Positions 1 to 64,000 of a stretch of DNA of 64,000 nt are shown here, one piece after another. Numbering within the stretch: position 1 is the stretch's first letter; the number at the start of each line of letters is the position of its first letter. The stretch covers positions 2,362,558-2,426,557 of the forward strand of contig NZ_BLIZ01000001.1 in NCBI RefSeq assembly GCF_019972315.1. The letters run 5' to 3'. A program made the translations under genes and the position numbers. This DNA comes from Geobacter sp. AOG1. GTDB lineage: Bacteria; Desulfobacterota; Desulfuromonadia; Geobacterales; Geobacteraceae. The notes under the pieces were generated by a model. It was not told the DNA's origin. It ran no database searches and worked only from the letters and a program-made list of their open reading frames with translations.

Positions 1-20
1 GCGGCTATTGGCAGAGGTTT

Positions 21-1928
21 TCAGTGCCGTTCTTCGTCTAGTATCTCCACCCAGAAGGTACTCCCCCCGCCGGAGGTCTCTTCAACCCACGCCCTCCCTC
101 CGAAGAGGTGGGCGATCTTTTGTACCGTCGCGAGTCCGACACCTGTTCCGTCGATGTTCACCCCGTTCGAGCCCCGGTAGAAGAGGTCGAAGACGCGGTC
201 CCGCTCCCCCGGTGGGATGCCCGCCCCATGATCGCGGACATAGAGCCTTGCCAACGCGCCGCACCTTTCTCCCCCGACTTCGACGGAGCTGCCTTCTTTC
301 CTCCCGTAACGGAGTGCATTGCCGATCAGATTGTCGAACAGTTGGGCGAGGAGGGTCCTGGGTACCCGGAGAGGCGGTACCGGCTCCTGTTGCACCGTCA
401 TTCCGGCATCAGCGATCTGATTTGACAGCCCTGCGATGACCTCCTCGACCACGTGGCAGCAGTCCACGGGCTCATCGGGGCGTGCCAGATTGCCCGCCTT
501 TGCCAGAGAGAGGAGGTCTTCCAGCAGTCTGAGCATCCTGTGCCCCTGTCGGTGAATCTCTGCCAGGATGGTTGTGGCCTGTTCATCCAGTTGCCCCTTG
601 TACTGCTCCCTGAGGAACTCGGTGTAACCGATGATGGGGGTGAGGGGGGAACGGAGATCGTGGGAAACGGTGTAGACGAATGCATCCAGCTCCCGGTTTG
701 CCTTCCGCAGTTCCTCTTCCATCTGCTTGCGCTCGGTGATGTCCTGCACCAGTCCCACGCAATAGAGTGGTCGTTGTTTCGAATCAGTGACGCAGGCCAG
801 CGAGGCATACCCCCAAAGGATCTTCCCATCCTTGCGGAGGTACCGTTTCTCGTAGTGAATGTTTTCCTGCCCTCCAGTGGATAGTCTGCCGTAATAGCTG
901 GTCGTTTTTTCCCGATCTTCAGGATGGGTGATGTCTTCGACGGTAAGATGCAGCAGTTCCGATTCACTATAACCGGTGATTGCGCAGATCGCCGGATTGG
1001 CCTGGAGAATCTCTCCCGTTGGTGAAATGACAACCATCCCTGCCGCTGCCGTGTTGAACACCGCGCGGAAGCGCTCCTCGCTCTGCCGCAGCGCTTCTTC
1101 AGCCTGTTTGCGCGCCGAGATATCCTGCATCTGGGCGACGAAATAGAGCAGTTTCTCGCCATCGTCCCTGACCCCGGTGACGGTGACATGCCCCCACAGG
1201 ACGGTGCCATCCTTGCGCAGATATCGTTTTTCAAACTCGACGAGGGGCCGTTGGCCGGTCAGTAGCTCATCATACAGTTTTTGCACGAACTCCCGGTCTT
1301 CGGGATGGGTGATGTCGCTGACCTTCATCCGCAGCATTTCATCGTCTGAATAGCCGAGAAGCCGGCAGTTTGCCGGATTTACGTGCAGGAAGTCCCCCTC
1401 CGGCGATATCAGCACCATCCCGCTGGGAGCTGAATTGAAGATCGATCGGAAAAGGGCCTCGCTCTCCCGCACCGCCTTCACGGCTTGTCGCCGCTCGACG
1501 ATGTACTGCCAGGTGCGAAGGGATCTAGCGATGATGGCAGGGATATCGGCGAGGATGGAGGGAGACTTGACCAGGTAATCGAGAGCCCCCCCCTTCATCG
1601 CCTTGACCGCTTCCGTTTCGTCCCCCTGGGCGGTCATGATGACGATGGGGAATGATGCCTCTTCCCTGTTGACCGGGAGCAATTCGATGCCGCTGCCGTC
1701 GGGGAGAACCAGGTCGACAAGTGCCAGGTCCGGTTGAAACCTGGACAGAGCCATGCGCGCTTCAGCAAGGGAGTAGGCAACGGTCAGCCGTATCCGTCTT
1801 TTTCCGGCGACAGCCTCACGGATCAACTCCACCGTGGTTTTCGAATCATCGACCACGAGGATGTTGGTTTCTCTCTCGGACCATACTGTATCAGGGCATG
1901 ACACGATATCAGCTATCTCTTTCGCCAT
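21..1928 (-). CDS. Hybrid receiver-PAS-PAS sensor histidine kinase
   Basis: Soluble signalling kinase of about 635 residues. It starts with a receiver domain (acidic pair VVDD, phospho-acceptor Asp about residue 72 in LALVDLVLPDG). Two consecutive PAS domains follow, each ending in a PAC-like segment; they resemble each other (both carry DITHPEDRE and EKRYLRKDG) and look like an internal duplication. Next come a HisKA segment (VSHDLRSPLTPIIGYTEFL, His acceptor) and an HATPase (DNLIGNALRYGR, DHGAGIPPGERDRVFDLFYRG, GTGVGLATVQKIAHLFGG). No membrane segment or signal peptide is seen, so it probably senses a cytoplasmic cue. The frame is also open upstream to a GTG at 1976; the ATG at 1928 is preferred because the receiver domain begins soon after it. 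The ligand and output partner are unknown. Confidence 0.85.
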   Translation of the reverse strand: MAKEIADIVSCPDTVWSERETNILVVDDSKTTVELIREAVAGKRRIRLTVAYSLAEARMALSRFQPDLALVDLVLPDGSGIELLPVNREEASFPIVIMTAQGDETEAVKAMKGGALDYLVKSPSILADIPAIIARSLRTWQYIVERRQAVKAVRESEALFRSIFNSAPSGMVLISPEGDFLHVNPANCRLLGYSDDEMLRMKVSDITHPEDREFVQKLYDELLTGQRPLVEFEKRYLRKDGTVLWGHVTVTGVRDDGEKLLYFVAQMQDISARKQAEEALRQSEERFRAVFNTAAAGMVVISPTGEILQANPAICAITGYSESELLHLTVEDITHPEDREKTTSYYGRLSTGGQENIHYEKRYLRKDGKILWGYASLACVTDSKQRPLYCVGLVQDITERKQMEEELRKANRELDAFVYTVSHDLRSPLTPIIGYTEFLREQYKGQLDEQATTILAEIHRQGHRMLRLLEDLLSLAKAGNLARPDEPVDCCHVVEEVIAGLSNQIADAGMTVQQEPVPPLRVPRTLLAQLFDNLIGNALRYGRKEGSSVEVGGERCGALARLYVRDHGAGIPPGERDRVFDLFYRGSNGVNIDGTGVGLATVQKIAHLFGGRAWVEETSGGGSTFWVEILDEERH

Positions 1929-2065
1929 GAATTGAGCACCAGCCTGCGGGGGGACAAGGCACCACATGTAATGCACCGCGCAAAAAGCCGTTCCACCTGC
2001 TCCTACGCAGCCCTATGAACCTGCGTTTCATAATCCTTCCGGACATCTACGGAATATCACCTAGT

Positions 2066-2095
2066 TTCATACACTTCATGGGGTGGGAGTGTCAA
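2066..2095 (-). promoter_or_regulatory. Candidate sigma-70 promoter of the hybrid kinase
   Basis: On the minus strand TTGACA (2095-2090) and TATGAA (2071-2066) are separated by 18 bases. The -35 is perfect and the -10 matches 4 of 6. It points toward the kinase gene about 130 bases downstream. Confidence 0.45.
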
Positions 2096-2329
2096 GATTT
2101 TACCGGATGAGCACTGCCTCTCCGGCTAATGCAAACAAGCAGAGCGCGATGCGGTTGAAACGGTACTGATGCTCACCAGGATACGGTGACGTAGCCTCAA
2201 CATCAATGACATCGTATGTTACAGCTGCACCTCAGATCCAGGACGGTTAGGATTGACGCTATTCCGGGCATGTCCGTTCACCATATGCTTGCCCAAATCC
2301 GCGTCGAAGCTTCCGCAGCCCCTTTTCAG

Positions 2330-2358
2330 TTGAGCAAATTTCCCCGGTGTGGTATTTT
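2330..2358 (+). promoter_or_regulatory. Candidate secA promoter
   Basis: TTGAGC (2330-2335), a 17-base spacer, then TATTTT (2353-2358), each 4 of 6 to consensus. This would give a short leader of about 35 bases before the secA ATG. Confidence 0.4.
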
Positions 2359-2401
2359 AACCTGTTTTTATTTCCTCAGAACGTTACCAGGAGACCTGTG
2401 C

Positions 2402-5089
<2,688 letters not shown>

Positions 5090-5107
5090 GGACGGCCGTC
5101 GATACAC

Positions 5108-5199
5108 GCCCATCTGCGGCGTTGTCTTCGTCCCCCGCTTCCTCGACGTAGCGCTGCTACGCCTCACTCCTCGCTCCTTGGCGCCTGGCATCTGGGCAG
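5108..5199. repeat. Imperfect palindromic intergenic repeat, copy A
   Basis: Fills the secA-argJ gap. A central inverted repeat CGTAGC (5147-5152) GCT GCTACG (5156-5161) is flanked by CATCTGCGGCGTTG on the left and CTTGGCGCCTGGCATCTGG on the right. The reverse complement aligns along nearly its whole length with copy B at 50839-50945. Copy C at 62683-62770 shares the right half. Confidence 0.7.
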
Positions 5200-5241
5200 T
5201 TCTCGACGCTCGCGGCGACTGACATTGTACAGAGGTAACCT

Positions 5242-6423
5242 ATGGAAATAAAAGGCTTTAAATTTTCCGCCGTGGAGGCGGCCATCAAGAAACCGGGGCG
5301 GCTCGACCTGGCGCTCATCTTTTCCGAGATGCCGGCGACTCTGGCGGCGGTGTTCACCACCAACAAGGTGAAGGCGGCACCGGTCGTGCTGGGGATGGAG
5401 CGAGCGAAGGACGGCATCTGCCAGGCGGTGGTGGTGAACAGTGGCAACGCCAATGCCTGTACCGGCACCAGGGGGATGGAGGATGCCCGGGAGACCTCTC
5501 GGTTGGTGGCGGAAGGGCTCGGCATTCCCGACGAAGCGGTGCAGGTGTCATCCACCGGCGTGATAGGGGTGCCACTCCCCATGGAAAGGCTTCGGGGTGG
5601 GGTGCCGAAACTGGTTGAGGGTCTTGAGTCCGGCGCCCTGGATGACGTGGCACAGGCCATCATGACCACCGACACCTTTCCCAAGCTGGAGGCGCGGCAG
5701 GGTGAGGCAGGCGGGGTCGGTTATACCATCGCCGGCATTGCCAAGGGCGCCGGGATGATCATGCCGAACATGGCGACCATGCTTGCTTTTCTCGTCACCG
5801 ACGCGGCGGTCGAGGCCGGTTGGTTACGGACGGCATTTCGTCAGGCGGTCGACGCCTCCTTCAACGTCATCACCGTTGACGGCGACACCTCTACCAATGA
5901 TACGGCATTGCTTCTTGCCAACGGGGCGGCAGGGAACCTTCCTATTAAAGAGGGGACGCCGGAAGCGGCCCGTTTTATGCAGGAATTGCAGGATGTAGTG
6001 CTGACGCTTGCCCGGCAGATCGTCCGCGACGGGGAGGGGGCCACCAAGTTCGTTGCCATAACGGTCAAGGGGGCTTCTTCGGTCGGAGAAGCCCGGCAGG
6101 CGGCCATGGCGGTGGCCAATTCATCCCTGGTAAAGACCGCCTTTTTCGGCCAGGATGCCAACTGGGGAAGGATCCTGGCGGCGGTTGGATATTCGGGCGT
6201 TGCGATCGACCCTGACCGGGTGGCACTGTTTTTTGACGATGTCCTGATGGCCAATAACGGTGTTTTTGCGGGTGGAGACGCGGAGACACGCGGTTCGGAA
6301 GTGCTGCGCAAGAAGGAATTCACGGTAACCGTCGATCTGCGTCTGGGAGAGGGAAGTGCCACGGTCTACACCTCGGATCTCTCCTACGATTACGTAAAGA
6401 TAAACGCCGATTACCGGACCTGA
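5242..6423 (+). CDS. argJ: Bifunctional ornithine acetyltransferase / N-acetylglutamate synthase ArgJ
   Basis: Catalyses the cyclic route of arginine synthesis: it moves the acetyl group from N-acetylornithine to glutamate and can also use acetyl-CoA. 393 residues. The self-cleavage signature KGAGMIMPNMATML is present; cleavage is expected between Ala178 and Thr179, making Thr179 the new N-terminal nucleophile of the beta chain. The substrate motifs VVVNSGNANACTG and VDGDTSTNDTALLLANG are intact. AGAGGTAAC lies upstream of the ATG. It is not clustered with other arg genes here. Confidence 0.97.
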   Translation: MEIKGFKFSAVEAAIKKPGRLDLALIFSEMPATLAAVFTTNKVKAAPVVLGMERAKDGICQAVVVNSGNANACTGTRGMEDARETSRLVAEGLGIPDEAVQVSSTGVIGVPLPMERLRGGVPKLVEGLESGALDDVAQAIMTTDTFPKLEARQGEAGGVGYTIAGIAKGAGMIMPNMATMLAFLVTDAAVEAGWLRTAFRQAVDASFNVITVDGDTSTNDTALLLANGAAGNLPIKEGTPEAARFMQELQDVVLTLARQIVRDGEGATKFVAITVKGASSVGEARQAAMAVANSSLVKTAFFGQDANWGRILAAVGYSGVAIDPDRVALFFDDVLMANNGVFAGGDAETRGSEVLRKKEFTVTVDLRLGEGSATVYTSDLSYDYVKINADYRT

Positions 6424-6492
6424 CGGTGACAGGGGATTTGTGTCGAGGGGTGGACGTTAGTTAAGCTGCCGGATTTACCATCTGGAGGAGCT

Positions 6493-6894
6493 ATGAAATA
6501 TTTCCTGTCGGTTGCATGTCTGCTGCTGGTCATTGTCTGCGGTGGACAGGCAAAGGCTGCAGAGGCTGGAATAAAGATTACCGAGATGGCGGTAACCACC
6601 AAGATAGTCCGGGGGAACCCGATCGATTCGGTACGGCGCATTTCCTGGCGTTCCGTTCCCGCCCTCTTCTGTTTCACCCGTCTTGTTTCCCGTGACGGCG
6701 GCGAACAGTTTATTACCCATGTCTGGTACCGCAACGATGTGAAGATGGCCGAGTACAAGCTGCCGGTGCGGGGGGAGCGCTGGAGAACCTACAGCAAAAA
6801 GGCCGTGGACAGGGAATCGCCTGGCGAATGGCGGGTGGACGCCCTCGATGCAGGCGGTAACCTCCTCAAGAGCGTAAAATTCAAAGTTAACTGA
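6493..6894 (+). CDS. Exported DUF2914-type protein
   Basis: 133-residue protein with an N-terminal signal peptide (MKYFLSVACLLLVIVCGGQA, cleavage near residues 20-22). The rest is a compact beta domain ending in GEWRVDALDAGGNLLKSVKF, the usual close of DUF2914. A strong GGAGGAG ribosome site precedes the ATG, and a terminator follows at once, so it is probably monocistronic. Function unknown; periplasmic location inferred. Confidence 0.75.
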   Translation: MKYFLSVACLLLVIVCGGQAKAAEAGIKITEMAVTTKIVRGNPIDSVRRISWRSVPALFCFTRLVSRDGGEQFITHVWYRNDVKMAEYKLPVRGERWRTYSKKAVDRESPGEWRVDALDAGGNLLKSVKFKVN

Positions 6895-6898
6895 TCGC

Positions 6899-6927
6899 AA
6901 GGGGGATGCATTCCCCCTTCAGTTTTT
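6899..6927 (+). terminator. Rho-independent terminator after the DUF2914 gene
   Basis: Perfect 8-base stem AAGGGGGA / TCCCCCTT with a TGCAT loop, followed by CAGTTTTT. It lies just before the serine hydrolase gene. Confidence 0.75.
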
Positions 6928-6939
6928 CCGGGTGGTGCG

Positions 6940-8115
6940 GTGCGGATTCTCAAGATGTTCGTCATATCCCTCGTAGTCATGGTTACGGCCGTCAGTGGCT
7001 CTGCTGAAACGCCACTGCATGGGGGGCAGCATGTGGAGAAGGTCGACCAGCTACTGGAAAGCGCTATTTCCCATGGACTTGTTACCGGTGGCGTCGTCCT
7101 TGTCGGCAACCACGAAGGGGTGCTGTTCGAAAAGGTTTACGGCCGGGGACTCGGTGGCCTGGACTCCGCCAGCCTCACCACCGATACTCTGTTCGATATC
7201 GCGTCCCTTACCAAAGTGGTTGCCACCACTCCGGCGATCATGAAATTGGCGGAAGAGCGGAAACTTTCCCTTGTGGACCCGGTGGTTAAATGGTTCCCGG
7301 AATTCTCCGGCAAGGGGAAGGACGACCTTCTTGTCCTCAATCTGCTGACCCATACCTCCGGGCTTGACGATTTTCCCCTGTCAGCGGACAACCCTCGCCA
7401 GAGTGCCATTGAGGGAGCTGCCCAGCAGCGCCTGAAGGGGGAAATCGGGAGCCGGTTCAGGTATGCCGACATCAATTTTATCCTGCTTGGTGAGCTGGTC
7501 AGGCGGGTGAGCGGGGTCGGCCTCAATGAGTATGTTGCGGACAGATTCTATGGCCCGCTAGGGATGCGGGATACCGGTTTCAAGCCCGACCCGGCCAAGG
7601 CGATTCGTTGTGCGGCAACGCGGGGGTCGGATAATCAACTGTTACAGGGGCAGGTCCAGGACTACCCCGCACGCCAGCTGGGAGGAGTGGCGGGGCATGC
7701 CGGACTGTTTACCAGTATCCACGACCTGGCACGCTTCTGTCGCATGATTCTTAACGATGGGGAACTGGATAGTGTCCGGGTACTGTCAGAGAGGGCTGTC
7801 CGGCAAATGACGGTTCCCTATTTCTCCCGAGGGGGAGGCGTGATGCGGGGACTAGGCTGGGATATTGCCTCACCCTTCTCATCCCCCAAGGGAAACGGTT
7901 TTTCCCGTTATTCTTTCGGCCATACGGGGTACTCCGGCAGCTCGATCTGGATCGATCCGGCGACCGATACCTTCGTGGTGCTGCTTACCTCACGGGTTGA
8001 ATATGCAAAAACAAAGGAATTCAATAGGTTGCGGAGTGAGTTGTCAACCTTGGCAGCGAGTCTTTTTGCGGTTCCGCCGGAATTGGCCGGTATGACCCGC
8101 GACGCTGACGAGTAA
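6940..8115 (+). CDS. Beta-lactamase-family (class C-like) serine hydrolase
   Basis: 391-residue exported hydrolase of the penicillin-binding-protein/AmpC fold. After a signal peptide (MFVISLVVMVTAVSGSA region) come the catalytic SxxK motif SLTK, a Tyr motif FRYADINF (Y-x-D/N), and the third motif HTG in FGHTGYSGSSIW. These are the active-site elements of D-alanyl-D-alanine carboxypeptidases, esterases and related hydrolases, so the substrate cannot be assigned. The listed start is GTG at 6940; an ATG at 6955 would also leave a working signal peptide. Confidence 0.85.
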   Translation: MRILKMFVISLVVMVTAVSGSAETPLHGGQHVEKVDQLLESAISHGLVTGGVVLVGNHEGVLFEKVYGRGLGGLDSASLTTDTLFDIASLTKVVATTPAIMKLAEERKLSLVDPVVKWFPEFSGKGKDDLLVLNLLTHTSGLDDFPLSADNPRQSAIEGAAQQRLKGEIGSRFRYADINFILLGELVRRVSGVGLNEYVADRFYGPLGMRDTGFKPDPAKAIRCAATRGSDNQLLQGQVQDYPARQLGGVAGHAGLFTSIHDLARFCRMILNDGELDSVRVLSERAVRQMTVPYFSRGGGVMRGLGWDIASPFSSPKGNGFSRYSFGHTGYSGSSIWIDPATDTFVVLLTSRVEYAKTKEFNRLRSELSTLAASLFAVPPELAGMTRDADE

Positions 8116-8136
8116 GGATGGCAAATGGTAAATTTC

Positions 8137-8165
8137 TTGACAGGTTGTGGCCATTGTGCTAGCTT
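8137..8165 (+). promoter_or_regulatory. Candidate promoter of the receiver-protein gene
   Basis: TTGACA (8137-8142), a 17-base spacer, then TAGCTT (8160-8165). The -35 is perfect and the -10 weak (3 of 6). It leaves a leader of about 55 bases. Confidence 0.4.
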
Positions 8166-8227
8166 CTGCGCACCTGTGCAGAGTTTAGGACACTTCCCGA
8201 CCAACTATTTCCGCGGAGGAGGGTTCG

Positions 8228-9637
8228 ATGGGCAATAAATTGCTCCTCGCCGATGACAGCATCACCATTCAGAAGGTCGTAGGGATAATCTTTGCCAATG
8301 AGGATTATGATCTCACCGTGGTTGACAACGGGAACGCTGCGCTGGACAAGGCCAGGGAGCTTTTGCCCGACATCATTCTCGTGGATGCTCTCATGCCGGG
8401 GAAAACGGGCTATGAAGTCTGCGCGGCTGTCCGCCGTGAGCCGGCACTCAAACATGTTCCCCTTCTCCTTCTGACGGGCGCCTTTGAGCCCTTCGATGAA
8501 GGTAAAGCCCGCGAGAGCGGTGCCGATGACTTCATTTCCAAGCCCTTCGAATCCCAACATCTCATCGATAAAGTTAAAACGCTGATTGAACTCGGCAAGG
8601 AACGGCAAGCCGGGCAGTCCATTCCCCCCGCGGCAGAGCCGATTTCCGCGCACCCTGTCCCGCCTGCGGTTGCACCCGAAGCAGTCGTGGAGCCGTTGGC
8701 AGCGGCAACCGCCGTTTTTGCGGCCGAACCTGAACAGATACCGACTGCAACGGTCGAGATGGAAGAGATGCTCTTTGCCGATTTGGACGTGCCGGCAACA
8801 GCTTCGGTCGCCGCGGCAGCCCCACCGGCAGCGGCAGCTGTCGAGGCCGAATTGGTTGAAGTCTCTCCGGACGACGATTTGTGGGGGGCATTTGACCTGG
8901 AAGAACTCCCGGAAGAGAATCAGGTCGAATTCGGGACGGTCGTTGCCGAAGAAGAGACCTCTGCCGTGGAAGAGGTGGAGGTGGCGGACGAGTTCGTCTT
9001 TGCCGAAGAGGCGGAAGTCGGCATCGTAGAACCTTCCACGGTCATGGTTGAGCCTGCCGGAGATTTCGGCGACAAGTGGTTGCCGGTAGATGAACAGACC
9101 TTCGATTTCCGGGAGGAAGACGCGTTCCCCGAGGAGAGCATACCGGAAGCGGATCCTTTTGCTGAGCTGGCAGCCGGACCGGAAGCAGGACAGGACGAGA
9201 TGGCGGAGTTCCTCGCCGAACCGGTTTCGTCGGTCATCGAACAGCCGTTCGCGCCAGAAGAGGAGTACGTGCCGGTCCTTGCCCCTGTTGCCGAGCCGGA
9301 GCCGGTAGTCGCTCCCGCACAGGAGATGGACCTGCAGTTTGCTCCCGAGGAAGAGTACGTACCGTTTGTCCCGCCAGAAGAGGCTGAGACCCCCTCGATG
9401 GCTGTCGTTGCAGCCTCGGCCGCTGCAGCTGTCGCTGCTGTCAGCACTGTAGAGCCGGCTTCTGCAACACCGACGCCGACTCTCGCTCCACAAGCGGAGT
9501 TGAGCGAAGAACAGCTGACGGCACTGGTGGCCAAGATATCGAAGGACATTATCGAACGGATCGCCTGGGAAGTCGTGCCCGACCTGGCGGAAAACATTAT
9601 CAAGGAAGAGGTTCGTCGTCTCAAGGAAGGCGCCTGA
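8228..9637 (+). CDS. Response receiver protein with long acidic/Ala-Pro linker and conserved C-terminal helix region
   Basis: 469 residues. The N-terminal receiver domain (about 1-125) has LLADDS, phospho-acceptor Asp53 (DIILVDALMPGKTGYEV) and the Lys switch in DFISKPF. About 290 residues of low-complexity Glu/Ala/Pro/Val sequence follow, with loose repeats of FAPEEEYVP near residues 340-380. The protein ends in an ordered segment of about 45 residues (LSEEQLTALVAKISKDIIER and onward to KEEVRRLKEG). No DNA-binding or enzymatic output domain is present, so it is probably a scaffold or localisation factor. The receiver plus acidic linker plus short C-terminal module layout recalls RomR-type polarity proteins of Myxococcus; this is an analogy, not an assignment. 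GGAGGAGGG precedes the ATG. Confidence 0.75.
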   Translation: MGNKLLLADDSITIQKVVGIIFANEDYDLTVVDNGNAALDKARELLPDIILVDALMPGKTGYEVCAAVRREPALKHVPLLLLTGAFEPFDEGKARESGADDFISKPFESQHLIDKVKTLIELGKERQAGQSIPPAAEPISAHPVPPAVAPEAVVEPLAAATAVFAAEPEQIPTATVEMEEMLFADLDVPATASVAAAAPPAAAAVEAELVEVSPDDDLWGAFDLEELPEENQVEFGTVVAEEETSAVEEVEVADEFVFAEEAEVGIVEPSTVMVEPAGDFGDKWLPVDEQTFDFREEDAFPEESIPEADPFAELAAGPEAGQDEMAEFLAEPVSSVIEQPFAPEEEYVPVLAPVAEPEPVVAPAQEMDLQFAPEEEYVPFVPPEEAETPSMAVVAASAAAAVAAVSTVEPASATPTPTLAPQAELSEEQLTALVAKISKDIIERIAWEVVPDLAENIIKEEVRRLKEGA

Positions 9638-9684
9638 AGCGCCTAGCCGGCAGTGCCCGGCGGATCGAACTTTTAATGCAGACG

Positions 9685-9717
9685 AACGGGGGATTTGATG
9701 AATCCCCCGTTTGATTT
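9685..9717 (+). terminator. Terminator between the receiver gene and valS
   Basis: Perfect 11-base stem AACGGGGGATT / AATCCCCCGTT with loop TGATG, followed by TGATTT. Confidence 0.7.
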
Positions 9718-9804
9718 ATGTCTACCTCAGATTCCACGGCAGGACGGATAGTGCGAAAGCACGGCTTGCCCGACTCAATACACAACATATGAAGAGGTTG
9801 CAGC

Positions 9805-12465
9805 ATGGCAGAACGTGAACTGGCCAAGGTCTACGAACCGCAGAGTGTAGAAGGAAAATGGTATGGAGAGTGGGAGAGGAGCGGTTACTTCCGCGCCGCG
9901 GCCGTTTCTGCAAAGCCTTCCTACAGCATTGTCATCCCCCCCCCCAACGTCACCGGTGCTCTCCACATGGGGCATGCCCTCAACAACACCCTCCAGGACA
10001 TTCTCTGTCGCTGGAAACGGATGAGTGGCTACAACGTCCTCTGGATGCCGGGGACCGACCATGCCGGCATTGCCACCCAGAACGTGGTGGAGCGGCAGTT
10101 GGCGGCGGAGGGAAAGGATCGTCACGAGCTGGGTCGCGAAGCCTTCATCGAGCGGGTCTGGCAGTGGAAGGGTGAATCGGGCGGGCAGATCATCGGCCAG
10201 TTGAAGAGACTCGGCGCCTCCTGCGATTGGGAGCGTGAACGTTTCACCATGGACGAGGGGCTTTCCAGGGCGGTCCGTGAAGTGTTCGTCAGGCTCTACG
10301 ATGAAGGTCTCATCTACCGCGACAACCGCCTCATCAACTGGTGCCCCCGCTGCCATACGGCACTCTCCGACATCGAGGTGGAGCACGAGGAGAAGGCCGG
10401 CCATCTCTGGCACCTCCGGTATCCTGTTGTCGGGAGCGACCGCTGTCTCGTGGTGGCGACAACCCGCCCGGAAACCATGCTGGGGGACACGGCCGTTGCG
10501 GTACATCCCGAAGATGAGCGCTACCGGGAGCTGATCGGCAAGACGGTGCTCCTCCCCCTGGTAAACCGGGAGATTCCCATCGTTGCCGACGACTACGTGG
10601 ACAGGGAATTCGGCACCGGCGTGGTGAAGATCACTCCGGCCCATGACTTCAACGACTTTGAGGTGGGGCGGCGGCATGGCCTTGACGTCATCAACGTCTT
10701 CGACGAGTCGGGTGTCATCAACGCTGCCGGCCACCAGTACGAAGGGCTCGACCGCTTCGTCGCCCGGAAGAAGGTCATCGAGGACCTGGAGAATGCGGGG
10801 CTACTGGAAAAGATTCAGGACCATGCCCTGGCAGTGGGTGGCTGCTATCGCTGCAAGACGGTCGTGGAGCCGTACCTGTCCCTCCAGTGGTACGTGAAGG
10901 TTGGACCACTGGCAGAAGAGGCGCTGGCTGCAGTGAAGGATGGACGAACCAGGATCGTTCCCCAGCAATGGGAAAACACCTACTATGACTGGATGGAAAA
11001 TATCCGCGACTGGTGTATTTCCCGGCAGATCTGGTGGGGGCACCGCATCCCCGCCTGGTACTGCGACCATTGCGGCAAGGTGACGGTCGCCAAGGAAGAC
11101 CCGTCGAAATGCGCAGCCTGCGGCAGCGATGAGATCCGCCAGGAGACCGACGTCCTCGACACCTGGTTCTCCTCGGCTCTCTGGCCCTTTTCCACCCTGG
11201 GGTGGCCGGACCGGACCCCCGAACTGTCGACCTTCTACCCGACCTCATGTCTCGTGACCGGCTTCGATATCCTCTTCTTCTGGGTGGCCCGCATGATGAT
11301 GATGGGGCTCCACTTCATGGGGGAGGTGCCATTTCGGGACGTGTACATCCACGCCCTGGTGCGGGACGCCCAGGGTCAGAAGATGAGCAAGTCCAAGGGG
11401 AACGTCATCGACCCCCTGACGGTGATCGACCAGTACGGCACCGATGCCTTCCGCTTCACCCTGGCTGCCTTTGCCGCCCAGGGGCGGGACATCAAGCTGG
11501 CGGAAGAGCGGATCGCCGGCTACCGCAATTTCGCCAACAAGATCTGGAACGCCTCCCGCTTTGCCCTCATGAACCTGGAAGGGTTCACCCCGGCCGACGT
11601 GGACCCGGCGACCCTGCCGCTCACCAATGCCGATCGCTGGATCCTCCACCGTCTGAACGAGGCTGCACAGGAAACGAAGGATGCTCTGGACGCCTTCCGC
11701 TTCAACGATGCCGCCGGCACCCTCTACCGTTTTACCTGGAGCGAGTTCTGCGACTGGTACATCGAGCTGGTGAAGGACGACCTCTACCGGGGAGAGGCCG
11801 AACGCCAGCAGACGGCTCGCCAGGTTCTCTGGACCGTTCTGGAGCACCTGCTCCGCCTCCTCCATCCGTTCATGCCGTTCATCACCGAGGAGATCTGGCA
11901 GAGCCTGCCCGGGGAACGGCCGGTGCTGAGCATCATGCTTGCGGACTACCCGCAGCCGCGCCCGGAGTGGCAATTTGCCGAAGGTGCCGCCGAGATGGAA
12001 CTGGTCATGGCGGTCATCACCGGCATCCGTGCCATTCGGGGAGAGATGGATGTGGCCCCTGCACGGGAGATCGCTGCCATTCTCGACTGTGGCTCAGAAG
12101 GGAGCCGCAATCTCCTGAAGCAGAACGAGATCTACGTTATGTCCCTGGCCCGGATTTCCGACCTGGCAATCGGTAGCGGGGTTGAGGCCCCGGAGGACGC
12201 TGCCGTGCAGGTGGCGGGGGACGTGAAGATCGTCGTGCCGCTCAAGGGGCTGGTGGATGTGGCGGAGGAGGAAAAACGCCTTCTCAAGGAGATCGGCAAG
12301 GTGGACAAGGATATTGAATTCCTTGACAAAAAACTGTCAAATCCGAGTTTCGTGGAGCGCGCCCCGGCCGACGTTGTGGTCAAAGAGCGGGAGAAGCTGA
12401 CGGAGTTCGCCGACAAGAAACAGCTTTTGGAAGAAAGCCTGGTGAAGATCCGCCGATTACGGTAG
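9805..12465 (+). CDS. valS: Valyl-tRNA synthetase
   Basis: Class I aminoacyl-tRNA synthetase charging tRNA-Val; 886 residues, the usual bacterial length. Visible are the HIGH motif as HMGH (residues 54-57, PPPNVTGALHMGHALN), the inserted editing domain with the TTRPETMLGDTAVAVHP signature, the KMSKS motif (GQKMSKSKGNVIDP, about residue 526), the anticodon-binding domain, and a C-terminal Lys/Glu-rich coiled coil (about 820-886) typical of ValS. No T-box-like leader is seen. Confidence 0.98.
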   Translation: MAERELAKVYEPQSVEGKWYGEWERSGYFRAAAVSAKPSYSIVIPPPNVTGALHMGHALNNTLQDILCRWKRMSGYNVLWMPGTDHAGIATQNVVERQLAAEGKDRHELGREAFIERVWQWKGESGGQIIGQLKRLGASCDWERERFTMDEGLSRAVREVFVRLYDEGLIYRDNRLINWCPRCHTALSDIEVEHEEKAGHLWHLRYPVVGSDRCLVVATTRPETMLGDTAVAVHPEDERYRELIGKTVLLPLVNREIPIVADDYVDREFGTGVVKITPAHDFNDFEVGRRHGLDVINVFDESGVINAAGHQYEGLDRFVARKKVIEDLENAGLLEKIQDHALAVGGCYRCKTVVEPYLSLQWYVKVGPLAEEALAAVKDGRTRIVPQQWENTYYDWMENIRDWCISRQIWWGHRIPAWYCDHCGKVTVAKEDPSKCAACGSDEIRQETDVLDTWFSSALWPFSTLGWPDRTPELSTFYPTSCLVTGFDILFFWVARMMMMGLHFMGEVPFRDVYIHALVRDAQGQKMSKSKGNVIDPLTVIDQYGTDAFRFTLAAFAAQGRDIKLAEERIAGYRNFANKIWNASRFALMNLEGFTPADVDPATLPLTNADRWILHRLNEAAQETKDALDAFRFNDAAGTLYRFTWSEFCDWYIELVKDDLYRGEAERQQTARQVLWTVLEHLLRLLHPFMPFITEEIWQSLPGERPVLSIMLADYPQPRPEWQFAEGAAEMELVMAVITGIRAIRGEMDVAPAREIAAILDCGSEGSRNLLKQNEIYVMSLARISDLAIGSGVEAPEDAAVQVAGDVKIVVPLKGLVDVAEEEKRLLKEIGKVDKDIEFLDKKLSNPSFVERAPADVVVKEREKLTEFADKKQLLEESLVKIRRLR

Positions 12466-12490
12466 GGGCAACCTCGCGTTTGTCCACAAC

Positions 12491-12513
12491 AGGGCGATTA
12501 CGTGAATCGCCCT
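12491..12513. terminator. Hairpin between valS and pilD
   Basis: 9-base stem AGGGCGATT / AATCGCCCT with loop ACGTG. There is no clear T-run after it, so it may be a weak terminator or a small dispersed GGGCGATT...AATCGCCC hairpin. It lies 13 bases upstream of the TTG start of pilD. Confidence 0.4.
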
Positions 12514-12526
12514 TACAGGGGTTCCA

Positions 12527-13315
12527 TTGTCACTGCCAATCATCTTTTACCTATTTGCCTTCATATTCGGTGCTGCGGTCGGCTCCTTCCTGAACGTCTG
12601 CATCTGCCGACTCCCCAAGGGTGAATCCATCGTCTTTCCCCCCTCCCATTGCACCCGCTGCGATTACAAGATACGGTTCTACGACAATATTCCCATTGTC
12701 AGCTATCTTCTGCTGGGAGGGAAATGCCGCTCCTGTCGAGAGCCGATCTCCTTTCAGTATCCCGTCGTGGAACTGCTCAACGGCCTGCTGACCCTCTTTC
12801 TCTTCGTCAAGTTCGGCCCGACGCTCACCTTCGCCGTACTGTTTTTGCTCTGTGCGGCCCTCGTGGTCATAACCTTCATAGACCTGGAGCACCAGATCAT
12901 TCCCGATGTCATCAGCCTTCCCGGCATTGTGGTCGGCTTGGTCTGCTCCTTCTTCCTCCCCTGGCTCGGATGGTTCAATTCCCTCATCGGTATTCTGCTG
13001 GGAGGGGGAAGTCTCCTCCTCGTGGCCTATGGCTACCAGTTCCTCACCGGCAAGGAGGGGATGGGAGGGGGCGACATAAAGCTCCTCGCCATGCTCGGGG
13101 CATTTCTCGGCTGGCGATCGGTCCCGTTCGTCATCTTCGCCGCATCCCTCGCCGGGTCGATCATCGGCGTGAGTGTCATGCTGGCCAAGGGGAAGGACAG
13201 CAAGCTGGCAATTCCCTTCGGCCCGTTCCTGGCGTTCGGTGCGGTCCTCTACATCTTCTTCGGCCGGCAGATTATAACCTGGTACCTGAGCCTTGGGAGG
13301 GGAGGGGGAGGGTAG
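12527..13315 (+). CDS. pilD: Prepilin leader peptidase / N-methyltransferase PilD
   Basis: Inner-membrane aspartic protease that removes the short leader of type IV prepilins and pseudopilins and methylates the new N-terminus. 262 residues, several membrane helices. The cytoplasmic zinc loop has two CxxC pairs (CTRC and CRSC), and the two catalytic Asp motifs are FIDLEHQIIPD and GGGDIKL. It starts with TTG at 12527 after AGGGG. Its substrates are probably the prepilins encoded at 16.4 kb and 23.8-26.5 kb. The next gene starts 5 bases after its stop. Confidence 0.96.
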   Translation: MSLPIIFYLFAFIFGAAVGSFLNVCICRLPKGESIVFPPSHCTRCDYKIRFYDNIPIVSYLLLGGKCRSCREPISFQYPVVELLNGLLTLFLFVKFGPTLTFAVLFLLCAALVVITFIDLEHQIIPDVISLPGIVVGLVCSFFLPWLGWFNSLIGILLGGGSLLLVAYGYQFLTGKEGMGGGDIKLLAMLGAFLGWRSVPFVIFAASLAGSIIGVSVMLAKGKDSKLAIPFGPFLAFGAVLYIFFGRQIITWYLSLGRGGGG

Positions 13316-13320
13316 CCTTC

Positions 13321-14913
13321 ATGAAGCCAGTCCGTGTAAATCTCACCTTTGCCATTCTGGCCTCCCTCGCCTGTCTGCTGAGTCTTACCTGGATACTGCT
13401 GAGCCTCATCTCGTTCAAGACCGCTGAAAAAGATCTTCTGACCCAGAAAAACGGGGAAGGGCGCATCCTCCTCGCGTCGTTCGTCAATCTTGTTTCCTTC
13501 CCCCTCAAAAGTCTCAGCGACGCGACACCGGCCGGCTCGTTTGCGGTGCGGCTTGCCAACGAACGCGCCATTGCCGGCCTGACCGTCGTCAATCCGGATG
13601 GTTGGGCGATGTACCGGGTTGCCGAAAGGGGGGAGCTGGATGCCGGCTTGACTAAGGCATTGCGGACTGGAGTCGCCTCATCTACGTTCAGCAGCGACGG
13701 CAGGCTCCTGTACCACTATGCGCCACTGTGGGATGGCACACGGATCGCGGGGGCTGCCCGGCTTACCCTTTCTCTGACCGCCGAGCGGGATCGCCTGACC
13801 CGTTCACGTCACCTCTTTCTTTACTATTTCATTCTCGATTTTCTCCTTCTGCTCGGACTGGGGTCGTTTCTTCTGGCCCGTGTTGTCGTTTCTCCCATAC
13901 GAAAACTTCTGGTGGCAACTGAGCGGATAACCGCCGGAGACTACAGTCACATACTCCATATCCCCGGTTGTTCAGAGATAGTTGAGCTTTCCGATTCGTT
14001 CAACTTGATGCAGCTGGCGCTCAAGGAGAAGCAGGAAGAGGTTGCGGCCCACGTGCATTCCCTTCAGAAGGCCAATCTTGAGTTGCAGACGGCCCGCGAG
14101 GAGACGATACGTTCGGAAAAAATGGCGTCGGTGGGGCTTCTTGCAGCGGGAATGGCCCACGAGATCGGTTCACCCCTCTCAGCCATAATTGGCTATGCAG
14201 GTATCCTGCGGGACGAAATGGCGTCCGATCCGGACAAGGCAGATTACCTGCGAAGGATCGAGCAGGAGGCCGGGAGGATCGACCGCATCGTCCGTGACCT
14301 TCTGAATTACGCCCGTCCGACCCCCGCCGAAAATGAGCGGGTGGACGTTGCGCCGTTCCTGCGGGAAGCCATGGAGATGCTCGAACGCCAGGGAATCTTC
14401 AAGAAGATAACCATGAGCCTTTCCATCGCTGAGGATCTGCCGATGGTATGTCTTGACCGGCACCAACTGTTGCAGGTGCTGATCAACCTCGTGCTCAATG
14501 CACGGGATGCCATGCCGGATGGAGGGAGGCTGGGGGTCAGCGTCGCTGCCGACGTCATGAAGACGGCATATGATCGGTCGGAGTCCACCAGTCATTTTAT
14601 TACTATGGGAAGACGCAGGGAAGATTTCGGGGGGGTATTCCGAACGCCGTTCCCGGATGATGAATTTGCCGCTCCCTGTGTGCGGATAGCTGTCAGCGAC
14701 AGCGGAGGAGGGATATCTCCCGAATCTCTGGAGAAAATATTCGACCCGTTTTTCACTACCAAGGAGCCGGGGAAGGGGACCGGTCTCGGCCTTTCCATCT
14801 CCGCCAGCATCATCGATTCCTTTGGCGGACGTATCACCGTGGAGAGTGCGCCGGACCAGGGATCCCGTTTTAGCATCTGGTTGCCCGCCTGTCCTGTGGA
14901 GAGTGCGCCGTGA
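13321..14913 (+). CDS. Membrane sensor histidine kinase, NtrB/PilS-like
   Basis: 530 residues. A first membrane helix (about 8-32, [20 protein letters not shown]) is followed by a periplasmic segment, a second helix (about 160-188), HAMP ([19 protein letters not shown]), a coiled coil, HisKA with acceptor His280 ([19 protein letters not shown]), and HATPase ([36 protein letters not shown]). This is the arrangement of NtrB-type kinases that phosphorylate sigma-54 activators. The frame is open far upstream through pilD, but the ATG at 13321 is the first sensible start. It overlaps its regulator by 4 bases (GTGA), so the two are a cognate pair. Its place beside pilD and minor pilins suggests a PilS role; that is inference. 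Confidence 0.88.
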
Positions 14914-16280
14914 ACAATAATAATCTGAAAATCCGCATCCTGGTGGTCGAGGACGAAAAAAACCTCAGACACATGCTGAAGGTCATGCTTCAGAAGCAGG
15001 GATACGCCGTCGAGGAAGCCGCCAACGGCAGTGAGGCTTTGGAAAAGGCCTCGACTGGGGGGTATGATTTCATTCTCAGTGATATCAGGATGCCGGTCAT
15101 GGACGGGCCGGAGTTTCTCCGCCAGGCGACCGACGCCGGCATTGTCGCCACCATTATCATGATGTCGGCGTACGGTACGGTGGATACCGCCATAGAATGC
15201 ATGAAGCTTGGGGCCTACGACTATATATCCAAGCCGTTCAAAAACGATGAAATCCTGTTGGTTCTCAAGAAGGCCGAAGAGCGGCAGCGTCTTACCGTAG
15301 AGAATCGCCGATTGAAGGAGGCGATACACCGGGAATTTTCCTTTGCCAATATCGTCAGCAGAAATCCGCGCATGGGAGAGATTTTCTCCCTGGTGGAAAA
15401 GGTGAGCGATTATAAAACTACCGTGCTTGTCCTGGGGGAATCGGGTACGGGGAAGGAACTGATAGCACGGGCCATCCACTACAATAGCGGCCGCAACAAT
15501 GCCGAGTTCGTGGCGGTGAACTGTGGTGCCATCCCCGAGAGCCTGCTGGAAAGCGAGCTCTTCGGCCATGTGCGTGGCGCCTTTACCGATGCCTCGGCCG
15601 ACAAGGCGGGACTGTTCGAGCAGGCCGACGGCGGCACCCTCTTTCTCGACGAGATAGGTGAGATGCCGCTTTCCCTGCAAACCAAGATCCTGCGCGTATT
15701 GCAGGAGGGGGAGATACGGCGGGTTGGTGCAACCGCACCCCAAAAAGTCGACGTCCGGGTAATCTCGGCCACTTCCAAGAATCTGGAACAGGAGGTGCGT
15801 GAAGGAGGCTTCCGGGAGGATCTCTTTTTCCGACTCAATGTCTTTACCATCAACCTTCCGCCACTGCGGGAGCGCCTGGAGGATATCCCGCTTCTGGTGG
15901 CCCATTTCCTGAGCAAGTATGGTGAAAAATTCGGTAGACCAGGGGTCGCGTGTGCCCCCCAGGTGCTGAAGGAATTCATGAAATACGCGTGGCCGGGCAA
16001 TGTGCGGGAGTTGGAGAACGCCATAGAGCGCGGTCTCATCCTCTGTGAAGGGGACCTGTTGACCATGGATTGTATGCCGGACGGCATGCGAAATATGCGA
16101 CCTGTCGGCTATCTCCCAACGGATACCCTATCCATCAAGCAGGCAGGCGAGATGCTGGAACGGGACTTCATTCGACGTGCCCTGGAAAAGACAGCCGGCA
16201 ACCGGACCCACGCCGCAAAGCTTCTGGAAATAAGCCATCGTGCTCTTCTTTACAAGTTAAAGGAGTATGGCATGGAGTAA
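14910..16280 (+). CDS. Sigma-54-dependent response regulator, NtrC/PilR-like
   Basis: 456 residues. Receiver domain with phospho-acceptor Asp58 ([13 protein letters not shown]). AAA+ domain with Walker A GESGTGKE (about 175-182), the sigma-54 contact loop GAFTDA, Walker [13 protein letters not shown], and the arginine region [21 protein letters not shown] Fis-type helix-turn-helix closes the protein ([20 protein letters not shown]). The GAFTGA loop reads GAFTDA, a common natural variant. Start is GTG overlapping the kinase stop. Likely targets are the sigma-54-like promoters at 17114-17129 and 26753-26768 in the same island; this link is inference from position. Confidence 0.9.
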
Positions 16281-16318
16281 TAGTTAACAAAATATAATAA
16301 AAAACTTGTAATAATACG

Positions 16319-16350
16319 ACGGCTGTGCAATAACTGCATGGCCGTTTTTT
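16319..16350 (+). terminator. Terminator after the two-component operon
   Basis: 11-base stem ACGGCTGTGCA / TGCATGGCCGT with loop ATAAC and a run of six T. Confidence 0.8.
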
Positions 16351-16391
16351 GTTGTAATACCGGCCAGATACCATCCCCGGGAGGTGGGTGA

Positions 16392-16982
16392 ATGACACGT
16401 GGTACGGCGACGGTGTATCTGTCAGCGGATGGAGCGGGTTCAGAAAACGGCTTTTCCCTGCTGGAGCTGCTTGTCGTGATTGGAGTGATGGGAATAATCA
16501 CCGCTCTGGCTTTCCCTGCCTTCAGTTCTTACTATGGCGATTGCTGCATGAAATCTGCGGCCTGGGAGATCGTCGGGATGGTCAAGGAGGCCAAGCAGTG
16601 CTCCCTGGTCGACGACAGGTGCTACGCGGTCGGTTTTGACCCGGGCCGCGGCACGGTTTCTCTCATAGCGGATCGTGGCCCCGACGGTGAGTGGAACACC
16701 GGTGACGACAAGGTGGTGCGCGTTTTCCGGCTGGCCGACAGGGGGGGTGGTGTCCGGTTCGGGTACGGCAGCTGCGGGCCGATACCCGGGTATGCACCCA
16801 CACCGGACGGCATAACGTTTCAGGAGAACAACACCATTGTCTGCAATCCTGAATTGACCGGAAACGCGGGAACCGTCTATCTCAGCGCATCAAGCGGTGC
16901 CGCCTTCGCCATAACCGTCAATTCCCGGGACTTCAGCTGTGTGCAGCGCCGCTGGAACGGCAGTGCGTGGGTAAAGCTATAG
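16392..16982 (+). CDS. Prepilin-like FimT/GspH-family protein
   Basis: 196 residues. A long (about 20-residue) basic/neutral leader ends in ENG, then FSLLELLVVIGVMGIITALA, a type III signal with predicted cleavage after Gly20 and the Glu+5 residue present. The C-terminal part has a beta-rich GspH/FimT-like body with several cysteines. It is probably a minor pilin or pseudopilin processed by PilD. A GGGAGG ribosome site precedes the ATG. It is bounded by terminators on both sides, so it may be transcribed alone. Confidence 0.8.
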   Translation: MTRGTATVYLSADGAGSENGFSLLELLVVIGVMGIITALAFPAFSSYYGDCCMKSAAWEIVGMVKEAKQCSLVDDRCYAVGFDPGRGTVSLIADRGPDGEWNTGDDKVVRVFRLADRGGGVRFGYGSCGPIPGYAPTPDGITFQENNTIVCNPELTGNAGTVYLSASSGAAFAITVNSRDFSCVQRRWNGSAWVKL

Positions 16983-17016
16983 TCCCGTACCCGGTGGTAT
17001 GGCAGGGTGAGTGACA

Positions 17017-17052
17017 GGACTGTGCATCTTTTGCATAGTCCTTTGTTTTTTG
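17017..17052 (+). terminator. Terminator after the FimT-like gene
   Basis: 11-pair stem (two G-T pairs) AGGACTGTGCA / TGCATAGTCTT around TCTTT, followed by TGTTTTTT. Confidence 0.75.
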
Positions 17053-17078
17053 CGGCCGTCTGAACTCTCCGGTACTAC

Positions 17079-17090
17079 GTGAAAAATCAC
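17079..17090. promoter_or_regulatory. Small dyad upstream of a sigma-54 promoter
   Basis: GTGA-AAAA-TCAC, a perfect 4-base inverted repeat, lies about 25 bases upstream of the -24 element at 17115. It is too short to call an activator site with confidence. Confidence 0.2.
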
Positions 17091-17113
17091 TGTTTTGGTG
17101 TAGATTTTTTCAA

Positions 17114-17129
17114 GGGTACGAAAATTGCT
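17114..17129 (+). promoter_or_regulatory. Sigma-54 promoter of the dsbC-pilY1-minor pilin operon
   Basis: GGGTACGAAAATTGCT matches the -24/-12 consensus (TGGCACG-N4-TTGCW) at 12 of 14 informative positions counting the edges. The invariant GG (17115-17116) and GC (17127-17128) are exactly 10 bases apart. Transcription would start near 17140, about 47 bases before the ATG at 17187. An NtrC-type activator is encoded less than 1 kb upstream. Confidence 0.65.
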
Positions 17130-17186
17130 ATGAGATAAGAACGGTAGCATATCTTTACTGGTGTGAAGCTGTTTCAAGGGGAATCC

Positions 17187-17981
17187 ATGCTGAAATCCGT
17201 TGCTCCCATCCTTCTTTTCCTTGCGGTTACCGGCAGTGCCGTTGGGGCTGCTGCCGAAGAGTGTCGCGACACTGGTGCCGACGTGCAGATCATGACGATC
17301 AGCGAGGCAAACGATCTCCTGCGTGGAATCGGCGAGGTAAAGTCGGTCAGGTTTTCGCCGGTGCAGGGGCTGTACGAGCTGTCCGTCGTCAATAACGGCC
17401 GGCAGGCGACGATTTACGTCGACTTTGCCCGAAAGCACCTCATTCCGTCACCCATATTCAGCCTTGCCACAAAAAAGCCCATCGCTCCCGAACTACCTGT
17501 TGTTTCCCTCCCATTATCAAAGGTTGACAACGCCACGGTGCCGATGGCCAACTCCATCATCATCGGCAACCCGGAAGGGGCTCGAAAGCTGTTCGTCTTC
17601 ACCGATCCCGACTGCCCTTTCTGTGCCAAGCTCCACGTGGAACTCTGGAAGCTTACCACCCTGGACCCCCAGGTGACCATCTACGTCAAGATGTTCCCCC
17701 TCAAGATGCACCCTGCTGCGTATGACAAGGCGCGGGTCATCCTCGGCGCCGGCACGCCGGAGTTCCTCAACAAGGCGTTTGCCGGTGAGTCCCTCCCCGC
17801 GCCGGGTCCGAAGGATACAGCCAAGCCGGTGGATGACACCATTAAGTATGCCGAATCCATCGGGATAAGTTCCACACCCACAATGATTCTTCCCGACGGG
17901 CGCATCATCGTCGGGTTCAAAAAAGCCGAAGAGCTCAAGGCTCTCATGTCAACCGTCAGCGATAAAGGTGCAAAGCCATGA
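17187..17981 (+). CDS. DsbC-like periplasmic disulfide isomerase
   Basis: 264 residues. Signal peptide (MLKSVAPILLFLAVTGSAVG), an N-terminal DsbC-type dimerisation region (about 25-105), then a thioredoxin-fold domain with active site CPFC (FVFTDPDCPFCAKLH) and the cis-proline loop SSTPTMILPDG. The ATG at 17187 is chosen over a GTG at 17163 because AAGGGGA sits 5 bases before it. Its last 4 bases overlap the start of pilY1 (ATGA), so the two are translationally coupled. Since PilY1 here holds about 77 cysteines, that protein is the obvious client; this is inference. Confidence 0.85.
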   Translation: MLKSVAPILLFLAVTGSAVGAAAEECRDTGADVQIMTISEANDLLRGIGEVKSVRFSPVQGLYELSVVNNGRQATIYVDFARKHLIPSPIFSLATKKPIAPELPVVSLPLSKVDNATVPMANSIIIGNPEGARKLFVFTDPDCPFCAKLHVELWKLTTLDPQVTIYVKMFPLKMHPAAYDKARVILGAGTPEFLNKAFAGESLPAPGPKDTAKPVDDTIKYAESIGISSTPTMILPDGRIIVGFKKAEELKALMSTVSDKGAKP

Positions 17982-20900
17982 TGAAATCAACAGCGAGGTA
18001 CACCATGAAGGCCGTCGGTACGTTTACGAAAATGCTCCCGGTCGTCGTTGCCCTATTTATCTCAATCCTTCCGACCATCGCTCAGGCCGATCCTGGCACC
18101 AACTACTGCATCACTCCTGCGTTCATCACCAGCAGCATACCCCCCAACCTGCTCCTGATGATCGACAACTCGACCAGTATGTACGACATGGCCTATGCGG
18201 ACGAAGGGCAAAAGGACGCCAACGGGAATATTACCCGCCAGCCCACGTACTGCTACGACGAGTCCTACAAGACAAATTACTGTTCCGGCGACACTTCGCG
18301 CAGCTGCAGCCAGGATTCCGACTGCGTGGTCGGCCAGACCTGCCTGAACGCCTATGCCGGCTATTTCGAACCGAGTACCGGCTACGAGTACGACTTCACC
18401 AATAAGTACTTCTTTGTTCCCACGACCCTTCCCACTTCGTGTGACAAGTACGTAGCCAACACCCTCTGCGTCGGCTTCGATACCAATACCGGCCTGTTGA
18501 ACAAGTTCGTGGCACGGGGGAACTACCTCAACTGGCTCGCCGCGTCCAAGTTCGACGTAGAGAAGAAGATTCTTACCGGCGGTAAATACGTCACCGGCCT
18601 CTGCTCCGGCAACAGCAACCGGGCCTGCCTTTCCAGCACGACTGACTGTGCTTCGTCGCAGACCTGCAACGCCGTCACTACCCCCTTTCTCCAGGCGGAG
18701 TCCCGCGGCTGCCTGGGACAGGGGTTCATCAAGGATGCCTTGACCACGGATTTTGTTAATTTCTCTTCGACCCAGACCGATCCGAACCTTGCCAACAAAC
18801 TGGGTATTGCCTTTGCCGTGAAAGGGCCGGAAGAAGTAAACCCTGCCTCTCCGTCCCAGGGGGGGCAGACCTCCATTGAAATCTACCAGGGCGACTACAA
18901 TGCCAAGGTGTGCAATGATGCGATCACGCTCTGGAACACCCCGAATGTCAACCAGACCTCCCTCAGCAACGCCGTGTCGGCCTGCATCAATTACAATACA
19001 AAGGCGACCAACTATTGCCAGGGGGATCCGGCCCGGCTCGTGTTCGCCACGTGTATTTCCGATGCCGACTGCACCAAGCCGGTTGCCGCGGTTTCGGGGA
19101 AATGCAGCAACGGCGGGGCGTCCTGTTCCAGCGATCTTGATTGTGGCACCACCGTGACGCCGGGGAAATGCAGCAACACCGGCGCTTCCTGTACGAGTGA
19201 TGCTGTCTGCGCCGGCACCACTACGCCGGGGAGATGCAGCAATAACGCGAGCAAAACCTGTCTGGGGCCGAATGACTGTACCGTCCTTCCGATTTCGGGT
19301 AACTGCAAGTTGGGGGGGGGGGCGTGCACTTCGGATGGCAACTGCGCGCCGGCGAATTACTGCAGCGTCAGGACCGACAAGACGTGCACTACGCCGGGTA
19401 CAGCCTGTCAGGGCACGTGGGGAACCTGTATGGCTAATACCTGCTCAAACCCGCTGCCGGTGGCGGGGAGCAGCGGCACCTGCACCAACCCTTCGCCGAC
19501 GACGGTAAACCCCGGCACCTGTTCCGCACCGGCTCCCACGACGAATACCGTCGGCCTCTGCAACAGCCCGGCCCCGGTTTCCGGGGGGACGCTCAATGAC
19601 GGCCCCTGTATCGATCCGAGCAAGTCGGGGGTAGTCAAGACCAAGGTTGCCTTCACCGAAACCATCAATACCTGCTGGCAGTACATCGGCAAAGGGACCC
19701 TCGGCACGGGGGACTTCACCCGGCTTACCACCGGCGGCAAGTGTACCGATGTCTACGCGGCCTATGGCGTCTGTTCCGGGGACCACTCCAAGGGGTGCGG
19801 CGCCGATACCGACTGCAGCGGCGCACTGGGTGGGAGCTGCCTCAAGGGACCCGCGTATATCCTTCCAGGGAATCCCGCCCTTGTCTGCAGCTCGGACTAC
19901 CTGGGGGGGTTCTACACCGGGAGTGCGCCGACGTGGGACGCGAACTCCTGGACAAACGACACGGGGCAGGTCGACGCCTTCAAGCGGTACTGTAACGCCA
20001 CCCAGCCGTCGGTCATAGACCCCACCGATTCAGCCGCGAACACCTCGAACGCTGAGCAGCTTCCGGCACTTCTCGGAGGGATCGGGCTGGAAGGACAGCT
20101 GGGACCTCCGAAGGGGAAGGTGCTGGTCAGGCTCAAGAAAGCCACCCAGCCGGCCGGCCTTCTCCAGGAGTTCGGCAACCGGATACGGGTCGGTGCCATG
20201 CAGTTCAACTTTGCCGGTTCGGCCACCGAATCTTCATCCACCTTCGGTGCAGTAATATCCACACCGAAAGTCTGCTCTAACGACCCCGCCAAGCTGTGTG
20301 TCATGGATGTGGATTGCAACGGCAACACGGGCACTACCTACACCTGTAATCCGACCACCGCCAATACAAACAACCTGGATGGAGCGAGCATCATCTATGA
20401 TGTGGGGAGAGGACTCTGCTCCGCATCGACGACGACCGTCTGCCACACTGCCGCTGACTGCTCGTCGGGAGAACGTTGCTACGCCAACCGCTGCTGGATT
20501 CCTTCAACTACCGAATGCAACACCGACAACAACTGTCTCAGTAGCCAGGTCTGCGTCAGCGACGGGGCGGGTGATCACGTAACGGCGAAATCACTGGTCA
20601 GTTCCATCGATTTAATCAGAGCCGATTCCTGGACCCCCTTCGCGGAAGCCTATTATAACGCCATCGGCTACTATGCCACCGTGAAACAATGCTCCAACTC
20701 GACAACCTCGTGTTTCTTAGACAGCGATTGCAGCAGTGGTGGGCTCTGTAACAAGGTCATCAGCAGCAGGACGGCGCTTAGGCTTAACTCGAACGATTAC
20801 AGCGGCAGCCGCAATCCCTCCCAGTACCGGTGTCAGCAGAACTATGTCCTGCTCGTCAGCGACGGGAGTTCGACTGCCGACCAGAATGCCAGTTCCAGCA

Positions 20901-23836
20901 GTCTGGCAGACCTCTATCATGTTTCCGCCGGCAAGCCGGCTACCTGGGTCAATACCTGTCCCAATTATGCAGGGAGCAAGAATCTTCCTATCCTTTCCTG
21001 GGTCGCCAGGCACCTGAACATCTCAAGCTTCAGCCTTTCCACCACCCCAACGGCCACGGTATGTTCCGGCAACAGCAATCAGATCTGTTCTGCTGATACC
21101 GATTGCGCGCTTGGACAGACATGTCTCAATATCCCCCGGAACGGCCGCGACAACATCAGTACCTATGTGGTATACAACGGCGGTTCCAACGGTCTGACCG
21201 ACGAATGCAGTTCGCTGCAGCTTCTCTCTGACACCGCCACGAACGGTGGATCGACTCTGCAGGTGGCAAGCAATCCTGCCCAGCTCTCCACGGCATTGCG
21301 GAATATATTCGAAGAGTTGGCCGCCAAGGCGGCGTCGGGGACGGCCGCATCGATCCTCAGCAACAGCGAGGGGAGCGGCGCGAACATCCTGCAGGCGGTG
21401 TTTTATCCGAAGAAGATCTTCAATAGCGAGACATCCGCCAAGTGGATCGGTGAAATGCAGAACCTCTGGTACTACGTCGATCCCAAGATCAATAACAGCA
21501 CCATCAGGGAGGATACGGATTACCCCGGCTCCGGAGACCATACCTTGAATCTGATCAGCGACAAGGTGGCCACCTTCATTTTCGACCAGAGCACCAACCA
21601 GACCATGGTTCAGTTGCAGCAGGATACCAATGGTGACGGCATAGGGGATAGCGCCGTTACAACGGTCGATCCCGATGCGGTAAAAAGCATCTGGCGCGCC
21701 GGAAAACAGTTGTGGGCAAGGGATCTCACCCTGTCGCCCCGGACCATCTACACCCCGTTGCTTTCGGGGGGGACCGAAGAGGGAAGCACCGGCCTGATGA
21801 AATTCACCTACGGAACCATCGGTTCTACCTCATTCCCCGATAACTCTACCGTGTTGCAGCCGTACCTGCAGATGACCGACAGCGCCAGCACCCTTAAGCT
21901 GATGAAGTACATCCATGGTTTCGATTTTCCCGGCGACGCAACCATGCGGCCCAGAACGGTTAAGATTGGCAACATACCAGCACCTACGGTGGGGATCGAC
22001 CCGACCGACCCCTATGTCACCAACCCGCGGGACAAGGGGATCGGGGTCTGGAAACTGGGAGACATCATCTCATCCACGCCGCGCATCCAGTCGACGGGAA
22101 GGCAGAACACCTATGATGTGCAATTGCCGGGCGGTTACGGCGATACGTCCTACGCCTCCTTCATCAAATCCAATGAGTATCTGAGCCGCGGGATGGTCTA
22201 TGTGGGGGTCAACGACGGCATGCTCCACGCCTTCAAACTCGGCATCCTGGATGTGACCGCCACCGACTTCACCAAGGCAACATTGAGCGGTACCGACCTC
22301 GGCGAGGAGCAGTGGGCCTTCATTCCGAAAAGCGCGCTGCCGTACCTGAAATACACGACTGACAAGGATTATAGCCATCTCTATTTTGTCGACGGCTCGA
22401 CCATCATCCTGGATGCCAGTATCGGCGTGTATACCAGCGGAACCGGCAGCTGTACCAATGCAACCTATGACCAGTGCATCAAGAATCCGATCGTGGTGGA
22501 TACCGCTACCAATAACCTGGATGCCAACAAGAATACCTGGCGTTCCATCCTGATCGGCGGCATGGGGCTGGGTGGGGCATCGAGCAAAGCCAGTTGCACC
22601 GGACTCGACTGCGTCCAGACACCGATTACCGACCCGGGCGATACGGTCAACAATCCGGGACTTGGCTATTCGTCGTACTTTGCCCTGGATGTGACCAATC
22701 CCGAAACTCCCAAGCTTTTGTGGGAGTTCAGCGGCGACCCTGCTAATAATCTCAACCTTGGGTACGCCACATCCGGTCCGGCAATCGTCAGAATAGGTGA
22801 TTCCACCAAGAATGGTAAATGGTTTGCGGTGTTCGGTTCCGGGCCGACCGGGCCGATCGACACGGACAACCGCCAGTTCCTCGGGCGCTCCAACCAGACT
22901 CTCAAATTCTTTATTCTCGACCTGAAGACAGGGACGCTCGTGAGAACGATCGATACTGGCATCGCCAATGCATTCTCCGGTTCCCTCGTCGGTGGTCCCA
23001 TCGATACCGACCGGTGGAACGCCCTTGCGGCGGGGAGGTACCAGGACGACGCTATTTATGTGGGATATACGAAGAAGGTAAGTGGCGGTGATTGGACGAA
23101 TGGCGGGGTGCTCCGGATCATGACCAAGGAGAGTGCCAACCCCGCTGACTGGGAAGTGACCCCGGTGCTCGACAATATCGGACCTGTGACGACGGCGGTC
23201 GCCCGGTTGCAGGATCGGAACAACCGCGCTCTCTGGCTCTATTTCGGTACAGGAAGATACTACTTCCGGGCTGGACAAATAATTGATGACTATGACAGCC
23301 CGCGGACCATTTACGGGATCAAGGAACCTTGCTACAACTCGGACGCAAATCCGGGGAATTTCCTTGATAAGACCTGTACCACAGCCAGGTTGGTTGGCGA
23401 CCTCACGGACCAGTCTACCACGCTCCACACAGGTCCCCAGCCCCTCGGGTGGAAGATCGATCTCGATACCTCGACGACTACCTTCGGTGCGGAGCGGGTG
23501 GTGACCGATACGGTTGCATTGACCAACGGAGCGATATTTTTTACCTCATTCAAGCCAACCGCTGATGTCTGTGGATTCGGCGGCAACTCCTATCTCTGGG
23601 CACTCGATTACAACTCCGGGCTCCGGCCTCCCGACACCACGCTCACCGGCAAGGCACTTATTCAGCTCTCCACCGGTGAGTTCAAGGAGGTTGACCTTTC
23701 CACTGCCTTTACGGACAGGGGTAACCGACGGATGGGCTCGGCCATGACCGGCAAACCGCCGGGAGACGCCCCGCCGATCCTCAGTACGAGCGGGAACAAG
23801 CCGATCAAGCGCATTCTGCACATACAGGAGCGCTGA
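17978..23836 (+). CDS. pilY1: Giant cysteine-rich PilY1-family pilus tip adhesin
   Basis: 1952 residues against roughly 1000-1200 for well-studied PilY1 proteins. A signal peptide ends near TIAQA (residue 37). A von Willebrand A-like fold starts with a DxSxS metal site (LLMIDNSTSM, residues 63-67) and is interrupted by about 12 short cysteine modules between residues ~102 and ~1050, with the pattern C-x(6-9)-C-x(3)-D-x-D-C-x(4-8)-C; five lie almost back to back at 19.1-19.4 kb. The C-terminal third is the PilY1/PilC beta-propeller (YVGVNDGMLHAFKLG, EEQWAFIPKSALPYL, LYFVDGS) with a calcium-loop-like DTNGDGIGD near residue 1216. It is probably secreted and presented at the pilus tip or cell surface. 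It overlaps the disulfide isomerase gene and is followed 1 base later by minor pilins. Confidence 0.88.
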   Translation: MMKSTARYTMKAVGTFTKMLPVVVALFISILPTIAQADPGTNYCITPAFITSSIPPNLLLMIDNSTSMYDMAYADEGQKDANGNITRQPTYCYDESYKTNYCSGDTSRSCSQDSDCVVGQTCLNAYAGYFEPSTGYEYDFTNKYFFVPTTLPTSCDKYVANTLCVGFDTNTGLLNKFVARGNYLNWLAASKFDVEKKILTGGKYVTGLCSGNSNRACLSSTTDCASSQTCNAVTTPFLQAESRGCLGQGFIKDALTTDFVNFSSTQTDPNLANKLGIAFAVKGPEEVNPASPSQGGQTSIEIYQGDYNAKVCNDAITLWNTPNVNQTSLSNAVSACINYNTKATNYCQGDPARLVFATCISDADCTKPVAAVSGKCSNGGASCSSDLDCGTTVTPGKCSNTGASCTSDAVCAGTTTPGRCSNNASKTCLGPNDCTVLPISGNCKLGGGACTSDGNCAPANYCSVRTDKTCTTPGTACQGTWGTCMANTCSNPLPVAGSSGTCTNPSPTTVNPGTCSAPAPTTNTVGLCNSPAPVSGGTLNDGPCIDPSKSGVVKTKVAFTETINTCWQYIGKGTLGTGDFTRLTTGGKCTDVYAAYGVCSGDHSKGCGADTDCSGALGGSCLKGPAYILPGNPALVCSSDYLGGFYTGSAPTWDANSWTNDTGQVDAFKRYCNATQPSVIDPTDSAANTSNAEQLPALLGGIGLEGQLGPPKGKVLVRLKKATQPAGLLQEFGNRIRVGAMQFNFAGSATESSSTFGAVISTPKVCSNDPAKLCVMDVDCNGNTGTTYTCNPTTANTNNLDGASIIYDVGRGLCSASTTTVCHTAADCSSGERCYANRCWIPSTTECNTDNNCLSSQVCVSDGAGDHVTAKSLVSSIDLIRADSWTPFAEAYYNAIGYYATVKQCSNSTTSCFLDSDCSSGGLCNKVISSRTALRLNSNDYSGSRNPSQYRCQQNYVLLVSDGSSTADQNASSSSLADLYHVSAGKPATWVNTCPNYAGSKNLPILSWVARHLNISSFSLSTTPTATVCSGNSNQICSADTDCALGQTCLNIPRNGRDNISTYVVYNGGSNGLTDECSSLQLLSDTATNGGSTLQVASNPAQLSTALRNIFEELAAKAASGTAASILSNSEGSGANILQAVFYPKKIFNSETSAKWIGEMQNLWYYVDPKINNSTIREDTDYPGSGDHTLNLISDKVATFIFDQSTNQTMVQLQQDTNGDGIGDSAVTTVDPDAVKSIWRAGKQLWARDLTLSPRTIYTPLLSGGTEEGSTGLMKFTYGTIGSTSFPDNSTVLQPYLQMTDSASTLKLMKYIHGFDFPGDATMRPRTVKIGNIPAPTVGIDPTDPYVTNPRDKGIGVWKLGDIISSTPRIQSTGRQNTYDVQLPGGYGDTSYASFIKSNEYLSRGMVYVGVNDGMLHAFKLGILDVTATDFTKATLSGTDLGEEQWAFIPKSALPYLKYTTDKDYSHLYFVDGSTIILDASIGVYTSGTGSCTNATYDQCIKNPIVVDTATNNLDANKNTWRSILIGGMGLGGASSKASCTGLDCVQTPITDPGDTVNNPGLGYSSYFALDVTNPETPKLLWEFSGDPANNLNLGYATSGPAIVRIGDSTKNGKWFAVFGSGPTGPIDTDNRQFLGRSNQTLKFFILDLKTGTLVRTIDTGIANAFSGSLVGGPIDTDRWNALAAGRYQDDAIYVGYTKKVSGGDWTNGGVLRIMTKESANPADWEVTPVLDNIGPVTTAVARLQDRNNRALWLYFGTGRYYFRAGQIIDDYDSPRTIYGIKEPCYNSDANPGNFLDKTCTTARLVGDLTDQSTTLHTGPQPLGWKIDLDTSTTTFGAERVVTDTVALTNGAIFFTSFKPTADVCGFGGNSYLWALDYNSGLRPPDTTLTGKALIQLSTGEFKEVDLSTAFTDRGNRRMGSAMTGKPPGDAPPILSTSGNKPIKRILHIQER

Positions 23837-23837
23837 C

Positions 23838-24308
23838 ATGAACGAGCGTGGTTTTACCCTGGTGGAAATGCTTATCGTCATAGCCATAATCGGGATATTG
23901 ACGAGTATTGCGATCTATGATTTCAACAGAGAGCGACAGAAGTCCGTCATTGAGGCGGAGGTAAGGGATATGTACACGGAGATCATGAATGCACGGTTAC
24001 AGTCGTTTTATACTAAACAACCCCGCTCCGTGATCGTGAGCGGAACGCAGTTTAAGGTTATCGACTCGGCATCGAGTGCGATACTCGTGGAGAAGACCCT
24101 GAAATACCCCGTTGTGCAGAATACCACGGACACTCAGTTGAATTTCGACAGGTGCGGCCTGACCTTCGGCTCCTTCAGTTCCGTCTGCGTCGAGCCTGCC
24201 GGCAATCCCGGCTTCATCGACAGCATCGTCATCTCTGCTGCAAAAATCAACATGGGAAAGAGAGCATCGGGAGGCAGTTGTGGCACAAGTACCATCGTAC
24301 AAAAATAA
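23838..24308 (+). CDS. Minor pilin / type IV prepilin-like protein
   Basis: 156 residues. Very short leader MNERG, then FTLVEMLIVIAIIGILTSIA with Glu+5, the classical type IV prepilin signal cleaved after Gly5. Two cysteines near residues 108 and 118 may form the D-region disulfide. It starts 1 base after the pilY1 stop with an AGGAG site, and overlaps the next gene by 29 bases. It is probably an initiation-complex minor pilin rather than the main pilin: it is FimU/GspH-sized and sits with PilV/W/X homologues. Confidence 0.85.
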   Translation: MNERGFTLVEMLIVIAIIGILTSIAIYDFNRERQKSVIEAEVRDMYTEIMNARLQSFYTKQPRSVIVSGTQFKVIDSASSAILVEKTLKYPVVQNTTDTQLNFDRCGLTFGSFSSVCVEPAGNPGFIDSIVISAAKINMGKRASGGSCGTSTIVQK

Positions 24309-24666
24309 CGACGGCTTCACCCTGGTTGAGGTCCTGGTTGCCATAGTGATCATGGTGGTCGGGCTGCTTGGACTCCTGGAGGCGGTAAATGTGGCCATGG
24401 AGCACAATCTCCGGAACCAGCTGCGTGACCAGTCGGTCTATGTGGGCGAGAAAATATTGAATGACATGCGGGGGCAGCAGTTCGACTCCACATTCACTAA
24501 CCACACCACTATCCCCATGAGCCTCAGAGGTGTGAGCAAGAAATTCACGGTAGACACAACCACTATCCCATTGGGAGCCGATACGAAGCAGTATGGGGTG
24601 GTGGTGAAGTGGACCTACAAGAACAGGAACTATCAGAACCAGGTGGTGACGGTTCGATCACGTTAG
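24280..24666 (+). CDS. pilV: PilV-like minor pilin
   Basis: 128 residues. Leader MAQVPSYKNNDG, then FTLVEVLVAIVIMVVGLLGLLEA, the PilV/GspI-type signal with Glu+5. The start is GTG at 24280 with GGAGG at 24270-24274, inside the upstream gene, so translation is coupled. PilV is part of the minor-pilin priming complex with PilW, PilX and PilY1. Confidence 0.83.
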   Translation: MAQVPSYKNNDGFTLVEVLVAIVIMVVGLLGLLEAVNVAMEHNLRNQLRDQSVYVGEKILNDMRGQQFDSTFTNHTTIPMSLRGVSKKFTVDTTTIPLGADTKQYGVVVKWTYKNRNYQNQVVTVRSR

Positions 24667-24717
24667 TCATCAGTGACTGATGCAGCACGGTGTATTTCAC
24701 GCGAGGATGTGTACTTT

Positions 24718-25911
24718 ATGATACGAGAACAGCGTGGTTTTTCTCTCGTCGAACTGATAATCGTCATGGCCATGTTTATGGTCGTCATCATGGTTACGAC
24801 CAGCACCTTCGAGACCATCGTGACCCAGGCGGGGCAGCAGGGGAAATCTGCCCAGACCCAGATCGAGGGGATCGTCGGTCTGGAGGTGCTGCGGGCGGAC
24901 CTGGAGCAGGCAGGCTTCGGTCTCCCTTGGATGTTTTCGTCGGCCCCAGCGAATACCGCCTATACTGAGGTGAACGTGGGCGCCAATGTGCCGGTTACGT
25001 TTCCGACATCCATTACGAGTGCCAACTTTTTCAACGATAATTCGCCGGTATCTCCCCCCCGTGCCATTGTGAATGGCACGACCAACTTCAACCTTGATAC
25101 AGGGGGAAAAGGGTCCCAATACCTGGTTCTTAAATCCACGGTAAGCGGAGTGGACCAAGTCGCCAAGAAATGGACTTCGTCAGTATATACCGAGACAGGT
25201 CGGTCTGTTACCACATGGGGCCAGGCCGACCGGGACTTGGCGGGAAATGACCGTGTCATCGTCATAAAGACCACCTTTACGAACAACCTTCCGAAGCAGC
25301 AACTTATAGTGAAAAGTGGACAGTTTTCCACGACCTTCAATAATTACAGTGCTATGACCTTTCCCCATACTCCGGGGGACATCTTTCACATCTACGGTGT
25401 GGATAAACCCGCCGGAACAGCGCTTCGGATGCCGTTCAACCGTGCAGACTACTACATCAAGAGACCGTCAAACATATCGGCAACTTGTGCTCCCAACACA
25501 GGAATACTTTACAAGGCGGTGGCCAACCACGCTGACGGCTCCCTTTCTCCCGAAATGCCCTTGCTGGACTGCGTCGCCGATATACAGGTCGCCTACGGGC
25601 TTGATGCCGCCGGCAATGGTTTTATCGGTGACCATGGCGACAGTCCTCCCGCCAAGCGTCCTCAGGATGCTGACCAGGCGGAGACCATCCGCAACGTCGT
25701 GAAGGAAGTAAGGGTCTATATTCTGGCCCAGGAGGGGAAGAGGGATAGGACATATAATTTCCCCAGTAGCTCTATCCGGGTTGGGGAAAGTTTCGGGGGA
25801 ACCCTGCGGGGACGAGATTTTGATCTAGCTGCACTTATTGGTGCCGACTACACGCATTACCGCTGGAAAGTTTACACAATCGTGGTGCGACCCAAAAATC
25901 TGATTCAATAA
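24718..25911 (+). CDS. pilW: PilW-like minor pilin
   Basis: 397 residues. Leader MIREQRG, then FSLVELIIVMAMFMVVIMVT, the PilW/GspJ-type signal with Glu+5. The ATG at 24718 is chosen because GAGGA lies at 24703-24707 and gives a standard short leader; the frame extends to a GTG at 24673. The large C-terminal body is typical of PilW. It probably helps assemble the pilus-tip complex carrying PilY1. Confidence 0.85.
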   Translation: MIREQRGFSLVELIIVMAMFMVVIMVTTSTFETIVTQAGQQGKSAQTQIEGIVGLEVLRADLEQAGFGLPWMFSSAPANTAYTEVNVGANVPVTFPTSITSANFFNDNSPVSPPRAIVNGTTNFNLDTGGKGSQYLVLKSTVSGVDQVAKKWTSSVYTETGRSVTTWGQADRDLAGNDRVIVIKTTFTNNLPKQQLIVKSGQFSTTFNNYSAMTFPHTPGDIFHIYGVDKPAGTALRMPFNRADYYIKRPSNISATCAPNTGILYKAVANHADGSLSPEMPLLDCVADIQVAYGLDAAGNGFIGDHGDSPPAKRPQDADQAETIRNVVKEVRVYILAQEGKRDRTYNFPSSSIRVGESFGGTLRGRDFDLAALIGADYTHYRWKVYTIVVRPKNLIQ

Positions 25912-25927
25912 CCTGTGGGTGGAGATT

Positions 25928-26536
25928 ATGCGATACGTTCGAAATGAAAACGGGATAGCGTTGTTGACGGCACTTATGTTCACCCTTATCTCCTTGGGGA
26001 TCATCATGGCGCTGTTGCAGATGGTTCTCATGGGGACCAAGATGTCAGCCAGCCAGAAAACCTACCGCAACTCCCTTGAGGCGTCCTACGGCGGGGTAGA
26101 ACTTGTTGCCAAGGAGATCATCCCCCAACTCTTCGGCAATTATTCCAACGGCAGTCGGGCGCTTAACTCCACATTCGGGAGTTCATCCCAAATCAGCCTC
26201 TCGCTGAGTGCCTCCTTGAAGGACAAATTGGCGAAGGATACGAACAACTGGCCGTCAACCGCAAACAAGATTCCCGATGCTAAAATCTCGCCAGACATGA
26301 CCTTCAAGCTTGCGGGAACCAACGGTAACTTCATGGTGTATAACAAGGTAGTCGATACCGTAACCGGTAACTCGGACGTCAGCGGCAGGGACCTGGATCC
26401 GGGTATCGGCGTGGCGGGATCGGGGTCGGGGATTGCGCCGAAACACAGTCCCCACCTCATCACCATAGAGGTACAGGGTGAACGGGAAACCAATCCCAAG
26501 GAAAAGGCGATGCTGTCGGTGCTTTACGCGTATTGA
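25928..26536 (+). CDS. pilX: PilX-like minor pilin
   Basis: 202 residues. MRYVRNENG, then IALLTALMFTLISLGIIMAL, the PilX N-terminal pattern, which lacks Glu+5 as usual for PilX/GspK proteins. The conserved N-terminal helix continues into EASYGGVELVAKE. The ATG at 25928 follows GGTGGAG closely; a GTG at 25919 is the alternative. It is the last gene of the minor-pilin operon. Confidence 0.8.
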   Translation: MRYVRNENGIALLTALMFTLISLGIIMALLQMVLMGTKMSASQKTYRNSLEASYGGVELVAKEIIPQLFGNYSNGSRALNSTFGSSSQISLSLSASLKDKLAKDTNNWPSTANKIPDAKISPDMTFKLAGTNGNFMVYNKVVDTVTGNSDVSGRDLDPGIGVAGSGSGIAPKHSPHLITIEVQGERETNPKEKAMLSVLYAY

Positions 26537-26631
26537 CCGACAACGTTCGGTGGGGGAGAATACACTATTTATTCTGTTTGATTGTAACTGGCCGGCAGTC
26601 GCAAAAGGACGACGTAATGAGTTGTCAGTAC

Positions 26632-26654
26632 GTCATTTAACATGGTTAAATGAC
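26632..26654. repeat. Perfect inverted repeat upstream of the pil leader promoter
   Basis: GTCATTTAA (26632-26640), CATGG, TTAAATGAC (26646-26654). There is no T-run on either side, so it is unlikely to be an intrinsic terminator. Its centre is about 110 bases upstream of the sigma-54-like -24 element at 26754, a normal distance for an activator site. Confidence 0.4.
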
Positions 26655-26752
26655 AGAAAATTTATAGAAAAGCCAAGTATTTTGAAATGAAGTACTACTA
26701 GGGCAAAAGCTAACATATTAAAAAACAATGCAAAATATAAACTGGAGATAAA

Positions 26753-26768
26753 TGGAATTCAACTTGCA
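26753..26768 (+). promoter_or_regulatory. Sigma-54 promoter of the riboswitch-pilM leader
   Basis: TGGAATTCAACTTGCA: -24 TGG (GG at 26754-26755) and -12 TTGCA (GC at 26766-26767) with exactly 10 bases between GG and GC. Transcription would start near 26779, about 65 bases before the riboswitch aptamer. Confidence 0.6.
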
Positions 26769-26841
26769 TAAAGTGAGTGCGTATACGGGCAAATACCGCT
26801 ATTTGATAATTGTTATGCTGTAAGCCTCGGTGAACAGCGTA

Positions 26842-26925
26842 GATAATGGTAACGATAATACTAAACCATCCGCGAGGGTGGGGCGGAAAGCCTAACGGGT
26901 CTCTAGAAGACAGCCAGGTTGCCGA
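26842..26925 (+). promoter_or_regulatory. GEMM-I cyclic dinucleotide riboswitch aptamer (c-di-GMP/cGAMP class)
   Basis: All hallmarks of the GEMM-I aptamer are visible. P1 is GGTAAC (26848-26853) with GTTGCC (26918-26923). The AAACC joining segment (26863-26867) leads into stem CCATCC / GGGTGG capped by a GCGA tetraloop (26872-26875). GGAAAGCC follows (intercalating A about 26888), then the tetraloop-receptor arm GGGTCTCTAGAAGACAGCC. At the position that I align with G20 of the Vibrio Vc2 RNA there is an A (26860); published work links A at this site, notably in Geobacter, to 3',3'-cGAMP sensing. The alignment there includes one extra base, so ligand choice is inferred. Confidence 0.9.
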
Positions 26926-26958
26926 AATATCATACGATATTCGACAACCTTTTTTTTT
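26917..26958 (+). terminator. Riboswitch expression-platform terminator
   Basis: GGTTGCCGAAATAT (26917-26930) pairs with ATATTCGACAACC (26937-26949) with one bulge, followed by nine T. The 5' strand re-uses the 3' strand of aptamer P1 (GTTGCC), so aptamer and terminator are mutually exclusive: ligand binding should prevent termination (an ON switch). Confidence 0.85.
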
Positions 26959-27022
26959 GTCGTCAGTTATTGTTGTAATCTAAAAAAGCTGTAATATCAA
27001 TGTGTTAAGATATAGAGAATAT

Positions 27023-27046
27023 AATTTGATATAATTAAAACAAATT
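27023..27046. promoter_or_regulatory. Dyad just upstream of the -35 of the HTH gene
   Basis: AATTTG (27023-27028) and CAAATT (27041-27046) form a perfect 6-base inverted repeat with a 12-base spacer, ending 2 bases before the -35. It may be an operator for the small HTH protein; A/T-rich sequence makes chance occurrence possible. Confidence 0.25.
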
Positions 27047-27048
27047 GC

Positions 27049-27076
27049 TTGACATTTCTATTGTTTATTGTAAATT
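27049..27076 (+). promoter_or_regulatory. Sigma-70 promoter of the HTH-pilM operon
   Basis: TTGACA (27049-27054), a 16-base spacer, then TAAATT (27071-27076). The -35 is perfect and the -10 close to consensus. It sits downstream of the riboswitch terminator, so it would give transcription not subject to the riboswitch. Confidence 0.6.
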
Positions 27077-27109
27077 CCATGTAAAATTAGTTAAAGTGGG
27101 TATGCTTGC

Positions 27110-27310
27110 ATGAAAAACAAAAACAATGTCAAGAAGCTGCGTGAGCGTAAAATGATAAGCAAGGCGGAGTTGGCTCGTCTTGCCGGCGTTTCCCCGGTTA
27201 CTATTGACAGGATCGAGAGCGGCATGCCCTGTCGTATGGAAACGAAGCGAAAGATAATTCTCGCCCTGGGATATTCGCTGGCCGAAAAAGACAAGGTGTT
27301 TCAGGACTAA
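27110..27310 (+). CDS. Small XRE-family helix-turn-helix protein
   Basis: 66 residues, nearly all of it a Cro/CI-type HTH: KKLRERKMISKAELARLAGV, then SPVTIDRIESG and the closing helix RKIILALGYSLAEKDKVF. It has no effector domain. It lies 20 bases before pilM, in the same direction and right after the riboswitch and the sigma-70 promoter, so it is probably co-transcribed with pilMNOPQ and may regulate this or another pil promoter. Confidence 0.85.
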   Translation: MKNKNNVKKLRERKMISKAELARLAGVSPVTIDRIESGMPCRMETKRKIILALGYSLAEKDKVFQD

Positions 27311-27330
27311 TTTTCTACAGGAAGCTAATC

Positions 27331-28386
27331 ATGCTATTCTCCAAAAAGAAAGACATAGTCGGTATTGACATCGGGTCGAGTTCCGTCAAGCTCGTGCAGC
27401 TGAAAGAGCTTAAGGGTGGCTACGTGCTGCAGAATGCGGGAATCGTCCCCCTTCCTCCCGAAGCCATTGTCGACAATACTCTGATGGACAGCTCTTCAAT
27501 TGTCGAGGCTGTGAAAAATCTTCTTGCCGGTCTGGGCATCGGCAAGGGTGTCGAAGCTGCCTGCTCCATCTCAGGCAATTCGGTCATCATTCGTAAAATT
27601 TCCCTGCCAGCCATGCCTCCTGAAGAACTTGAAGACCAGATTCACTGGGAGGCCGAGCAGTACATCCCCTTTGACATCAATGACGTAAATATCGATTTTC
27701 AACTCCTTCCTCCCGATGAACACGATCCAACAAGGATGAACGTTCTGCTGGTGGCCAGCAAGAAGGATATCATCAACGATTACCTGACAGTTTTCAACGA
27801 GACAGGCGTAAAGCTTGCAGTGGTCGATGTAGATTCATTTGCCGTTCAGAATGCATTTGAAGTCAACTATGACATGGAGGGAGAGGATGTTGTCGCTCTG
27901 ATAAACATCGGGGCGAGCATCATGAATCTCAACGTCGTCAAAGATGGTATCTCGCTGTTCACAAGGGATGTGCAGATGGGGGGGAACCTCTATACAGAAG
28001 AAATCCAGAAGCAGTTCAGTGTGAGCGGTGAAGACGCCGAGCGCTTCAAGGTGACAGGCGAGTGCCCAGACAGAGAGCGGCTTCAGAACATTATCAGTCG
28101 TGTTAATGAGACTCTCGGGCTGGAAATTCGCCGCTCTCTGGATTTTTATAATACGACTGCCGGTGAGGGAAAAATCACCAGAGTATATCTCAGCGGTGGC
28201 GGTGCAAAAACCGCCATGCTCTCCGAGGCTGTGGGCCAGCGTTTGGGGCTACCGGTAGAGACCATGAATCCTTTTGCCAAAATAAAGTATGCGGACAAGG
28301 AATTTGATGCCGACTACCTGCACGAGATCGGACCCCTTGTAACCGTTGCTCTGGGACTGGCAACAAGGAGGGTAGGCGACAAATGA
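27331..28386 (+). CDS. pilM: Type IV pilus assembly protein PilM
   Basis: Cytoplasmic actin-like ATPase that binds the N-terminal tail of PilN and ties the alignment complex to the inner membrane. 351 residues; phosphate-1 loop GIDIGSSSVKLVQL at the N-terminus, second loop ALINIGASIMNL, adenosine-site segment YLSGGGAKTAML. CAGGAAG precedes the ATG. It overlaps pilN by 4 bases. Confidence 0.96.
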   Translation: MLFSKKKDIVGIDIGSSSVKLVQLKELKGGYVLQNAGIVPLPPEAIVDNTLMDSSSIVEAVKNLLAGLGIGKGVEAACSISGNSVIIRKISLPAMPPEELEDQIHWEAEQYIPFDINDVNIDFQLLPPDEHDPTRMNVLLVASKKDIINDYLTVFNETGVKLAVVDVDSFAVQNAFEVNYDMEGEDVVALINIGASIMNLNVVKDGISLFTRDVQMGGNLYTEEIQKQFSVSGEDAERFKVTGECPDRERLQNIISRVNETLGLEIRRSLDFYNTTAGEGKITRVYLSGGGAKTAMLSEAVGQRLGLPVETMNPFAKIKYADKEFDADYLHEIGPLVTVALGLATRRVGDK

Positions 28387-28958
28387 CCAGAATCAACTTA
28401 TTGCCCGTCAGGGCTGCAAAAAAGAAGGAAACCGCAAAGCAGCAGATAATCATAGCGGTTGTTTCGGTGGCTGCGGTCATTATTGCTGGATTGGCCTTCT
28501 ATACGGTGATGCTGGCGAAAGTGAGCGGAACTAAAGATGAAATCACGCGCTCAGAGGCGGAGTTACAGCAACTCAAGACCAAGATTGGCGAAATTGATAA
28601 TATAAAAAAGCTTCAGGCAGAGGTTAAAAAGAAACTTGACGTACTCAACATGCTGCGCAAGGAAAAAAGTGGTCCTGCGGCAAGACTGGCCAAGTTGAGC
28701 GATATAACACCGGATAAGATGTGGCTGACAAACTACACGGAAAATGCCGCCAAGGTCACTATATCCGGTCTTGCATACAATGAAGATATCATCGCCACAT
28801 TTCTCCGGAACCTGCAGGGAGCAGAGCTTTTCTCCGATGTGGAACTGGTTGTTTCCGAGCAGAAAGAAGAGAGCGGTGTCAAAGTTAAAAAATTCGATGT
28901 AACGTGCAACATCAAAGGGTTGAAAAAAGAAGAGACACCTGCGCCGCAGAAGAAATAG
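28383..28958 (+). CDS. pilN: Type IV pilus assembly protein PilN
   Basis: 191-residue bitopic membrane protein. The conserved cytoplasmic tag MTRINLLPVR is the PilM-binding motif; it is followed by one membrane helix (about 23-45), a periplasmic coiled coil (46-95) and a ferredoxin-like domain (about 100-180). It forms heterodimers with PilO. Starts inside the end of pilM (ATGA). Confidence 0.95.
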   Translation: MTRINLLPVRAAKKKETAKQQIIIAVVSVAAVIIAGLAFYTVMLAKVSGTKDEITRSEAELQQLKTKIGEIDNIKKLQAEVKKKLDVLNMLRKEKSGPAARLAKLSDITPDKMWLTNYTENAAKVTISGLAYNEDIIATFLRNLQGAELFSDVELVVSEQKEESGVKVKKFDVTCNIKGLKKEETPAPQKK

Positions 28959-29023
28959 AAATGACGATAGCAATCCGTTGCCAGGACTGTAATCTTTATG
29001 CCTAAAACGGTCGAGGACATTTC

Positions 29024-29626
29024 ATGGACCCACGTATAGAAAAATTGCTGAAGCTCCCGAACAAACAGAAAGCCGCTATTCTGGGGTTTGTTGTTGTACT
29101 GATTGGCGCGGGTTTGTTTTTTGGGTTGATAAAACCGAAACTTGATCAGTTGAAAGTCCTACAAGGACAGTTGGAAGGACTTCATACCCAGGTAACTGAA
29201 AGCAAAAAAATCGCCGATAATCTTCCCCGGTTCAAAAGCGAATATGCCCAGCTGAACAAGGAGCTGGAGAATGCATTGACCGAACTGCCGAACCAGAAAG
29301 AAATCCCGACGCTTCTTACCAGTATTACCAGTGCGGGTAAGGGAGCAGGCCTTGAATTTCTTGTTTTCAGGCCAAAGCCGGAAGAGCCAAAAGATTTCTA
29401 TTCAGTTGTTCCCGTGGATATATCGGTTTCAGGCACATACGCCAACGTTGGTAATTTTTTCGTTGCAGTCGGCAACCTTCCGAGGATAGTCAACATCAAT
29501 AACGTTGCGTTTACAAACCCAAAAATTACAGGCGGAAAAACAGTCTATACGATCAATTGTCTTGCTACAACATTCCGTTTTCTGGATAAGAAAGAGATTA
29601 AGGATGATAAAAAGGGCAAGAAATAA
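29024..29626 (+). CDS. pilO: Type IV pilus assembly protein PilO
   Basis: 200 residues: short cytoplasmic N-terminus, one membrane helix (about 19-38), coiled coil (40-95), then a ferredoxin-like periplasmic domain. Partner of PilN in the inner-membrane alignment complex. GAGG lies 7 bases before the ATG. Its 3' end overlaps pilP by 23 bases. Confidence 0.93.
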   Translation: MDPRIEKLLKLPNKQKAAILGFVVVLIGAGLFFGLIKPKLDQLKVLQGQLEGLHTQVTESKKIADNLPRFKSEYAQLNKELENALTELPNQKEIPTLLTSITSAGKGAGLEFLVFRPKPEEPKDFYSVVPVDISVSGTYANVGNFFVAVGNLPRIVNINNVAFTNPKITGGKTVYTINCLATTFRFLDKKEIKDDKKGKK

Positions 29627-30149
29627 ACAATTTATTTTACTCGCTTTGACTTTGCTACTGGTGCCCGGTTGTCAGAAAACAGCACCACCACCTCAGGCAC
29701 AACAGCCCCCTGCACCCGTGGTGCAAGTACAAAAACCGGTGCAAAAGCAACAATCTTCTGCGCGAGTTGAGGGGCCAAAAACCTCAGTGCTGGATTTCAA
29801 CCTCAAAAAAGATCCGTTCAAGCCGTTGATCGTGGCTGCGACGCCTACTGCTGGTAAAACGGCGGCACCGGTGATCTCCAAAAATGCTAATCTTCTGCCA
29901 ATACAGTCTTTTGATTCAAGCAAATTCAAAGTTTCTGGCATTGTTGCCGGACTCAAGGAAAACAAGGCTCTTGTTATCGACCCTGCCGGCAAGGGGTATG
30001 TCGTAAAGCAGGGTATGCTTATTGGTAACAATAACGGACGGATAACGAAAATCAGCAACAATGCTATTGAAATTGCCGAGCAGTACCGCGACGAAAGCGG
30101 CCATACGAAAAAAAGGGTTATAAAGCTTACCCTGTCCCCAAAACGGTAA
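29604..30149 (+). CDS. pilP: Pilus assembly lipoprotein PilP
   Basis: 181 residues. Lipoprotein signal with lipobox LVPGC (Cys about 20), a Pro/Gln-rich linker, then the PilP HR-domain-like beta fold (FKVSGIVAGLKENKALVIDP, GYVVKQGMLIG). It connects PilN/PilO to the secretin PilQ. The ATG at 29604 inside pilO is preferred; the frame is open further upstream but that part lacks a signal peptide. Confidence 0.9.
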   Translation: MIKRARNKQFILLALTLLLVPGCQKTAPPPQAQQPPAPVVQVQKPVQKQQSSARVEGPKTSVLDFNLKKDPFKPLIVAATPTAGKTAAPVISKNANLLPIQSFDSSKFKVSGIVAGLKENKALVIDPAGKGYVVKQGMLIGNNNGRITKISNNAIEIAEQYRDESGHTKKRVIKLTLSPKR

Positions 30150-30161
30150 GGAGAGTTCCAG

Positions 30162-32798
30162 ATGAGAATGAATTCAGCCCGGGTTTGCCTCAATAAAATA
30201 GTAATTGTGATGGTGTTGGCGCTCGGCGCCGGTTGTGCACAGCAGAGGGTGAATCTGACGGATGGGAAATCATCCGATACTGCTCAGCCAGTGATTCAGG
30301 CTGTCAGCGTGGCGCCAGATGCGTCTCAAGTGGAAATCTCCGTTTCGCAGCCGGGTACGTTTACGTTCTACAAGACTACAGACCCTGCGAAGGCTGTCGT
30401 TGACCTGGCTGACACGGAACCGGGCAACTTTAAATCCCTGGAAGTCAATTCAGGAGTCATAAAGCAGATAGACGCCACGAAGCATGTATTCAGCGGTGGT
30501 TCTTTGACCCGTGTGGAAATCAGCCTTGCTAAAGATGTGGATTTTACTGTTGGAGTTGATCCTGCCGACAAAAACAAATTGGTAGTAAAATTTCCGTCGC
30601 AGCAGCACGAGCCCGCCGTCGTCGCACAAGTTGAAAAACCGGTCATCGCGACTCCAGAACCCGCCCCACAACATACTGAAACAACAGCGGTTGTTCCCGT
30701 TGAACCGGCGCCGGTAGCAACCGCACCTGCACCGGTGGCTGTTAATGGTTCCCAGCAGCGAACAGTGAATGCATTGAACGTTGTTCAAAACGGAATCGAG
30801 ATCGATGTCGCAGGAGGAGTTGACACTTTTAACGCTTTCAAGATGACGAAACCCGATCGGATCGTCGTGGACGTTTTCGGCGCAAAAACCAGCATTGCCG
30901 CTAATGCTGTAGCGATCAACTCCTTCGGCGTCGGAAAAGCGCGTATTGGCCTGACCCCTGAAAAAGTACGAATTGTTTTGGATGCAAGTAGCGGCACGAT
31001 TGCTCCTTACGAAGTTACCAAGACGGACCGCGGCCTTAAGGTGGTTATCGGGGAGTCAGCCAATGCCTCCGTAAGTGGAGCGTCGGGCGTTACGGTACCA
31101 TCGGGCAAGGTGGAACCTGCCGGTGCTGCACGTGAGCATGGACCGTCTTCCATTGAAGCAATCGATTTCAATGTCCAGGATGGAATTTCTAGGATCACGA
31201 TCAAGGTTTCGGGTAATTGTACTGCGGGCAAACCGGTGAAATCAGCAAAGGGATTGAGCCTATCCATTGCAGGGTGCCAGATTCCCCGCAATCTACAGAG
31301 AACTCTTGATACCAGCTCATTTGTAAGCACCGTTCTGAAAATCACACCGTATCAGGCAAAGGTCAAGAGCGGCCATGAAACAAGATTAATGGTAAAGCTA
31401 CGCACCGATGCGCCTTCCGAAGTCAAACAAACAGGAAACGTTATTACCTGGGATATCAAAAATGAGGGAATCAGTGAAGCAACACTGATGTCCGAGGTTG
31501 CCAAGACGCAACCACCTAGCCAGATTGCGTCGGCAGTGGAACCGGTAACAATAAACGAAAAGTCATTACAGAAAACGGGCAGTGATAAAAAGGTTTATAC
31601 CGGCCGGAGGGTTACCCTGGAGTTTTCCGATGCCGATGTAAGAAAGATATTCCAACTTATAGCAGAAGTCAGCAATCTAAACTTTCTCATTGCTGACGAT
31701 GTCACGGGGACAATAAGTATCAAGCTGGTGAATGTTCCATGGGATCAGGCCCTCGACGTAATTCTTGAAACCAAGGGCTTGGAGATGAAGCGTGACGGTA
31801 ACATCGTCCAGATCAAGCCAAAGGGCAAGTTCAAGACGCAAGAACAGGAAGACGCTGAACTCAAAAAGGAACGCGAACGGCGTATGGAGCTTCAAACAGT
31901 GGTGTTTGATATCAACTATTCGTCTGTAACAGATGTGGCAGCCCAGTTGAAGACGGTGGCAACCCAGCGTGACGGGGTCAGCATCTCCCCCGACAGTCGC
32001 ACTAACAGAGTAATAGTGACAGACATTGCCCCTGCCATTGAAAGGATGAGGTTTCTTCTTAAAAATCTCGACATACCGGAAAAACAGGTCATGATCGAGG
32101 CACGCATCGTGGAAGCAACCAGTACCTTTACCCGTGACCTAGGTGTTCAGTGGGGGATTCATTACAAGGACGGATCAGCTTCACTCCTTGGCATCAATCA
32201 ACTTGACACCGGTTTCGGTGGTGTGGTCACTCCTCCGCCGAGCGCGGGGTTTCAGGATTCCAAAAGCCCAGGTGGTGCCATTGGCATGTCCTTCGGCAAG
32301 CTGACGAGCAACATCCAGATCGATATGCGTCTTTCTGCTGCTGCGGTAGCCGGTCTTATCAAGATCGTCTCGACGCCGAAAGTTGTCACTCTGAACAACA
32401 AGGCGGCCAAAATATCCCAAGGCCAGTCGATCCCTTACCAGACTATTTCTGCAGAAGGGACCAAAACGGAATTCATCGAGGCGGCGCTGACCCTTGAGGT
32501 TACCCCGCACATTACGGCGGATGGCAGTGTCAGCATGAAAATCAAGGCTTCCAACAACTCGGCTGGAGTTGGCTCGCCGCCTCCCATAAACAAAAAGGAA
32601 GCTACGACCGAAATGCAGGTGAAAAATGGGGAAACTACGGTCATAGGTGGCATTTATGTAGACAGTGACACCACCAACGACCAGGGAGTCCCGTATCTGA
32701 GTGACATACCGCTCATCGGCTGGCTGTTCAAGTCGAACACCACGACCAAAACCAAGACCGAACTGCTGATTTTCATAACGCCAAAGATTGTGTCTTAG
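30162..32798 (+). CDS. pilQ: Type IV pilus secretin PilQ
   Basis: Outer-membrane channel for the pilus fibre, 878 residues. The signal has a lipobox-like LGAGC, so it may be lipidated. Repeated AMIN-type domains lie at about 40-140, 195-290 and 325-420, with an Ala/Pro/Val linker between the first two. An STN/N0 domain (VTLEFSDADVRKIFQLIAEV) and an N1 domain (DINYSSVTDVAAQLKTVATQ) follow. The C-terminal secretin domain has VMIEARIVEAT, STPKVVTLNNKAAKISQG and GETTVIGGIY. It ends the pilMNOPQ run. Confidence 0.95.
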   Translation: MRMNSARVCLNKIVIVMVLALGAGCAQQRVNLTDGKSSDTAQPVIQAVSVAPDASQVEISVSQPGTFTFYKTTDPAKAVVDLADTEPGNFKSLEVNSGVIKQIDATKHVFSGGSLTRVEISLAKDVDFTVGVDPADKNKLVVKFPSQQHEPAVVAQVEKPVIATPEPAPQHTETTAVVPVEPAPVATAPAPVAVNGSQQRTVNALNVVQNGIEIDVAGGVDTFNAFKMTKPDRIVVDVFGAKTSIAANAVAINSFGVGKARIGLTPEKVRIVLDASSGTIAPYEVTKTDRGLKVVIGESANASVSGASGVTVPSGKVEPAGAAREHGPSSIEAIDFNVQDGISRITIKVSGNCTAGKPVKSAKGLSLSIAGCQIPRNLQRTLDTSSFVSTVLKITPYQAKVKSGHETRLMVKLRTDAPSEVKQTGNVITWDIKNEGISEATLMSEVAKTQPPSQIASAVEPVTINEKSLQKTGSDKKVYTGRRVTLEFSDADVRKIFQLIAEVSNLNFLIADDVTGTISIKLVNVPWDQALDVILETKGLEMKRDGNIVQIKPKGKFKTQEQEDAELKKERERRMELQTVVFDINYSSVTDVAAQLKTVATQRDGVSISPDSRTNRVIVTDIAPAIERMRFLLKNLDIPEKQVMIEARIVEATSTFTRDLGVQWGIHYKDGSASLLGINQLDTGFGGVVTPPPSAGFQDSKSPGGAIGMSFGKLTSNIQIDMRLSAAAVAGLIKIVSTPKVVTLNNKAAKISQGQSIPYQTISAEGTKTEFIEAALTLEVTPHITADGSVSMKIKASNNSAGVGSPPPINKKEATTEMQVKNGETTVIGGIYVDSDTTNDQGVPYLSDIPLIGWLFKSNTTTKTKTELLIFITPKIVS

Positions 32799-32822
32799 GG
32801 CTGACCACTACTGGAGGATAAG

Positions 32823-33596
32823 ATGGCTATAAAGATGTTGATTAAATTTTTTGTTGTTGCCAGTTTCTTCGCGCTGACAGGGTGTGGTGGAGGCGGCAAC
32901 GGATCAAACGGACTTAATGGCAGCATTGCTCTTACGACGACTGTTAGCGGTAAATTCATAAATGCAACAGCAACGTATACAAATCCAACAAGGACTGATC
33001 TCATCGGTATGCCCATATCTTTTTCGTATGACGACGGTAACGGCACAGTCGACCTGGGAACCTTCAGCACCAATAATAGTGGTTCGGTGGGGCTGACATT
33101 TATGCCGAAACCTTTCGTTGGTTCAAAAGATATCGTCGTTCAAGCTAAAACCGGCAACCTCACTGATTTCAAAATTGTTACAATGAGTGGTGCAACTTTT
33201 TCGATGACCCCGCCTACTGCTGCTGCGCCAATCACGGCTGATGCCACTGTTCCGCTCGGCTCAACGGCTTCCTTTGCATTGACTGCAGCGAATTTTGTAC
33301 AGATTGTCGATCCGTTTTTAGGCGATATAGCTAATCATCCTATCCTGGTAAATGCTACGTTTACTTCATCTCCTGACACTAATAATACTTTGGATTCACT
33401 TACTCCAGCAACGACGACGATTACTACAACTGCGGCTGGAGTTGCGTCATTAGCTGGTGTAACGATGACGGTAGCAGTACCCAATACGGTTTCATCAAGA
33501 ACGGTCACTATCACGTGGGTGGCGACTGACTTGCTTGTTGGTTTTCAGGCTACGGGGACAACTAACCTTACTGTTACTCGAACTGCTGTCCCATAA
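32823..33596 (+). CDS. Lipoprotein with Ig-like (Big-type) beta domains, unknown function
   Basis: 257 residues. Signal with lipobox LTGC (Cys about 21) followed by GGGGNGSNG. The rest is Thr/Ala/Ser-rich and beta-rich, with two segments resembling bacterial Ig-like invasin/intimin domains (SGKFINATATYTNPTRTDLI and, later, LVNATFTSSPDTNNTLDSL). Strong CTGGAGGATAAG ribosome site, 24 bases after pilQ and before the terminator, so it belongs to the pilM operon. It could help the secretin or act as a surface protein. Not recognised beyond that. Confidence 0.75.
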   Translation: MAIKMLIKFFVVASFFALTGCGGGGNGSNGLNGSIALTTTVSGKFINATATYTNPTRTDLIGMPISFSYDDGNGTVDLGTFSTNNSGSVGLTFMPKPFVGSKDIVVQAKTGNLTDFKIVTMSGATFSMTPPTAAAPITADATVPLGSTASFALTAANFVQIVDPFLGDIANHPILVNATFTSSPDTNNTLDSLTPATTTITTTAAGVASLAGVTMTVAVPNTVSSRTVTITWVATDLLVGFQATGTTNLTVTRTAVP

Positions 33597-33633
33597 GTCC
33601 TCAAATTTGTACGATGTTAAGTTTGGGTTGTTT

Positions 33634-33665
33634 ACAAATGCCAGGGTTTCCCTGGCATTTGTTTA
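33634..33665 (+). terminator. Terminator of the pilM-pilQ-lipoprotein operon
   Basis: Perfect 13-base stem ACAAATGCCAGGG / CCCTGGCATTTGT with a TTT loop, followed by TTAG. It sits directly before aroC. Confidence 0.8.
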
Positions 33666-33681
33666 GAAACACGGAGAACCG

Positions 33682-34863
33682 ATGTTACGTTACCTGACAG
33701 CGGGTGAGTCCCATGGCCCCCAGCTTACTGCCATTATCGAAGGGGTACCTGCAGGTTTTCCCCTTGAGGCGGAAAAGATAAATATTGACCTGTCTCGCCG
33801 TCAGTGTGGTTACGGTCGGGGTGGGCGTATGCAGATTGAGACGGATCGGGTTGAGATATTGTCAGGTGTCCGGTGGGGGAAATCCATTGGATCGCCCATT
33901 ACGCTCTGTGTGGTCAATCGTGACTGGGTGAACTGGCAGGAGAAGATGTCCCCCCATGGCCGACACCGGGACGACAAACTTGCGGTCACACGTTCACGGC
34001 CGGGACATGCTGATCTACCCGGCGCCATGAAGTACGATCACCACGATGTGCGCAACATACTTGAACGGTCCAGTGCGCGAGAAACCGCAGTGCGGGTTGC
34101 CGTCGGTTCCGTGGCAAAGTCGATTCTTGCGCAGTTTGGCATCACGGTTTCCGGTTTTGTCACGGAACTGGGAGGTATTACCTCAGAGCGCCCCCATCTG
34201 AACCATAATGCGATTATGGAGAAGGTGATGGCATCCGCACTGTTCACTTACGACGAGCATGCCGAGGTGGAAATGAAGGCGCTCATCGACCGCGCGAAAG
34301 AGTCTGGCGACACGGTGGGTGGTGTTATCGAGGTGAACGTCTGCGGGGTACCGGTGGGACTGGGGAGCCATGTTCACTGGGATCGGAAGCTTGACGGCCG
34401 CCTTGCCATGGCGCTCATGAGTATCCAGGCCATCAAGGGCGTTGAGGTTGGAAGTGGCTTCGATGCGGCCCGCAATCCCGGATCCAAGGTTCACGACGAG
34501 ATATACTATGATTCAGTACGTCTGGCTGAAGGCAAGTCATCGGGTTTCTACCGCAAGACTAACAACGCGGGAGGGATTGAGGGGGGCATCACTAACGGTG
34601 AAACCATCGTCGTTCGTGCCGCAATGAAGCCGATACCGACCCTCTACAAACCCCTCCGGTCGGTTGACATTGTGACCAAGGAGCCTTTCGAGGCAACGGT
34701 CGAGCGTTCCGATACCTGTGCAGTGCCGGCTGCTGCGGTGGTGGCAGAGGCGGTTGTTGCTCTCGAAATTCTCAATGCTTTTCTGGAAAAGTTCGGGGGC
34801 GACTCGCTCGGTGAAATACACCGCAACTACGATGGCTACCTGGCGTACCTGCGTTCCTTCTGA
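33682..34863 (+). CDS. aroC: Chorismate synthase
   Basis: FMN-dependent last step of the shikimate pathway (EPSP to chorismate). 393 residues; signature segments [51 protein letters not shown] and [11 protein letters not shown] are intact. First gene of the aroC-aroK-aroB run, just after the pil operon terminator. aroK starts 1 base after its stop. Confidence 0.98.
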
Positions 34864-34864
34864 C

Positions 34865-35389
34865 ATGAAAAACATCATTCTGACCGGGTTCATGGGAACC
34901 GGCAAGAGCAGTGTGGGAAAAGAACTGGCACTGAGGCTCAACTACCGGTATATTGACCTTGACGCACTGATAGTTGCCGAAGCAGGCATCTCCATCAACG
35001 AGATTTTCGTAAGGAGTGGGGAAGCCGTTTTTCGTTCCCTGGAGTCCAAGATACTGGTGTCACTGAAAGGAGAGGAGGGGATAGTTCTCTCAACCGGTGG
35101 TGGCGCAGTCATCGCCGATGAAAACAGACACGTTCTCCACACCCTCGGAGCGGTCATCAATCTTTCGGCTTCGGCAGAGGAGATTCTTCATCGACTTCAG
35201 CATGAGCATGACCGACCTCTCCTCAATGACGACAAGTCGCTCGATCGCATCAGAGAGTTAATCTCCCGTAGGGAGCCATTCTATGCAGATGCAGATTTCC
35301 GAATTGAGACCAGTGGCAGATTCATCGCTCAAATAGTTGACGAAATTTTATTATTGCTAAAAAGGTGTGAGACACGTGGCGAGGCTTGA
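34865..35389 (+). CDS. aroK: Shikimate kinase
   Basis: Phosphorylates shikimate at O3. 174 residues with Walker [12 protein letters not shown] (residues 8-18), shikimate-binding DLDALI and STGGGAV, and lid region HDRPLLN. The start ATG overlaps nothing but lies 1 base after the aroC stop; a longer upstream frame inside aroC is a shadow. Confidence 0.95.
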
Positions 35390-36458
35390 CGTAGGGTTGG
35401 GAGAGAGAAGTTATCCCCTTTATATTGGCAACGGCAATCTCGGAACTATCGGCGCCTGTTGCAAGGATCATAATCTGGGGAATAATGTTGCGGTGATTAC
35501 CAACCCGACAGTTGGTTCCCTGTATGCTGGTGGAGTATGCGATTCCTTGCAGAAGGCGGGTTTCACCGTGAACTTGGTGGAGATGCCCGACGGAGAAGAA
35601 TACAAAAACAGTGTAACACTTAACGCCATATATGACCGCTGTGTTGCTCTCGGTCTCGACCGTGGCGCGTTCATTCTTGCCCTGGGTGGGGGAGTTGTGG
35701 GCGATATAGCGGGTTTTGCGGCTGCTACCTATTTACGAGGAGTACCGTTCGTCCAGGTTCCGACAACGCTGCTTGCACAGGTGGACAGCAGTGTCGGTGG
35801 TAAAACCGGTATCAATCACCCCCAGGGAAAGAATCTCATTGGTGCGTTTTACCAGCCGCGCCTGGTTCTGATCGACGTTGCGGTACTTGCTTCTTTACCG
35901 GAACGCGAATTCCTGTGTGGCTTGGCGGAGATCGTAAAGTACGGAATTGTGCTGGATCGGGAACTTTTCGAGTATATTGAAGCCCATGGGGACAAGCTCT
36001 TGGAAAGAAACAGCGACTCCCTGCTTCACGTTATCAGGCGATCCTGTGCCATCAAGGCTTCGGTGGTGGAGAAGGACGAACGGGAAGCAGGACTTCGTGC
36101 TGTCCTCAATTACGGACATACCGTTGGCCATGCAGTCGAGACGCTGACGGGCTATGGTCACTACAAGCATGGTGAAGCGGTCGCCATCGGCATGGTTCAA
36201 GCCGCCAGATTTTCCGAACAGTCTGAATTTTCCCGTCACGACGAGACGGAGAGAATTGTGGCGCTGCTGACACGACTCGGTTTGCCGGTGGATTTGCCGA
36301 AGTTCGGTGCTGATGAGTATACCGAAGCGCTCTGGCATGATAAAAAGGTCCGCGAGGGAGGGCTCAATTTTGTCTTTAACCGGGGGATTGGCAATTTCCA
36401 TATTGGCAGGGTGACCGATATATCAACGCTACTGACTGCCTGTGGGATAAGGGCGTGA
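35376..36458 (+). CDS. aroB: 3-Dehydroquinate synthase
   Basis: NAD- and metal-dependent cyclisation of DAHP, the second step of the shikimate pathway. About 360 residues; PDGEEYKN, the NAD-binding [38 protein letters not shown], and metal ligands in the region of [12 protein letters not shown] and [15 protein letters not shown] at 35376 is preferred because AAGG at 35362-35365 is correctly spaced; a GTG at 35367 is the alternative. Overlaps aroK by 14 bases. Confidence 0.95.
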
Positions 36459-36460
36459 CG

Positions 36461-37036
36461 ATGGATCAGAATTCGATCGCGTTAGGAACTGAGTTCGAAA
36501 AGCATGGGGAAACTCGCGGGGATGGAGTTTCTGCTATGGAGAGTGTTATGGACACGGAGAGCGTAGAGGAAATCGTCCTGGAAGACGATGACCTGCTGGT
36601 GGAGGTGTCTGAAGATGAGTCTCCCGATGAAGGGTTTTCCTCGGACGATGATGCCCCAGTCGACGAGGAGTCTCAGGGTACCGACACATCCCGGAATACC
36701 GGGAGCGAAACGGCGCGAGATCCCCTGTCGACGGCCACCTTGGCTGAACTTTACGTCTCCCAGGGATTTCTCAAGCGAGCAGTGACCATATATCGAGAAT
36801 TGCTCGAAACTGAACCCGACAACGAAGATTTGAAACGGCGAATGGTTGAACTCAAGGAAGCCGTTGACCGTGACCAGGTTTCTGCGCGGGAGCACTCACT
36901 GGATGATCTTTCTCTGGAGGACGCCGGCGCTCCGACAACTTTGAACTCACCGGTTGAGTCAGTTGAAGCTGGCGCTACGGAATCGGTACTCCGGACTCTG
37001 GAACACTGGCTGGAGAATATCGAGAGGAGACGCTAA
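36461..37036 (+). CDS. Acidic TPR-like protein between aroB and a Roadblock gene
   Basis: 191 residues. A very acidic N-terminal half (Glu/Asp-rich, about 1-80) is followed by a single TPR-like helix pair (TLAELYVSQGFLKRAVTIYR, then ELLETEPDNEDLKRRM) and a C-terminal helix ending LEHWLENIERRR. ATG at 36461 has AAGGG at the right distance; a GTG at 36455 overlaps the aroB stop. Its stop overlaps the next ATG (TAATG), so it is tightly coupled to the Roadblock protein and the two probably work together. Function unknown. Confidence 0.7.
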   Translation: MDQNSIALGTEFEKHGETRGDGVSAMESVMDTESVEEIVLEDDDLLVEVSEDESPDEGFSSDDDAPVDEESQGTDTSRNTGSETARDPLSTATLAELYVSQGFLKRAVTIYRELLETEPDNEDLKRRMVELKEAVDRDQVSAREHSLDDLSLEDAGAPTTLNSPVESVEAGATESVLRTLEHWLENIERRR

Positions 37037-37398
37037 TGCCATTTAGGGATACGTTGCAAACCATAGTGCAAGGAGTCGAGGGAGGATTTGGCGCCATCAT
37101 CATGGGGTATGACGGCATCGAAATCGATACGTATGTTCGAGCGGATAGCGGTTTCGATGTGCAGCTCCTGGCGGTCGAATACGCGACAGTTCTCAAGGAA
37201 GTGAAGAATACGGTCGATGTCCTTAAATCCGGTGAGTTGGAAGAGGTGACCATTGCCACCGGGCGTTACCGGATACTTGTCAGAGCCGTCAATGATGAAT
37301 TTTTTGTCGTTCTGATGATGTCCAGCGATGGAAACTACGGTAAGGGACGTTACCTGCTAAAACGCGAGGTTCCTGCATTGCTGGCAGGTTTGCAGTAG
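37036..37398 (+). CDS. Roadblock/LC7-domain protein (MglB-like)
   Basis: 120 residues forming one Roadblock/LC7 domain ([47 protein letters not shown]). Members such as MglB regulate small Ras-like GTPases and polarity; no GTPase gene is in this window. Starts within the stop codon of the TPR gene and precedes aroQ by 16 bases, so it is embedded in the shikimate operon. Confidence 0.8.
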
Positions 37399-37414
37399 GA
37401 GTGGGGGAGGAATC

Positions 37415-37855
37415 ATGCATATTCTCGTACTGCACGGGCCGAATCTGAACCTGCTTGGGACCCGTGAACCCGATGTATACGGGTTCGATACTCTTGCTGG
37501 AATCAATGAGGCGTTGACGCTTCTAGCTGACGATCTCAGTATTTCGCTGACATGTTTCCAGTCCAACTCCGAAGGGGAGTTGATCGACAGGATTCAAGCC
37601 GCTGCCCATGACTGTGACGGTATCGTTATCAATCCCGCAGCCTACACCCACACCAGCGTTGCCATCCGCGACGCTCTTTCCGCAGTCGCTCTTCCCGTAG
37701 TGGAAGTACACCTTTCAAATATCCATTGCCGCGAGGAATTCCGTACCCGGAGTTTTATCGCACCCGTCGCCGTGGGACAGATAACCGGCTTCGGTCCTGA
37801 CAGCTACCTTCTCGGCCTGAGAGCACTTTTTAACCATATTAAAAAAGGATTGTAA
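37415..37855 (+). CDS. aroQ: Type II 3-dehydroquinate dehydratase
   Basis: Dodecameric enzyme converting 3-dehydroquinate to 3-dehydroshikimate. 146 residues; [18 protein letters not shown] with catalytic Arg and Tyr loop, [30 protein letters not shown] and [15 protein letters not shown] (catalytic His). Standard aroQ-pepP order follows. Confidence 0.97.
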
Positions 37856-37869
37856 TAGGAGTAGCAGGT

Positions 37870-38937
37870 GTGTTAAAAGACAGAATCTCTTCGTCCAGGG
37901 AGTATCTGGAGAGGTTTGGCGTCGATGCCATCCTCTTTGTAAATCTTTACAATATCCGCTATCTGTGCGGTTTTACCGGCAGCGATGGCGCTCTGCTCGT
38001 TACCCGTGACGGTGGTATGTTCCTCACTGATTCCCGTTACACTACCCAGGCGGCCCAGGAGGTGACCCGGTTTCCGAGTCGTGAATACCGGGGGAAACTG
38101 GAAGGGATCGCCTCGTATATTCAAGAGTATGGGGCGGTCAGGGTCGGTTTTGAATCTGAACAGATGTCGGTGGCTCAGTTCCACGCCCTTGCAGGTATTT
38201 TGCCCGGTATTGAACTGGTTCCCATCGGGACGGAGTTGACAACACTCCGGCAGATAAAGGATGTACAGGAGTTGGAGTTGCTGGCCCGAAGCGCCGATCT
38301 GGCGTCCCGGGCCCTTCTTGAAATTTGCGGCGAAATTCGGCCGGGAGCGAAAGAGCGGGATGTGGCGCTTGCCCTTGAATTTGCCATTAAACGGGGGGGG
38401 GGCGAGGAAAAGGCCTTCGATTTCATCGTGGCCTCGGGCACACGTGGTGCACTTCCCCATGGTAAGGCCAGTGACAAGCTGATCGCTGCTGGTGAACTGG
38501 TTACCTTGGACTTTGGTGGAGTATATCAGGGATACTGCTCCGACGAAACGGTTACGGTCGCTGTCGGAACGCCCAATGAACGGCAGCGCGAGATTTACGG
38601 CATCGTCAAGGAGGCACATGACCTTGCCTTGGCGGCTGTGCAGCCTGGTATCCAGTTCAGAGAACTGGATACGATTGCGCGAGACTTCATTACCGCTCGA
38701 GGGTATGGTGAGTTTTTTGGCCACGGACTTGGGCATGGGGTCGGGCTTGAAGTCCATGAAAAACCGGTCGTATCATTTCGCGGCGAGGGTGAGGTCAAAG
38801 CGGGAATGGTGTTTACCATTGAACCGGGCATATACATTCCCGGCTGGGGTGGTGTCAGAATTGAAGATACGGTGATAGTAACCCCCGACGGTTACCGCTG
38901 CCTGACTGGCGTTCCCAAGGAGTTGATGATACTCTGA
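37870..38937 (+). CDS. pepP: Xaa-Pro aminopeptidase (M24 family)
   Basis: Removes N-terminal residues preceding proline, using two metal ions. 355 residues: creatinase-like N-terminal domain then pita-bread fold. Metal ligands are seen in LDFGGVYQGYCSDE (two Asp), GHGLGHGVGLEVHE (His), TIEPGIYIPGWGGVRIED (two Glu). GTG start with AGGAG 8 bases upstream. In many bacteria the order is aroQ-pepP-efp-accB-accC; here efp is missing. Confidence 0.92.
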   Translation: MLKDRISSSREYLERFGVDAILFVNLYNIRYLCGFTGSDGALLVTRDGGMFLTDSRYTTQAAQEVTRFPSREYRGKLEGIASYIQEYGAVRVGFESEQMSVAQFHALAGILPGIELVPIGTELTTLRQIKDVQELELLARSADLASRALLEICGEIRPGAKERDVALALEFAIKRGGGEEKAFDFIVASGTRGALPHGKASDKLIAAGELVTLDFGGVYQGYCSDETVTVAVGTPNERQREIYGIVKEAHDLALAAVQPGIQFRELDTIARDFITARGYGEFFGHGLGHGVGLEVHEKPVVSFRGEGEVKAGMVFTIEPGIYIPGWGGVRIEDTVIVTPDGYRCLTGVPKELMIL

Positions 38938-39028
38938 CGGAAAAACGTCTGTCACCCGTCAGCAAGGTTCGAAGGACACAATACAAGTGCCAGAGTTGTT
39001 ATCATAACGGATCAAAGGAGATTGAAGA

Positions 39029-39517
39029 ATGGATATTAAGGATATCAAGACACTGATAAAAATGGTAACGGACACCGATATCACCGAGTTCGAGATGGAA
39101 AACAGCGAAGAGAAAATTTCCATAAAGCGGGGGAGTGCCCCCCAAATAGTCCATTATCAGGCGCCTCAGCAGATTGCCATGCCCCAGATGGCTCCCGCAC
39201 AGTTCCCATCGGTTCAACCCCTCCCGGCTATGGAAAGCGCTTCTTCTGCTGCTGGCACAGCAACTGTGCCCGACAAGGGACAGGCAGTCACATCCCCGAT
39301 CGTGGGTACCTTCTACCGTGCCCCTGCGCCCGATGCGGCTCCCTATGTTGAGGTCGGGAAGATCGTTGAAAAAGGGGAGGTCCTCTGTATAGTTGAGGCA
39401 ATGAAGCTGATGAACGAGATTGAAGCGGAGTTCCGCTGCAAAATTATCCAGATCACCAAGGAGAACGCCCAACCGGTTGAGTTCGGCGACACCCTGTTCC
39501 TGGTCGAGCCGCTCTAG
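39029..39517 (+). CDS. accB: Biotin carboxyl carrier protein of acetyl-CoA carboxylase
   Basis: 162 residues. N-terminal domain, Pro/Ala-rich linker (about 50-85), then the biotinyl domain with biotin attachment at Lys126 in EAMKLMNEIEAE. It carries CO2 from AccC to the carboxyltransferase for malonyl-CoA synthesis. AAAGGAGATTGAAG precedes the ATG. Confidence 0.97.
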   Translation: MDIKDIKTLIKMVTDTDITEFEMENSEEKISIKRGSAPQIVHYQAPQQIAMPQMAPAQFPSVQPLPAMESASSAAGTATVPDKGQAVTSPIVGTFYRAPAPDAAPYVEVGKIVEKGEVLCIVEAMKLMNEIEAEFRCKIIQITKENAQPVEFGDTLFLVEPL

Positions 39518-39571
39518 GCAAAGTGCTGCTGTAGTTCACCATTGTCCAATCAACCAATCGGAGAGTCTTTG

Positions 39572-40912
39572 ATGTTCCATAAAGTACTAATTGCCAACCG
39601 TGGGGAGATTGCCCTGCGTATTATCCGTGCCTGCAAGGAGTTGGGGATCAAGACCGTTGCGGTGTATTCCACCGCCGATAGCGAGTCGCTCCATGTCAAG
39701 CTTGCCGATGAGAGCGTCTGCATCGGGCCGGCCCCCAGCCTCCAGAGCTACCTGAACATCAATGCCATTATCAGTGCGGCCGAGATTACCGATGCGGAGG
39801 CGATCCATCCCGGGTATGGGTTTCTGTCCGAGAATGCCGCCTTCGCCGAAATCTGCGAGAACTGCGGTATCGTATTCATCGGGCCGTCCGCAGAGAGCAT
39901 GCGCATCATGGGGGACAAGATCAGCGGCAGGCAAGCGGTGATCAAGGAAGGGGTTCCCATACTCCCCGGCACCAAGGAAGGGGTTAACGACGTCACCGAG
40001 GCGATCCGAATCGCCAAGGAGATCGGGTTCCCCGTCATCATCAAGGCCACCGCCGGTGGTGGGGGAAGGGGAATGAAGATAGTCCATTCGCCTGCGACTC
40101 TCCCCAATGCCTTTGCCACTGCCCGTGCCGAGGCGCAGGCCGGTTTCGGCAACCCGGAAGTCTACATCGAAAAATACTGCGAACAACCCCGCCACGTTGA
40201 GATTCAGATTCTCGCCGACAAGCATGGTAACGTGATCCATCTTGGAGAGCGGGACTGTTCGATCCAGCGGCGGCACCAGAAAATAATCGAAGAAGCTCCT
40301 TCAACCGTCAGCACTCCGGAATTGCGCAAGCAGATGGGTGAAGCTGCCGTTCGGGCCGCCAAGGCTGTAGGGTACAACAGCGTTGGTACCATGGAATTCC
40401 TGGTTGATAAGAATAATAACTTCTACTTCATGGAGATGAACACCCGTGTTCAGGTGGAGCATCCCGTGACAGAGATGGTGACCGGCGTGGATGTCGTCAG
40501 GGAGCAGATTCGCTCTGCGGCTGGACTCAAGCTACGCTACAAGCAGACCGATATCAAGATCCACGGCCATGCCATCGAATGCCGCATCAACGCTGAGGAT
40601 CCGGTGAAGTTTACGCCGTCTCCCGGCAAGATCGTCGGATATCATCCCCCCGGTGGGCTTGGGGTGCGGGTTGACTCCTTCGTGTATGACCAGTATACTG
40701 TTCTTCCTCACTATGACTCGCTTATTGCCAAGCTGATTGTCCATGCCGACAACAGGCAGGATGCTATCAGGCGGATGGCCAGGGCTCTGGATGAGTACAT
40801 TATAGAGGGGATAAAGACGACGATCCCGTTCCACAAACGGATCATGGCCAATAAGGATTTTATCGAAGGAAACATCGACACCAGTTTCCTCGAAAGGATT
40901 GTGCTGGAGTAG
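39572..40912 (+). CDS. accC: Biotin carboxylase subunit of acetyl-CoA carboxylase
   Basis: 446 residues, ATP-grasp enzyme. [20 protein letters not shown], Gly-rich loop [15 protein letters not shown], catalytic segments [14 protein letters not shown] and [17 protein letters not shown] are intact. ATG at 39572 with GGAGAG upstream; an in-frame TTG extension to 39542 is not conserved. Forms an operon with accB and gcvH. Confidence 0.97.
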
Positions 40913-40915
40913 CCC

Positions 40916-41305
40916 ATGGATTTTCCCGAAGAATTGAAGTACAGCAAAGAACATATCTGGGTCAGACTGGAAGGTAACAGGGCGGTAATCGGCATCACCG
41001 ATTTTGCCCAGCAGGAACTGGGGATGATCACGGCGGTTGAATTGCCGGGGACCGGCGATGATCTTGAGCAAGACGACTCCTTCGGTTCCATTGAGGCGCG
41101 CAAGACCGTGGCAGACCTTTATGCCCCCTTCAGTGGGCCGGTGCTCGAGGTGAACGAGGAGTTGCAGGTGACACCGGAACTTGTCAATGACGATCCTTAC
41201 GATGGCGGCTGGCTCGTGACGGTCGGCATCAACGATCCCGAAGAGTTGAATTCCCTCATGTCGGTGGAAGATTACATGGACTATGTGGAAGAACATGAAG
41301 AATAA
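40916..41305 (+). CDS. gcvH: Glycine cleavage system H protein (lipoyl carrier)
   Basis: 129 residues, single lipoyl domain. YSKEHIWVRLEGNRAVIGIT and lipoylation Lys63 in GSIEARKTVADLYAP; the usual VESVK is changed to IEARK. It lies 3 bases after accC, followed by a terminator, with no gcvT or gcvP nearby. It may serve the glycine cleavage complex encoded elsewhere or act as a stand-alone lipoyl carrier used in lipoate assembly. Confidence 0.9.
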   Translation: MDFPEELKYSKEHIWVRLEGNRAVIGITDFAQQELGMITAVELPGTGDDLEQDDSFGSIEARKTVADLYAPFSGPVLEVNEELQVTPELVNDDPYDGGWLVTVGINDPEELNSLMSVEDYMDYVEEHEE

Positions 41306-41330
41306 CCGCGACACGAAATTTGCTAAGCGA

Positions 41331-41364
41331 AAAGAAGGCGAGAGACATCTCGCCTTCTTTTTTT
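41331..41364 (+). terminator. Terminator of the accB-accC-gcvH operon
   Basis: 11-base stem AGAAGGCGAGA / TCTCGCCTTCT with loop GACA and a run of T. Confidence 0.9.
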
Positions 41365-41384
41365 GTTGGCTCCTGACCCGCGCT

Positions 41385-41400
41385 GGGCAGCCGTTTTGCC
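41385..41400 (+). promoter_or_regulatory. Possible sigma-54 promoter before mqnA
   Basis: GGGCAGCCGTTTTGCC: GG (41386-41387) and GC (41398-41399) are 10 bases apart with GGCA and TTGC at the right places. It is directly downstream of a terminator and 85 bases before mqnA. The match is good, but regulation of mqnA by sigma-54 would be unexpected. Confidence 0.35.
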
Positions 41401-41458
41401 TTGGGTATTGAGATGAATCATGATATAGATTTGATCACCATCTTAAAGGAATGTTTCC

Positions 41459-41488
41459 ATGGAATATAGTTGCGAGCTACGCTTATGA
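41459..41488 (+). CDS. Possible 9-codon leader ORF coupled to mqnA
   Basis: ATG at 41459 follows AAAGGAATGTTTCC and encodes MEYSCELRL. Its TGA overlaps the ATG of mqnA (ATGA). mqnA itself has no good ribosome site, so coupled translation is plausible. It may also be fortuitous. Confidence 0.3.
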   Translation: MEYSCELRL

Positions 41489-42312
41489 CCCTGCGTATCG
41501 GTCAGATAGGTTACGCCAACGTTACCCCCATATTCACTGCCTTGACACGGAATTTTCCCACGTTCACCTACCAGTTTGTACGGGGGGTCCCATCACACCT
41601 GAATGCGCTTCTTGCCAATGGTGGCATTGATCTGTGCCCTTCTTCTTCCATCGCCTACGCCAAATCACCCGAACTGTACTACCTTTTGCCAGACCTTTCC
41701 ATAAGTTCCATTGGACCCGTCAAGAGCGTGCTCCTCTTTTCCCGGGTTCCCCTCAACGAGCTTGAGGGATCCACGGTAGGGCTGACCACCGATTCCGACA
41801 CGTCGGTGAACCTACTCCGGATACTGCTGTCCCGGAGCCACGGCCTGTCGAACAGTTTCGAGCGTACGTCTCTTCCCCTTGCACAGGCTCTCGAAACCTT
41901 TCCCGCAATCCTCCTGATAGGCGATGCGGCCCTGAGGGGGAGCATGGACGGGCGCGTGGAGCATGTATATGATCTTGGCGAGGAGTGGTTCCGGTTTACC
42001 GGCCTTCCGTTCGTGTTCGCCCTGTGGATTGTGCGCCGGGAGGCCGTCGAGGGAAACCATGGTGAGGTTGCTGCGTTGCTTTCCCAGTTGCGGGAAGCCA
42101 AGCGCATTGCCTATGAATCGTATGAGGCTATTGCCGCCACATGCGAGGAGGAACAATGGATGGGACGGGAAAGGCTTGTTGATTACTGGCGGTGCATTTC
42201 CTATGACTTGACGCCCTTCCACCTGCAAGGCGTGAAGGAATTTTTTCGGTATGCAACGGAGATGGGAATCCTGCCGCGAGAACCTGTAATTCGAATCTTT
42301 CCTGAAATATGA
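41485..42312 (+). CDS. mqnA: Chorismate dehydratase MqnA (futalosine menaquinone pathway)
   Basis: First step of the futalosine route: dehydrates chorismate to 3-[(1-carboxyvinyl)oxy]benzoate. 275 residues with a periplasmic-binding-protein-like fold; RIGQIGYANVTPIF at the N-terminus, IDLCPSSSIAYAKSPE, and PFVFALWIVRR. Menaquinone is the respiratory quinone of Geobacter-type metal reducers. The ATG at 41485 is chosen over a TTG at 41470. Other mqn genes are not in the window, although the UbiD-family gene at 55.3 kb might act at the last decarboxylation. Confidence 0.88.
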   Translation: MTLRIGQIGYANVTPIFTALTRNFPTFTYQFVRGVPSHLNALLANGGIDLCPSSSIAYAKSPELYYLLPDLSISSIGPVKSVLLFSRVPLNELEGSTVGLTTDSDTSVNLLRILLSRSHGLSNSFERTSLPLAQALETFPAILLIGDAALRGSMDGRVEHVYDLGEEWFRFTGLPFVFALWIVRREAVEGNHGEVAALLSQLREAKRIAYESYEAIAATCEEEQWMGRERLVDYWRCISYDLTPFHLQGVKEFFRYATEMGILPREPVIRIFPEI

Positions 42313-42371
42313 AGCCTTTTTTGGCCTTTTAGTTTGGAGTTTTGCTGAACTTGCGCAAAGGGAAGACTTAT

Positions 42372-44753
42372 ATGCAAAACATGACCTGGCTTGATGCCCT
42401 CTCCAAGCGATACAACCTCAATCGTGAAGCAGATCGACCTCCATCCGTAGAAATCGTGGAGCGGATTGCTATTGTGGCCAAAACAAGATGGGTACTGTTA
42501 TTGCTCATTGGACTCTACTGCTGTTACGCGGGTGGGTTCTTCTATTTCAGCAAATACGGATTTTTCCTGACCCCTTCACAGCTTACGTTTCTTTTTGTCA
42601 CATTAGTGGGAGTTGTTTCATACAATCTGTTTCTCGAGAGCAGTTCCCGCCATGCAGATATGGCCCATGTACTCAGCATTCTGCAGATATTGCTGGATAT
42701 GCTGTTTGTTACCATACTCATCCAGTTCAGCGGAGGTGCGTCCAGCTGGTTCTGGCCGGTCTATCTGATTATTACCATCGAGGCTTCCTATCTTCTGGAA
42801 AAACGCAGGGAAGTCTGGATGATCGGTGCAGTTGGATCCCTGTTGTACGGGACGTTGCTTACAGGTCATTATTATGAACTGATTCCCTATATTACGATGC
42901 CGTTTGTTGAGCATGGCCTTCATCATGACCCACTCTATCTGGCCCTCATGTGGTTCTGGGTTGTGATTCTCAATGCTACCGTAGCCTTCATCGGCACCTT
43001 TCTCATGACGGTGATCCGGAACGATAACGAGGCCCTTCGCAAAAGTGAGGAGCGACTTGTCAATTTTCTCGATACCGCGAACGATCTAATTTTCAGCATA
43101 GCCCCCGACGGAAGATTTCTGTATGTGAACCACGCCTGGCTACGGATTCTCGGTTATCGGCCGGAGGAGGTGTCGACGCTCAAGATGCTCGATATTCTTC
43201 ATGATGAAAGTAGAACTCAGTGTCTGCGGGAATTCCGCGATGTCCTCGCCGGGGGGAAGACTGACCCCCTCGAGGCGGTCTTCAGGGCACGAGACGGCCG
43301 ACTCATAACGGTTGAAGGCAATCTGACCGGTATCATTAAGGATGACAAGTCGGCAGCTATCTGGGGGATATGCCGCGACATCAGTGATCGCAAGCAGACC
43401 CAGGAACAATTGTACCGCCTTGCCCACCATGACACCCTTACCGGCCTGCCAAACCGTATCCTGTTCCTCGACCGCCTGAAACAGGCACGGGCACTGGCCC
43501 ACCGGCAGAAACTCCATATGGCGATACTTTTTCTCGATCTCGATCGCTTTAAAATCATCAACGACACGTTGGGGCACTCCATTGGCGACAAGCTGCTCCA
43601 GTCTGTAGCCCAGCGGCTCAACTGCTGTGTGCGGGAAGTTGATACGGTGGCCCGCATAGGAGGAGATGAATTCATTATCGTGTTGGTCAATCTGAAAGAG
43701 GCTGCTGACGCGGAGAAGGTTGCGCAGAAGATATCCACGACCCTATCGGCATCTTTTAACATCGAGGGTCATGAACTCTTCGCCACGACCAGCATCGGTA
43801 TCAGCCTCTACCCCGAGGATGGAGAGGACCTCGACAATCTGGTCAAGAAGGCCGACATTGCCATGTACAACGCCAAGGGACTGGGGAGAAACACCCACCA
43901 ATACTACGAAAGCGCAATGGATGAGAATGCCCATAAGCGGCTTGTGCTTGAAAACGGTCTGCGCAAGGCGCTCGACGGGGAAGAATTCCATCTTCACTAT
44001 CAGCCCAAGATCGATGCGACGAGCGGCGCAATAACTGCCATGGAAGCCTTGCTCCGTTGGGTACACCCCGACCTGGGCCTGCTTCCGCCATCGGAGTTCA
44101 TTCCCCTTGCGGAAGAGACCGGCCTCATTGTTCCGATTGGTGAATGGGTACTTACTCGAGCGTGCCAGCAAAACAAGGCTTGGCAACTGGAGGGACTCCC
44201 CCCGGTCCGTGTTGCAGTTAATCTGTCCGGTTACCAGTTGCAACAGAAAAACCTTGTGGACGTCGTTACGCGCGCCCTTGCCCAGAGCGGGATGGAGCCC
44301 TGTTATCTGGAATTGGAGATTACCGAAACGGTCATCATGCAGAACCCGGATTTTGCCATTACCATCCTCAGCGAATTACAGGAACTCGGGGTGGAGATTT
44401 CCATAGACGATTTCGGTACCGGCTACTCGTCTCTTGCCCATCTGAAACGGTTCTCGGTTAACACGCTAAAGATCGACAAATCGTTTGTCAGGGATGTGGA
44501 GATCAATTCAAAGGATGCCGCCATTGCAACCGCCATCATTGCCATGGGGAACAGCCTCAATTTGCGGGTAATTGCCGAAGGGGTCGAGACGGAAGGGCAG
44601 GTTACGTTTCTGAAGGAAAACCTGTGTGACGAGATGCAAGGCTATTTCTTTAGCAGGCCGATGCCGGCGGAGGATGTTGCCGCCTTCATGCGGGACAGGG
44701 GAGTGGAGCTTTCTCGGATTGCCGATGCTGACAAAGGAACTCTCTCAGAGTAG
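42372..44753 (+). CDS. Membrane PAS-GGDEF-EAL cyclic-di-GMP turnover protein
   Basis: 793 residues. About six N-terminal membrane helices (residues 35-220), one PAS domain, then GGDEF and EAL domains. The cyclase site GGDEF ([12 protein letters not shown]) and inhibitory RxxD site (REVD, five residues before it) are present, and the Asp of GHSIGDKLL is kept; this is the base-specifying residue that is Ser in Hypr (cGAMP-making) cyclases, so c-di-GMP is expected. EAL signatures [31 protein letters not shown] and AEGVETEGQ are all intact, so both activities are possible. AAGGGAAGA precedes the ATG at 42372; a TTG at 42342 is the alternative. Confidence 0.9.
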
Positions 44754-45197
44754 CCCTTTCTTCTTGAGCCGGACGTAGTCCTGAAGAATTTTTTCGTGGT
44801 CGAAACAGAGCCTAGCGGGGAGAGCTGAAAGGGGAAAGACGTCAAGACTGACGGCATCGTCTGCAGCATGGGGGACGCCCGACCCCTTGGCCGCGTATAC
44901 CGTGGAGATGGTATGCATGCGCGCATCCCGGATTGGGTCGGAATAGCACCCTACCAGCCGCAGCGAACCGATTTCGAGGGAGGTTTCTTCCCGGGCTTCC
45001 CTGATGGCTGCATCTTCGAGGGTTTCACCGTAATCCACGAATCCCCCCGGCAGTGCCCAGCCGAAGGGCTCGTTTCGCCTTTCGATCAGCACGATTCCTT
45101 CTGCCATTTCTATAATGATATCGACCGTGGGAAAGGGGTTGCGGTAGGCTTTGACCTGCGCGCCACAGGCAGGGCAGGCCAGATAGTCACGGGGCAT
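44745..45197 (-). CDS. Nudix hydrolase with N-terminal zinc-ribbon stub
   Basis: 150 residues. A CxxC pair near the N-terminus ([16 protein letters not shown]) precedes a Nudix domain with the complete box [27 protein letters not shown]. It probably hydrolyses a nucleoside diphosphate derivative; substrate unknown, though the short form resembles ADP-ribose pyrophosphatase-like members. AGGAGGA lies just upstream. Its last 9 bases overlap the end of the convergent GGDEF-EAL gene. Confidence 0.85.
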
Positions 45198-45224
45198 GTC
45201 TCCTCCTGAATGTTTCGGGAATAA

Positions 45225-45253
45225 AAAAAGGGAGGATAGAATCCTCCCTTTTT
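45225..45253. terminator. Bidirectional terminator downstream of the PxxKW gene
   Basis: 13-base stem AAAAAGGGAGGAT / ATCCTCCCTTTTT around AGA. On the minus strand it is followed by a T-rich tail, ending the PxxKW transcript before the Nudix gene. Confidence 0.85.
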
Positions 45254-45272
45254 CGTGCCTTGTGGTGCGGGT

Positions 45273-45566
45273 TTACTTCTTCTTGCTGCCGCCCGAGGCC
45301 TTTTTGGAAGCCTTGAGGGGGTTGGTCTTGGTGTCTTCGCTCTTGATCTCGACCTTAACGTGAGTGGCGAAGTTGCAGATTCCGGCCAGCCATTTCTTTT
45401 CCGGCGCCGGATAGGCGCTGCAGACCCGGCCGATGGAGCCATCGACGATGCGCTCGCACCCTTCACAATTTTCCACTACCACCTGACAGGAGCCATCGGA
45501 AAAAACACACCCCTGCTTACCCCAGAAGGTACACTCGGTACCAGGAAGTACGGTCTGGCATTGCAT
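45273..45566 (-). CDS. PxxKW-family cysteine-rich protein
   Basis: 97 residues. Eight cysteines lie in the first 65 residues (CQTVLPGTECTFWGKQGC, NCEGCERIV), followed by the family signature PAPEKKWLAGICNFATH and a Lys/Ser-rich basic tail. No signal peptide. The cysteine spacing suggests metal or iron-sulfur binding. The family, as I recall it, is found mainly in delta-proteobacteria and has no known function. A strong GAGGAGGAG ribosome site and its own promoter suggest good expression. Confidence 0.75.
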   Translation of the reverse strand: MQCQTVLPGTECTFWGKQGCVFSDGSCQVVVENCEGCERIVDGSIGRVCSAYPAPEKKWLAGICNFATHVKVEIKSEDTKTNPLKASKKASGGSKKK

Positions 45567-45896
45567 AAACTCTCCTCCTCGTCTTCTATTCGCTTGCCGC
45601 GTAACTGTCTATCAGCCAATGTAGCAATTTTGCTGGAAAAATGTCAACAGGAAAAATCCTTTCAAACAAGCCCTTTCCCATTGACTCACCGTCCCCTATG
45701 TATTACCCTTTTACTCAATAATTGAGCACCAAGGCGGCATTGCAGGCGCGTATCCATGCGATGTCTGTCGTGTCGGGCCTTTGTGCACGCATGTGATGAT
45801 TCATTTCTCCTCCTGGAATCCTTGTTTTACTCATCTTTTGGCCGGTTTATTCCGTTGATATGTCGCAGGTATCCATTTCATACCCGGGAGGGCGTA
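45567..45896. other. Divergent intergenic region PxxKW gene / phosphohexomutase
   Basis: 330 bases. It holds the minus-strand promoter at 45618-45647 and a 13-base palindrome CTCAAT-A-ATTGAG (45714-45726). No gene is seen; an in-frame upstream extension of the mutase frame is not conserved. Confidence 0.5.
45618..45647 (-). promoter_or_regulatory. Promoter of the PxxKW gene
   Basis: On the minus strand TTGACA (45647-45642), an 18-base spacer, then TACATT (45623-45618). Confidence 0.5.
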
Positions 45897-47315
45897 ATGT
45901 CACGTATAACCTTTGGAACTTCGGGCTGGCGCGGTATTCTGTGCGAGGACTTCATCTTCGATAATGTTAAAGTTGTAACCCAGGCCATTGCCGACCACAT
46001 AACCGATCAGGGGGACAGGGACAAGGGGATTATCGTTGCCTATGATTCCCGTTTCATGGGGGACCGGTTTGCCAAGGAAGCTGCAAGGGTGCTGACCGGA
46101 TCCGGGATCAAGACGTTTCTCTGCAATCGCGACACGCCGACGCCGGTGGTGGCTTTCGAGATACTGCGCCGCAAAACGGCGGGGGCGATCAATTTTACTG
46201 CCAGCCACAACCCTCCTGAGTACAATGGCCTGAAATTCTCACCTGCATCGGGAGGGCCTGCACTGCCGGAAGCTACCCGGGATATTGAACGGCGGGCAAA
46301 CGAGATGCTCGGCGAGTTTTGCTACAAGGAACTTGAGCTTGACGATGCCCAGCGGCGGGGGCTGCTGGAGGAGATAGACCCCCGCCCTGCTTATCTGGCC
46401 GATCTGGAGCAGAAAGTCGATTTTGCGGCCATCGCCCGGCTTGGTGTCCTGGCAGTCAATCCGCTCTATGGCACCGCCCGGGGCTATCTGGATACGCCGC
46501 TCACTGATCGGAATATTCCGATCCGGCTCATCAATGCCCATCGTGACCCCTACTTCGGCGGTTTTGCTCCCGAACCCGCCGAGAAGAACATCCAGGATTT
46601 CATTACTCTGGTCAAGGGGGACCCGGCAATAAAACTCGGCATTGCCACCGACGGTGACGCCGATCGCTTCGGCATAGTGGACGAGGACGGAACCTACATC
46701 GAACCGAATTACGTTATCGCGCTGCTCCTCGATTACCTCGTTCGCGTAAGGGGCATGAAGGGTGGCGTGGCACGGAGCGTCGCAACGTCCCACCTGATTG
46801 ACGCGGTGGCGCGGAAGCACGGAGTAGAGGTGTACGAAACGCCGGTAGGCTTCAAGTATATCGGCGAACTGGTGACCCAGGACAAGATCATCATTGGTGG
46901 CGAAGAGAGTGCCGGTCTCACCATCCGTGGGCATGTGCCGGAGAAGGACGGCATCCTTGCCTGCTTTCTGGTTGCCGAGATGGTCTCCCATGAGGGGATG
47001 TCGGTACGCGCGCTTCTTGAGCGGCTCTACAGCCAAGTCGGGCGCGTTGTCACAAAACGGGAAAATATCACCCTCTCGCCGGAGCTTGAAGACCGGTTCC
47101 CGGACAAGATGGGGGCTTCCCCCTCCGAGATTGCCGGAACCCGAGTCAAGGATGTGGTCACCATCGATGGCAACAAGTTCCTTCTCGATGATGGCAGCTG
47201 GCTTCTCTTCCGCAAATCTGGCACCGAACCGGTGGTGCGCCTCTATGGCGAGGCTGCGTCACCGGAGAGGCTCAAAGAGGTCATGGTTGCAGGAAAACAG
47301 TACATCTTGAGCTGA
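45897..47315 (+). CDS. Phosphoglucomutase/phosphomannomutase family protein
   Basis: 472 residues of the alpha-D-phosphohexomutase family. N-terminal FGTSGWRGILCEDF, phosphoserine loop FTASHNPPEYNG, metal loop ATDGDADRFGIVDEDG, sugar-specificity loop GGEESAGLT, and phosphate-binding RKSGTEPVVRLYGEA are present. The GEESAGL form suggests a phosphoglucomutase-like preference, so interconversion of glucose-1- and glucose-6-phosphate is likely. ATG at 45897 with GGGAGGG upstream. Monocistronic, with its own terminator. Confidence 0.9.
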   Translation: MSRITFGTSGWRGILCEDFIFDNVKVVTQAIADHITDQGDRDKGIIVAYDSRFMGDRFAKEAARVLTGSGIKTFLCNRDTPTPVVAFEILRRKTAGAINFTASHNPPEYNGLKFSPASGGPALPEATRDIERRANEMLGEFCYKELELDDAQRRGLLEEIDPRPAYLADLEQKVDFAAIARLGVLAVNPLYGTARGYLDTPLTDRNIPIRLINAHRDPYFGGFAPEPAEKNIQDFITLVKGDPAIKLGIATDGDADRFGIVDEDGTYIEPNYVIALLLDYLVRVRGMKGGVARSVATSHLIDAVARKHGVEVYETPVGFKYIGELVTQDKIIIGGEESAGLTIRGHVPEKDGILACFLVAEMVSHEGMSVRALLERLYSQVGRVVTKRENITLSPELEDRFPDKMGASPSEIAGTRVKDVVTIDGNKFLLDDGSWLLFRKSGTEPVVRLYGEAASPERLKEVMVAGKQYILS

Positions 47316-47339
47316 AAAAAGGTGTTTCAACAGATAGGC

Positions 47340-47379
47340 AAAGACGCGTGGGCACATAAGCCATACCCACGCGTCTTTT
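47340..47379 (+). terminator. Terminator after the phosphohexomutase
   Basis: 13-base stem AAAGACGCGTGGG / CCCACGCGTCTTT with a 13-base loop, followed by TG. Confidence 0.8.
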
Positions 47380-47393
47380 GTTACAGGTCTATA

Positions 47394-47412
47394 CTTGACT
47401 AAATTACTCAGG
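47394..47412. promoter_or_regulatory. Rrf2/IscR-like operator of nifU-nifS
   Basis: CTTGACTAAATTACTCAGG is a 19-base dyad (7 of 9 arm positions match around a central A). Its ACT-AAAT-ACT style resembles IscR/Rrf2-type iron-sulfur regulator sites. It overlaps the -35 and spacer of the nifU promoter, so binding should repress. Confidence 0.6.
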
Positions 47413-47423
47413 CAATGTATCGT
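47395..47423 (+). promoter_or_regulatory. nifU-nifS promoter
   Basis: TTGACT (47395-47400), a 17-base spacer, then TATCGT (47418-47423). It overlaps the operator dyad. Confidence 0.55.
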
Positions 47424-47494
47424 AATCACGACGCATGAAACTGGGATACTGATTGCGTATCCAGATGTCCAAAAACACTTCCGGGAGGCTGTAG

Positions 47495-48352
47495 ATGTGG
47501 GATTACACTGACAAGGTAAAGGAACATTTCCTGAATCCGAGAAATGTGGGTGAGATAGAGAATGCGGACGCGGTGGGTGAAGTGGGGAGCCTGGCCTGTG
47601 GCGATGCCCTTAAGCTGTTCATAAAGCTGGACGATACCAAAGAGCGGATCGTGGATGCGAAGTTCCAGACCTTTGGTTGTGGCAGCGCCATCGCCTCATC
47701 GTCGGCACTGACCGAAATGATCAAGGGGAAGACCCTAGACGAGGCCCTCGGCGTGACCAACAAGGAGATCGCCGACTTTCTCGGAGGACTGCCGGAGGAA
47801 AAAATGCACTGCTCCGTCATGGGGCAGGAGGCTCTGGAGGTGGCGATCGCCAAGTATCGGGGTGGTCCGGTACCGACCCATGATCACGGCCATGAGCATG
47901 AGCAGGAGGGAGAGATCGTTTGCAAGTGCTTTGGTCTTACTGATGGCTTCCTCAAGAAGGTCATCAGCCAGAACCGTCTGCATACCGCCGAGCAGGTCAC
48001 ACATTTTACCAAAGCAGGGGGGGCCTGCGGCGGTTGTATACCCAAAATCAAGGAACTCATTGCCGAAGTGCTTGGGGAACAGCAGAAGCAGGAGTCCAAG
48101 AAACCGGAGCGGCTTACCAATCTGCGGAAAATGCAGCTGATTCAGGAGGTGCTGGAAAACGAGGTAAGGCCACTTCTCTGGGCAGATGGTGGCGATCTTG
48201 AACTGATAGACATTGCGGGGAATGCTGTCCAGATAGCGTTCCGCAAGGCATGTGCCGGCTGTGCCTCTTCCGGTTATACCTCACGGTTTGTGGAGCAGAA
48301 GCTGCGGGAATTGGTGGCCGATGACATCACTGTCGAGGAGGTGCAGGGATGA
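47495..48352 (+). CDS. nifU: Iron-sulfur cluster scaffold NifU (three-domain type)
   Basis: 285 residues. IscU-like domain (about 1-125) with cluster Cys in SLACGDALKL, FGCGSAIASSSALTEM and MHCSVMGQEAL. A central BFD-type [2Fe-2S] domain follows, with CxC (IVCKCFGLTD) and CxxC (GGACGGCIPKIK). The C-terminal Nfu domain has CxxC in RKACAGCASSGYT. It assembles and transfers clusters to apoproteins, using sulfur from NifS, whose start overlaps its stop. In Geobacter this pair probably serves general cluster supply as well as nitrogenase. GGGAGG precedes the ATG. Confidence 0.96.
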   Translation: MWDYTDKVKEHFLNPRNVGEIENADAVGEVGSLACGDALKLFIKLDDTKERIVDAKFQTFGCGSAIASSSALTEMIKGKTLDEALGVTNKEIADFLGGLPEEKMHCSVMGQEALEVAIAKYRGGPVPTHDHGHEHEQEGEIVCKCFGLTDGFLKKVISQNRLHTAEQVTHFTKAGGACGGCIPKIKELIAEVLGEQQKQESKKPERLTNLRKMQLIQEVLENEVRPLLWADGGDLELIDIAGNAVQIAFRKACAGCASSGYTSRFVEQKLRELVADDITVEEVQG

Positions 48353-49518
48353 GGGAAATCTACCTGGACAATAACGCCACTACCAAAGTGGACGAGGTGG
48401 TCTTCGAGGAGATGCGCCCCTATTTCTGCGAACTTTACGGCAATCCTAGTTCCATGCACTATTTCGGTGGCCAGGTACAAAAAAAGGTGGATGAGGCACG
48501 GCAGCGGGTTGCCGATCTCATCGGTGCACATCCGGAGGAGATAATCTTTACGGCATGCGGGACGGAGAGCGACAATGCGGCAATCAGGTCGGCCCTGGAG
48601 GTTTTTCCGAATAAGCGTCATGTTATTACGACGCGAGTGGAACATCCGGCAGTGCTAACACTCTGCCGCGGTCTTTCGAAACATGGTTACCGTGTTACCG
48701 AGCTGAATGTGGACAGCGCCGGCCGGCTGGATATGGATGAACTGCGCAGCGCCATTGACGATAACACCGCCATTGTTTCCATCATGTATGCGAACAACGA
48801 AACTGGTGTCATTTTTCCCATCGAGGAGGTTGGCCGGCTCGTCAAGGAAAAGGGAGCGCTGTTCCATACTGATGCGGTGCAAGCTGTTGGCAAAATTCCC
48901 CTCAACATGGCTGAATCTACCATTGATATGCTTTCGCTCTCTGGCCACAAGCTCCATGCGCCGAAGGGGGTCGGTATTCTGTATGTTCGTAAGGGGGTAC
49001 CCTTCCGGCCACTCCTTGTCGGAGGGCATCAAGAGAAGAGTCGCCGTGCCGGTACGGAAAATACTGCATCCATCATTGCCCTGGGGAAGGCATGCGAACT
49101 CGCCGGGCAGCATATGGGCGATGAAAATACCCGCGTCAGGGCGATGCGTGATCGCCTGGAGAATGAACTGCTGCGCCTTATCCCGGCAGCCCGCATCAAC
49201 GGCGGCGGTGCCGACCGGCTTCCCAATACCGTTTCCATTGCCTTCGAATTCGTCGAAGGTGAGTTGATTCTCCTGTATCTTTCCGAGCTGGGGATCTGTG
49301 CTTCCTCGGGGAGCGCCTGCACTTCCGGATCTCTGGAACCCTCCCACGTTCTGCGTGCAATGGGGGTGCCCTTCACCTGTGCCCACGGCTCTATCCGTTT
49401 TTCACTGTCCCGGTTCACGACAGACGAGGAGATCGATACGGTCATTAGGGAACTCCCCGCCATTATTCGACGGGGCCGGGAAATGTCCCCTTTTGGGCGT
49501 GAGTTGCTGGCAAAATAA
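48349..49518 (+). CDS. nifS: Cysteine desulfurase NifS
   Basis: PLP enzyme that releases sulfur from cysteine as an enzyme persulfide. 389 residues; IYLDNNATTKVDE at the N-terminus, PLP-binding Lys in SLSGHKLHAPKGVG, catalytic Cys loop ASSGSACTSGSLEPSHVL. Starts inside the nifU stop (ATGA) and is followed by a terminator. Confidence 0.96.
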   Translation: MREIYLDNNATTKVDEVVFEEMRPYFCELYGNPSSMHYFGGQVQKKVDEARQRVADLIGAHPEEIIFTACGTESDNAAIRSALEVFPNKRHVITTRVEHPAVLTLCRGLSKHGYRVTELNVDSAGRLDMDELRSAIDDNTAIVSIMYANNETGVIFPIEEVGRLVKEKGALFHTDAVQAVGKIPLNMAESTIDMLSLSGHKLHAPKGVGILYVRKGVPFRPLLVGGHQEKSRRAGTENTASIIALGKACELAGQHMGDENTRVRAMRDRLENELLRLIPAARINGGGADRLPNTVSIAFEFVEGELILLYLSELGICASSGSACTSGSLEPSHVLRAMGVPFTCAHGSIRFSLSRFTTDEEIDTVIRELPAIIRRGREMSPFGRELLAK

Positions 49519-49540
49519 TTGAGCCTGACCCAGGCACAAC

Positions 49541-49576
49541 AAAAAGGGGTACGCGGATTCCGCGTACCCCTTTTTT
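49541..49576. terminator. Bidirectional terminator between nifS and the CBS gene
   Basis: AAAAAGGGGTACGCGGA (49541-49557) pairs with TCCGCGTACCCCTTTTT (49559-49575). A/T tracts on both sides allow termination of both convergent transcripts. Confidence 0.85.
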
Positions 49577-49590
49577 CATATGGGGTGATG

Positions 49591-50025
49591 CTACTGTTGA
49601 CAGGTCTGGGGGTTCTTGCAGATGGCGATGAGCGCTTCGAGAATGTTGGTAGTGGTCATGATGCCGACCAGGTCCCCTTTATAATCCACCACACAGAGGC
49701 CATAGAGTTTTTTATCGTGAATCAGTTGCGCTGCGTCAGTGAGATCAGTGTCGGGAGTGACGGTGTAGGGTTTAGCGTTCATGGCATCTTTGACCGAGGT
49801 TTTGGAGAGAATATAGTGGACTTCCCACGTGTCGAGGGCGGTCGCCTTGCTTGGGGTGTATTCCTTGATCATCCGGTCGGTAATGAGCCCGACGAACTTC
49901 CCTTTTTTCATCACCGGCAGTCGGCGTACGTTCTTTTCCTTCATGAGATGGATGGTCTCTATGATGCTGGCGTCGGCGTCGATGGTGATGGGGTTCCTGG
50001 TCATCCATTTTTCGACTTTGGTCAT
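49591..50025 (-). CDS. CBS-domain pair protein
   Basis: 144 residues made of two CBS motifs (VEKWMTRNPITIDADASIIE with VRRLPVMKKGKFVGLITDR; VKDAMNAKPYTVTPDTDLTD with LYGLCVVDYKGDLVGIMTT). Such stand-alone Bateman modules bind adenine nucleotides and modulate partners. ATG at 50025 is chosen because AGGAGGA lies just upstream; the frame extends to 50079. It is next to the end of the liv operon and may be co-transcribed, since only about 70 bases separate them and no terminator is seen. Confidence 0.82.
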   Translation of the reverse strand: MTKVEKWMTRNPITIDADASIIETIHLMKEKNVRRLPVMKKGKFVGLITDRMIKEYTPSKATALDTWEVHYILSKTSVKDAMNAKPYTVTPDTDLTDAAQLIHDKKLYGLCVVDYKGDLVGIMTTTNILEALIAICKNPQTCQQ

Positions 50026-50098
50026 GATGGTTTCCTCCTGTGGGGTAAAACCCGTGCCTGCCCGGAAATGGACGCCCACAGAGGGGCGCCTTAACGCT

Positions 50099-50803
50099 CT
50101 ACATCCCCAAGAATGCCTTTTTCACATGTTCATCGTTGAGAAGCTCTTCACCTTTGCCGGTCAGGACAACCCGACCGGTTTCCAGGACGTAGGCCCTGTG
50201 GGCGATCCGCAGCGACTGGTAAACGTTCTGCTCGACCAGCAGGACCGTGACCCCCTGCTTGTTGATCTCCAGAATGATATCGAAGATGAACTTTACCAGG
50301 AGGGGCGCAAGCCCGAGTGACGGTTCGTCCAGCAGAATCAGTTTCGGGTTTGCCATGAGTCCGCGCGCTATGGCGAGCATCTGCTGCTCACCGCCGGACA
50401 TTGTGCCACCCAGTTGCTTCTCCCGCTCCTTGAGACGGGGGAAAAGCTGGAATACCCGGTCGATATTGGCGTCCCGATCGGGGCGGGCGCTCTTGATAAA
50501 CGAGCCCATCCGGAGGTTTTCCACGACGGTCATTTCGGGGAATATCTTCCTTCCTTCCGGCACCTGAACGATCCCCATCTCCACCACTTCGTGGGGTTCG
50601 TGTCTTGCGAGATCGGTCCCGTTGAAGGTAATGGAGCCGGATTCCCACTTCACGAGACGCGACACGTTCTTCAGGGTCGTTGACTTGCCCGCACCGTTGG
50701 CGCCGACTACTGTCACGATTTCCCCTTCGTTCACCGTCAGATCCACGTCCCAGAGGACCTGCATGTCTCCGTAGCTGAAATTCAGTTTATCGATTGCGAG
50801 CAT
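50099..50803 (-). CDS. livF: Branched-chain amino acid ABC transporter ATPase LivF
   Basis: 234 residues. Walker A GANGAGKST, Q-loop region VPEGRKIFPEMTV, signature MSGGEQQMLAIARGL, Walker B LILLDEPSLGLAP, switch His region LLVEQNV. ATG at 50803 follows TTGAGG; the long upstream extension is repeat sequence. Last gene of livKHMGF, separated from livG by a repeat copy. Confidence 0.94.
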   Translation of the reverse strand: MLAIDKLNFSYGDMQVLWDVDLTVNEGEIVTVVGANGAGKSTTLKNVSRLVKWESGSITFNGTDLARHEPHEVVEMGIVQVPEGRKIFPEMTVVENLRMGSFIKSARPDRDANIDRVFQLFPRLKEREKQLGGTMSGGEQQMLAIARGLMANPKLILLDEPSLGLAPLLVKFIFDIILEINKQGVTVLLVEQNVYQSLRIAHRAYVLETGRVVLTGKGEELLNDEHVKKAFLGM

Positions 50804-50838
50804 GATTACCTCAATGTTTATTGTAACGTATAGGCGCT

Positions 50839-50945
50839 GAAAAAAGCTCCAGATCCAAGGCGCGATGGGGCTGAGGAATGAGGCGTACCGTGGTGTACGC
50901 CGCAGTGACGAAGACCCAGAGCAACGCCGGAGATGGACTTTTTTC
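50839..50945. repeat. Imperfect palindromic intergenic repeat, copy B
   Basis: Lies between livG and livF. Ends are inverted (GAAAAAAG 50839-50846 and CTTTTTTC 50938-50945) and the centre is GGCGTAC (50882-50888) / GTACGCC (50895-50901). It aligns with the reverse complement of copy A over about 90 bases. Confidence 0.7.
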
Positions 50946-50952
50946 GGTGTCG

Positions 50953-51678
50953 TCAAGCATGGAAATCCCCCAGGTAGGCCCGTATTACTTCCGGATTATT
51001 GACAATCTCCTGTGGCGTCCCTTCGGCAAGCTTTTCGCCCGAATTGATGACCACGATCCGGTCCGATATCCGCATGATCGCCTTCATGTCGTGCTCGATG
51101 ACCATCTGGGTGATGCCGCCACTCTTCTTAATCTCCAGGATCAGTTGGATGATTTCGTCGCTTTCGGCTGGATTGAGCCCTCCCATCACCTCATCGAGGA
51201 GAAGGAGTTGGGGTTGGGTGGCAAGGGCGCGGGCCACCTCCAGTTTTTTTCGTTCGCCGATGGGGAGTCCGCCGGCCAGGAAGTTGGGCTTGTTATCCAT
51301 GCGGACCACTTTCAACTGTTCCATGGCCAGTTCACGAGCGGTCTTGAGTGAATTGGTCCGACAAAGGGCGCCGACCATCACATTGTCAATGACCGACAGT
51401 TTTGCCAGGGGGCGGACTTTCTGCCATGTCCGTACCATGCCAAGACGGCATACCCGGTCGGGCTCCAGGCCGCTTATTTTTTGTTCCTTGAAGATTACCT
51501 CTCCCCGAGATGGCGGATAGTAGCCGGTGATGCAGTTGAAGAGGGTGGTTTTCCCGGCGCCGTTGGGGCCGATCAACCCCATGATCATCCCCTCATCCAG
51601 GGAGAAGGATACATCCGAGTTGGCTGCCAGGCCGCCGAAGAACTTGCTTACGTGCTTTATTTCAAGAATGGTTGCCAT
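50953..51678 (-). CDS. livG: Branched-chain amino acid ABC transporter ATPase LivG
   Basis: 241 residues. Walker A GPNGAGKTTLFN, signature LPIGERKKLEVARAL (LivG-type replacement of LSGGQ), Walker B LLLLDEVMGGLNP, switch VIEHDM. It pairs with LivF to power uptake. Its start lies 6 bases after the livM stop. Confidence 0.94.
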   Translation of the reverse strand: MATILEIKHVSKFFGGLAANSDVSFSLDEGMIMGLIGPNGAGKTTLFNCITGYYPPSRGEVIFKEQKISGLEPDRVCRLGMVRTWQKVRPLAKLSVIDNVMVGALCRTNSLKTARELAMEQLKVVRMDNKPNFLAGGLPIGERKKLEVARALATQPQLLLLDEVMGGLNPAESDEIIQLILEIKKSGGITQMVIEHDMKAIMRISDRIVVINSGEKLAEGTPQEIVNNPEVIRAYLGDFHA

Positions 51679-51684
51679 GGTCGT

Positions 51685-52761
51685 CTATCCCCGTCCTTTC
51701 TTCGCCGTCAGCTTCTTTACCCATCCGAGGATGCCATCGGGCATGAAGAGGATGACAACTACCACAAGGATGCCGTAGATCAGGGCATGTGCATGTGCCA
51801 GGTTTTCCTTGAGGAATGTCCCAATGCCCGATTCTTCGGACGTGAGGCCGGTCTTGAAGATCATCTGGGCAATCAGGTTGCTCCGGAGCGCCTCGGAGAG
51901 CGGAACCAGCACCATTGCGCCGATTACTGGCCCCCAGATGGTACCGATGCCGCCGATAATGCAGATGAGCACGATCTGGACCGAGATGTCCAGAGCGAGG
52001 ACTGTCGGCGGGTCAATGAATCCGATGTAGACGGCGTAAAAGCTGCCGGACAGCGAGGTGAAGATTGCTGATAGGGCCAGGGCGATATTTTTATAGATCG
52101 GCAGACTGATACCCAGCGAATGGGCGGCGTCCTGATCCTCGCGGATTGCCTGGAAGTAGTACCCGAGTTTCGAATTCTGGACCATCCAGGTGACCAGGAT
52201 GGTAATAAGGGCGATCACCAGGCCGATGTAGTAGAAGGGGACCTTGGAGAGGAAGTCGGTCACGATGGTCTCACCGATCTTGAAAACCGGAATCTCCGTG
52301 ATGAGAATACCTTCTGCGCCGTTGGTTATGTCTTTCAGATTCATGGCGGAGAGCCGCATGATTTCCGCTACGGCGATGGAGGCGAGAACGAAGTAGGGGC
52401 CTCGCAACCGGAAACAGATCGAGCCGATGATGAGCGATACCACAAGGGCGACGCCGATACCTGCCAACATGCCATACCAGGGGGGGATCTGCTTGTACTG
52501 CATGAGTATCATAGTGGTGTAGGCCCCGGCACCAAAATAGGCTGCGTGGCCGACCGAGTACTGGCCGGTATAGCCTCCGATGATGTTCCAGGCTTCCCCC
52601 TGAATGGTGGAGAGGAAGAAGAGGATCATGATGTGCAGTGCGTAGGGACTCTGGACGAAGTTGGGGAAGAGGAAGAGGCCAGCGAGGATTGCCACTCCCA
52701 GAGCTATTGCCACCGGAGAGGTGCCGGCTGATGTACGGATGAGTGCGAATGTCGGTTTCAT
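51685..52761 (-). CDS. livM: Branched-chain amino acid ABC transporter permease LivM
   Basis: 358 residues, about nine membrane helices; conserved GYTGQYSVGHAAYFGAGAYT near the N-terminus, LRGPYFVLASIAVAEI, and IIGGIGTIWGPVIGA near the C-terminus. ATG at 52761 is chosen; the upstream extension overlaps livH. Spaced 14 bases from livH. Confidence 0.93.
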   Translation of the reverse strand: MKPTFALIRTSAGTSPVAIALGVAILAGLFLFPNFVQSPYALHIMILFFLSTIQGEAWNIIGGYTGQYSVGHAAYFGAGAYTTMILMQYKQIPPWYGMLAGIGVALVVSLIIGSICFRLRGPYFVLASIAVAEIMRLSAMNLKDITNGAEGILITEIPVFKIGETIVTDFLSKVPFYYIGLVIALITILVTWMVQNSKLGYYFQAIREDQDAAHSLGISLPIYKNIALALSAIFTSLSGSFYAVYIGFIDPPTVLALDISVQIVLICIIGGIGTIWGPVIGAMVLVPLSEALRSNLIAQMIFKTGLTSEESGIGTFLKENLAHAHALIYGILVVVVILFMPDGILGWVKKLTAKKGRG

Positions 52762-52775
52762 GGTTGTCTGTCCCC

Positions 52776-53642
52776 CTACATTCTGGACTTGCCCATCAAG
52801 CCGGCGGGCTTGAAGAGCAGGACGAGGAGGAAGAGGACGAAGACTACCACGTCTTTCCATCCGGAAGAGATGTAGACGGCGCTTACGGACTCGGCGACGC
52901 CGATGATGACCCCTCCGAGAGTCGCGCCGACGATGCTGCCCATTCCCCCGAGGACGGTGATGACGAAGGCCTTCAAGGTGAAGATCCCGCCGATCTGGGG
53001 AAAGATGTAGTAGGTCGGTGATATGAGTGCGCCGGCGGTGCCGGCCAGCGCTGATCCGATGCCGAAGGCGAGGATCGACATCCAGCGGACGTTGATCCCC
53101 ATGAGCTGTGCAGCTTCGCGGTCCTGTGCCGTGGCGCGAATCGCCTGGCCGGTGTCGGTTTTCAGCAGGAACCAGTAGAGAAGTAGGGTGATGGCGGCTG
53201 TGATGAGGAAGGAGATGGCGAGCGGCGAGGAGATCGAGATGCCGGCCACGTTGAAGCTCTCCGACGAATAGGAGGTGGAGAGAATTTTATAGTCCGAAGT
53301 AAAGATCAGCATCATGGTATTGCTCATGATCAACCCCAGGCCGATGGTGAGCAGGATCTGGTTCTGGGGGAGTGCTCCCTGCATCCGGTTGATGAAGAGC
53401 TTTTGCAGGAACGCGCCGAAGAGGAACATGAGCGGAATCGTGATGACTATGGAGACGAACGGATCGATACCGAGCGACGTGAAGAGGATGTAGGTCATGT
53501 ACATGCCGACCATCAGGATGTCGCCATGGGCGAAGTTGATCACCCGCATGACGCCGAAGATGATGGTCAGGCCGATCCCGATCAAGGCATACACCCCGCC
53601 GATCAGGATGCCGCTGATGAGTGATTGCAATAAAACGGTCAT
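52776..53642 (-). CDS. livH: Branched-chain amino acid ABC transporter permease LivH
   Basis: 288 residues, about eight membrane helices; SGILIGGVYALIGIGLTIIF, VINFAHGDILMVGMYMTY, and FVITVLGGMGSIVGATLGG are typical LivH segments. It is separated from the binding-protein gene by 88 bases containing a hairpin. Confidence 0.94.
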   Translation of the reverse strand: MTVLLQSLISGILIGGVYALIGIGLTIIFGVMRVINFAHGDILMVGMYMTYILFTSLGIDPFVSIVITIPLMFLFGAFLQKLFINRMQGALPQNQILLTIGLGLIMSNTMMLIFTSDYKILSTSYSSESFNVAGISISSPLAISFLITAAITLLLYWFLLKTDTGQAIRATAQDREAAQLMGINVRWMSILAFGIGSALAGTAGALISPTYYIFPQIGGIFTLKAFVITVLGGMGSIVGATLGGVIIGVAESVSAVYISSGWKDVVVFVLFLLVLLFKPAGLMGKSRM

Positions 53643-53656
53643 AAAAACTCCGAGCC

Positions 53657-53721
53657 GAAGGTTGAAGGTTGAAGACTGAAGGGAAGACAGGGAGCCCTTC
53701 AGCCCTCCGCCTTCAACCTTC
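53657..53721. repeat. Bipartite hairpin between the livK-type gene and livH
   Basis: Outer arms GAAGGTTGAAG (53657-53667, repeated at 53664-53674) and CTTCAACCTTC (53711-53721); inner arms TGAAGGG (53677-53683) and CCCTTCA (53695-53701). There is no T-run. It could stabilise or attenuate the transcript so that binding protein is made in excess of the permease. Confidence 0.55.
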
Positions 53722-53730
53722 TCCCTGATT

Positions 53731-54885
53731 TTATTTCCACTTCGGGAACGGGAATACCGGCTTTTTCGATGCGAACTTGATCGGGAAGACGGTTTCGAAC
53801 TGGCCGTTCTGGATCTGAAGAATCAGCATCTGGTGTTTGTTCTGGTTGGTGAACCCATCGTAGTCCTCGAACTTGGTATCGCCCATGATCCCTTTCCACG
53901 AGCCGCTCTTAAGCCCAGCACGGGTTTTTTCGCGGTCGCCGCCATTCTTGCTGGCGGTTTCTGCCATAATCAGCATTGCCTGGTAGGCGCAGGCTGCGTG
54001 ATAGGTAGGCTCTTTGCCGAACTTCGATTTGTAGCGGTTGAAGAAGTCCTTGGCACCCGGCCAGTTCACGTCGTCGGTCCATTGCGTGGTGGAAAAGACA
54101 TTATTGGAGATTTCCTTCTCCTTGGCGAACTGGACGGTGGTGAAACCGGCGCCGCCACCGAGGAACGCCTGGGGCTGAAGGCCTATTTCACGGGACTGGC
54201 GCATCAGGAGGATGGCATCTGCCACGTAGGAGACCATGAAGACCAGGTCGGGCTTCTGGGCCTTGATCTTGGTCAGGGTCGAACGGTAATCGGGAGAGCC
54301 CTTGGAATAGGATTCGTCGGCCACCACTTTGATTCCCTTCTTGGCCACATATTCCTTGGCTGTTTTCGTGGTAGAGGTGCCGAAATCGGTGTTCTCATAG
54401 ATAAAGGCGACGGTTTTGGGTTTCCCCATGGCCAGGGCTGCGTCGATGAGGGAGGAGGCGTACTGGTCCGCCGGAGCATTGAGCCGGTAGACGTACTTAA
54501 GGTGCTGGCGGGTGATCTCTTCCTTGGCTGCAGCCGGCACCAGCAACGGCACTTTGTATTTCTCCGCCAGTTTTGCGACGGCATTGGCGCAGGCGGAGGT
54601 GTAGGGGCCGACTACACCGGAAACACCCTGACCGGCAAGTTTTTCCATGGCACTCATGGATATCTGGGGCTTGCCGGTGTCGTCCTCTTTCAGGAGTTGT
54701 ACGTCGATACCTTTTTTCTTCAGGTCTTCGATAGCGAGGGTGACCCCATTGGTCAGGTTTTCACCGATAGGGGCCTCGGGGCCGGTGATGGAGTTGATGA
54801 AACCGATCTTCACGTTGGCGGCCAGGGAGATTCCCGGCAGTGCCAGACAGAATGCCAGCACAAAAACGAATCCTCTTTTCATCAT
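53731..54885 (-). CDS. Branched-chain amino acid ABC transporter substrate-binding protein (LivK-like)
   Basis: 384 residues. Signal peptide (MMKRGFVFVLAFCLALPGIS, cleavage near LAANVKIG), then a type I periplasmic-binding fold: KIGFINSITGPEAPIGEN, VVGPYTSACANAVAKLAEKY, FIYENTDFGTSTTKTAKEYV, YHAACAYQAMLIMAE. AAGGAGGTA lies 7 bases before the ATG at 54885. First gene of the liv operon, behind a sigma-54 promoter. The ligand may be leucine/isoleucine/valine or a related acid. Confidence 0.92.
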   Translation of the reverse strand: MMKRGFVFVLAFCLALPGISLAANVKIGFINSITGPEAPIGENLTNGVTLAIEDLKKKGIDVQLLKEDDTGKPQISMSAMEKLAGQGVSGVVGPYTSACANAVAKLAEKYKVPLLVPAAAKEEITRQHLKYVYRLNAPADQYASSLIDAALAMGKPKTVAFIYENTDFGTSTTKTAKEYVAKKGIKVVADESYSKGSPDYRSTLTKIKAQKPDLVFMVSYVADAILLMRQSREIGLQPQAFLGGGAGFTTVQFAKEKEISNNVFSTTQWTDDVNWPGAKDFFNRYKSKFGKEPTYHAACAYQAMLIMAETASKNGGDREKTRAGLKSGSWKGIMGDTKFEDYDGFTNQNKHQMLILQIQNGQFETVFPIKFASKKPVFPFPKWK

Positions 54886-55027
54886 TGTCGTACCTCCTTG
54901 TGTAATGTGTAACACGGTTAAAGTATACCCGCTTCGAGAATGAACACCAGAAAGGGGCCATGGCGGGCAAAGGGTCATCTCTTGAGTAAAGCGCAATACA
55001 AAAAATGAAAAGTTGTTTTATTTTGTA

Positions 55028-55043
55028 AGCAACTAGAATGCCA
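55028..55043 (-). promoter_or_regulatory. Sigma-54 promoter of the liv operon
   Basis: On the minus strand TGGCATTCTAGTTGCT: TGGCA (55043-55039) and TTGCT (55032-55028) with GG and GC exactly 10 bases apart. Transcription would begin near 55017, leaving a leader of about 130 bases before the binding-protein gene. Confidence 0.7.
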
Positions 55044-55136
55044 TATTTTTTAACGGTAGTAACATGCTGTAATTATGTCAGTTGCGTATACAGTTAATAC
55101 TGTTTTGTTCGTGTGGATGGATGGGGGTGGCGGGAA

Positions 55137-55168
55137 TTGGCCAGCAGGGGGTGGCCAAAATCGGCCAC
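55137..55168. promoter_or_regulatory. Activator-type sites upstream of the liv sigma-54 promoter
   Basis: GTGGCCAAAATCGGCCAC (55151-55168) is a perfect 6-base inverted repeat with a 6-base spacer. A further TTGGCCA (55137-55143) lies next to it. The dyad centre is about 115-120 bases upstream of the -24 element at 55042-55041, a normal position for an enhancer-binding protein. Confidence 0.55.
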
Positions 55169-55287
55169 GTGGTTGAGGGACATACTTTGAGAGTTTGCGT
55201 GTTTAACGTTGGAGCAGTAATTACCTGTTGACTTGCCCCGGTGGCTGCATTAAACAGGTTGTAACTCTAAAGAACGAGGTTTACGGG

Positions 55288-57129
55288 ATGGGGTATCGCA
55301 ACCTGCAGGAATGCGTGGTGGAACTGGCGGAGAAGGGGGAGCTGATCCGGATTGAGGCGGAGGTCGATCCGAACCTGGAGGCAGGCGCTATCCAGCGCCG
55401 TGTCTACCAGGCGGGTGGGCCGGCGCTCCTTTTCACCCGTGTCGCCGGATGTCGTTTTCCTCTCCTCGGCAACCTGTTCGGGACCATGGAGCGGACCCGC
55501 TTCATCTTCCGGGACACCCTCCAGGACATGGAGCGGCTGGTGGCGCTCAAGGTGAATCCGCTGGCGCTCCTGAAGGAGCCGCTGGCTCTTGCCCGCACCC
55601 CCTTTGCCGCCCTGCACCTGCTCCCCAAAAAGGTCCTCACCGGGCCGGTCCTCTCCCGCACTGCCACCATCGACCAGCTCCCCCAGCTGAAATCCTGGCC
55701 CGGCGACGGTGGTCCGTTCATCACCCTTCCCCAGGTCTACTCGGAAAGCGCAGTCCGGCCCGGCATCCGCCATTCGAACCTGGGGATGTACCGGGTTCAA
55801 CTGGCGGGAAATGAGTATCGGCTGAACGAAGAGATCGGCATCCACTACCAGATCCACCGGGGCATCGGTGTCCACCACGCCGAAGCGCTGGAGGCGGGAA
55901 AACCATTCAGGGTAAACATCTTCGTCGGCGGCCCGCCGTCCCTGACCGTTGCGGCGGTCATGCCGCTCCCCGAAGGGATGCCGGAACTTGCCTTTGCCGG
56001 CCTTTTGGGGGGGCACCGGTTGGAGATGGTCTGCCGTCACGGTGAACTCCCTATCCCCGCCGAGGCAGATTTTTGCATAACCGGCACCATCGATCCGGAA
56101 AAGACCCTGCCGGAGGGGCCGTTCGGCGACCACCTGGGATATTACAGCCTGGCCCACGATTTCCCGGTGCTCCGGGTGGAGCAGGTATGGCATCGCCCCG
56201 ACGCCATCTGGCCCTTTACCACCGTCGGCCGCCCCCCCCAGGAGGACACCACCTTTGGCGCGTTCATCCACGAACTGACCGGCGACCTCATCCCCCAGGT
56301 GCTTCCCGGGGTAAAAGCGGTCCATGCGGTGGATGCGGCAGGAGTCCATCCCCTTCTCCTCGCCATCGGTTCCGAGCGCTACGTCCCCTACAGCCGGGAG
56401 CGGGAGCCTCGGGAGATCCTCACCATGGCCAACGCCATTCTCGGCCAGGGGCAGCTCTCCCTGGCAAAATATCTCTGGATCTGTGCCCGTGAAGACGTCC
56501 CGGAACTGGACATCCACGATATCCCTGCCTTCCTCCGGCACATGCTGGAACGGGTCGACTGGCGGCGGGACCTTCACTTCCAGACCCGAACCACCATCGA
56601 TACCCTGGACTATTCGGGGGAAGGGCTGAACCGCGGCTCCAAGGTGGTGATCGCCGCCGTAGGGGAGAAACGACGGGAAATACCAACGGAGCTTCCCGGC
56701 GACCTCCGCCTCCCTGAAAAATTCACCGCGCCGCGTATTTGTCTCCCCGGTATTCTCGCCGTGCAGGGACCGCCGTGCACCCTGTCCAGCGGCTGCGATG
56801 ACGCCGACATGACGGCATTCTGCGACTTCTATACCGGCCGCAGCGATCTGGCTGCCTTTCCCCTCCTGGTCATCGTGGACGACAGTGACTTTACCGCCCG
56901 CACCCTCAACAACTTCCTCTGGGTCGCCTTCACCCGCTCCAACCCCGCCAGCGACATCCATGGCATCGGCGCCGCCACCCGCTGCAAGCACTGGGGATGC
57001 GAAGGGCCGTTGGTCATCGACGCCCGCTCCAAGCCCCACCATGCGCCGCCACTTGTTGACGATCCCGCGATAGAGAAGAGGGTGGATGCGCTTAGCGCGG
57101 CGGGTGGACCTTTACATGGCATTATTTGA
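55288..57129 (+). CDS. UbiD-family prenylated-FMN decarboxylase
   Basis: 613 residues. Conserved UbiD segments include NLGMYRVQLAGNEYRLNEEI, EGPFGDHLGYYSLAHDFPVL (the acidic prFMN-site region) and TTVGRPPQEDTTFGAFIHEL. Members remove carboxylate from aromatic or alpha,beta-unsaturated acids. In this organism it could be the menaquinone-pathway decarboxylase (MqnL-like), consistent with mqnA at 41.5 kb, but a catabolic role cannot be excluded. ATG at 55288 with GAGG upstream; an in-frame TTG extension to 55228 lacks conservation. A nitroreductase gene follows 13 bases later. Confidence 0.87.
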   Translation: MGYRNLQECVVELAEKGELIRIEAEVDPNLEAGAIQRRVYQAGGPALLFTRVAGCRFPLLGNLFGTMERTRFIFRDTLQDMERLVALKVNPLALLKEPLALARTPFAALHLLPKKVLTGPVLSRTATIDQLPQLKSWPGDGGPFITLPQVYSESAVRPGIRHSNLGMYRVQLAGNEYRLNEEIGIHYQIHRGIGVHHAEALEAGKPFRVNIFVGGPPSLTVAAVMPLPEGMPELAFAGLLGGHRLEMVCRHGELPIPAEADFCITGTIDPEKTLPEGPFGDHLGYYSLAHDFPVLRVEQVWHRPDAIWPFTTVGRPPQEDTTFGAFIHELTGDLIPQVLPGVKAVHAVDAAGVHPLLLAIGSERYVPYSREREPREILTMANAILGQGQLSLAKYLWICAREDVPELDIHDIPAFLRHMLERVDWRRDLHFQTRTTIDTLDYSGEGLNRGSKVVIAAVGEKRREIPTELPGDLRLPEKFTAPRICLPGILAVQGPPCTLSSGCDDADMTAFCDFYTGRSDLAAFPLLVIVDDSDFTARTLNNFLWVAFTRSNPASDIHGIGAATRCKHWGCEGPLVIDARSKPHHAPPLVDDPAIEKRVDALSAAGGPLHGII

Positions 57130-57142
57130 AGGGAGACATTGT

Positions 57143-57646
57143 ATGGACGTGCTTGAGGCTATTTATACTCGCCGGAGTGTACGGGATTTTACCTGTGAGT
57201 TGGTAACGCCGGAACAGGTGCAGGAAATACTCCGGGCGGGGTCTTGGGCGCCGTCGGGGCTCAACAACCAGCCGTGGCGGTTCGTGGTGGTGCGGAGCGA
57301 AGGGAAACGGCGGGAGCTGGCAGGTCTGACTAAATACCGCCGGATTATCGAGGGGGCGTCCGTCGCCATCGCCGTTTTCTGCGATCGGGAGGCGATGTAC
57401 AACGACACCAAGGACCACCAGGGGATGGGGGCCTGCCTGCAGAACATGCTGCTGGCCAGCCATGGATTGGGCCTCGGTGCGGTCTGGCTCGGGGAGATCC
57501 TCAACCGGAGCGCCGAGGTGAACGTCGCCCTTGAACTGCCGACACGTTATGAACTGATGGCGGTTCTGGCGGTGGGGCACCCGGCGTCGCGCAACCAGCG
57601 GTCGAAGCGGAAGGGGATGGAGGAGTTGCTGCTCAAGGAGTGCTAA
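57143..57646 (+). CDS. Nitroreductase-family flavoprotein
   Basis: 167 residues. MDVLEAIYTRRSVRDFTCEL, APSGLNNQPWRFVVV (FMN-binding Arg and Asn region), MGACLQNMLLASHGLGLGAVW and LAVGHPA are typical of the nitroreductase fold. ATG at 57143 with GAAGGGAGA upstream. It probably forms an operon with the UbiD-family gene; the substrate is unknown. Confidence 0.85.
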   Translation: MDVLEAIYTRRSVRDFTCELVTPEQVQEILRAGSWAPSGLNNQPWRFVVVRSEGKRRELAGLTKYRRIIEGASVAIAVFCDREAMYNDTKDHQGMGACLQNMLLASHGLGLGAVWLGEILNRSAEVNVALELPTRYELMAVLAVGHPASRNQRSKRKGMEELLLKEC

Positions 57647-57686
57647 CCGGGGTTTCTCCCGGCCTTTCCGTGTTTTATGTCCCCCC

Positions 57687-59885
57687 TCAGCCGATCATTT
57701 TCGCCACCAGCGTCGCACTGTGTTCCACCTTCACGGGGCTGCCTGCCGCCTCCAGGCCACCTTCGATCTGGAGCTTGCAGCCGGGGCAGTCGACCGCCAC
57801 TGTCTTTGCTCCCGTGGCCGCGATGGTCTCCAGCTTGTTTTTCAGAACCTCCTGGGATATCTCCGGATACTTGATGGAGTAGGAGCCGCCGAAGCCGCAG
57901 CATTTGTCACAGTCTTCCATTTCGGCGATTTCCACACCCGCCAGCTCCCTTAAGACCTTTCTCGGTTCCTCATGCACCCCGCATCCCCGCTTCAGATGAC
58001 AGGCGTCGTGGTACGTCACCGTCTCTCCCGTCTTTTCGGGTCCCGGGTCCTTTAGACCCGGTGTTTGGGTCTTTAGGCCCGGTGTTTGGGTCTTTAGGCC
58101 CGGTGTTTGGGCCCGGGACCCCGCCTTTCTCGCCGCCAACTCCGAAAAGTTGAACGTCTTCTCCGCCAGCCGCCGTGCCTTCTCCGCGTAAACCGGCTCG
58201 TCTGCCAGCAGTTTGCCGAAGTCGTGCTTCAGGGACATGGTGCAGGTGGGGCAGATGGTAACGACGTAGTCCGCATCTTCCTTCAGGAGCACGTCGGTGT
58301 TGATCCGCGCCATGTCCCGTGCCACCTCCATCTCACCCGAATAGCGTGCCGGGATGCCGCAGCAGGTCTGATTCTGGGGGAAGGTGACGGTATAGCCGAG
58401 CTTTTCCAGGCTCGTCACTGTGTCCTGGCACATCTCCGGATAGACGAAGTCGGCGAGACAGCCGGAATAGAAAAGGACTTTTTCTCGGGACCCGGACCCA
58501 TGAACCGGGCCTAAAGAATCCGGGACCCGGGACTCGGGTTTTTCTAGGATCAGATCCCTGAACGGCTTTTCCGCGATGGGGGGGAGGGAGCGGTTGGCGG
58601 TCTCACGGTTGAGGACGAGCGGCAGGTGCCGGATGCGCCCCCCTGCTCCCTGGAACGGTTTCTGGGCCAGATAGGCGGTCCGGAGTGCGGCGTGGAACAG
58701 TTTCCGGTTCTTCATGAGGGTGCCGAACAGAAACTTCTGGCCGAACGGTTTCCTGATCTTGTCCCGCAGATCGACGATGAGTCCTTCGATGTCGATTCTG
58801 GCGGCGCAGATTTCGTTGCACTTCCTGCAGCCGATGCAGAGCTTGAGGATCTCCTCCGCCTTGTCGAAGCCGTGGAAGAAGGGGGTGAGGACCAGGCCGA
58901 TTCCCCCCACGTAGATGTGGCCGAAGACGTGTCCGCCCACCAGTTCGTAAATGGGGCAGACGTTGGCGCAGGCACCGCATTTGACGCATTTGAGGGCCTC
59001 GCGGAAGGCGGGGTCGGCGGCAAGGCGCAGGCGTCCGTTGTCGAGGAGAACGATGTGGAGTTCCCGCCCGTCGCCACCCGTCGGTCCCTTGATGAAGGAG
59101 ACGTACGAGGTGATCTTCTGGCCGGTGGCGTTTTTCGGGAGGATCTCGATGACGTCCAGGGCCTCGGTGAGGGAGGGGACGATCTTTTCCACACCAACGA
59201 GGGCGATGTGGGTCCGGGGGAGGGTGGTGACGAGCCGGCCGTTCCCCTCGTTAGTGATGATGGCGAGGGTGCCGCTGTCGGCCATGGCCACGTTGGCTCC
59301 GGACATCCCCACCTGGCCGGTGAGAAAGCCGCTCCGTAGTGCTTCACGTGCGGTCTGGACCAGGGAGGGAATGTCGGGAGGGCATTCCCGGCCGGTTTCC
59401 CGGCTGAACAGTTCCGCCACTTCCTCCTTGTTCTTGTGGATGGCGGGCATCACCATGTGGGAAGGGCGTTCCCCGGCCAGCTGGATGATCCATTCCCCCA
59501 GGTCGGTCTCCAGACAGCTGACCCCGTTCTTCTCCAGGTAGTGGTTCAGCTCGATCTCCTCCGACGTCATTGCCTTGGACTTGACGAGGAAGTCGGCGTT
59601 TTTCGAACGGATGATTTCCAGGATGGTCCGGTTGGCGTCGTCCGGGGTGGTACAGAGGTGCACCCGTGCACCGGCCTTCTCCGCGCTGGCGGTGAACTGC
59701 TCCACCAGGGCCGGCAGCTGTTCCAGTCCCCCCTCCTTGAAATCGGATATCCGTCCCCGCAGTTCCTCGAAATCCATCCCTTCGAACGCCTTGGCCCGTG
59801 CCACGGGATAGGCGGCGGCAAAATTCTTCAGAGCCCGGCGCAGGAAGGTGTTGTCGAGCTTCTGCTGGATCAGTCCCTTGTCCAT
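57687..59885 (-). CDS. LutB-LutA fusion: lactate oxidation iron-sulfur protein
   Basis: 732 residues, equal to LutB/LldF (about 475) plus LutA/LldE (about 240). The N-terminal LUD domain (to about 280) is followed by two 4Fe-4S motifs (CVKCGACANVCP, about residue 300, and CIGCRKCNEICA). Then come two CCG domains (SGCLADFVYPEMC ... QTCCGIPA; CHLKRGCG ... DKCCGFGG ... DCPGCKLQIEGG), typical of LutA and heterodisulfide-reductase-like subunits. L-lactate oxidation to pyruvate with electrons to the quinone pool is likely. Two palindromic low-complexity segments lie in linkers near residues 449-466 and 588-616 (listed separately). Overlaps lutC by 16 bases. Confidence 0.9.
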   Translation of the reverse strand: MDKGLIQQKLDNTFLRRALKNFAAAYPVARAKAFEGMDFEELRGRISDFKEGGLEQLPALVEQFTASAEKAGARVHLCTTPDDANRTILEIIRSKNADFLVKSKAMTSEEIELNHYLEKNGVSCLETDLGEWIIQLAGERPSHMVMPAIHKNKEEVAELFSRETGRECPPDIPSLVQTAREALRSGFLTGQVGMSGANVAMADSGTLAIITNEGNGRLVTTLPRTHIALVGVEKIVPSLTEALDVIEILPKNATGQKITSYVSFIKGPTGGDGRELHIVLLDNGRLRLAADPAFREALKCVKCGACANVCPIYELVGGHVFGHIYVGGIGLVLTPFFHGFDKAEEILKLCIGCRKCNEICAARIDIEGLIVDLRDKIRKPFGQKFLFGTLMKNRKLFHAALRTAYLAQKPFQGAGGRIRHLPLVLNRETANRSLPPIAEKPFRDLILEKPESRVPDSLGPVHGSGSREKVLFYSGCLADFVYPEMCQDTVTSLEKLGYTVTFPQNQTCCGIPARYSGEMEVARDMARINTDVLLKEDADYVVTICPTCTMSLKHDFGKLLADEPVYAEKARRLAEKTFNFSELAARKAGSRAQTPGLKTQTPGLKTQTPGLKDPGPEKTGETVTYHDACHLKRGCGVHEEPRKVLRELAGVEIAEMEDCDKCCGFGGSYSIKYPEISQEVLKNKLETIAATGAKTVAVDCPGCKLQIEGGLEAAGSPVKVEHSATLVAKMIG
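58038..58122. repeat. In-frame palindromic mini-element 1 in the LutB-LutA gene
   Basis: 85 bases with perfect 10-base inverted ends GGGTCCCGGG (58038-58047) and CCCGGGACCC (58112-58121). Inside are 21-base tandem units (58060-58080, 58081-58101 and a partial third) that encode the 7-residue repeat QTPGLKT. The element falls in the linker between the two CCG domains. Confidence 0.75.
58486..58538. repeat. In-frame palindromic mini-element 2 in the LutB-LutA gene
   Basis: CGGGACCCGG (58486-58495) and CCGGGACCCGGGACTCGGG (58520-58538) enclose CCGGGCCTAAAGA, which is the reverse complement of TCTTTAGGCCCGG in element 1. So the same element type is present in the opposite orientation. It codes for a Gly/Ser/Pro-rich linker between the LutB-like and LutA-like halves. 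Confidence 0.65.
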
Positions 59886-60391
59886 GTCGCGTCTCCTTCC
59901 ATCATGAGGATGTGCAGCTCCTTGGGGCCATGGACGCCGATGGTGAGGACCCGTTCAATGTCGGCGGTGCGGGAGGGGCCGGTGGTGAGAGAGAGGTAGA
60001 CGGGAGCGGGGCGGTTGAGGTTTTCCGCCAGGAGCCCGGCCAGATCGGCCAGGGTTGGAACGATCGTTGTTGCGTCGAGGAATACCAGGTGCACCGGCGG
60101 CAGGGCGGTGGCGCTCCGGTCTGTCGGGTCGCTGAGTTCCAGCAGGAGGCTGCCGGTGGCGGCGATGCCGGCGCGGGCGACGCTGATGCCGGCACCGGCG
60201 ACGGCGAAATCAGCGGGCGCGGCAAGGGTGAGCTCCGGGAGTACCCGGCGGACAGCCGGCGGCAGGTCGGGGGCGGCGACGGTGGCGGCGCCGACTGCTG
60301 ATGTCACGTAGCCGGCCGCATCGGACAAAGTGGTAAACCGTTTTACAACGGCACCAACCGCTTCTGCTGCGATCTGAAATAGTTCTACCAT
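59870..60391 (-). CDS. lutC: LutC-like LUD-domain protein
   Basis: 173 residues, a short LUD domain: GAATVAAPDLPPAVRRVLPE, ISVARAGIAATGSLLLELSD, PVHLVFLDATTIVPTLADL and PSRTADIERVLTIGVHGPKE are LutC hallmarks. Third part of the LutABC lactate oxidase. ATG at 60391 with GAGGTG upstream; a TTG at 60403 is the alternative. It is the first gene of the minus-strand lut operon, divergent from the lactate permease. Confidence 0.88.
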   Translation of the reverse strand: MVELFQIAAEAVGAVVKRFTTLSDAAGYVTSAVGAATVAAPDLPPAVRRVLPELTLAAPADFAVAGAGISVARAGIAATGSLLLELSDPTDRSATALPPVHLVFLDATTIVPTLADLAGLLAENLNRPAPVYLSLTTGPSRTADIERVLTIGVHGPKELHILMMEGDATWTRD

Positions 60392-60489
60392 GACGCACCT
60401 CAAAGAAGTGGCATTACCAAAATATATTTACAGGATAAATGATAAAACGCCTTGTGTCAACGGGAAACAACGGCATTTCTAAAAAGTCC

Positions 60490-60518
60490 TTGACAGGGAA
60501 AAAATAACTTGTTAATTG
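60490..60518 (+). promoter_or_regulatory. Candidate promoter of the lactate permease
   Basis: TTGACA (60490-60495) with a -10 like TTAATT (60512-60517, 16-base spacer) or TAATTG (60513-60518). The -10 lies inside the operator-like dyad at 60509-60527. Confidence 0.45.
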
Positions 60519-60527
60519 GTATAACAA
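60509..60527. promoter_or_regulatory. GntR/LldR-type operator in the lut-lctP intergenic region
   Basis: TTGTTA (60509-60514), ATTGGTA, TAACAA (60522-60527): a perfect 6-base inverted repeat. The core TTGGTATAACAA resembles FadR-subfamily (LldR/LutR) operators of the TGGT-N-ACCA type. It covers the -10 of the permease promoter and could also control the divergent lutC. Confidence 0.5.
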
Positions 60528-60643
60528 CTTTGTAAAACTATGTTGCATTATTGTGCTGGCGATGGATAAAGGAATGCTTGAGCGCCACCCATGCTGAGCG
60601 ACGGACTGCCTCTAATACTTTAGTGGAAAAAGGAGAAACTACG

Positions 60644-62644
60644 ATGCCATGGATTCAGACCTACACTCCCCTCGCAGGAAGCCTCGGCCTGTCAGCCCTG
60701 GTGGCGGCCATCCCCCTCGTCGTCATCTTCGTCTGCCTGGCCCTCCTGAAAATGAAGGCCCACAGGGCAGCCCTGCTGGCGGTCGGTTCCGCCCTCGTCA
60801 TCGCTGTCGGCGTATGGGGGATGCCGGCCAAGCTGGCCGCTCTCGCCACGCTCCAAGGGGGAGCATTCGGCCTCTTTCCGGTCTTCTACATCGTCATCAC
60901 CACCCTTTTTCTCTATAACATCACCGTCAAGGGGGGGCAGTTCGAGATCATCCGTGCCTCGCTGGCCGGCGTCACCGGTGATCGCCGGCTCCAGGCACTC
61001 CTTATCGCCTTCTGCTTCGGCGCCTTCATCGAAGGCGCGGCCGGCTTTGGCACGCCGGTGGCCATCGCGGGAGCCACCCTTGTCGGTCTCGGTTTCCGCC
61101 CTCTCTATGCCGCGGGTGTCTGCCTCGTGGCCAATACCGCGCCGGTCGCCTTCGGTGCCATCGGCATCCCGGTGGTTGCCCTGGCGGGGGTCATGGGATA
61201 CGGCGATGACGGCATGATGAAGCTTTCCACCATGGTCGGCCGCCAGTTGCCGTTCATCTCGGCCATGATTCCGTTTTACGTCATCCTCATCATGGTCGGC
61301 TGGAAGAAAACCATCGAGGTGATGCCGGCGATCATTACCTGCGGTGCTACCTTTGCCTTCACCCAATGGGCCACTGCAACCTATCTGGGCCCCTATCTCC
61401 CCGACATCACCGCATCACTCGTCTCGATGGTCGCCCTGGTGCTCCTGCTCAGGGTCTGGCATCCGAAGGAGAACTGGACGTTCGACCATGAGCCGGAATG
61501 TGCGGGGAAGGAACAGCATCACTACACCACCGCGGAAGTGTTCCGCGCCTGGACTCCCTACCTCGCCCTTACGGTCATGGTCCTTCTCTGGGGGATTCCC
61601 TCCATCAAGACCGCACTCGACAAGAGCAAGGTGATGATTACCGTCGAAGGTCTCCACAATTCCATCGTCAAGAAAGTCTCTAAGCCCGAAGATGGTCTGA
61701 AAAAGGCGGAAGCGGTCAGGGGCGAGATCGACAGGCAGCTCCCCCTCCTTTCGTCGGCAGACCCGAAACAGGCGGCGCTGGCGACGAAACTGGGCGAACT
61801 GAAGAGTCTGGAAGAGCAACTCATCCCGGTGGAAAAACGTCTGTCCGGCCAGGGGGCCGTTCTTCCCGATGAGCGACTCAAGGGATTCGACGCGCTGGCA
61901 AAGAAGAAGGACGAAATCCAGAAACTGGCCAAGGAACTGACCGCGGTGGGCGTTGCCGCCGGCAGTGGCATGCCGAAATCGGCGATAGCCGCGTCTACTC
62001 CAGTCATCGCCAAAGATCAGTTGAAGCCGCTCAATAAGGCCCTTGCCGACCAGCTCCCCATAAGGATAGCCGCCCAGTACAATTTCAACTTCATGTCCGC
62101 CGCCGGTACCGCCATCCTCATTGCCGCGCTGCTCTCCGCGCTACTTTGTGGCCTGGGAGTGGGGGATACTGTGAAGATTGCCGGGAAAACCCTCGTCGAT
62201 ATGCGCCTCCCAGCACTCACCGTCGCGTCGGTCCTTGGCCTGGCCTATATCATGAACGCCGCCGGTATGACCAACTGCCTCGGTCTCATGTTTACCAAGA
62301 CCGGCCACCTGTTCCCCTTTATTGCCCCCTTCCTCGGCTGGCTGGGGGTCTTCCTGACCGGCTCCGACACCTCCAGCAACGTCCTGTTCGGCGGCCTGCA
62401 GAAGGCGACCGCGGAACAGCTCGGCATCAACCCCATACTCACCGGGGCGGCCAACACGAGCGGCGGCGTCATGGGGAAGATGATCTCTCCCCAGTCCCTG
62501 GCCGTAGCCTGCGCCGCCACCGGCATGGTTGGGGAGGAGGGGACTCTGTTCCGGTTCACCCTGAAGCATTCGATTTTTCTAACTGTTCTGGTGGGGATCA
62601 TTGTATATCTGCAGGCATATGTCTTCCAGTGGATGATCCCTTGA
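60644..62644 (+). CDS. lctP: L-lactate permease (LctP/LldP family) with a long inserted loop
   Basis: 666 residues; normal family members have about 550. Many membrane helices; conserved FCFGAFIEGAAGFGTPVAIA, ANTAPVAFGAIGIPVVALAG, TGSDTSSNVLFGGLQKATAE and TGAANTSGGVMGKMISPQSL. Between GLHNSIVKKV (about 335-344) and YNFNFMSAAGTAIL (about 478) there are some 130 extra residues, Lys/Glu/Leu-rich and predicted helical (KLGELKSLEEQLIPVEKRL, KKKDEIQKLAKELTAV), where typical proteins have a short loop. ATG at 60644 with AGGAG 8 bases upstream. It probably brings lactate in for the neighbouring oxidases. Confidence 0.92.
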   Translation: MPWIQTYTPLAGSLGLSALVAAIPLVVIFVCLALLKMKAHRAALLAVGSALVIAVGVWGMPAKLAALATLQGGAFGLFPVFYIVITTLFLYNITVKGGQFEIIRASLAGVTGDRRLQALLIAFCFGAFIEGAAGFGTPVAIAGATLVGLGFRPLYAAGVCLVANTAPVAFGAIGIPVVALAGVMGYGDDGMMKLSTMVGRQLPFISAMIPFYVILIMVGWKKTIEVMPAIITCGATFAFTQWATATYLGPYLPDITASLVSMVALVLLLRVWHPKENWTFDHEPECAGKEQHHYTTAEVFRAWTPYLALTVMVLLWGIPSIKTALDKSKVMITVEGLHNSIVKKVSKPEDGLKKAEAVRGEIDRQLPLLSSADPKQAALATKLGELKSLEEQLIPVEKRLSGQGAVLPDERLKGFDALAKKKDEIQKLAKELTAVGVAAGSGMPKSAIAASTPVIAKDQLKPLNKALADQLPIRIAAQYNFNFMSAAGTAILIAALLSALLCGLGVGDTVKIAGKTLVDMRLPALTVASVLGLAYIMNAAGMTNCLGLMFTKTGHLFPFIAPFLGWLGVFLTGSDTSSNVLFGGLQKATAEQLGINPILTGAANTSGGVMGKMISPQSLAVACAATGMVGEEGTLFRFTLKHSIFLTVLVGIIVYLQAYVFQWMIP

Positions 62645-62682
62645 GAGAGGGATGCGGCTTTTCCGCCCTGGCTGTGTAAGTC

Positions 62683-62770
62683 TTCGGAAGCAGTTGTGCG
62701 GCGTAGCGCTGTTTATGCCCGATTTTTGGGTGCTACGCCTCCGCCCGCTTCCTTGACAGCCTTGCCAGGA
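62683..62770. repeat. Imperfect palindromic intergenic repeat, copy C
   Basis: Between lctP and the FAD oxidase. GGAAGC...GGCGTAGC (62685-62707) pairs with GCTACGCC...GCTTCC (62732-62752). The right half (GCTACGCCTCCGCCCGCTTC, then CTTGACAGCCTTGCCAGG) aligns with copy A. Confidence 0.6.
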
Positions 62771-62815
62771 CGAAAAATCCACATCCCACGGAACGCTACA
62801 GGATATGAGGTTGTT

Positions 62816-64000
62816 ATGGAAACTTCGTTCATTAATGAACTGAAAAATATTGTCGGCGAGCAATACACCCTTTTCGACAAGGAGTCGCTGGCAGTCTATG
62901 GCTATGACTCGACGCCTGAACTGGAAAGCCTCCCCGGAGCGGTGGTGCTCCCCGGTACGCCGGGGGAGATCGCCAGGGTCATGGCGCTCTGCCATGACGC
63001 CGGCATCAGTGTCACTCCCCGTGGTTCGGGAACCAATCTTTCCGGCGGCTCCCTTTCGGCCGGCGGGGTGGTCCTCCAGACGAGCCGCCTGAACCGGATC
63101 GTGGAGATCGACGAGGAGAACCTGACCGCCACGGTGGAGACCGGGGTCATTACCAGTGCCCTCCACCGGGACGTGGAAGCGCGGGGACTCTTCTACCCTC
63201 CCGACCCGGGCAGCATGAACATCTCCACCATGGGGGGGAACGTGGCAGAAAACTCGGGCGGGTTGCGGGGGCTCAAGTACGGCGTAACGTCGGACTACGT
63301 TATGGGGCTCACCACGATACTTCCGAATGGCGAACTCCTGAAAACAGGGGGGAAGGCGGTCAAGAACGTGGCGGGCTACAACCTGAACGACCTGCTTGTC
63401 TCGTCGGAGGGGACCCTCGGCATCTTCACCGACGTGATGGTCAGGCTGATTCCCAAGCCCCAGGCGAAGAAAACCATGCTCGTCCATTTCCCCGAGCTGG
63501 AGCAGGCGGCCCTGACCGTCTCCCATATCATCGCTGCCCGGATCATACCGGCGACCCTGGAGTTCCTGGACAAGGTGACGATCAGGTGCGTGGAAGATTA
63601 CGCGAAGGTGGGGTTACCGCTGGACGTGGAGGCGGTGCTGCTTATCGAGGTGGACGGCCACCCGGCGATGGTGGAGGATGATGCCGCGGCCATACGGGCC
63701 ATCTGCGAGAAGCACCGCTGCTCCTTCTTCCAGACTGCCGCCACGGCTGACGAGGCGCTGAAGCTTTCCACCGCCCGGCGGGTGGCCCTCTCCGCCCTGG
63801 CCCGGGTCAAGCCGACCACCATCCTGGAGGACGCCACCGTCCCCCGGAGCTGCATCGCGCCGATGGTGAAGCTGATCCAGGAGACCGCACGGAAATACGA
63901 CCTCACCATCGGCACCTTCGGCCACGCGGGGGATGGCAACCTCCACCCCACCTGCCTGACCGACGAGCGGGACAAGGACGAGATCGCCCGTGCCCATCAG
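62816..64000 (+). CDS. GlcD-type FAD-linked oxidase (D-lactate/glycolate dehydrogenase), truncated by the window edge
   Basis: The first 395 codons are present and the frame is open to the last base. FAD_binding_4 domain: VVLPGTPGEIARVMALCHDA, TPRGSGTNLSGGSLS, DPGSMNISTMGGNVAENSGG, YGVTSDYVMGLT, KNVAGYNLNDLLVSSEGTLG. The FAD-oxidase C-terminal domain has EDATVPRSCIAPMV and GTFGHAGDGNLHPTC, ligands of the active site. With the permease upstream, oxidation of D-lactate (or glycolate) to the keto acid is likely. ATG at 62816 follows GAGG. Confidence 0.88.
   Translation, partial: METSFINELKNIVGEQYTLFDKESLAVYGYDSTPELESLPGAVVLPGTPGEIARVMALCHDAGISVTPRGSGTNLSGGSLSAGGVVLQTSRLNRIVEIDEENLTATVETGVITSALHRDVEARGLFYPPDPGSMNISTMGGNVAENSGGLRGLKYGVTSDYVMGLTTILPNGELLKTGGKAVKNVAGYNLNDLLVSSEGTLGIFTDVMVRLIPKPQAKKTMLVHFPELEQAALTVSHIIAARIIPATLEFLDKVTIRCVEDYAKVGLPLDVEAVLLIEVDGHPAMVEDDAAAIRAICEKHRCSFFQTAATADEALKLSTARRVALSALARVKPTTILEDATVPRSCIAPMVKLIQETARKYDLTIGTFGHAGDGNLHPTCLTDERDKDEIARAHQ

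Follow-up and report, generated by a model that had tools for sequence, protein, structure and literature searches.

PilY1 is the adhesive, sensing tip of type IVa pili. A gene for a PilY1 exceptionally rich in cysteine lies within the 64,000-nucleotide stretch of the Geobacter sp. AOG1 genome that was analyzed here (the window), and it raises the question of what the repeated cysteine-rich segments in the N-terminal half of its product are for. The initial annotation had suggested that these modules rigidify an extended stalk, bind metal, or diversify a surface ligand, and had put the protein forward as a candidate for contact with minerals or electrodes. We consider it probable that the protein is a tip and priming PilY1 whose VWA domain bears exchangeable surface modules, each stapled by disulfides between four cysteines, at eight or more loops, and that such modules are lost and gained whole.

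Results

Gene and genomic setting

The window protein is a PilY1 encoded in a type IVa pilus cluster. A PilY1 of 1952 residues had been claimed, and this was borne out by the open reading frame (ORF) at 17978-23836 (+) and by a match to PF05567 (E 1.3e-12, best stretch 1561-1781) that scored 47.9 bits, above the curated cut-off of 28.1; the PilY1 propeller was the sole Pfam family found in the protein at E <= 1. A signal peptide, and hence secretion, was read by eye from the N terminus. The feature had been given the extent 17978-21200, of which the modules were confirmed but the boundary was not: the modules span 18281-21124, and the gene continues to 23836 through a beta-propeller. pilY1 sits among ORFs with N-methylation motifs, pilMNOP, and a secretin gene, the setting of type IVa minor pilin and assembly genes (Table 1); a PilW match of the ORF at 24673 fell slightly below cut-off. 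A histidine kinase and a sigma-54 activator are encoded upstream, in what we take to be the place of pilS and pilR. A second PilY1-like ORF in the same genome (L093, about 0.93 Mb) is short, with 874 aa, 7 cysteines, and no modules. In G. metallireducens, the pilY1 at the corresponding location was noted in 2009 to be phylogenetically distinct (PMC2700814).

Immediately upstream, a gene for a DsbC/DsbG-like protein shares 4 nt with the start of pilY1. Its product contains CPFC and reaches 21 bits with DsbC_N (cut-off 25) and 51.9 bits with the NCBIfam DsbC model (cut-off 215).

Table 1. Features of the pilY1 locus, in window coordinates
Feature	Coordinates	Strand	Remarks
Pilin-like protein, N-methylation motif	16392..16982	+	
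DsbC/DsbG-like thioredoxin-fold protein (CPFC)	17163..17981	+	PF13098 2.6e-17, above cut-off; NCBIfam DsbC 5.9e-14, below cut-off
pilY1	17978..23836	+	1952 aa; putative signal peptide, VWA half with modules (residues 38-1110), C-terminal beta-propeller
MIDAS DNSTS (D63, S65, S67), first part of split VWA metal site	18164..18178	+	D63, S65, S67 each in 55/59 rows
Module site A (residues 102-122), 4 Cys	18281..18343	+	8 Cys in L034; module in no other row (57/59 without)
Module site B (residues 209-230), 4 Cys	18602..18667	+	8 Cys in L034; filled in 4/59 rows
Module array, site C first part (residues 347-484)	19016..19429	+	Five to six near-tandem modules
Site C second part (residues 489-544), C(S/T)NPxP-type mini-repeats	19442..19609	+	Read from sequence
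Module site D (residues 599-621)	19772..19840	+	
Module site E (residues 766-790)	20273..20347	+	4 Cys in 45/59 family PilY1 rows; most widespread module
Double module site F (residues 814-859)	20417..20554	+	Single in L035, L036
WTPFAEA, MIDAS T886	20630..20650	+	T in 56/59 rows
Module site G (residues 905-924)	20690..20749	+	Window gene and L034 only, among 59 rows
VSDGSS, MIDAS D962	20855..20872	+	D in 59/59 rows
Module site H (residues 1029-1049)	21062..21124	+	
Four ORFs 3' of pilY1	23838..26536	+	N-methylation motif in 23838, 24280, 24673; fourth, 25919, without assignment
pilM, pilN, pilO, pilP, secretin (pilQ)	27331..32798	+	

Number and pattern of the modules

The count of about 77 cysteines made by eye proved exact, and 70 of the 77 precede residue ~1091. 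About twelve modules had been proposed, and between 12 and 14 were recovered depending on the pattern: 14 by C-x5-12-C-x2-4-[DNT]-x0-2-C-x4-14-C, in which an end cysteine may be common to neighbors; 13 by a slightly altered pattern that excludes shared end cysteines; and 12 by hand, which align with four invariant cysteine columns and the consensus CSxxxxxxCxxDxDCxxxxxC. When residues 38-1110 were shuffled 2000 times at the same composition, the mean was 0.74 modules and the maximum 4, versus the 14 seen. All three segments that the initial annotation quoted were located in the protein, CSGDTSRSCSQDSDC at residue 102 (nt 18281), CSNGGASCSSDLDC at residue 376 (nt 19103), and CSGNSNQICSADTDC at residue 1029 (nt 21062), and the five nearly tandem modules noted at 19.1-19.4 kb correspond to the five to six that make up the first part of site C.

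The array includes a 66-nt direct duplication (19095-19160/19161-19226, 73% identical). Recent internal duplication was rejected as the main source of modules: at the DNA level, repeats amount to this pair and a single 26-nt match, and the module region contains no array according to Tandem Repeats Finder. Repeats of another type, C(S/T)NPxP, in which cysteines recur every 13-16 residues, follow 3' of the module array; among 21 aligned rows, this form was confined to the window gene and L034.

A predicted split VWA domain with a conserved metal site

The N-terminal half had been described as VWA-like and interrupted by the modules, and structural comparison agrees. An AlphaFold2 model built on a 56-row alignment (mean pLDDT 71.6, pTM 0.75) gave no PDB match under E 0.001 with Foldseek. 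When 186 Foldseek candidates were realigned with VIA-align, rows 1-23 reached Z 10.4-13.9 over 164-227 aligned residues, with the next row at Z 4.7; nearly all of the 23 are VWA entries, including PitA (Z 13.4), Streptococcus sanguinis PilB (12.4), GBS104 (11.4), and RrgA (11.3), and one is titled B19V capsid. A whole-protein sequence search of solved structures returned six weak matches, to virus capsid chains (best E 0.046), that were taken as chance. With a module profile, the same kind of search gave ten weak matches (best E 0.029), of which several are to small disulfide proteins. Model and realignment together point to a fold of the VWA type found in pilus adhesins, into which the module segments are inserted. 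The Pfam VWA model found no match in the whole window PilY1, which may be expected because the domain is split.

The MIDAS residues of the DxSxS...T...D motif, D63, S65, S67, T886, and D962, are kept in 55, 55, 55, 56, and 59 of 59 rows, respectively, though the motif is split by over 800 residues. A single predicted VWA domain, of which the best rows align about 175 residues, would thus be spread over more than 1000 residues with its metal site kept. Within the model, site A and the site C array fall below pLDDT 50, the array at about 30; residues 300-600 modeled alone reached a mean pLDDT of 46 and a pTM of 0.34. The 200-residue array has helices at both ends in the model and begins and ends in the same domain.

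Module number among relatives

In the family survey, 47 of 48 genomes matched (own included). Among named genomes, one relative matched, Geomobilimonas luticola (L033), whose best segment reached 77%, in a search from which very near records were possibly omitted. Of 69 PilY1-like ORFs read from the fetched regions, 59 were kept for alignment, the window's own included; the ten dropped were L033 (same contig as L034), fragments from L023, L026, L028, L039, L084 (two), and L085 (one), the short paralogue L093, and a weak ORF, the second in L072. Of the aligned rows, 57 went into the tree (without L083 and L085), 56 into the second alignment (without L050, L076, and L082), and 21 into the third. 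Because a strict HMM built from 11 seeds undercounts modules in relatives, module counts rest on the spacing pattern and on the number of cysteines per site.

Counting modules in orthologues had been put forward as a check on the idea that they expand and contract, and by pattern their number does range from 0 to 15 across family PilY1 rows. Within the genus, the window gene has 14 modules, L034 has 15, L035 has 1, and L036 has 2; elsewhere in the family, L048 and L051 have 0 and L041 has 9. Orthologues of equal length without repeat variation, and segments forming one ordinary VWA fold, had been named as the opposing outcome; the family instead varies from 0 to 15 modules, and the segments are VWA insertions. 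Alignment against L035, L036, and L048 places the window modules at separate loops, sites A to H.

Cysteines mostly occur in fours. Across the 59 rows, the number per site takes the values 0, 4, 8, 16, 20, and 24. Sites A, B, C, E, F, and G have 85 non-empty cells between them, of which 83 contain a multiple of four; the other two, both at site A, contain a single cysteine each. Site H is less regular (16 non-empty rows, 7 with 4 cysteines, 8 with 2, and 1 with 5), and its two-cysteine cells look like core cysteines placed there by the alignment.

Outside the family but within the class, eleven PilY1 rows from loci L118-L129 (L129 gave none) carry 0-8 modules and 33-68 cysteines in total; two of these run off the contig. 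A plasmid search returned one distant Legionella PilY match. A separate PilY1 clade of 14 rows (L042, L045, L047, L055, L057, L059, L061, L063, L065, L067, L071, L073, L074, and L079) has 22 cysteines in each VWA half, and the flanks fetched with these rows matched neither minor pilins nor DsbC. In L084 and L085 (G032), the pilY1 frames look split in a draft genome, which may reflect assembly error.

Probable disulfides rather than metal ligands

Counted over the VWA half, cysteines total an even number in 54 of 59 rows and an odd number in 5. Among representatives of 70%-identity clusters, which are still related to one another, 34 of 39 totals are even (binomial p 1.2e-6 versus one half). 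CXXC, and hence the haem motif CXXCH, is absent from all 1952 residues of the window PilY1. Between the window protein and L034, 56 of 56 aligned module cysteines are kept, with other module positions 67% identical. Even totals, the absence of CXXC, and the retention of all aligned module cysteines together favor paired disulfides over metal or haem ligation. Judged from sequence, disulfide formation by the module cysteines is well supported, and the modules are unlikely to bind metal or haem.

Of 37 pilY1 rows linked to minor pilins, 24 have a DsbC-like gene no more than 600 nt upstream, by a hand count in which a copy could be missed in L082, where little upstream DNA was present. Linkage here means that the first downstream pilin was matched no more than 200 nt away, and neither the L085 fragment nor the second pilY1 of L040 entered the count. 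The gene is adjacent in 16 of 22 rows with at least 28 cysteines and in 8 of 15 rows with fewer, including 4 of 8 rows with 2 cysteines. A role for DsbC as a module-specific helper is therefore unsupported, as the DsbC-like gene tracks the operon and not clearly the cysteine content.

Evolution of the modules

On a quick propeller tree, in which several other rows are long-branched, the window protein pairs with L034 and L035 joins them next (support 99), and L048 and L051, which have no module, nest inside module-rich rows. The changes needed at each site, followed in parentheses by the number that well supported branches make unavoidable, are 1 (1) for A, 2 (2) for B, 5 (5) for C, 5 (5) for D, 8 (4) for E, 5 (3) for F, 4 (4) for the doubling of F, 1 (1) for G, and 5 (4) for H, counts that do not separate gains from losses. 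For sites D, E, F, and H in six proteins, similarity outside the cysteines was 0.38 between modules at the same site in different species (40 pairs) versus 0.245 between modules at different sites within one protein (34 pairs), the pairs in neither set being independent. Modules at one site are thus more alike than modules of one protein, and most D, E, F, and H modules are therefore old residents of their site. Between the window gene and L034, dN/dS was 0.24 for the modules and 0.19 for the remainder of the VWA half, compared with 0.10 for the propeller. By this measure the modules are constrained, though less than the propeller, and on average bear no sign of positive selection.

Resemblance to TIGR04201

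The modules resemble the family TIGR04201: the likeness in layout is strong, while formal membership of the window PilY1 fails on score. TIGR04201 gave four matches at E <= 10 in the window's genome, all in pilY1; the best scored 17.5 bits, short of the 25-bit cut-off, and 10 of 14 control genomes also match at this E limit. When the whole window PilY1 was scanned against NCBIfam, no family matched at E 10. In L034, seven stretches match weakly, with 15.5 bits over the protein, and single stretches in L043 and L066 reach 25.2 and 25.9 bits, with 19.0 and 18.7 for the whole proteins. At E 0.01, where no control genome matches, 13 of 48 family genomes do. Seventeen of the 19 matches so obtained were placed by reading in PilY1 frames, and the other two lie in G029, in an ORF without assignment, and in G032, in a short frame. 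Among 297 sampled genomes of the phylum, three pass E 2e-4, all from one distant family and one with several matching frames. L134 and L136, from a distant family of the phylum, contain frames packed with cysteine-rich repeats (13 and 11 pattern matches). An ORF at L133 1-1713 (-) has one such module near its N terminus; its identification as a multicopper oxidase from histidine motifs seen by eye was dropped, as no Pfam family matched at 0.001.

Discussion

This protein is a genuine and unusual form of a known one, a PilY1 with a VWA head studded by countable cysteine modules. Other PilY1s have been reported at the pilus tip and in the priming of assembly (PMC7541494), and by analogy the window PilY1 would be displayed at the tip as well. 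It would be secreted, and its module disulfides would form in the periplasm, perhaps aided by the DsbC-like protein of the operon, each module becoming a unit of ~20-25 residues held by two disulfides. Such units may enlarge, brace, and diversify the contact surface around the MIDAS, in a manner comparable with the arms of PilB and RrgA. Over evolution, whole modules would be gained and lost as the VWA core, the MIDAS, and the propeller are retained. We infer that contact diversification is the most likely role of the modules, and the suggestion in the initial annotation of a diversified surface ligand fits both the range of 0-15 modules and the faster change of non-cysteine module positions relative to the propeller. 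The varying module number among close relatives suggests a contact surface that is easily remodeled. By analogy with polymorphic TraA, which sets kin recognition in myxobacteria, the head may go further and act as an exchangeable recognition device, with TraA-like modules in the loops around the MIDAS that would provide every species with a tip surface of its own and whose number and sequence would set the target (mineral, matrix, kin, or partner cell); we regard this as unlikely.

Alternatively, the modules may have accreted neutrally, the VWA loops tolerating self-folding units that come and go without a function of their own. Orthologues with 0-1 module (L048, L051, and L035), repeated change across the tree, and the faster evolution of non-cysteine module positions than of the propeller are all as such a process would have them. 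However, the cysteine framework is kept in 56 of 56 positions, module dN/dS at 0.24 is well under 1, the site E module is retained in 45 of 59 rows, and modules persist at their sites (0.38 same-site over 40 pairs versus 0.245 different-site over 34 pairs), so that neutral accretion seems somewhat unlikely. A rigid stalk, in which the tandem array of site C projects part of the tip, draws on the near-tandem run of modules across 200 residues and on TraA, where 71 cysteines fall in nine repeats of which the first five are tandem and proposed as a rigid stalk (PMC3325183). The array nevertheless starts and ends in the same domain, with model helices at both ends, as expected of a loop or arm and not of an interdomain link; it is of low confidence in both AlphaFold2 models (pLDDT about 30; mean 46); and the long array is confined to site C, the other seven sites holding one or two modules in separate loops. 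The extended stalk of the initial annotation is thus not upheld, and we consider a stalk at site C doubtful.

Sensing of force or redox state, in which the disulfides of a mechanosensory tip would serve as mechanical or redox switches, follows a proposal made for Cys152 of the Pseudomonas aeruginosa PilY1 VWA domain. Cysteines of that domain are reported to matter for surface signaling (PMC8806160; review, PMC9210963), and the cysteine-rich half of the window protein is a predicted VWA too; even so, a module number of 0-15 within the family and 1-15 within the genus is difficult to reconcile with one switch, and we think this reading quite improbable. Least of all do we expect that the cysteines bind metal, Fe-S clusters, or haem for mineral contact or electron transfer. 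Metal reduction occurs in the group of Geomobilimonas luticola, the nearest named relative, and this family context is what speaks for such ligands. Against them stand the lack of CXXC and CXXCH, the nearly always even cysteine totals, and the DsbC-like gene adjoining pilY1, and the one metal site present is the MIDAS of the VWA domain and not a property of the modules, so that the metal binding first proposed for the modules was not sustained.

If the favored reading of exchangeable disulfide modules is true, a VWA head that changes by whole modules while preserving its metal site would allow a pilus tip to be re-tooled by simple means, and congeners with 1-2 versus 14-15 modules would offer a ready natural experiment.

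Several known systems share parts of this architecture. Weak matches to Dickkopf_N, DUF7107, and Squash in Pfam share a CxxDxDCxxGxxC-like spacing, but all are below curated cut-offs, and the likeness is probably convergence of small disulfide motifs. The S. sanguinis PilB, RrgA, GBS104, and PitA adhesins are structural matches to the predicted window VWA (Z 11.3-13.4); unlike the window protein, none is a PilY1. To our knowledge, no arm of these four is a repeated disulfide module. In PilB and RrgA, a MIDAS-containing VWA domain is described as flanked by protruding arms, one of which in PilB is a four-stranded sheet (PMC8179133). The repeats of TIGR04201 (Myxo_Cys_RPT), a family founded on the cysteine-rich region of Myxococcus xanthus TraA, are short extracellular units with three invariant and two marginal cysteines, partly tandem and in a surface adhesin (PMC3325183), and the window protein shares with them a repeated cysteine-rich unit and, by eye, secretion; the TraA repeats, however, follow a PA14 domain, whereas the window modules lie in VWA loops.

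Among the matches listed in the open-licence literature, we found no account of module-wise insertion in a PilY1. The unusual length and cysteine content noted at the outset stand out against published PilY1s, for which 7-30 cysteines in characterized proteins and clade medians of up to 41 are given (PMC13190605). Myxobacterial clades 1.5-1.7 are also long VWA PilY1s, with medians of 30, 36, and 41 cysteines and a suggested disulfide stabilization, but the passages that describe them include no modules, insertion sites, or four-cysteine quanta, and "repeat" and "insertion" each occur 0 times in the main text (PMC13190605); the window protein has 77 cysteines. With the PilY1/PilC tip proteins of PF05567, the window protein has in common the C-terminal propeller, the VWA domain with MIDAS in the N-terminal half, and the minor-pilin setting, and it differs in its 77 cysteines and 12-14 modules, where PilY1 of P. 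aeruginosa PA14 is reported to have 11 cysteines, 7 of them in the VWA domain (PMC8806160).
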